From Candidatus Baldrarchaeum yapensis (GTDB taxonomy: Archaea > Asgardarchaeota > Baldrarchaeia > Baldrarchaeales > Baldrarchaeaceae), in NCBI GenBank assembly GCA_016840465.1, contig JAEOSH010000048.1, positions 1 to 17,709 of the forward strand: a stretch of 17,709 nucleotides of DNA. The letters run 5' to 3'. A program made the position numbers and the translations under genes. Positions 1-17,709 of the stretch are shown here, piece by piece. The notes under the pieces were generated by a model. It worked only from the letters and a program-made list of their open reading frames with translations, was not told where the DNA came from and made no database searches. The first letter of the stretch is position 1. Every line of letters begins with the position of its first letter.

Positions 1-28
1 CTATAAACTCATGCGCATAAAGTGGCCG

Positions 29-949
29 CTAGTAAACAAAGGTCAACCAGTGAAGGTACCTCTCATCTCTACCTCTTACAACATCGAAGAACTTCCTCTG
101 GAGCGCCCTCGTCACGAGACCCGGCTTTCCGTCCCCTATCTTCCTCCCATCTATTTCGACCACCGGCGTCACCTCGGCAGCGGTCCCCGTGAAGAACACC
201 TCATCTGCGCCGTAAAGTTCGGTCTTCGTGATGTCCTTTTCGACAACTTCGTATCCCATGTCTCTCGCGAGTGTCATGACGGTATCCCTAGTTACTCCCA
301 CGAGTATACTGGCATGTACGGGCGGCGTGTATATTTTTCCATCCTTTACCACGAATATGTTCTCTCCGCTCCCTTCCGAGACGAATCCCCTGTGATCCAG
401 GAGTATTGCCTCGTTGGCTCCCCGCTCGACAGCCTCCATCTTCGCGAGATAACTGTTAGTGTAGTGGCCCGAAACCTTCGCCATCATCGGAAGCATGTTA
501 GGCGCGGGTTTCACCCAGCTGGAAGTGATGACTCTCGCCCCCTCCTCCAGCGCCTTTCCGAGGTAGGCTCCCCACCTCCACGCCATTATTGCGACGTTCA
601 CAGGAGCGTCCTTGGGGTATACATCCATGCTACCGAAGCCCTTGTAGACAAGGGGGCGGATGTAGCAGTCTTCGAACTCGTTTGCCCGAACCACCTCTAT
701 GCACGCCCTCATTATTTCCTCCTTGGTGTAAGGGATCTCCATCTTGTACACGCCCGCCGAGAAGAATAGCCTGTCTATGTGCTCCTTAAGCCTGAATATT
801 GCAGGCCCGTTCTCCGTTTTGTAGCAACGTATTCCCTCGAAGACCGCCGAGCCGTAATGGAGTGCATGCACCATAATGTGGACCTTTGCGTTTTCCCAGG
901 GCACCAACTCGCCATCCATCCAGACATATTTTGATCTCAATTCCATCAT
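29..949 (-). CDS. ilvE: Branched-chain amino acid aminotransferase
   Basis: PLP-dependent fold-type IV transaminase that moves the amino group between glutamate and the branched-chain 2-oxo acids, the last step of Val, Leu and Ile synthesis in the cytosol. The 306 residues are the usual family length. The PLP lysine is K158 in the segment MMAKVSGHYTNS, and the family motif SEGSGENIF follows at about 191-199. The N-terminal half has the usual FEGIRCY segment (about 38-43). I chose the ATG at 949 (tandem ATGATG) because homologues begin just before the segment KYVWMDG. In-frame starts at 967 and 985 are possible. A weak TATA-like AGTATATG lies on this strand at 1010-1017. The gene is separated from the aromatic operon and probably has its own promoter. 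A D-amino acid or other fold-IV aminotransferase is possible but less likely. Confidence 0.92.
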   Translation of the reverse strand: MMELRSKYVWMDGELVPWENAKVHIMVHALHYGSAVFEGIRCYKTENGPAIFRLKEHIDRLFFSAGVYKMEIPYTKEEIMRACIEVVRANEFEDCYIRPLVYKGFGSMDVYPKDAPVNVAIMAWRWGAYLGKALEEGARVITSSWVKPAPNMLPMMAKVSGHYTNSYLAKMEAVERGANEAILLDHRGFVSEGSGENIFVVKDGKIYTPPVHASILVGVTRDTVMTLARDMGYEVVEKDITKTELYGADEVFFTGTAAEVTPVVEIDGRKIGDGKPGLVTRALQRKFFDVVRGRDERYLHWLTFVY

Positions 950-1040
950 ACTGATCACTTCCACCATGCCATAATCTGCGTACAATCAAGCGAGCAACAA
1001 ATATGACGCCATATACTGGTACTCTATCCCACAAAAAACG

Positions 1041-1692
1041 AGTATATGTAATTTCTGGGCAACATGATGTGCCTAAATGGATCAGACATATTATCCGTAC
1101 GATAAGCGACTCTTGTATGCTTTTTCGCGATTATTAACAAATATTAGCACAAATATAAAATTTCGATTGGAAAACCATTCTAAAAACTTTGATAGAGTGA
1201 TGCTGTTGGTGGAAACTGAAGGTAATGGAAGAAGGTCATTTAGGGACAGATCAACAATTGTTCTAGAGCCATCGTACGAGGTTGTCTGTGCGTAGTTCAG
1301 CGTATTTATGAGTAACCTGCTTGAGGTCTCGTTAGGGGAGAAAGCCTGTTTTAATAACATATTACTTTCCCTGGGCTTTGGTCCTTTTTATTATCAAATA
1401 TTGAACGTCTTTTAGCCGAAGAGAGCATGAATAGGCGAGAAACAGTTTTGCTAGGAGTAGAAGAGAAGGTGTCGAAAATTAGTTGGGGGTAGGGGGCTTA
1501 TAGGCATGATGATAGGAACTGGTGGTAGAATCTATATACTCTATGTTTGTTCGCATGCTTGTGATCGTGGTTTTGGTACTGTTGCTACTTCTGTGGGTGG
1601 AGCATTGGAGCAGTTAAAATAGTCGAAAAAACTTAGGATCGCTTTGCTTTGAGAGGAACTAGTGGAAAATGAGAGGTTTGAGAGAAGACAGG
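1041..1692. other. AT-rich gap without a convincing gene
   Basis: About 650 bases between ilvE and the coiled-coil gene. Short open frames exist on both strands at 1077-1295 (plus) and 1091-1360 (minus), but they overlap each other, have no ribosome binding site I can see and resemble no family I know. A 38-codon frame at 1506-1622 reads rather like protein but is too short to call. Base composition is clearly richer in A and T than in the aromatic operon. I see no tRNA, rRNA or repeat array here. Confidence 0.5.
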
Positions 1693-2391
1693 TTAAGCTG
1701 GTGGTTTTGCTTTTAGCCATGATTCTCTGAGGATTCTTGTGAGTAAGTCTATGTAAGGTGTCATTGTTGAAGCTACTCCCTTGATTTCTTCTTCAATACA
1801 GGCGAAAACCACTTCCTCCCTATCTCTACTAACACCTATGCACTCTAATTCTGGTAAAATTTTCACTTTAATGTTGTCAATTTCGGTTAGTTTTGATACC
1901 TGATCCGTTAACTTATCTGTAACTATTTGAACGCTTACCGTCGGTTTAACGGTGCTAAAGGCGCTTAACACATTTTCCATGTCTGCTGGTACAACGGCGA
2001 AAAGAGAGGATTTAGCTTTTCCCACTACATCTATCATATATTGCTCAACGGTTCTCCTATCTGGCAACACGAAGATATCGGTAGCTTCTGAGAATCTATC
2101 AATAATATCCCTTAGTGGAGAGATTCTCCTTTTAACTTCACTTTTTACTGTTCCAAAAGTTTTTTCGATTTCTCCTAAGCCTCTATTAACAACTTCGTTT
2201 CTAAATTCTTCGGTAAATTGTTCCATCTTGCTTTTTGCTTCTTCAGCTAATCCCCTAAAAATTTTTGTTATTTCAGCCATAATTGACGATAAAAGTTTTG
2301 TCAATTCGTTTTCAAAAGCTTCTATTTTTTCCTTAAGTTCTTCTACGTCTCTCTTAGATCCTAAAACTATTTTGCCCTTTTCTGACAACAT
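1693..2391 (-). CDS. Coiled-coil protein with TrmB/PLD-like C-terminal domain
   Basis: A 232-residue protein of unknown function. Residues about 12-105 are charged and helical with heptad-like spacing, so a long coiled coil is likely. Residues about 106-232 alternate strands and helices (IFVLPDR, SSLFAVVP, VSVQIVT, IKVKILP) and end in LLTRILRESWLKA. This resembles the C-terminal sensor domain of archaeal TrmB-type regulators, which has a phospholipase D-like fold. No catalytic HxK motif is visible, so I do not expect PLD activity. There is no winged-helix domain, signal peptide or membrane segment, so it is not a normal TrmB regulator. It may be a ligand-sensing or scaffold protein. A TATA-like element lies about 24 bases upstream of the ATG, so the mRNA may be leaderless. 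The gene is AT-rich compared with the aromatic operon, which fits an accessory or transferred gene. Confidence 0.7.
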   Translation of the reverse strand: MLSEKGKIVLGSKRDVEELKEKIEAFENELTKLLSSIMAEITKIFRGLAEEAKSKMEQFTEEFRNEVVNRGLGEIEKTFGTVKSEVKRRISPLRDIIDRFSEATDIFVLPDRRTVEQYMIDVVGKAKSSLFAVVPADMENVLSAFSTVKPTVSVQIVTDKLTDQVSKLTEIDNIKVKILPELECIGVSRDREEVVFACIEEEIKGVASTMTPYIDLLTRILRESWLKAKPPA

Positions 2392-2410
2392 TCTTCCCCC
2401 AAATGTTGTA

Positions 2411-2420
2411 GTATATAATA
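2411..2420 (-). promoter_or_regulatory. TATA box of the coiled-coil protein gene
   Basis: On the minus strand the sequence reads TATTATATAC, centred about 24 bases before the ATG at 2391. This is the spacing expected between an archaeal TATA box and the transcription start, so a leaderless or very short-leader transcript is inferred. Confidence 0.5.
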
Positions 2421-2421
2421 C

Positions 2422-2827
2422 AAAAAGTTGTAATCATATGGCATGAAAATATCATGTATAACTATCCTAATTAAAATTTTTCATCAAAAAGGAGACTGTT
2501 TCATAATTTTACAAAAGACGAGGTGTCTTCGTGGATTGTAGTCGGTTTAGCATGCGTTGTAGCGCTACGACCTAACGTTTTTCACCACTATATCATTATG
2601 CAGAAAGAAAAAAGCAAAGAAAAGTTAGAAACTTATAATTTTACAGAAACGAAACAGCACCATTCAAAGAAAAAACCAAAATCATTACCTTTCTAACCGT
2701 TACAACTATAACCGTAACTGAAAACAGCATAAAAACCTTTGTTCCTAATCTTTTTTATGATACACCTAATCATTTGTCGCCAAATCGTTTTCCAGAATTG
2801 ACAAAATAATTACTCTAATATACCATT
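2422..2827. other. AT-rich intergenic region
   Basis: About 400 bases lie between two genes that point away from each other. I see no gene of convincing length. It holds a near-perfect palindrome at 2556-2571 and TATA-like sequences near its right end at about 2816-2823 and 2831-2842, which may serve the vapBC pair that follows. A Lys-rich 33-codon frame at 2598-2699 is probably chance in A-rich DNA. Confidence 0.45.
2556..2571. repeat. Short palindrome, possible operator
   Basis: The core GTAGCGCTAC (2559-2568) is a perfect palindrome. It extends to 16 bases as GTTGTAGCGCTACGAC with one non-complementary pair. It sits in the intergenic region between divergent genes, where a dimeric regulator could bind. 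It may also be chance. Confidence 0.25.
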
Positions 2828-2854
2828 ATGCTATTATATAATCATGTGATGATT

Positions 2855-3094
2855 ATGAAGAAGTTCTCGACAATTCCGGTTTCCGTTGAAGTTAAAAAAA
2901 TTCTTGAGAAGGCAAAAGGAGAAAGAACTTGGGACGAATTCCTAATATCTTTACTAAAAACTGCAAATTTGGCAAGACGGCTGCATGCCGCAGAGGAGTT
3001 GGAAAAAAGATTCGATGATGATCTCGAGAGAGCAATAAAGGAATCGATCGAGGAATCCAGGAGGAGGTTGAGATTCAGAGAGCCAGATTCGTAA
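2855..3094 (+). CDS. vapB: VapB-type antitoxin
   Basis: Small 79-residue protein resembling archaeal VapB antitoxins. It begins with a strand-helix unit (KKFSTIPVSVEVKKILEKAK), continues with a second helix around WDEFLISLL, and ends in a charged helix (about 45-75) rich in Glu and Arg that would wrap the toxin. In this family the N-terminus dimerises and binds the operator while the C-terminus blocks the VapC active site. I chose the ATG at 2855 because the sequence before it, GTGATGATT, offers a weak ribosome binding site and homologues begin close to the first strand. ATG codons at 2849 and 2828 are in frame. It overlaps the toxin frame by about 22 bases, as is usual in such operons. Autoregulation by the antitoxin-toxin complex is inferred from the family. 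Confidence 0.75.
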   Translation: MKKFSTIPVSVEVKKILEKAKGERTWDEFLISLLKTANLARRLHAAEELEKRFDDDLERAIKESIEESRRRLRFREPDS

Positions 3095-3504
3095 TAGATA
3101 CGGATGTACTCATATTCCTTGTCCGGAACAAACTTCTCAGAAAGGTAATTGAAGTACACGATCTATGCATAACTTTTGTGACCATGTATGAGTATTTGCG
3201 GGGCTCTGTGCTCGCGAACAGAGACCCTTTAGAGGAGAAAAGGTTGCTTGAGGACGCATTTGAGATATTGTGGCCCGACAATCAGTTCGTACTGAAGCTA
3301 TCGGAGATATGGGCGAAACTTAAGAAAAAGGGGATGTTGATCGACGATCGAGACCTGATGATAGGAGTTCTTTCAATAGTTCGCGACATTCCACTATGCA
3401 CGTTTAACAAGTCGCATTTCAGCAGGCTTCAGGAATTCAACCTAAAGCTGATAGATATCAAGGATATTCTCGCAGAAGTAGGCGGATTACCCAGTACTAG
3501 ATAA
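3073..3504 (+). CDS. vapC: VapC-type PIN-domain ribonuclease toxin, ATT start
   Basis: PIN-domain endoribonuclease, the toxin partner of the preceding VapB. Counting from the ATT at 3073 it has 143 residues, normal for VapC. The acidic metal-binding residues are D9 in FVIDTDVLIF, E40 in TMYEYLRG, and D91, D92 and D94 in IDDRDLMIG, followed by the usual CTFNKSHF segment near the end. No ATG, GTG or TTG occurs in this frame between the in-frame stop at 3019 and the essential first Asp codon. The first standard start (GTG at 3178) would cut off strand 1 and its Asp. A strong GGAGGAGGTT sits just before the ATT codon at 3073, so I infer initiation there. The alternative is that the toxin gene has lost its start and is inactive. 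Confidence 0.72.
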   Translation: MQRARFVIDTDVLIFLVRNKLLRKVIEVHDLCITFVTMYEYLRGSVLANRDPLEEKRLLEDAFEILWPDNQFVLKLSEIWAKLKKKGMLIDDRDLMIGVLSIVRDIPLCTFNKSHFSRLQEFNLKLIDIKDILAEVGGLPSTR

Positions 3505-3650
3505 CCACCTTGATAGGCAGTCGAAGATCCTCATGATTTGGCAATAGAGATTTTAGAACGGTAATTAGGACGTGAGGGTTGTATTAAGGAGTGGAGACGT
3601 GAGCAAATCGCCATCCGAAATGAGTATCGAAAAAGGGCTCCACTTTGATA

Positions 3651-3667
3651 CTATTAATAAAATAATT
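3651..3667 (-). terminator. T-rich terminator after the aromatic operon
   Basis: Directly after the prephenate dehydrogenase stop the minus strand reads AATTATTTTATTAATAG. Archaeal RNA polymerase terminates at such T-rich tracts without needing a hairpin. Assignment rests only on composition and position at the operon end. Confidence 0.35.
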
Positions 3668-3669
3668 GG

Positions 3670-4470
3670 TTATCTGCTCCTACTAAGGTTCTCCCTCAGA
3701 TTCTTAAGCAACGATGAGAGTTCATGAATGTTCTTAACCGCATCTAAAAGCTGGCATGCAAAGTTAAGAAACTTCCTAATCGCAACACGCGAATGCCGAC
3801 TATTCAGCAGTGAAAACACAAGTTCATCGCTATCATCCAGTATCTCCCTCGTGTGGGAAATTAGTCTCTTAAATGAGGGGCCTGCAAACTTTTCGAGTTT
3901 CCTCACACCCTCCCTACAGACAAAATACCCATAGAGCAACCCTATGAAGTATGGGAGCGCTATCGTTACTGCAACCGTCCGATCGTGAAACTCGGGATCT
4001 GCTATCACAATATCAGCGCCCAAAAGGCTAAATAAATCTATTACGAACTTGCAGTCCTCGCATCTTCCGTCCACCGGGATGACCACGATTTTTCGAGACT
4101 TGAAACTGTCTGCAGTCCTCCCAAAGAGGGGATGTACACTACACACCTTGACGCTTTTCGGAAATTTCTTGAGTACGGGAATTATGCTCCCCTTCAGTGA
4201 CGCTATGTCGATTATTATCTTCCCCCTCAGTCCACGCCTCTGAACGATTTCACGAACATCCTCTAGAACCTCGGAGGTTACGTCTATCGGCGTCGCAATG
4301 AGTATGACATCACTGTTCACCACAAGATCCTCCAGCGTTGAGTACACGACCCCCCAGAAATCCTTGACCTTCGAGGGATCTATGTCATAGACACCGATTT
4401 CAAAGTGATCCTTAAGTTTCTCTGCAAACCATCTGCCCATTCTCCCGTATCCCACGATTCCCAGCCTCAT
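3670..4470 (-). CDS. tyrA: Prephenate dehydrogenase
   Basis: Oxidises and decarboxylates prephenate to 4-hydroxyphenylpyruvate with NAD(P)+, the committed step to tyrosine. The 266-residue protein opens with a Rossmann dinucleotide motif GIVGYGRMG (residues 4-12). It has the segment DIASLKG at 88-94 and the conserved active-site His H113 in CSVHPLFG, followed by an all-helical C-terminal dimerisation half. It is monofunctional: no chorismate mutase or ACT domain is attached, and the mutase is a separate gene two genes upstream. The start has GGTGAT four bases upstream and only four bases separate it from the aminotransferase stop. It is the last gene of the operon. Arogenate specificity cannot be excluded from sequence alone. 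An NAD preference is suggested by the acidic residue at the end of strand 2 (VYDID). Confidence 0.9.
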   Translation of the reverse strand: MRLGIVGYGRMGRWFAEKLKDHFEIGVYDIDPSKVKDFWGVVYSTLEDLVVNSDVILIATPIDVTSEVLEDVREIVQRRGLRGKIIIDIASLKGSIIPVLKKFPKSVKVCSVHPLFGRTADSFKSRKIVVIPVDGRCEDCKFVIDLFSLLGADIVIADPEFHDRTVAVTIALPYFIGLLYGYFVCREGVRKLEKFAGPSFKRLISHTREILDDSDELVFSLLNSRHSRVAIRKFLNFACQLLDAVKNIHELSSLLKNLRENLSRSR

Positions 4471-4474
4471 GCGA

Positions 4475-5536
4475 TCACCGTCCGCTACATTCCTCCGCGA
4501 CCATGTTCATTCTCCTGAACGCCTCCTCCAATCTATCAGATACGAGTGATACCCTTACGAACTGCTTGTAATTTCCAAACGCCTCTCCCGGAAATACGCT
4601 GACACCCTGCTTGAGCAGTTTATATGTGAATTCGGTTCCCGAGATTCCAGCCTTAATCTTAGGAAATATGTATATTGCGCCATCCGGCTCCACAAACTCG
4701 AAGAACTTCCTGCCAAGCGTTTTCTTCGCTGCTTCAACCCTCCTCTTATAAATGTCGGATACTATTCTCCTGACTTCATCGATTACCTCGAGGGCCTTGA
4801 GGGCCGCCGCCTGTACAAATCCGGGAACGCACGTCACGGTGGCCTCTATGAACCTCTGGATTTTCTTGATGATCTCCCTGTTCGCGATAGCGAAGCCTAT
4901 TCGAAAGCCCGTCATGCTGAACGTCTTCGAAAAACTGTGCACGAACACTCCCTTTTCATAGTTGAAGTCAAGTATTGAGGAGAACCTCGAGTTGAATAGA
5001 ATGTCCCTGTAAACCTCATCCGATACGACGGTGATTCCCCTTTCAGACGCTACATCTAGGAGCTCTCTCATCTTGCTCCGTGGAAGTGCGACACCCGTCG
5101 GATTGTTCGGATAGTTTATGATCACGAGATCGACCTCGTCATCCATTTCGGTAAAGTCCGGAACCCATCTGCCCTCCATCGAGGTCTCCAAGACCTGAAT
5201 CTTCTTGCCGAAAAGAGATGCCATATGGACGTATGCGGGCCAGAAAGGTGCAATAACCGCAATCTTTCTCGAAAAGAACACCTGCGACGCTATTAGGAGT
5301 TTCGATCCCGGCGATATTATTACCTCTTCCGCGTCAACATCATATAGTTCCGCGATCCTTTCCCGCAACTCCCTTATTCCAACCGTGGAGACGTACTCCG
5401 TCTCGCCCCTCCTGATGGAGTCGAACATTGCCCCGATGATTCTCTCATCGACCCTGATGTCCGGTTGCCCCGCGTCTAGCCTTATCTCAACATCGGACTC
5501 GGATAGCTTGTTGAAAAACTCGTAGACGTTAAACAA
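4475..5536 (-). CDS. Class I PLP aminotransferase, probably aromatic
   Basis: Fold-type I aminotransferase of 353 residues. The PLP lysine is K204 in HSFSKTFSMTGFRIGF. The cofactor-binding NNPTG lies at 144-148, D173 and Y176 in VSDEVY, and R212 after the lysine. The substrate carboxylate Arg is likely in FVRVSLV near the C-terminus. Located between chorismate mutase and prephenate dehydrogenase, it most plausibly transaminates 4-hydroxyphenylpyruvate and phenylpyruvate. Conversion of prephenate to arogenate is a possible alternative. An aspartate or histidinol-phosphate aminotransferase role cannot be ruled out by sequence. The start is TTG at 5536, directly next to the chorismate mutase stop, with GGTGAT about six bases upstream. 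It is somewhat shorter than most aspartate aminotransferases (about 390) and closer to the HisC-like size. Confidence 0.88.
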   Translation of the reverse strand: MFNVYEFFNKLSESDVEIRLDAGQPDIRVDERIIGAMFDSIRRGETEYVSTVGIRELRERIAELYDVDAEEVIISPGSKLLIASQVFFSRKIAVIAPFWPAYVHMASLFGKKIQVLETSMEGRWVPDFTEMDDEVDLVIINYPNNPTGVALPRSKMRELLDVASERGITVVSDEVYRDILFNSRFSSILDFNYEKGVFVHSFSKTFSMTGFRIGFAIANREIIKKIQRFIEATVTCVPGFVQAAALKALEVIDEVRRIVSDIYKRRVEAAKKTLGRKFFEFVEPDGAIYIFPKIKAGISGTEFTYKLLKQGVSVFPGEAFGNYKQFVRVSLVSDRLEEAFRRMNMVAEECSGR

Positions 5537-5779
5537 TCACCCATCACCCTGTAACCTTATCGACAGCCTCAAAATCTCCCTAAAAACGTCCCTGTAGATT
5601 CCTGCCCTTCGTAAAACGTGCTCCTCCCTCTTCGGGTCTCTGATGTCCAACCCTATCCTCCTCTTCAACTCCCTGATCTCCCTCACAAGCTTCATCCTCC
5701 TATCGAGCAATCTTATTATCTCCTCGTCTATCCTGTCGATCTCCCGCCTGAGCTCCAGTATCCTCTCCAACTCAACCAC
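5537..5779 (-). CDS. Chorismate mutase, AroQ type
   Basis: Small all-helical mutase that rearranges chorismate to prephenate, the branch point towards Tyr and Phe. Counting from the GTG at 5779, the active-site residues R11, R28, K39, D48, R51 and E52 fall at the same numbers as in the E. coli P-protein mutase domain. A Gln near the end (Q77) may be the counterpart of Gln88. The protein has 80 residues and a short last helix. The start is uncertain: the TTG at 5770 has the better ribosome binding site (GAGGTG six bases before it), while the GTG at 5779 lies inside that site. The frame overlaps the end of aroC by 52 bases (43 from the TTG). The mRNA around the start can fold so that the binding site pairs with CACCT, suggesting that translation depends on ribosomes finishing aroC. 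Confidence 0.88.
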   Translation of the reverse strand: MVELERILELRREIDRIDEEIIRLLDRRMKLVREIRELKRRIGLDIRDPKREEHVLRRAGIYRDVFREILRLSIRLQGDG

Positions 5780-6834
5780 CTCAGGAGGTGATCCGTCAAA
5801 ACTATCGCGAAAACCGCCTCTACGACTGGCACTGCCCGTATCGCGATACAGGTATCAAACCTCCCCCTCAGTTTCAAATCTACCTCTCTCATCTCCCGGA
5901 GATTCACGCTCCTCTGCGGTTTCAGGATGGACGGCGTGGGCTTTATCACAACTCTGAACCTTATAGGTGCACCGTTGCTCATTCCCCCGAGTATTCCACC
6001 TGCATTATTCGTTCTGAACTCCACCCTCCCATCCCTAACTGTAAGCTGATCGTTGGCCTCGCTCCCCCTCATTTGTGCGAGTCTGAATCCCGCCCCGAAT
6101 TCTATGCCCTTGACTGCCGGTATCACGAACATCGCCTTTGCAAGATCCCCGTCTAAGGTATCTATCGGGGGCTCCCCGAGACCCACCGGGACGTTAAGCG
6201 CCACCGCCTCGATGATCCCCCCGATACTATCCCCCTCATTCTTAATATCGCGCAAAAGGTCTACTATTCCTCTGGAAGCTTCCAGGTCCGGGCATGCAAC
6301 TGGGCTCTTGGGGAGGTTTTCCCTAATTTCCTCAAGAGTCATGTCTTCCCTCATGCGGACGTTTCCTATTTGAAAAACGTACGCCAGTACCTCTATTCCG
6401 AATTTTTCGAGAACTTTCTTTGCAATAGACCCTGCGGCAACAAGCGCGGCCGTTATTCTACCCGAGAAGATCCCCCCACCCCTATAATCGTTGAAACCGA
6501 AGTACTTAATTCTGGCAACATAATCCGCGTGTCCCGGCCTCGGAATGTCCTTTATCTTCTCGTAGGGTGCGGAGTCGACGTCTCGATTCCATACGACTAT
6601 TGTTATGGGCGCGCCCGTTGTCCGCCCGTTGAAGACCCCGGATAGGATTGTAAAATCGTCCTCTTCATCCCTAGGACTGGAGAACTCGTCCTTTCCGGGC
6701 CTCCTCCTCTCGAGATCTCTCCTTATGTCGTCGGGGTTCACCTCTATTCCGGGAGGGCATCCCTCTATCACGGCGCCCACGCATTTCCCGTGGCTCTCTC
6801 CGAATATCGAGACCCTGAACGCCTTCCCTATCAT
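5728..6834 (-). CDS. aroC: Chorismate synthase
   Basis: Converts 5-enolpyruvylshikimate 3-phosphate to chorismate using reduced FMN. The 368 residues are normal for the family. Recognisable motifs are FGESHG (11-16), RRRPGKDEFSSPRDEED (43-59), GRTTGAPI, RPGHADY, the FMN-binding GGGIFSGRITA, GSEANDQ, NNAGGILGGMSNG and RAVPVVEA near the end. The usual third signature around R-H-D-P-C reads RFDTC here, a substitution of the customary His and Pro in an otherwise complete protein. The start ATG at 6834 overlaps the aroA stop as ATGA. The last 17 residues run past the usual end and overlap chorismate mutase in another frame. How the flavin is reduced in this organism cannot be told from the window. 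Confidence 0.96.
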   Translation of the reverse strand: MIGKAFRVSIFGESHGKCVGAVIEGCPPGIEVNPDDIRRDLERRRPGKDEFSSPRDEEDDFTILSGVFNGRTTGAPITIVVWNRDVDSAPYEKIKDIPRPGHADYVARIKYFGFNDYRGGGIFSGRITAALVAAGSIAKKVLEKFGIEVLAYVFQIGNVRMREDMTLEEIRENLPKSPVACPDLEASRGIVDLLRDIKNEGDSIGGIIEAVALNVPVGLGEPPIDTLDGDLAKAMFVIPAVKGIEFGAGFRLAQMRGSEANDQLTVRDGRVEFRTNNAGGILGGMSNGAPIRFRVVIKPTPSILKPQRSVNLREMREVDLKLRGRFDTCIAIRAVPVVEAVFAIVLTDHLLRWLSWRGYWSSGGRSTG

Positions 6835-8087
6835 TGGAACTCGACCCTCCCGCCGATTCTCATAAGATCGTTAAAGAACGCGGGATAGGAGTCCTGCACA
6901 CAATCTACTCCTAGGATCTTGCTCTCGCCCCTCGCACCCAGCGCCGCGATTACAAGCGCCATCGCTATCCTGTGATCCCCATATGAGTCCAGAACCGCAC
7001 CCCTTAACTCCCTATGCCCTTTGATTACGAGTCCATCTTCTCTTTCCTTAACATTTACTCCCATTCTTTTCAGGTTATCGGCGATCGCGCGTAACCTATC
7101 CGATTCCTTGTATCTGAGGTGATCAGCACCCGAAATTATTGTTGTTCCCCTAGCATAGGCGCCTAGGACGGATATTACGGGAACAAGATCTGGCGCGTCA
7201 CTGCAGTTCACATGTATTCCCTCTAGGTCTCCCCGGGATACTTCAATCACCTCCCCATGGATCTTGACATCCGCACCCATTTGACAGAGGACGTCGAGTA
7301 TCATCCGGTCCCCTTGGACGTCCCTCGGATCTAGGCCCCGCACCCTCACCTTGCCGTGCAAGGCTCCCGCCGCAAGTATGAACGCCGCAGAGGAATAGTC
7401 ACCCGGGATTTTGAACGTGGTGGGTATCGGGTTTTGCCTTTCGACGGAGAACCTCCTGTAATCTTCCCTATGTACCGATAGACCGAACCTCCTCATGGAC
7501 TTTATCGTTATATCCAGATAGGGACGCGACTTCGGCTCCGAAATGATCTCGATCTCGAGGCCCACCTTTGGCGCAACGATTAGGAGGGCCGTAATGAATT
7601 GTGATGAAACATCGCCTCTTACCTTCAAAGTACGGGACTTTATCTTGTCCCTTCCGCCTCGGACGAGTATGGGAAGTCTCCCCCCTTCGGAAAATTCCAC
7701 CTCTATTCCCATTTGAGACAGTGCCTCGATCATCGGAGACATAGGTCTCCTCCTTAAGGATGCGGACCCGTCTATCACCGTGGTTCCGTCAACTAGGGCG
7801 GCAATTGCCATTGAAATCCTCGCGGTGGTTCCCGAGTTTCCGCACCAGATGACATCTTTTGGCTGGACGGGATCTCCAACTCCGATAATCCTTTCCCAAG
7901 ACGCGTCAGCGCCGAACTCTCGTATCGCGCCCATGCTTGCCTCTGTGTCATTCGATATGAGGGGGTTCACTAATCTGGACTCTCCCTCCGCGAGCAGGGA
8001 AAGAAATAGAGCCCTGTGGGTGTAGCTCTTAGATGGCGGGGCCCTGACCTCCCCGCTTATTTCAGATGGGACGACCCTAACGTTCAC
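6831..8087 (-). CDS. aroA: 3-phosphoshikimate 1-carboxyvinyltransferase (EPSP synthase)
   Basis: Joins phosphoenolpyruvate to shikimate 3-phosphate. The 418 residues contain K20, S21 and R25 in APPSKSYTHRALFL, the PEP-binding GNSGTTARI, the SLRRRPM segment, SSQFITALL, the catalytic-Asp region SDAPDLVPV, LRYKESDRL, and YGDHRIAMAL. The start is taken as the GTG at 8087, because an eight-base GAGGTGAT ribosome binding site ends four bases before it and homologues begin right at this strand. A GTG at 8096, which would overlap the aroK stop as GTGA, is the alternative and adds three residues. The stop overlaps the aroC start. It sits seventh in its operon after aroK, in pathway order. Confidence 0.95.
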   Translation of the reverse strand: MNVRVVPSEISGEVRAPPSKSYTHRALFLSLLAEGESRLVNPLISNDTEASMGAIREFGADASWERIIGVGDPVQPKDVIWCGNSGTTARISMAIAALVDGTTVIDGSASLRRRPMSPMIEALSQMGIEVEFSEGGRLPILVRGGRDKIKSRTLKVRGDVSSQFITALLIVAPKVGLEIEIISEPKSRPYLDITIKSMRRFGLSVHREDYRRFSVERQNPIPTTFKIPGDYSSAAFILAAGALHGKVRVRGLDPRDVQGDRMILDVLCQMGADVKIHGEVIEVSRGDLEGIHVNCSDAPDLVPVISVLGAYARGTTIISGADHLRYKESDRLRAIADNLKRMGVNVKEREDGLVIKGHRELRGAVLDSYGDHRIAMALVIAALGARGESKILGVDCVQDSYPAFFNDLMRIGGRVEFQ

Positions 8088-8092
8088 GGTTA

Positions 8093-8932
8093 TCACCTCG
8101 TCTCCGTGATGATTATCCTCTCGGCATCCTCCCTCTCCTCCCAAACTTCCCTTACCCCTTCCGGATCCTCGGTGACCGCTACAACAGCTGGCCCGGTCCC
8201 CGAAACTGCCGCCGCGATTGCGCCCGCCTTTAAGGCTTCAAATATCGGGCTCGTGTCATATCCCAGTAAGGCCGCATAAAGAATTCCGTTTATTACCATT
8301 GCCTCCCTCCACTTTCCGGCAAGCGCCAATTTGAACGCCTCTTCCACGTAGGGTGCCACTATTTTGAAGTTTACACCCTTGAGGGACCCCTTGCTGACCC
8401 TCTTCCTCGGCACAAGTATCACGACTGGCAGTCGATCAACCTCCTCCCGCTTGATCAATTCCGTATTGATGTTATCGGTGATGCACAAACCTCCTAGGAG
8501 GGAGGCGCACGCATCGTCGAACGCTCCCGTTATGGTAACACCAGCGACCTTTGCGGCCTCCACTCCGAGTTTTATTACCTCTAAGGGATCGAGTTTCTCC
8601 CCGATGGCATCTAAAACTGCGGATACTAGGGCGTTTGCTGCCGCGCTGCTACTTTTAAGTCCTCTCGATATTGGAATTTCCGAGCGGATGAATACTCTCA
8701 ACCCTCCCTCTATTCCAAATTTGCGAAACATGACCTCCTTGACGGCCCTCACAAGATCAAAATCACATACTTCCTCCGTCCCATCAATTCGAATTTCCCC
8801 CTCAATGACATCCTCATCAACTATTTCAATGTGTGCCTCCGTCCTCAGTTTTATTCCAATTGCTGCACCTTTTCCGGTGGCTATCGCGTTTATTACCGTG
8901 ATCGCACCGTAGGCTTCACCCTTCCCCCTCAT
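8093..8932 (-). CDS. aroK: Shikimate kinase, archaeal GHMP type
   Basis: Phosphorylates shikimate at the 3-hydroxyl with ATP. This is the archaeal enzyme of the GHMP kinase superfamily (homoserine, mevalonate and galactokinase relatives), not the P-loop enzyme of bacteria. The ATP-binding motif is PISRGLKSSSAAAN at 87-100, and the C-terminal GHMP motif is SGTGPAVVA. The 279 residues are typical. The start ATG at 8932 has GGAGG immediately upstream and overlaps the aroE stop by 17 bases. Its place between aroE and aroA separates it from other GHMP kinases and makes the assignment firm. Confidence 0.95.
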   Translation of the reverse strand: MRGKGEAYGAITVINAIATGKGAAIGIKLRTEAHIEIVDEDVIEGEIRIDGTEEVCDFDLVRAVKEVMFRKFGIEGGLRVFIRSEIPISRGLKSSSAAANALVSAVLDAIGEKLDPLEVIKLGVEAAKVAGVTITGAFDDACASLLGGLCITDNINTELIKREEVDRLPVVILVPRKRVSKGSLKGVNFKIVAPYVEEAFKLALAGKWREAMVINGILYAALLGYDTSPIFEALKAGAIAAAVSGTGPAVVAVTEDPEGVREVWEEREDAERIIITETR

Positions 8933-9791
8933 TTTCCTCCACCCCTAATGCTTTCAGTGCCGCATTTCTCATAATTCGAATATCGGGATAGTGCCCTGTC
9001 CAGAGTTTAAAGCTCTCTGCCCCCTGGAGAACCAGCATCCACAACCCGTCTATCGTTGTACATCCCGCTTTCATGGCGTCCCTGAGAAGTTTAGTATGCA
9101 ACGGCCTGTAAACTATGTCGAAGACCACCAATCCGGGTCTTAGCAAGTGTTCCGGCACCAAACTCTCATTCGACTCCATGCCCACCGATGTGGCGTTTAT
9201 CAGAATGTCCGCATCTCTCAGTTCGTTCTCGAGATTCCTTACGCTCAGCCGCATTCCACGAACTGTTGAGCCGTTATTTGCAAGGTTTCTGGCGAGATTT
9301 ACCGCCTTTTCTTCGGTTCTGTTCAGAATTGCGAGTTCGGAAACCCTGCCGGAAAGGGTATACGCAATCGCCCTTGCGGCCCCTCCAGCTCCGAGCAACA
9401 CCACTTTTTTCCCATCCACGTCGGTGAACATCTCAAGGGATTTCAATGCGCCCACACCGTCGGTGTTGTAACCCTTAAGTGTCCCACCTTCGTTGACGAT
9501 CGTGTTTACCGCACCTATCTTCCGAGCGTCCTCCGATACCTCATCCAGATACTTCACAACCTCTATTTTGTGGGGCATCGTCACGTTTGCTCCCCCTATA
9601 CCCAACGATCTGATCCCCTCAACCGCCTTTCCGAGGTCTTGCGGCTCAACCTCGAATGCCACGTACACGAAGTTCAGGTTAAGGGCTCTTATGGCGGCGT
9701 TGTGCATTACCGGGCTCAGCGAGTGCCTCACAGGTTTTCCTATCAGGCATAAAACCCTAGTGCTCGCATCTATTATTGCAAGACCCTCCAA
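8916..9791 (-). CDS. aroE: Shikimate dehydrogenase
   Basis: Reduces 3-dehydroshikimate to shikimate, normally with NADPH. Residues 21-27 (VRHSLSP) form the substrate serine loop. Catalytic K75 lies in VTMPHK, D111 in YNTDG, and the Rossmann loop GAGGAA is at 134-139. NRTEEK after strand 2 is the usual NADPH-preferring pattern. The C-terminal DGLWMLVLQG matches the family segment that positions substrate. The start is TTG at 9791, the only start codon before the conserved N-terminal strand, with GAGGTGAGGAG just upstream. The gene overlaps aroD by 19 bases and aroK by 17. The 291 residues are slightly longer than the average of about 275. Confidence 0.95.
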   Translation of the reverse strand: MEGLAIIDASTRVLCLIGKPVRHSLSPVMHNAAIRALNLNFVYVAFEVEPQDLGKAVEGIRSLGIGGANVTMPHKIEVVKYLDEVSEDARKIGAVNTIVNEGGTLKGYNTDGVGALKSLEMFTDVDGKKVVLLGAGGAARAIAYTLSGRVSELAILNRTEEKAVNLARNLANNGSTVRGMRLSVRNLENELRDADILINATSVGMESNESLVPEHLLRPGLVVFDIVYRPLHTKLLRDAMKAGCTTIDGLWMLVLQGAESFKLWTGHYPDIRIMRNAALKALGVEENEGEG

Positions 9792-10432
9792 ACGCTCCTC
9801 ACCTCATCAACCGTCAGTTGCCCACTGGCGGTTTCCTTCCCCCTCGATACGGATGCGTATGTAAATGGAGCACCAAAAAGCGGCGCGAGTATCCTGGAGA
9901 TCCTACCCAGATCCCCCATGCAGAATGCAACGGTTGGTATGTTCTTTGGCTCGGCAACCAGCCTCAGAGCGATAATGTTATCCTCCATCCTACGGGCATA
10001 CGTTACTATTTTTGCAATGTCGGCACCACTTCCGGCAATGGCGTCCCGTATTTTCACCAGCTCTTCGAAAGGGGGCGTTTTCTCGAAATCGTGATGGGAA
10101 ACTATGACTTTAACTCCATGCCTCCTCGCAAGGCGTATGACATCATCGCGAATGTCCGAATTCAGTTCTATATCAATGTACCGTGGTTTTATCTTTATAA
10201 ACCGCCTAAACGCTTCAAACCTCTCCCTTTCGCTTCCGGTGAAGGCCCCACCCTCTTTCGCCGTCCTGATGGTAATTATAAGCTTGTCGGAAAACTCTCT
10301 CAGAGAGTCAAACCCATTGAAGTCCTGCAGGAAGTCCGCGCGGATCTCAATAAGATCCGCCTTTTCACCCACACTTTCCACATCTGCGATGGCTTCCTTG
10401 ATTGTTTTCGCCTTCACACATGCGACTATCAA
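9773..10432 (-). CDS. aroD: 3-dehydroquinate dehydratase, type I
   Basis: Dehydrates 3-dehydroquinate to 3-dehydroshikimate through a Schiff base. The 219 residues form the type I TIM barrel: E29 and R31 in LIEIRAD, the catalytic His in SHHDF (113/114), the Schiff-base lysine K141 in DIAKIVTYA, then FCMGDLGRISR and the terminal ASGQLT loop. I set the start at TTG 10432, which overlaps the aroB stop as TTGA and has GGAGG seven bases before it. The longer open frame up to 10537 lies inside aroB, encodes nothing conserved and should be dropped. Type II enzymes are unrelated, so the class call is firm. Confidence 0.95.
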   Translation of the reverse strand: MIVACVKAKTIKEAIADVESVGEKADLIEIRADFLQDFNGFDSLREFSDKLIITIRTAKEGGAFTGSERERFEAFRRFIKIKPRYIDIELNSDIRDDVIRLARRHGVKVIVSHHDFEKTPPFEELVKIRDAIAGSGADIAKIVTYARRMEDNIIALRLVAEPKNIPTVAFCMGDLGRISRILAPLFGAPFTYASVSRGKETASGQLTVDEVRSVWRVLQ

Positions 10433-11481
10433 TTTGCAACCTCCGTCAACGCCTCGAGGATCAAATCTTCCGGTACCTCCATTATTCTCACGGATCCTAT
10501 CCTCTCCGGCAAAATCATGACCTGCCTTCCATACCACGCCTTTTTATCGACCTTTATTGCCTCCATTATCCTCTTCGGGTCCAAGTTGTGCCTCGTGGGC
10601 AACCCCAAGGTTTCTAAGAGCCCAATCACCCTGTCCGTTTCCCTGAAGCCCAATAGTTTCTCGGCAATTAGGCAACACACGACGATGCCCACCGACACCG
10701 CGAACCCATGCTTTATCCGGTAGTTCGATGCACTCTCTATCCCGTGTCCGATCGTATGCCCGAGGTTTAGAATCCTCCGTTTGTCAGACTCTCTAAGGTC
10801 CTCCTCGACGACCTGCACTTTCAACATCACACATCTCTTGACAATATTTGTTACAATGTCCTTATCTTGCGCGAGCACCGCTCTTGCGTTTTCTTCCAGG
10901 TACTCGAAGAAGTTTCTGTCCATTATGATGCCGTACTTCGCAACTTCCGCCAGTCCGTTCAGGTACTCTTCCCGCGGAAGCGTTTGCAGAGTCTGGGGGT
11001 CTATCAGAACGACGTTTGGGGGATAGAACGTTCCAATGATGTTCTTGCCTATGAAGTTTACGCCCGTCTTACCCCCGATTGCGGCATCCACCTGGGCCAT
11101 GAGGGTTGTGGGGATGAGGATCAAAAGTATCCCGCGCATGTACGTCGAGGCGACGAACCCCGCGAGATCGGTTATGACGCCGCCGCCCAAACCTATGAGT
11201 AGGCTTTTCCTCGTAAACCCATTTTTTATCATCTTACTCCATATCTCGATCGCTGTCTCTATGCTCTTTGCGTCCTCTCCATCCCTTACTAAAAATAGAG
11301 AGATGTCGCCGTCAAGGGATTGAAGTACGGCGTCTAACCAGAATTTCGCGACGACGTCGTTTGTCAGGACTCCCACCTTGAACGGAGAAAGTTCATCGAC
11401 CCATCCGCGTAGATCGCCGAGACTGTTCCATCCTATCACTATTTTCCCCACTATTGCCGACTCTATTACCTCGGTATCCAT
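10429..11481 (-). CDS. aroB: 3-dehydroquinate synthase
   Basis: NAD- and metal-dependent cyclisation of DAHP to 3-dehydroquinate. The 350 residues include the NAD-binding [16 protein letters not shown] (97-112), [19 protein letters not shown] (124-142), and the metal ligands E179 in [11 protein letters not shown]242 in [11 protein letters not shown] and H259 in IKHG. This shows the classical route through DAHP, not the alternative AroA-prime/AroB-prime route from aspartate semialdehyde used by many euryarchaea. The ATG at 11481 has GGAGGT six bases upstream. The gene overlaps the DAHP synthase by 16 bases and aroD by four. Confidence 0.96.
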
Positions 11482-12263
11482 CTCCTTACCTCCGAAATAA
11501 GTCTTCTGAAGTCCTCGAATGTGAGGCTCTGGGGGCCATCGGATAGAGCCTCTGAGGGATTGGGGTGCACCTCCACCATTATCCCATCGGCACCAACAGC
11601 GGCCGCTGCCCTCGCCAATGGGATTACGAGGCTTCTCTTCCCGGCGGCATGAGATGGGTCCACAATCACGGGAAGATGGCTCAGTTCCTTAACCACGGGA
11701 ACCGCCGATATGTCGAGGGTGAACCTCGTCGACGGCTCAAAAGTTCTTATTCCCCTCTCGCACAGGATCACGTTCTCGTTTCCCTCGAGCATTATGTACT
11801 CGGCGGCAAGCAGCCACTCCTCAATGGTGGATGAAAATCCCCTTTTCAGCAGCACAGGCATTTTTCTCTTTCCGACTTCCCTGAGCAACGGTGTATTCTG
11901 CATATTTCTGGCGCCTATCTGCAACATGTCCGCGTACTTTGCAACGAGATCCACATGTCTGGTATCGAGAACTTCCGTAACAACGGGCAATCCGGTCTCA
12001 TCACTCGCTTCCCTAAGCCATTTCAGTGCTTCCTCACCGAGTCCTTGGAAGGAGTATGGCGACGTCCGAGGCTTGAAAGCCCCTCCCCTCAGCATGTCGG
12101 CGCCCACTTCCTTTAGGAACCTTGCGGTTTCCAGGATCTGCTCCCTGCTCTCCACCGAGCACGGTCCCGCTATTATTACGAAATCCTCGCCTATCTTTCG
12201 TCCCCCCACTTCTACCACGGTTTTTTCGCGATGTTCCTTACTTGTAAGCTTGAACTTCTTCAT
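11466..12263 (-). CDS. aroF: DAHP synthase, type I-beta
   Basis: Condenses phosphoenolpyruvate with erythrose 4-phosphate, the entry step of the shikimate pathway. The 265-residue core belongs to the short I-beta/KDO8P-like class also found in Pyrococcus. Motifs: AGPCSVES with the metal-ligand C35, [49 protein letters not shown] and SDGPQSL. There is no N-terminal ferredoxin-like or C-terminal chorismate mutase domain, so no built-in site for feedback inhibition by aromatic amino acids is visible. Control may instead lie at transcription. The ATG at 12263 follows a very strong GGAGGTGGTG and overlaps the transketolase stop as ATGA. A longer in-frame start at 12347 lies inside the preceding gene and is unlikely. 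Confidence 0.95.
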
Positions 12264-13195
12264 TTCACCACCTCCTCCGCCGCTCTCACTATACTTTCGA
12301 TGTCGAGACCGTAGTGTTTGAGAAGAGATACGTAGTTCCGCGAGCACGTTCCGAAGGTATCCCTGATGCCGACCCTCTTCATGCGAACCGGGTACTCTTC
12401 GGAAATCTCCTCCAAAATTGCGCTTCCCAGTCCCCCGAAGATGTTGTGCTCCTCTACCGCTACAAATGCGCCGGTGCGACTCGCCATATTTATGAGTGTC
12501 CTCCTATCGAGGGGCTTAATTGTGTGCACGTCGATAACAGCGGCGTTTATGCCTCTTTTCTTCAGAATTTTCGCTGCATGAAGGGCCATCGCCGTCATGA
12601 CCCCACATGCCGCTATGCAAACATCATCGCCGTCCTCAAGGCGATTTATCTTTCCCATTTTTATCTCGGATTCGTCCTCGTAAACTCTTGGGGCGTAATC
12701 TCTGCCTATTCTCATATATGCGGGCCCATGCCTCTGGAAAATTTCGAAAAGGAGTTTTCTGGTGGAGACAGCATCGGCAGGCACCACGACGTTCATGTTT
12801 GGGATGACCCTCATGATCGCAATATCCTCCAGCGACTGATGGGAGGAACCGTCAAGATAATCGGATAATCCGGCATGTGTGGCAACAAATTTCACATTAA
12901 GGCGGTCCCGCGCAACCGTATTGCGTATCTGTTCCCAAGCTCTCATAAGGAACATTGAGAATGCGGACACTAGAGGGAGTTTCCCTGCAATTGCGAGGCC
13001 CGCGGCGGTTCCAACGAGGTCCTGTTCACTGATCCCAACTTGGATGAACCTGTGGGGGAACCTTTCGGCGAACTTCTTGGTCATCGTGGAGCGCGCAACG
13101 TCGGCGTCCAGTACGACGAGGTGTTCCAGTTTCTCACCCAGCTCTAATAACGCCTCGGCAAACGCTCCCCTGTAGCTTTCCACCGTGAAGTTCAC
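12260..13195 (-). CDS. tktB: Transketolase, C-terminal subunit
   Basis: Second half of a split transketolase: the pyrimidine-binding and C-terminal domains, 311 residues. The catalytic Glu that activates thiamine diphosphate is E57 in [11 protein letters not shown]. The family segments [21 protein letters not shown] and [14 protein letters not shown] are present. With the N subunit it would make erythrose 4-phosphate from fructose 6-phosphate and glyceraldehyde 3-phosphate, directly feeding the DAHP synthase encoded next. The start is GTG at 13195, sharing one base with the upstream TAG stop and preceded by GGTGAGG. Confusion with 1-deoxyxylulose-5-phosphate synthase is unlikely because the split gene pair beside aro genes is typical of archaeal transketolase. 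Confidence 0.93.
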
Positions 13196-14307
13196 TAGCC
13201 CTCACCCGTATGGGCAATTATTACCTTCGGCGCGCCCCTCACCCTTTCCGCCTTCATTAACGCATCCAGAATTTGCCCGTGATCATGCCCATCTACCTCG
13301 AAGACCTCCCAGCCAAACACCTTCCACCTCTCACGGAGCGGCTCCTTCGACTTTATGCCCTCGGTGGGACCATTGAGCTGGCTTCCGTTCCTATCCACGA
13401 TCGCAATTACATTATCCAGCCGGTAATGGGCGGCGGTCATGGCGGCCTCCCATATTTGTCCCTCGTCAAGCTCTCCATCCCCGAGTATCACGTAAACGTT
13501 CTTTCGCACACCATCCATCTTTGACGCCAGAGCAATGCCGTTCGCTACCGATAACCCTTGACCCAGAGACCCCGTGGAGACCGCAACCAAGGGAACCCCT
13601 CTTTTTGCGTGCGTCGGCAGTTTAGATCCGAGGTCTCCGAACGTTTTGAGGTCATCATCTTTTATGAATCCAAACTCCGCAAGTATGACGTAAAGCGCCG
13701 GGACGCAGTGCCCCTTGCTCAGGATCAGAACATTGTCGTCCGGTTTGGCGTTATCCAGGATGAACCACTTCGTGAGCAGGACTAGCAGTATGTCCAGCAC
13801 GGATAGCGACGAGCCGAGGTGCCAGTTTCCAACAGGTTTTAGAACCTCCCTCAGCCTCTGCTTGAGCTTCCACGACAACTCTCTGAGATGCACACTAATA
13901 GCCGCGGAGATATCTTCCGGTTTTTGACAGGAGATCTGATGGACATCCAGGACTCTTACCTCGTTCTGGCAATCAACTTTCCCATTCATATCGGCGCTAC
14001 AGCCCATCCGACCGCAGTCGTGCCTGTACTCACAACAGCCTTTGTCATTTTCGGATGCCGAGATGAGCGCGAGAACAAGTCTGCCCAATTCGGTGATCTC
14101 CACGTTCTTGGGCGCGTTTTTGCTACCATAGTCTATTAGTCCCAGGTCTTTTAGTATTTTGGCGTTCAGTTTCAGGGTCGATGGAGAAATCGAGTACTTC
14201 TCCGAGAGGTACGAGACAAGGGAGTTCAGGGAGGAAAACTTTCCGTCCGCGTGCGAGAGAATCAGAATCTGTTTCTCGTTGAGGGCCCTGCGCAGAAGTC
14301 TACCCAT
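13195..14307 (-). CDS. tktA: Winged-helix domain fused to transketolase N-terminal subunit
   Basis: A 370-residue fusion. Residues about 9-82 look like a winged helix-turn-helix DNA-binding domain (LNEKQILILSHADG, SPSTLKLNAKILKDLGLIDY, VEITELGRLVLAL). Residues 91-127 are a linker with six Cys (91, 92, 98, 103, 113, 127). From about 130 it is the thiamine diphosphate-binding half of transketolase: NWHLGSSLS, LSKGHCVPALY, STGSLGQGLSVA, and the cofactor motif GDGELDEGQ ending at IVDRNGSQLNG. It ends at IIAHTGEG, lacking the KGKG-to-WHG tail normal in N subunits. First gene of the aromatic operon, it could sense and regulate it (inference). The ATG at 14307 lacks a binding site. A better start at 14378 (GAGGTGAGG upstream) is in another frame, so one base may be missing between the two. 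Confidence 0.88.
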   Translation of the reverse strand: MGRLLRRALNEKQILILSHADGKFSSLNSLVSYLSEKYSISPSTLKLNAKILKDLGLIDYGSKNAPKNVEITELGRLVLALISASENDKGCCEYRHDCGRMGCSADMNGKVDCQNEVRVLDVHQISCQKPEDISAAISVHLRELSWKLKQRLREVLKPVGNWHLGSSLSVLDILLVLLTKWFILDNAKPDDNVLILSKGHCVPALYVILAEFGFIKDDDLKTFGDLGSKLPTHAKRGVPLVAVSTGSLGQGLSVANGIALASKMDGVRKNVYVILGDGELDEGQIWEAAMTAAHYRLDNVIAIVDRNGSQLNGPTEGIKSKEPLRERWKVFGWEVFEVDGHDHGQILDALMKAERVRGAPKVIIAHTGEG

Positions 14308-14375
14308 TCCGGCCGCGTTGGGCTTTCTACGGATGATGTTTATTAACTCCTCGGTAATGGATATTGGCAGAACAA

Positions 14376-14389
14376 CATCGCCTCACCTC
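14376..14389 (-). promoter_or_regulatory. Strong ribosome binding site and ATG at the operon head
   Basis: On the minus strand GAGGTGAGG (14389-14381) is followed after two bases by ATG (14378-14376). The ATG opens an 11-codon frame, MLFCQYPLPRS, that stops inside the leader of the transketolase fusion gene. Inserting one T near 14371 would join it in frame to ITEELINIIRRKP and then to the fusion protein. It is either the true start of the fusion gene, with a frameshift, or a short leader ORF. Confidence 0.5.
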
Positions 14390-14428
14390 AGCTCTTGTAG
14401 GACCCTTTCTCATCATTTCACCCTTCCA

Positions 14429-14435
14429 TTTTAAA
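14429..14435 (-). promoter_or_regulatory. Probable TATA box of the aromatic operon
   Basis: TTTAAAA on the minus strand lies about 54 bases before the ATG at 14378. With the usual 25-base spacing, transcription would begin near 14406 and leave a leader of about 28 bases containing the GAGGTGAGG site. Confidence 0.4.
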
Positions 14436-14450
14436 GTCTGACGGGCAACT

Positions 14451-14642
14451 TTACCTATCCACGAGCGTGAGAAGAAGACCGCTACGCCCTGCCTCGTGTT
14501 CCAAATGTTTCAGCGAAGTTTCAAGCGTTGTCCCGTGTATCCCGCCCGTTCACATCATGAGGACAGTTATCGCACTATGCTTTTCAAGTATCGCCTTTAA
14601 ACCGAAGTCAATCCCGCTCACATCCGGTATCTGCATCTGCAT
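14451..14642 (-). pseudogene. Small ORF interrupted by an in-frame TGA
   Basis: The ATG at 14642 follows a strong CAGGAGG and lies directly after the stop of the VapB-like gene. It encodes 30 residues (MQMQIPDVSGIDFGLKAILE, then KHSAITVLMM) before a TGA at 14552-14550. The same frame continues for 32 more residues (TGGIHGTTLETSLKHLEHEA and GRSGLLLTLVDR) to a TAA at 14453. Both halves read like ordinary protein. I do not recognise the family. TGA serves as a normal stop in other genes here, so this is most simply a mutated gene or sequencing error. Recoding is a remote alternative. As the third gene in a row with an AbrB-like and a VapB-like protein it could have been a toxin, but no PIN motif is visible. 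Confidence 0.45.
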
Positions 14643-14652
14643 TAGCCTCCTG

Positions 14653-14907
14653 CTACCATAACAACTCAAGCCTCCGCTCATCTCTCCTCCGCTCCCTGTA
14701 CAACTCCCTTAGCGCCTTATCGGCAATATCGGAAGATACCGGTTTGCATGCCTCCAGCAATAACCGAGGGTTCTTCCTTCTCCTGTACATGAGAAGGAAC
14801 CAGATCGCCTCGTCGAGGGTGACCCTCCTTCCCAGCTTTATCTGTAACTCCGACACGATCCTCAACAGCTCCCTCTTAACCTCCTCACCGATGAGAATCA
14901 CAGCCAT
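14653..14907 (-). CDS. VapB-like small protein, probable ribbon-helix-helix antitoxin
   Basis: An 84-residue protein with a short N-terminal strand (AVILIGEEV), a helix and a LGRRVTLDEAIWFLL segment like the two helices of ribbon-helix-helix antitoxins, followed by a basic C-terminal helix (RELYRERRRDERR). It would be a DNA-binding dimer and may neutralise a toxin, but no PIN toxin follows. The next frame is the interrupted ORF at 14451-14642. It lies 14 bases after the AbrB-like gene on the same strand, so the two are probably co-transcribed. Function beyond the antitoxin-like fold is not known. Confidence 0.6.
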   Translation of the reverse strand: MAVILIGEEVKRELLRIVSELQIKLGRRVTLDEAIWFLLMYRRRKNPRLLLEACKPVSSDIADKALRELYRERRRDERRLELLW

Positions 14908-14921
14908 ACAGGGTTACCTCA

Positions 14922-15179
14922 TCATTCAAAACCTGTCGAGGAGAGTTTTCTGGACAGTTCCTTCTCCCCCTCCTCTATCAGACGCTCCTCGTCGACGGGC
15001 TTGCCGAGAGTCGATGAGCATTCCTCTATCGGATCGAATTTTCCACCAGGAATCAATATCAACCTCCCGGCGTCCAAAATGCATATTAACTCATTGTTCT
15101 CCTTTATCCCCAGCTTCCTCCGGACAACCGCTGGCAACTTCACGATCCCGTTACGGTATACCTTAATTCTGTAAATCAT
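14922..15179 (-). CDS. AbrB/MazE-type swapped-hairpin DNA-binding protein
   Basis: An 85-residue protein whose first 50 residues match the AbrB/SpoVT swapped-hairpin fold: IYRIKVYRNGIVKLPAVVRR, then KLGIKENNELICILDAGRLILIP. The C-terminal 35 residues are acidic and helical, as in antitoxins that bind a partner through a flexible tail. Such proteins act as antitoxins or small transcription regulators in archaea. The ATG at 15179 has GGTGGT five bases upstream, and an AT-rich TATA-like stretch (ATAAAAATAAA) lies about 45-55 bases upstream on this strand. It heads a possible three-gene unit with the VapB-like gene and the interrupted ORF. Confidence 0.78.
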   Translation of the reverse strand: MIYRIKVYRNGIVKLPAVVRRKLGIKENNELICILDAGRLILIPGGKFDPIEECSSTLGKPVDEERLIEEGEKELSRKLSSTGFE

Positions 15180-15233
15180 ATGACCACCAACGTCGGAGGC
15201 ACCCCTTCACTTAATGTGTTGTCATTTATTTTT

Positions 15234-15359
15234 ATGGCAATAGGTGGTTGCATTATCCTCTGTGGCACGTACGCAACAGCCGAGGAGTACTTGAAGGCGC
15301 TCACCTACCACTTCAACTTCAGGGACATAATAAGCGAAGTGATGGGGAGGGGAAGGTGA
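15234..15359 (+). pseudogene. Short ORF in frame with the PaREP1-like fragment
   Basis: An ATG at 15234 opens 41 codons (including CGTYATAEEYLKALTYHFNF) and stops at TGA 15357-15359. The next frame, at 15363, continues in the same reading frame after this TGA and one ACC codon. No binding site is seen before the ATG. It may be the 5' remnant of a longer gene whose 3' part is the PaREP1-like fragment, or a chance frame. Confidence 0.3.
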
Positions 15360-15362
15360 ACC

Positions 15363-15572
15363 GTGACGTCTCTCGAGAAAGCGATGGAGAGAATCTCGGA
15401 TGTCATCGGCGCCTGGTTCGAAGGTGGATGGGATAAGGCAAACTACCTCCACGTGTGGGGATTCCATGAGGCAAAGTTAAATGTCGAGGCCGTGAAAAGA
15501 AGATTCCCCCACCTAGAGAAAATGGTCAACGAATCCCTAAAGATAGTCCGTAGCCTCCATCACAAAGGGTAG
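15363..15572 (+). CDS. PaREP1/HEPN-like protein, probably truncated
   Basis: 69 residues with two helices and the segment AWFEGGWDKANYLHVWGFHE followed by VEAVKRRFPHLEKMV. This matches the C-terminal half of PaREP1-type proteins and lines up with the segment WNQASGMHTCFYEGW of the neighbouring gene at 15911-16228. The N-terminal helices expected in the family are missing. The GTG at 15363 has GGTGA three bases upstream, so the short form could be translated. It is best read as a partial or decayed copy. HEPN-like proteins are often toxins or RNases, but no RxxxxH motif is visible here, so activity is not claimed. Confidence 0.55.
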   Translation: MTSLEKAMERISDVIGAWFEGGWDKANYLHVWGFHEAKLNVEAVKRRFPHLEKMVNESLKIVRSLHHKG

Positions 15573-15728
15573 GACACTTACACGATAAGGGCCGTTACTG
15601 CAGTATGAAAACCATGTAAAAAGAAATTAGGAGTAAATAGAGGTCGCGGCTCCCCATTATCTTCAATTCATTCCTGCCATGTGGAAGAATACAAATATTC
15701 GACCAGATATACTCAGAATGGGGTCTGC

Positions 15729-15914
15729 ATGTCAGAGGTCATAGTTCTTCCCAAAGCGATTGTAGATAGGGTTAGAAAGGAGGCGGAGAGGCGCGGTCTC
15801 TCGCTCGGAGATTACATTATCGACCTCCTATCTCAGGGTCTGGACCCAAAAGACAGAGCCAGGGAGTACGTCATTGTTGCTGAGGAGTTATTAAACAGGC
15901 CGAAGAGGAGTTGA
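15729..15914 (+). CDS. Ribbon-helix-helix-like N-terminal part of a PaREP1 protein
   Basis: 61 residues: a strand-helix-helix unit (SEVIVLPKAIVDRVRKEAER, then LSLGDYIIDLL) typical of small DNA-binding domains, followed by LDPKDRAREYVIVAEELL, which is how the helical PaREP1 domain usually begins. It then runs into NRPKRS and stops. The expected continuation (QAEEELKKEDLRQAAEKAW) is encoded in the minus-one frame, so the gene is probably one unit broken by loss of an A in the run at 15893-15895. The alternative is two coupled genes, because the stop TGA overlaps a TTG start at 15911. I chose the ATG at 15729 because it starts exactly at the first strand. Confidence 0.6.
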   Translation: MSEVIVLPKAIVDRVRKEAERRGLSLGDYIIDLLSQGLDPKDRAREYVIVAEELLNRPKRS

Positions 15915-16228
15915 AAAAGGAAGACCTGAGGCAGGCCGCCGAGAAGGCGTGGGAAGCAGCCGCCTTGGCTGTGAAGGATTATGCGTACTGGAAGGAGGGC
16001 AAACATCTTTCGAGCCATGGCGAGTTATGGGAGTACAGTAGGGTCATTTCCGAAGACCTGGGAACTTGGGTGTTAGAGGTGTGGAATCAGGCATCGGGAA
16101 TGCATACATGCTTTTACGAGGGGTGGTGCACGAAAGAACATGTTGACGCCACCCTGAAATTCATAGAAAAACTCGTAAACGCAATTGCCGAGATGGTATT
16201 GAAGGATAAAACTCTCCGGACAAGTTAA
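15911..16228 (+). CDS. PaREP1-family (HEPN-like) C-terminal part
   Basis: 105 residues from a TTG at 15911, strongly resembling the PaREP1 family known from Pyrobaculum and relatives: DLRQAAEKAWEAAALAVKDY, HLSSHGELWEYS, then ASGMHTCFYEGWCTKEHVD. The fold is a helical bundle of HEPN type. Members are multicopy and their role is unproven, although HEPN proteins commonly act as RNase toxins. It overlaps the upstream frame by four bases. If translated alone it would be a domain without its DNA-binding partner. If joined by correction of one base, the full protein would be about 167 residues, normal for the family. Confidence 0.7.
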   Translation: MKKEDLRQAAEKAWEAAALAVKDYAYWKEGKHLSSHGELWEYSRVISEDLGTWVLEVWNQASGMHTCFYEGWCTKEHVDATLKFIEKLVNAIAEMVLKDKTLRTS

Positions 16229-16509
16229 GACATACAAAGTATGAGTGGTAGAAGTTCCATTAGGTTTGGGAATTCGGCCCGAAAGAAGGTATCTTGTCAC
16301 GTATCCGAACATTCGAGAAATATGCTTTCAACGTGAGCACTCATATTGATCCTTGAGATTGCTCTTTTTCCTACAAATCGAATCTCCTACCGATAATATA
16401 AACCCTTTACTCCTCCGCTCATGAACTCCCATAACTCCTATAACCTTCCATCTAACCGTATTTTATCACTCATTCACACATATCACGCGAACTACAACCG
16501 CGCATCTTG

Positions 16510-16923
16510 CTAGAACCCTAAATCCTCGGGCGTCTTTCTCTTAACCCACTTCACACGATCAAAATCCTTATCATAGGAGACGATGACCTTAATGTTCAGC
16601 TTTTTCATCGTGCGTACAGCTAGCGCATCATCAAAATCTAACCCCTCGTCCCTCATCACCTCAGTCGCCTCAATTTTATCGTAAATGGTTAGGTGGTAAA
16701 TCGAGAGGCCGCGATACTGCAACAAGGATGTTAAAAAGACCGCGATGTCCCTCCATGACTTCCCATAATTCTCCATGACGATGACGACATTATCTATATG
16801 AAAATCGGTGGTGTACGCATCGAGTCTTCCGGATTGAACCGCCTTGAGGAAATTTTTCGCCGGGACTCCGTGCTCCTGCGCTAATTCCACTTCAAGGAAG
16901 ATATTTGAATCGATAAATAGCAT
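16510..16923 (-). CDS. vapC: VapC-type PIN-domain ribonuclease toxin
   Basis: 137-residue PIN-domain protein. The first Asp is D5 in LFIDSNIFLEV, the second acidic position is probably D40 or D44 in TTDFHIDNVV, D97 and D99 lie in LDFDDALAV, and D120 in SYDKDFDRV. These would hold Mg or Mn for RNA cleavage. The ATG at 16923 directly follows the antitoxin stop without a spacer, so the two are translationally coupled. The LDFDDALAV and SYDKDFDRV motifs are typical of the larger archaeal VapC group. It is complete and looks functional, unlike its neighbours. Confidence 0.85.
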   Translation of the reverse strand: MLFIDSNIFLEVELAQEHGVPAKNFLKAVQSGRLDAYTTDFHIDNVVIVMENYGKSWRDIAVFLTSLLQYRGLSIYHLTIYDKIEATEVMRDEGLDFDDALAVRTMKKLNIKVIVSYDKDFDRVKWVKRKTPEDLGF

Positions 16924-17199
16924 TCAACTCACGCTCTTCTTCGCCCTTATTCTCCTAGCCTCGTGCTGAAGCTCAACCCCGCTCTTCTTTACGTGACTGA
17001 GCATCCCATAAATCGCCTCGACCGGATCCTCGATCAACCCCACCACCTTAATCGCCTCCGAAACCCTCGCAACCCATTCACTCAACGCCTTCTCCGCCGC
17101 TACGCTCAAAGACCCCTTGCCGTACCCGTAAAGTTTCATCGCAAGTTCCCTGAACTTCCTTTCAACCTCGTCCGATACGTACACCTTTATGCTTCCCAT
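16924..17199 (-). CDS. vapB: VapB-type antitoxin of the downstream PIN toxin
   Basis: 91-residue protein beginning GSIKVYVSDEVERKFRELAM, a strand plus helix of ribbon-helix-helix type. The second helix is LSVAAEKALSEWV. The C-terminal part (residues about 60-91) is charged and would contact the toxin. I chose the ATG at 17199 because GGTGAT lies three bases before it. The longer open frame up to 17280 adds non-conserved residues. It forms an operon with the VapC that follows at once. Confidence 0.75.
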   Translation of the reverse strand: MGSIKVYVSDEVERKFRELAMKLYGYGKGSLSVAAEKALSEWVARVSEAIKVVGLIEDPVEAIYGMLSHVKKSGVELQHEARRIRAKKSVS

Positions 17200-17506
17200 G
17201 GAATCACCGATTAAAAAGGACCTTAAGACCTTAATAACCATTGCCCTAAATCCCCAATGGCACCTAAACATTAAAGACACTAATTACGTCATAGGCCACC
17301 ACCACGACGACCAAAAGCATCCACCACCGCCAATCTGCAGACTCTAAAACATCAGTCCCGAATCACTAATCTGCAATACCATAGTCACACCACCAAAACC
17401 AACTCCATGAATTCAGCCGAAAAACCCACGACAAACAACTATAACGCCCGAGACTAGAGCACCGATCTTCTCGCCATTTTTAAATCATAAACCCAAAATC
17501 TTTCAA
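17200..17506. other. Intergenic region between divergent genes
   Basis: About 307 bases between the vapBC operon (minus) and the kinase gene (plus), expected to hold both promoters. Rich in C and A on the plus strand. I find no gene, RNA gene or repeat here beyond the TATA-like element at 17477-17485. Confidence 0.4.
17477..17485 (+). promoter_or_regulatory. TATA box of the kinase gene
   Basis: TTTTTAAAT is centred 26 bases before the ATG at 17507, the expected distance to the transcription start. This suggests a leaderless mRNA beginning at or next to the ATG. Confidence 0.5.
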
Positions 17507-17709
17507 ATGATACCCGACATGGACGAGAGGATCACGATGGGGAGATCTCCCATCCTAGGATATAACTTCATAAGGAAGATCTGCGAAACATCCTCCTCCG
17601 AAATATGGCTCGCAGAAAAAGATGGACGAAAAATGCACCATCAAAATCCCGAAAAACGACGTCACGCTCACAGAACCCATTAAGGAGAGATTCCTAAGGC
17701 GCGTGAAAA
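17507..17709 (+). pseudogene. Ser/Thr protein kinase N-lobe, partial and frameshifted
   Basis: From the ATG at 17507 the frame reads LGYNFIRKICETSSSEIWLA then EKDGRK, the first strands of a eukaryotic-type protein kinase, and stops at 17683. The continuation CTIKIPKNDVTLTEPIKERF, with the ATP-binding Lys of the VAIK motif, is in another frame and runs to the window end. Removing one A from the run at 17629-17633 joins the two. The glycine-rich loop is also abnormal: ICETSSSE replaces the expected IGEGSSSE, so two glycines are lost. Either the gene is decaying or this part of the sequence has errors. The gene continues beyond the window. Confidence 0.6.

Follow-up and report, generated by a model that had tools for sequence, protein, structure and literature searches.

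A short aromatic-codon leader ahead of the archaeal regulator Tar, and the possibility of a starvation-driven -1 slip

How does an archaeon recognize that it lacks just one of the aromatic amino acids? In Thermococcus kodakarensis, the aromatic operons are activated by Tar (TK0271), whose binding site TGGACA-N8-TGTCCA lies upstream of BRE/TATA; erythrose 4-phosphate, at about 5 mM, takes the protein off DNA (Yamamoto et al. 2019, PMC6737238). Starvation for a single one of Trp, Tyr and Phe is enough to induce all three operons, and the authors name as an open question how this single shortage is recognized (PMC6737238). The activation by Tar and its release by erythrose 4-phosphate are experimental knowledge for T. 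kodakarensis only.

The question returns at a locus of Candidatus Baldrarchaeum yapensis. We call the window the whole 17,709-nucleotide stretch of DNA that was analyzed; the operon, its promoter and its leader, described below, lie on its minus strand. Here an aromatic operon is headed by a gene that carries a DNA-binding domain and the N subunit of transketolase (TktN) in one frame. What is this regulator, and how might its expression follow the supply of aromatic amino acids?

The fusion gene and its operon

The gene occupies positions 13195-14307, a single open frame of 370 amino acids. The original prediction had read it as a winged-helix domain and TktN in one frame, with TktN beginning near residue 130, and that reading is confirmed by the open frame, by alignment with homologues, by structure prediction and by nine other genomes. 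The winged-helix domain comprises residues 1-86 (14050-14307), as delimited by alignment, identity, structure prediction and fold comparison. The sole trace of a helix-turn-helix in Pfam is a sub-threshold HTH_36 match at residues 15-58. Predicted on its own, the domain is nevertheless a confident winged helix (pLDDT 94.5), as had been expected from the letters, and its nearest solved folds are of the MarR family, including the DNA-bound archaeal ST1710.

By alignment and predicted structure, a linker follows at residues 87-132 (13912-14049), longer than in most other fusions and disordered in the full-length prediction (pLDDT <50 for residues 88-129). Its six cysteines are absent from the other fusions aligned, and could serve metal binding or redox sensitivity. 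After the linker comes the transketolase N fold, residues 133-370 plus the stop codon (13195-13911; Pfam, alignment and fold match). Alignment with homologues puts the TktN start at about residue 133, Pfam reports Transketolase_N at residues 160-367 with 113.8 bits, and the motifs HLGSS, SKGHC and GDGELDEG stand at residues 163, 197 and 276. A sequence search of the solved structures found no relative; by fold, the best match of the transketolase part is 6yak, a split-gene transketolase, at 41% identity. As in the split-gene (alpha2beta2) enzymes, we find the N subunit fold, the thiamine diphosphate motif and the partner subunit TktC encoded next door; unlike them, the window protein has an N-terminal DNA-binding domain and a cysteine-containing linker.

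By homology, the N-terminal domain (residues 1-86) is Tar, a homologue of TK0271: it shares 55% identity over 82 amino acids with a Thermococcus Tar domain, and an alignment of 13 sequences has 12 invariant columns. The window gene also has the position of Tar as the first gene of an aro operon. Thus the suggestion of a regulator of no known kind finds no support. Nor is the fusion unprecedented; a homologue search for proteins with both domains finds it, in frame, in nine further archaeal genomes. The ten carriers are the window genome, two Bathyarchaeota, a Geothermarchaeum, a Nitrososphaeria MAG, another Thermoproteota MAG, and four more from the same phylum as one of the two Bathyarchaeota. 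What does survive of the earlier interpretation is the fusion itself and the guess of a sugar-phosphate signal, which fits the release of Tar by erythrose 4-phosphate (PMC6737238).

Tar and TktN are encoded side by side as two genes in 26 Thermococcales, and the Thermococcus Tar gene overlaps tktN and heads the same operon. Separate genes with a stop between them had been named as what would count against the fusion; they are found in Thermococcus but not in the nine other genomes, which points to fusion or fission, not to error. Assembly error as the source of the fusion is excluded by nine independent genomes with the same in-frame arrangement. Of the 227 genomes searched in the phylum to which the window belongs, the window genome alone has the fusion, so it is possible that it was acquired from another lineage or that the contig is misplaced.

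The operon is compact and has twelve genes, tktN-tktC-aroF-B-D-E-K-A-C-CM-aminotransferase-tyrA, and thus runs to the tyrosine step with the fusion gene first, as predicted. The start of tktC (12260-13195; Pfam) overlaps the stop of the fusion gene, and 3670-12347 holds DAHP synthase, aroB, aroD, aroE, an archaeal shikimate kinase, aroA, aroC, chorismate mutase, an aminotransferase and TyrA. DAHP synthase was identified by Pfam, which reports no second domain in it, in line with the predicted lack of a feedback domain; PF02153 is too unspecific for a clean scoring of TyrA, and the remaining names are those we presume from recognizing the translations. Gene order from tktN to aroA is identical in nine related loci. 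Elsewhere in the window, at 2828-3504 and 16510-17280, there are small gene pairs that by eye resemble VapBC toxin-antitoxin modules.

Upstream of the gene, a candidate palindromic box of the Tar type, TGGATA-N8-TGCCCG (14442-14461), agrees with TGGACA-N8-TGTCCA at 9 of 12 positions. It ends 6 bp 5' of a TATA-like element, TTTAAAA (14429-14435), which has the same relative position in homologous loci. Judged by match count, such boxes occur in the window at chance level (6 found versus 6.3 expected from shuffles), and we take this one as a Tar site because of where it lies. A scan of 41 loci showed that the best palindrome mostly stops 4-6 bp short of TATA and thus lies upstream of BRE/TATA, as the published Tar sites do. 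In sum, the window regulator resembles T. kodakarensis Tar in its homologous winged helix, in being encoded first in the aro operon, and in a box upstream of TATA at the published position, and it differs in being fused to TktN.

A leader with CAA-aromatic sites

Between the TATA element and Tar there is a short reading frame, at 14343-14378, which surprises more than the fusion does. The original prediction had missed it, and also that the Tar frame stays open 5' of the ATG. It was spotted by reading promoter regions side by side. The leader encodes MLFCQYPLPRS followed by a stop, and a Shine-Dalgarno sequence, GAGGTGA (14383-14389), stands 4 nt before its ATG. It contains a CAA-Tyr site and has the Tar frame at -1. 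The Tar frame in turn is open for 25 codons 5' of ATG 14307 (an open frame of 395 amino acids), overlapping the leader; from the CAA-Tyr site on, this extension (14308-14367) reads PISITEELINIIRRKPNAAG with no stop.

We counted, locus by locus, an NNC-CAA followed by an aromatic codon. Such a leader is present in 43 of 43 Tar loci, always with Tar in its -1 frame and never in the other two, although these loci are related (the Thermococcales leaders are homologous), so that our counts and p-values are not independent, with about ten deep lineages represented. Dinucleotide shuffling of the window region yields such a leader once in 2000 trials, and shuffled regions of 12 loci have the site in 0 to 0.75% of trials. 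An origin by chance overlap is contradicted by these numbers. The leaders of the 26 Thermococcales range from MPRQYL to MSRQF...MSRQW...MPRQY, and those of other lineages include MRQFQYPTPI, MGDQFQYP, MARQYL, MESQYQFQQ... and MKHQYSSQVT, each closed by a stop.

Codon usage in the leaders is strikingly uneven. CAA is followed by an aromatic codon in 58 of 61 cases, CAG in 0 of 10, and every CAA that precedes an aromatic codon has a C before it. In the neighboring genes of T. kodakarensis, CAA accounts for 0 of 29 Gln codons and TAT for 5 of 84 Tyr codons; the leader uses both, and this use of rare codons is thus specific to it. These comparisons make a Shine-Dalgarno-led, aromatic-codon leader ahead of Tar well supported, and from the Shine-Dalgarno sequence and the conservation we infer that it is translated. 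It has the form of a leader-peptide sensor, a short ORF in which codons for the regulated amino acid are overrepresented.

Do the leader codons follow the pathways that a genome encodes? Prephenate dehydratase (PF00800) is present in 9 of 12 genomes with a CAA-Phe site and in 0 of 26 without (p = 1.3e-6); TrpC is present in 13 of 18 genomes with a leader Trp codon and in 2 of 20 without (p = 1.6e-4). One of these two is a genome with a second Tar, which sits beside trp genes and has a Phe-Trp-Tyr leader. The other is the window genome, where the only leader site is CAA-Tyr, the operon ends in tyrA, and a prephenate dehydratase was not found. The promoter of its trp operon has neither a Tar box nor a leader, which is consistent with the missing Trp codon; the trp operon was accordingly rejected as a second Tar target. 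In T. kodakarensis KOD1 the leader has a site for each of Phe, Trp and Tyr, in keeping with the published induction whichever of the three is lacking.

The exceptions are a Trp codon without TrpC in five genomes (G074, G078 and G073, and G086 and G093, where it occurs solely as a QYW ending) and a CAA-Phe site without PF00800 in three (G064, G065 and G091, which is KOD1). Growth of T. kodakarensis without Phe has been studied (PMC6737238). That KOD1 has a Phe site and no PF00800 protein indicates that this marker is incomplete and probably misses some Phe makers; KOD1 may have a non-homologous prephenate dehydratase.

Second Tar copies and Korarchaeal-type homologues were also found, and we count them in support of the reading that we favor below. 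Several related genes deserve a record of their own. The window's genome has two more Tar-like winged-helix genes, on contigs C81 (L002/L218) and C9 (L219), the former just upstream of a KaiC/RadA-like ATPase gene. A Tar paralogue in G071 (L142/L171) stands ahead of an iron-sulfur protein gene and has a leader with Trp only, MSRQWKS; a comparable P. abyssi Tar homologue lies beside tungsten oxidoreductase genes (PMC6737238). In G155 (L143), stop codons interrupt both a second Tar copy and a nearby trpA, whereas the leader MPCQWMMPCQY can still be read; this looks like a decaying regulon. Second copies in two Bathyarchaeota (L144, L145) have a GTG-led leader, VHQLQY, with CAA-CTC (Leu) and CAA-TAT (Tyr), and zero ATG, GTG or TTG before the Tar domain. 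Finally, a more distant winged-helix family (L154, L156, L157, L159, L162, L163) has a conserved short Shine-Dalgarno-led ORF with a KGVxLFK motif, which overlaps the regulator start in a different relative frame where the regulator frame has a GTG; it may be just a conserved start region.

How the Tar frame might be entered

In 14 of the 43 Tar loci, the Tar frame contains no ATG, GTG or TTG between the first site and a point four codons short of the conserved LNENQ motif. The other 29 have some such codon after the first site, and a change of frame is not forced there; nor is it forced in the window, which has an ordinary in-frame ATG at 14307, preceded by no Shine-Dalgarno sequence comparable to that of the leader. 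The start-less stretch is conserved as protein. Two pairs of loci (L118/L119 and L117/L119) each have 4 synonymous and 0 other changes in it, with the exception of the pair L116/L118, where the Tar-frame segment has 5 non-synonymous changes and 1 synonymous. The same leader cassette precedes chorismate mutase in nine Thermococcus genomes, with the enzyme in the -1 frame in all nine; in four, among them KOD1, the first, catalytic helix has no start codon before it. AroQ enzymes need this first helix to function. TK0271 (315 bp) is annotated from an ATG inside the CAA-TGG of the leader, and in Thermococcales both Tar and chorismate mutase may have been annotated from the wrong start.

The simplest account of these start-less frames would be a -1 slip on the leader, in the window at C_CAA_UAU (Gln-Tyr, 14361-14367), a site proposed by comparison between loci. 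When charged tRNA is ample, translation of the mini-ORF would run as far as the stop close by and yield little activator. When Tyr is short (elsewhere Phe or Trp), the ribosome would pause at the hungry codon, its P site holding tRNA-Gln paired with CAA. This tRNA might then slip back one base, from CAA to CCA, with its pairs at the first and third positions preserved, and reading would go on in the Tar frame to yield Tar, or here Tar-TktN; a slip at the window's Tyr codon would give a product of 394 amino acids. From the box ahead of TATA, Tar-TktN would activate the aro operon for as long as aromatic amino acids are lacking. Erythrose 4-phosphate, which the enzyme half makes, would act as a further brake by taking the protein off DNA. 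The conserved C before CAA and the preference for CAA over CAG are what such a slip would need. On the other hand, C_CAA_U, present before an aromatic codon in every leader, is not a classical X_XXY_YYZ heptamer, and tRNA-Gln after the slip would be mismatched at the middle position.

The leader and its frame suggest that aromatic amino-acid supply is sensed by the ribosome on the Tar mRNA. We give a probability of roughly 0.6 to the reading in which Tar-TktN heads the aro operon and is expressed through a leader-peptide amino-acid sensor with a -1 slip at a hungry aromatic codon. With equal confidence we extend it to several archaeal lineages, as natural hungry-codon frameshifting in which shortage of Phe, Trp or Tyr leads to a -1 slip on a mini-ORF and to an activator (or an enzyme), the activator being fused to transketolase in ten genomes.

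The main alternative is that the leader is translated and does the sensing, but that Tar starts independently at the AUG, AUA or AUU that overlaps the aromatic codon (CA-AUG-G, CA-AUA-U, CA-AUU-U), a start that stalled leader ribosomes occlude or free. Non-canonical starts are known, for instance the AUU of E. coli infC. In Thermococcales the Shine-Dalgarno sequence GGTGAT is well spaced to these codons too (9 nt), and the annotated start of TK0271 is one of them. Outside Thermococcales, however, the distance varies widely (18 nt in the window), the invariant CAA and its preceding C are left unexplained, and in Tyr-only leaders a ribosome stalled at Tyr covers the start rather than freeing it. 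We regard such near-cognate initiation as possible, if on balance unlikely. The two mechanisms predict different tryptic peptides in T. kodakarensis, which we read by hand from the leader sequences. The slip predicts QIYEVFK (Phe site), QMGDAPPILVTPGGEEVIR (Trp site) and QILVTPGGEEVIR (Tyr site), and for chorismate mutase QISSPDLVELAILR; an AUG/AUA start predicts instead (M)GDAPPILVTPGGEEVIR, MLVTPGGEEVIR and MSSPDLVELAILR.

Classical attenuation or coupling, in which leader stalling controls transcription or downstream translation and the window Tar-TktN starts at ATG 14307, seems to us a good deal less probable again. The ATG is there, and bacterial leader peptides with regulatory codons classically act in this manner. 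But we find no RNA structure downstream of the leader that is conserved across loci: z-scores are scattered and strong in single loci alone, and neither the alternative hairpins and terminator of an attenuator nor a consistent hairpin that could stimulate frameshifting, a candidate we rejected, appears. Attenuation also does not account for the missing Shine-Dalgarno sequence before ATG 14307, for the 14 Tar and four chorismate mutase loci without any standard start, or for the constant -1 relation (43 of 43 Tar, nine of nine chorismate mutase loci).

The original idea, a fused regulator-enzyme that signals the state of sugar phosphate or thiamine diphosphate to its own promoter, with translation playing no part in the control, now looks very improbable. 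The fusion, the box and the release of Tar by erythrose 4-phosphate fit it, but it ignores a leader found in all 43 loci whether Tar is fused or not, and erythrose 4-phosphate acts at millimolar levels only in the Tar paper (PMC6737238). Chance or artefact, that is, a functionless overlapping ORF or a sequencing error in the fusion, can practically be dismissed: the leader is short and the window genome is in 100 contigs, but the single frame at every locus against at most 0.75% in each set of shuffles, and the independent fused genomes, stand against it.

Consequences for aromatic regulation in archaea

Control by leader peptides is known, as is control by sensor frameshifts (RF2, antizyme); to our knowledge no amino-acid-sensing leader peptide is known in archaea. 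Like E. coli trpL and pheL, the leader ahead of Tar is a short ORF rich in end-product codons before a biosynthetic operon; unlike them, it is archaeal, it lacks conserved terminator and antiterminator hairpins, and the regulated gene overlaps it in the -1 frame. With E. coli prfB (RF2) it shares a short, Shine-Dalgarno-led zero-frame ORF and, in the proposed mechanism, a logic in which lack of a decoding factor makes a codon slow and provokes a slip into the frame of the relieving protein. Here, however, the slip would be -1 and not +1, the ribosome would be slowed by a sense codon for an aromatic amino acid and not by a stop, and the product is a transcription activator.

Hungry-codon frameshifting is likewise a change of frame where aminoacyl-tRNA is scarce, but it is known as a starvation effect in E. 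coli (Atkins et al. 2016, PMC5009743). According to this 2016 review, no trans-frame product with a starvation function was known to arise by hungry-codon frameshifting. The available part of the Tar paper contains no description of the aromatic leader or of its frame relation (PMC6737238), and our literature search for archaeal leader peptides, frameshifting and the Tar-transketolase fusion found nothing relevant beyond these two papers.

If the slip is confirmed, the input, the direction, the domain of life and the output would all be new for a sensor frameshift. It would give archaea an amino-acid-sensing leader peptide and, judged by the 2016 review (PMC5009743), it would be the first case of a starvation-specific protein made by hungry-codon frameshifting. 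In the genomes with the fusion, a regulator that responds to erythrose 4-phosphate would be coupled to the enzyme that makes it. And to the question left open by Yamamoto et al., how a shortage of just one of the three aromatic amino acids is recognized, the leader offers a direct and testable answer.
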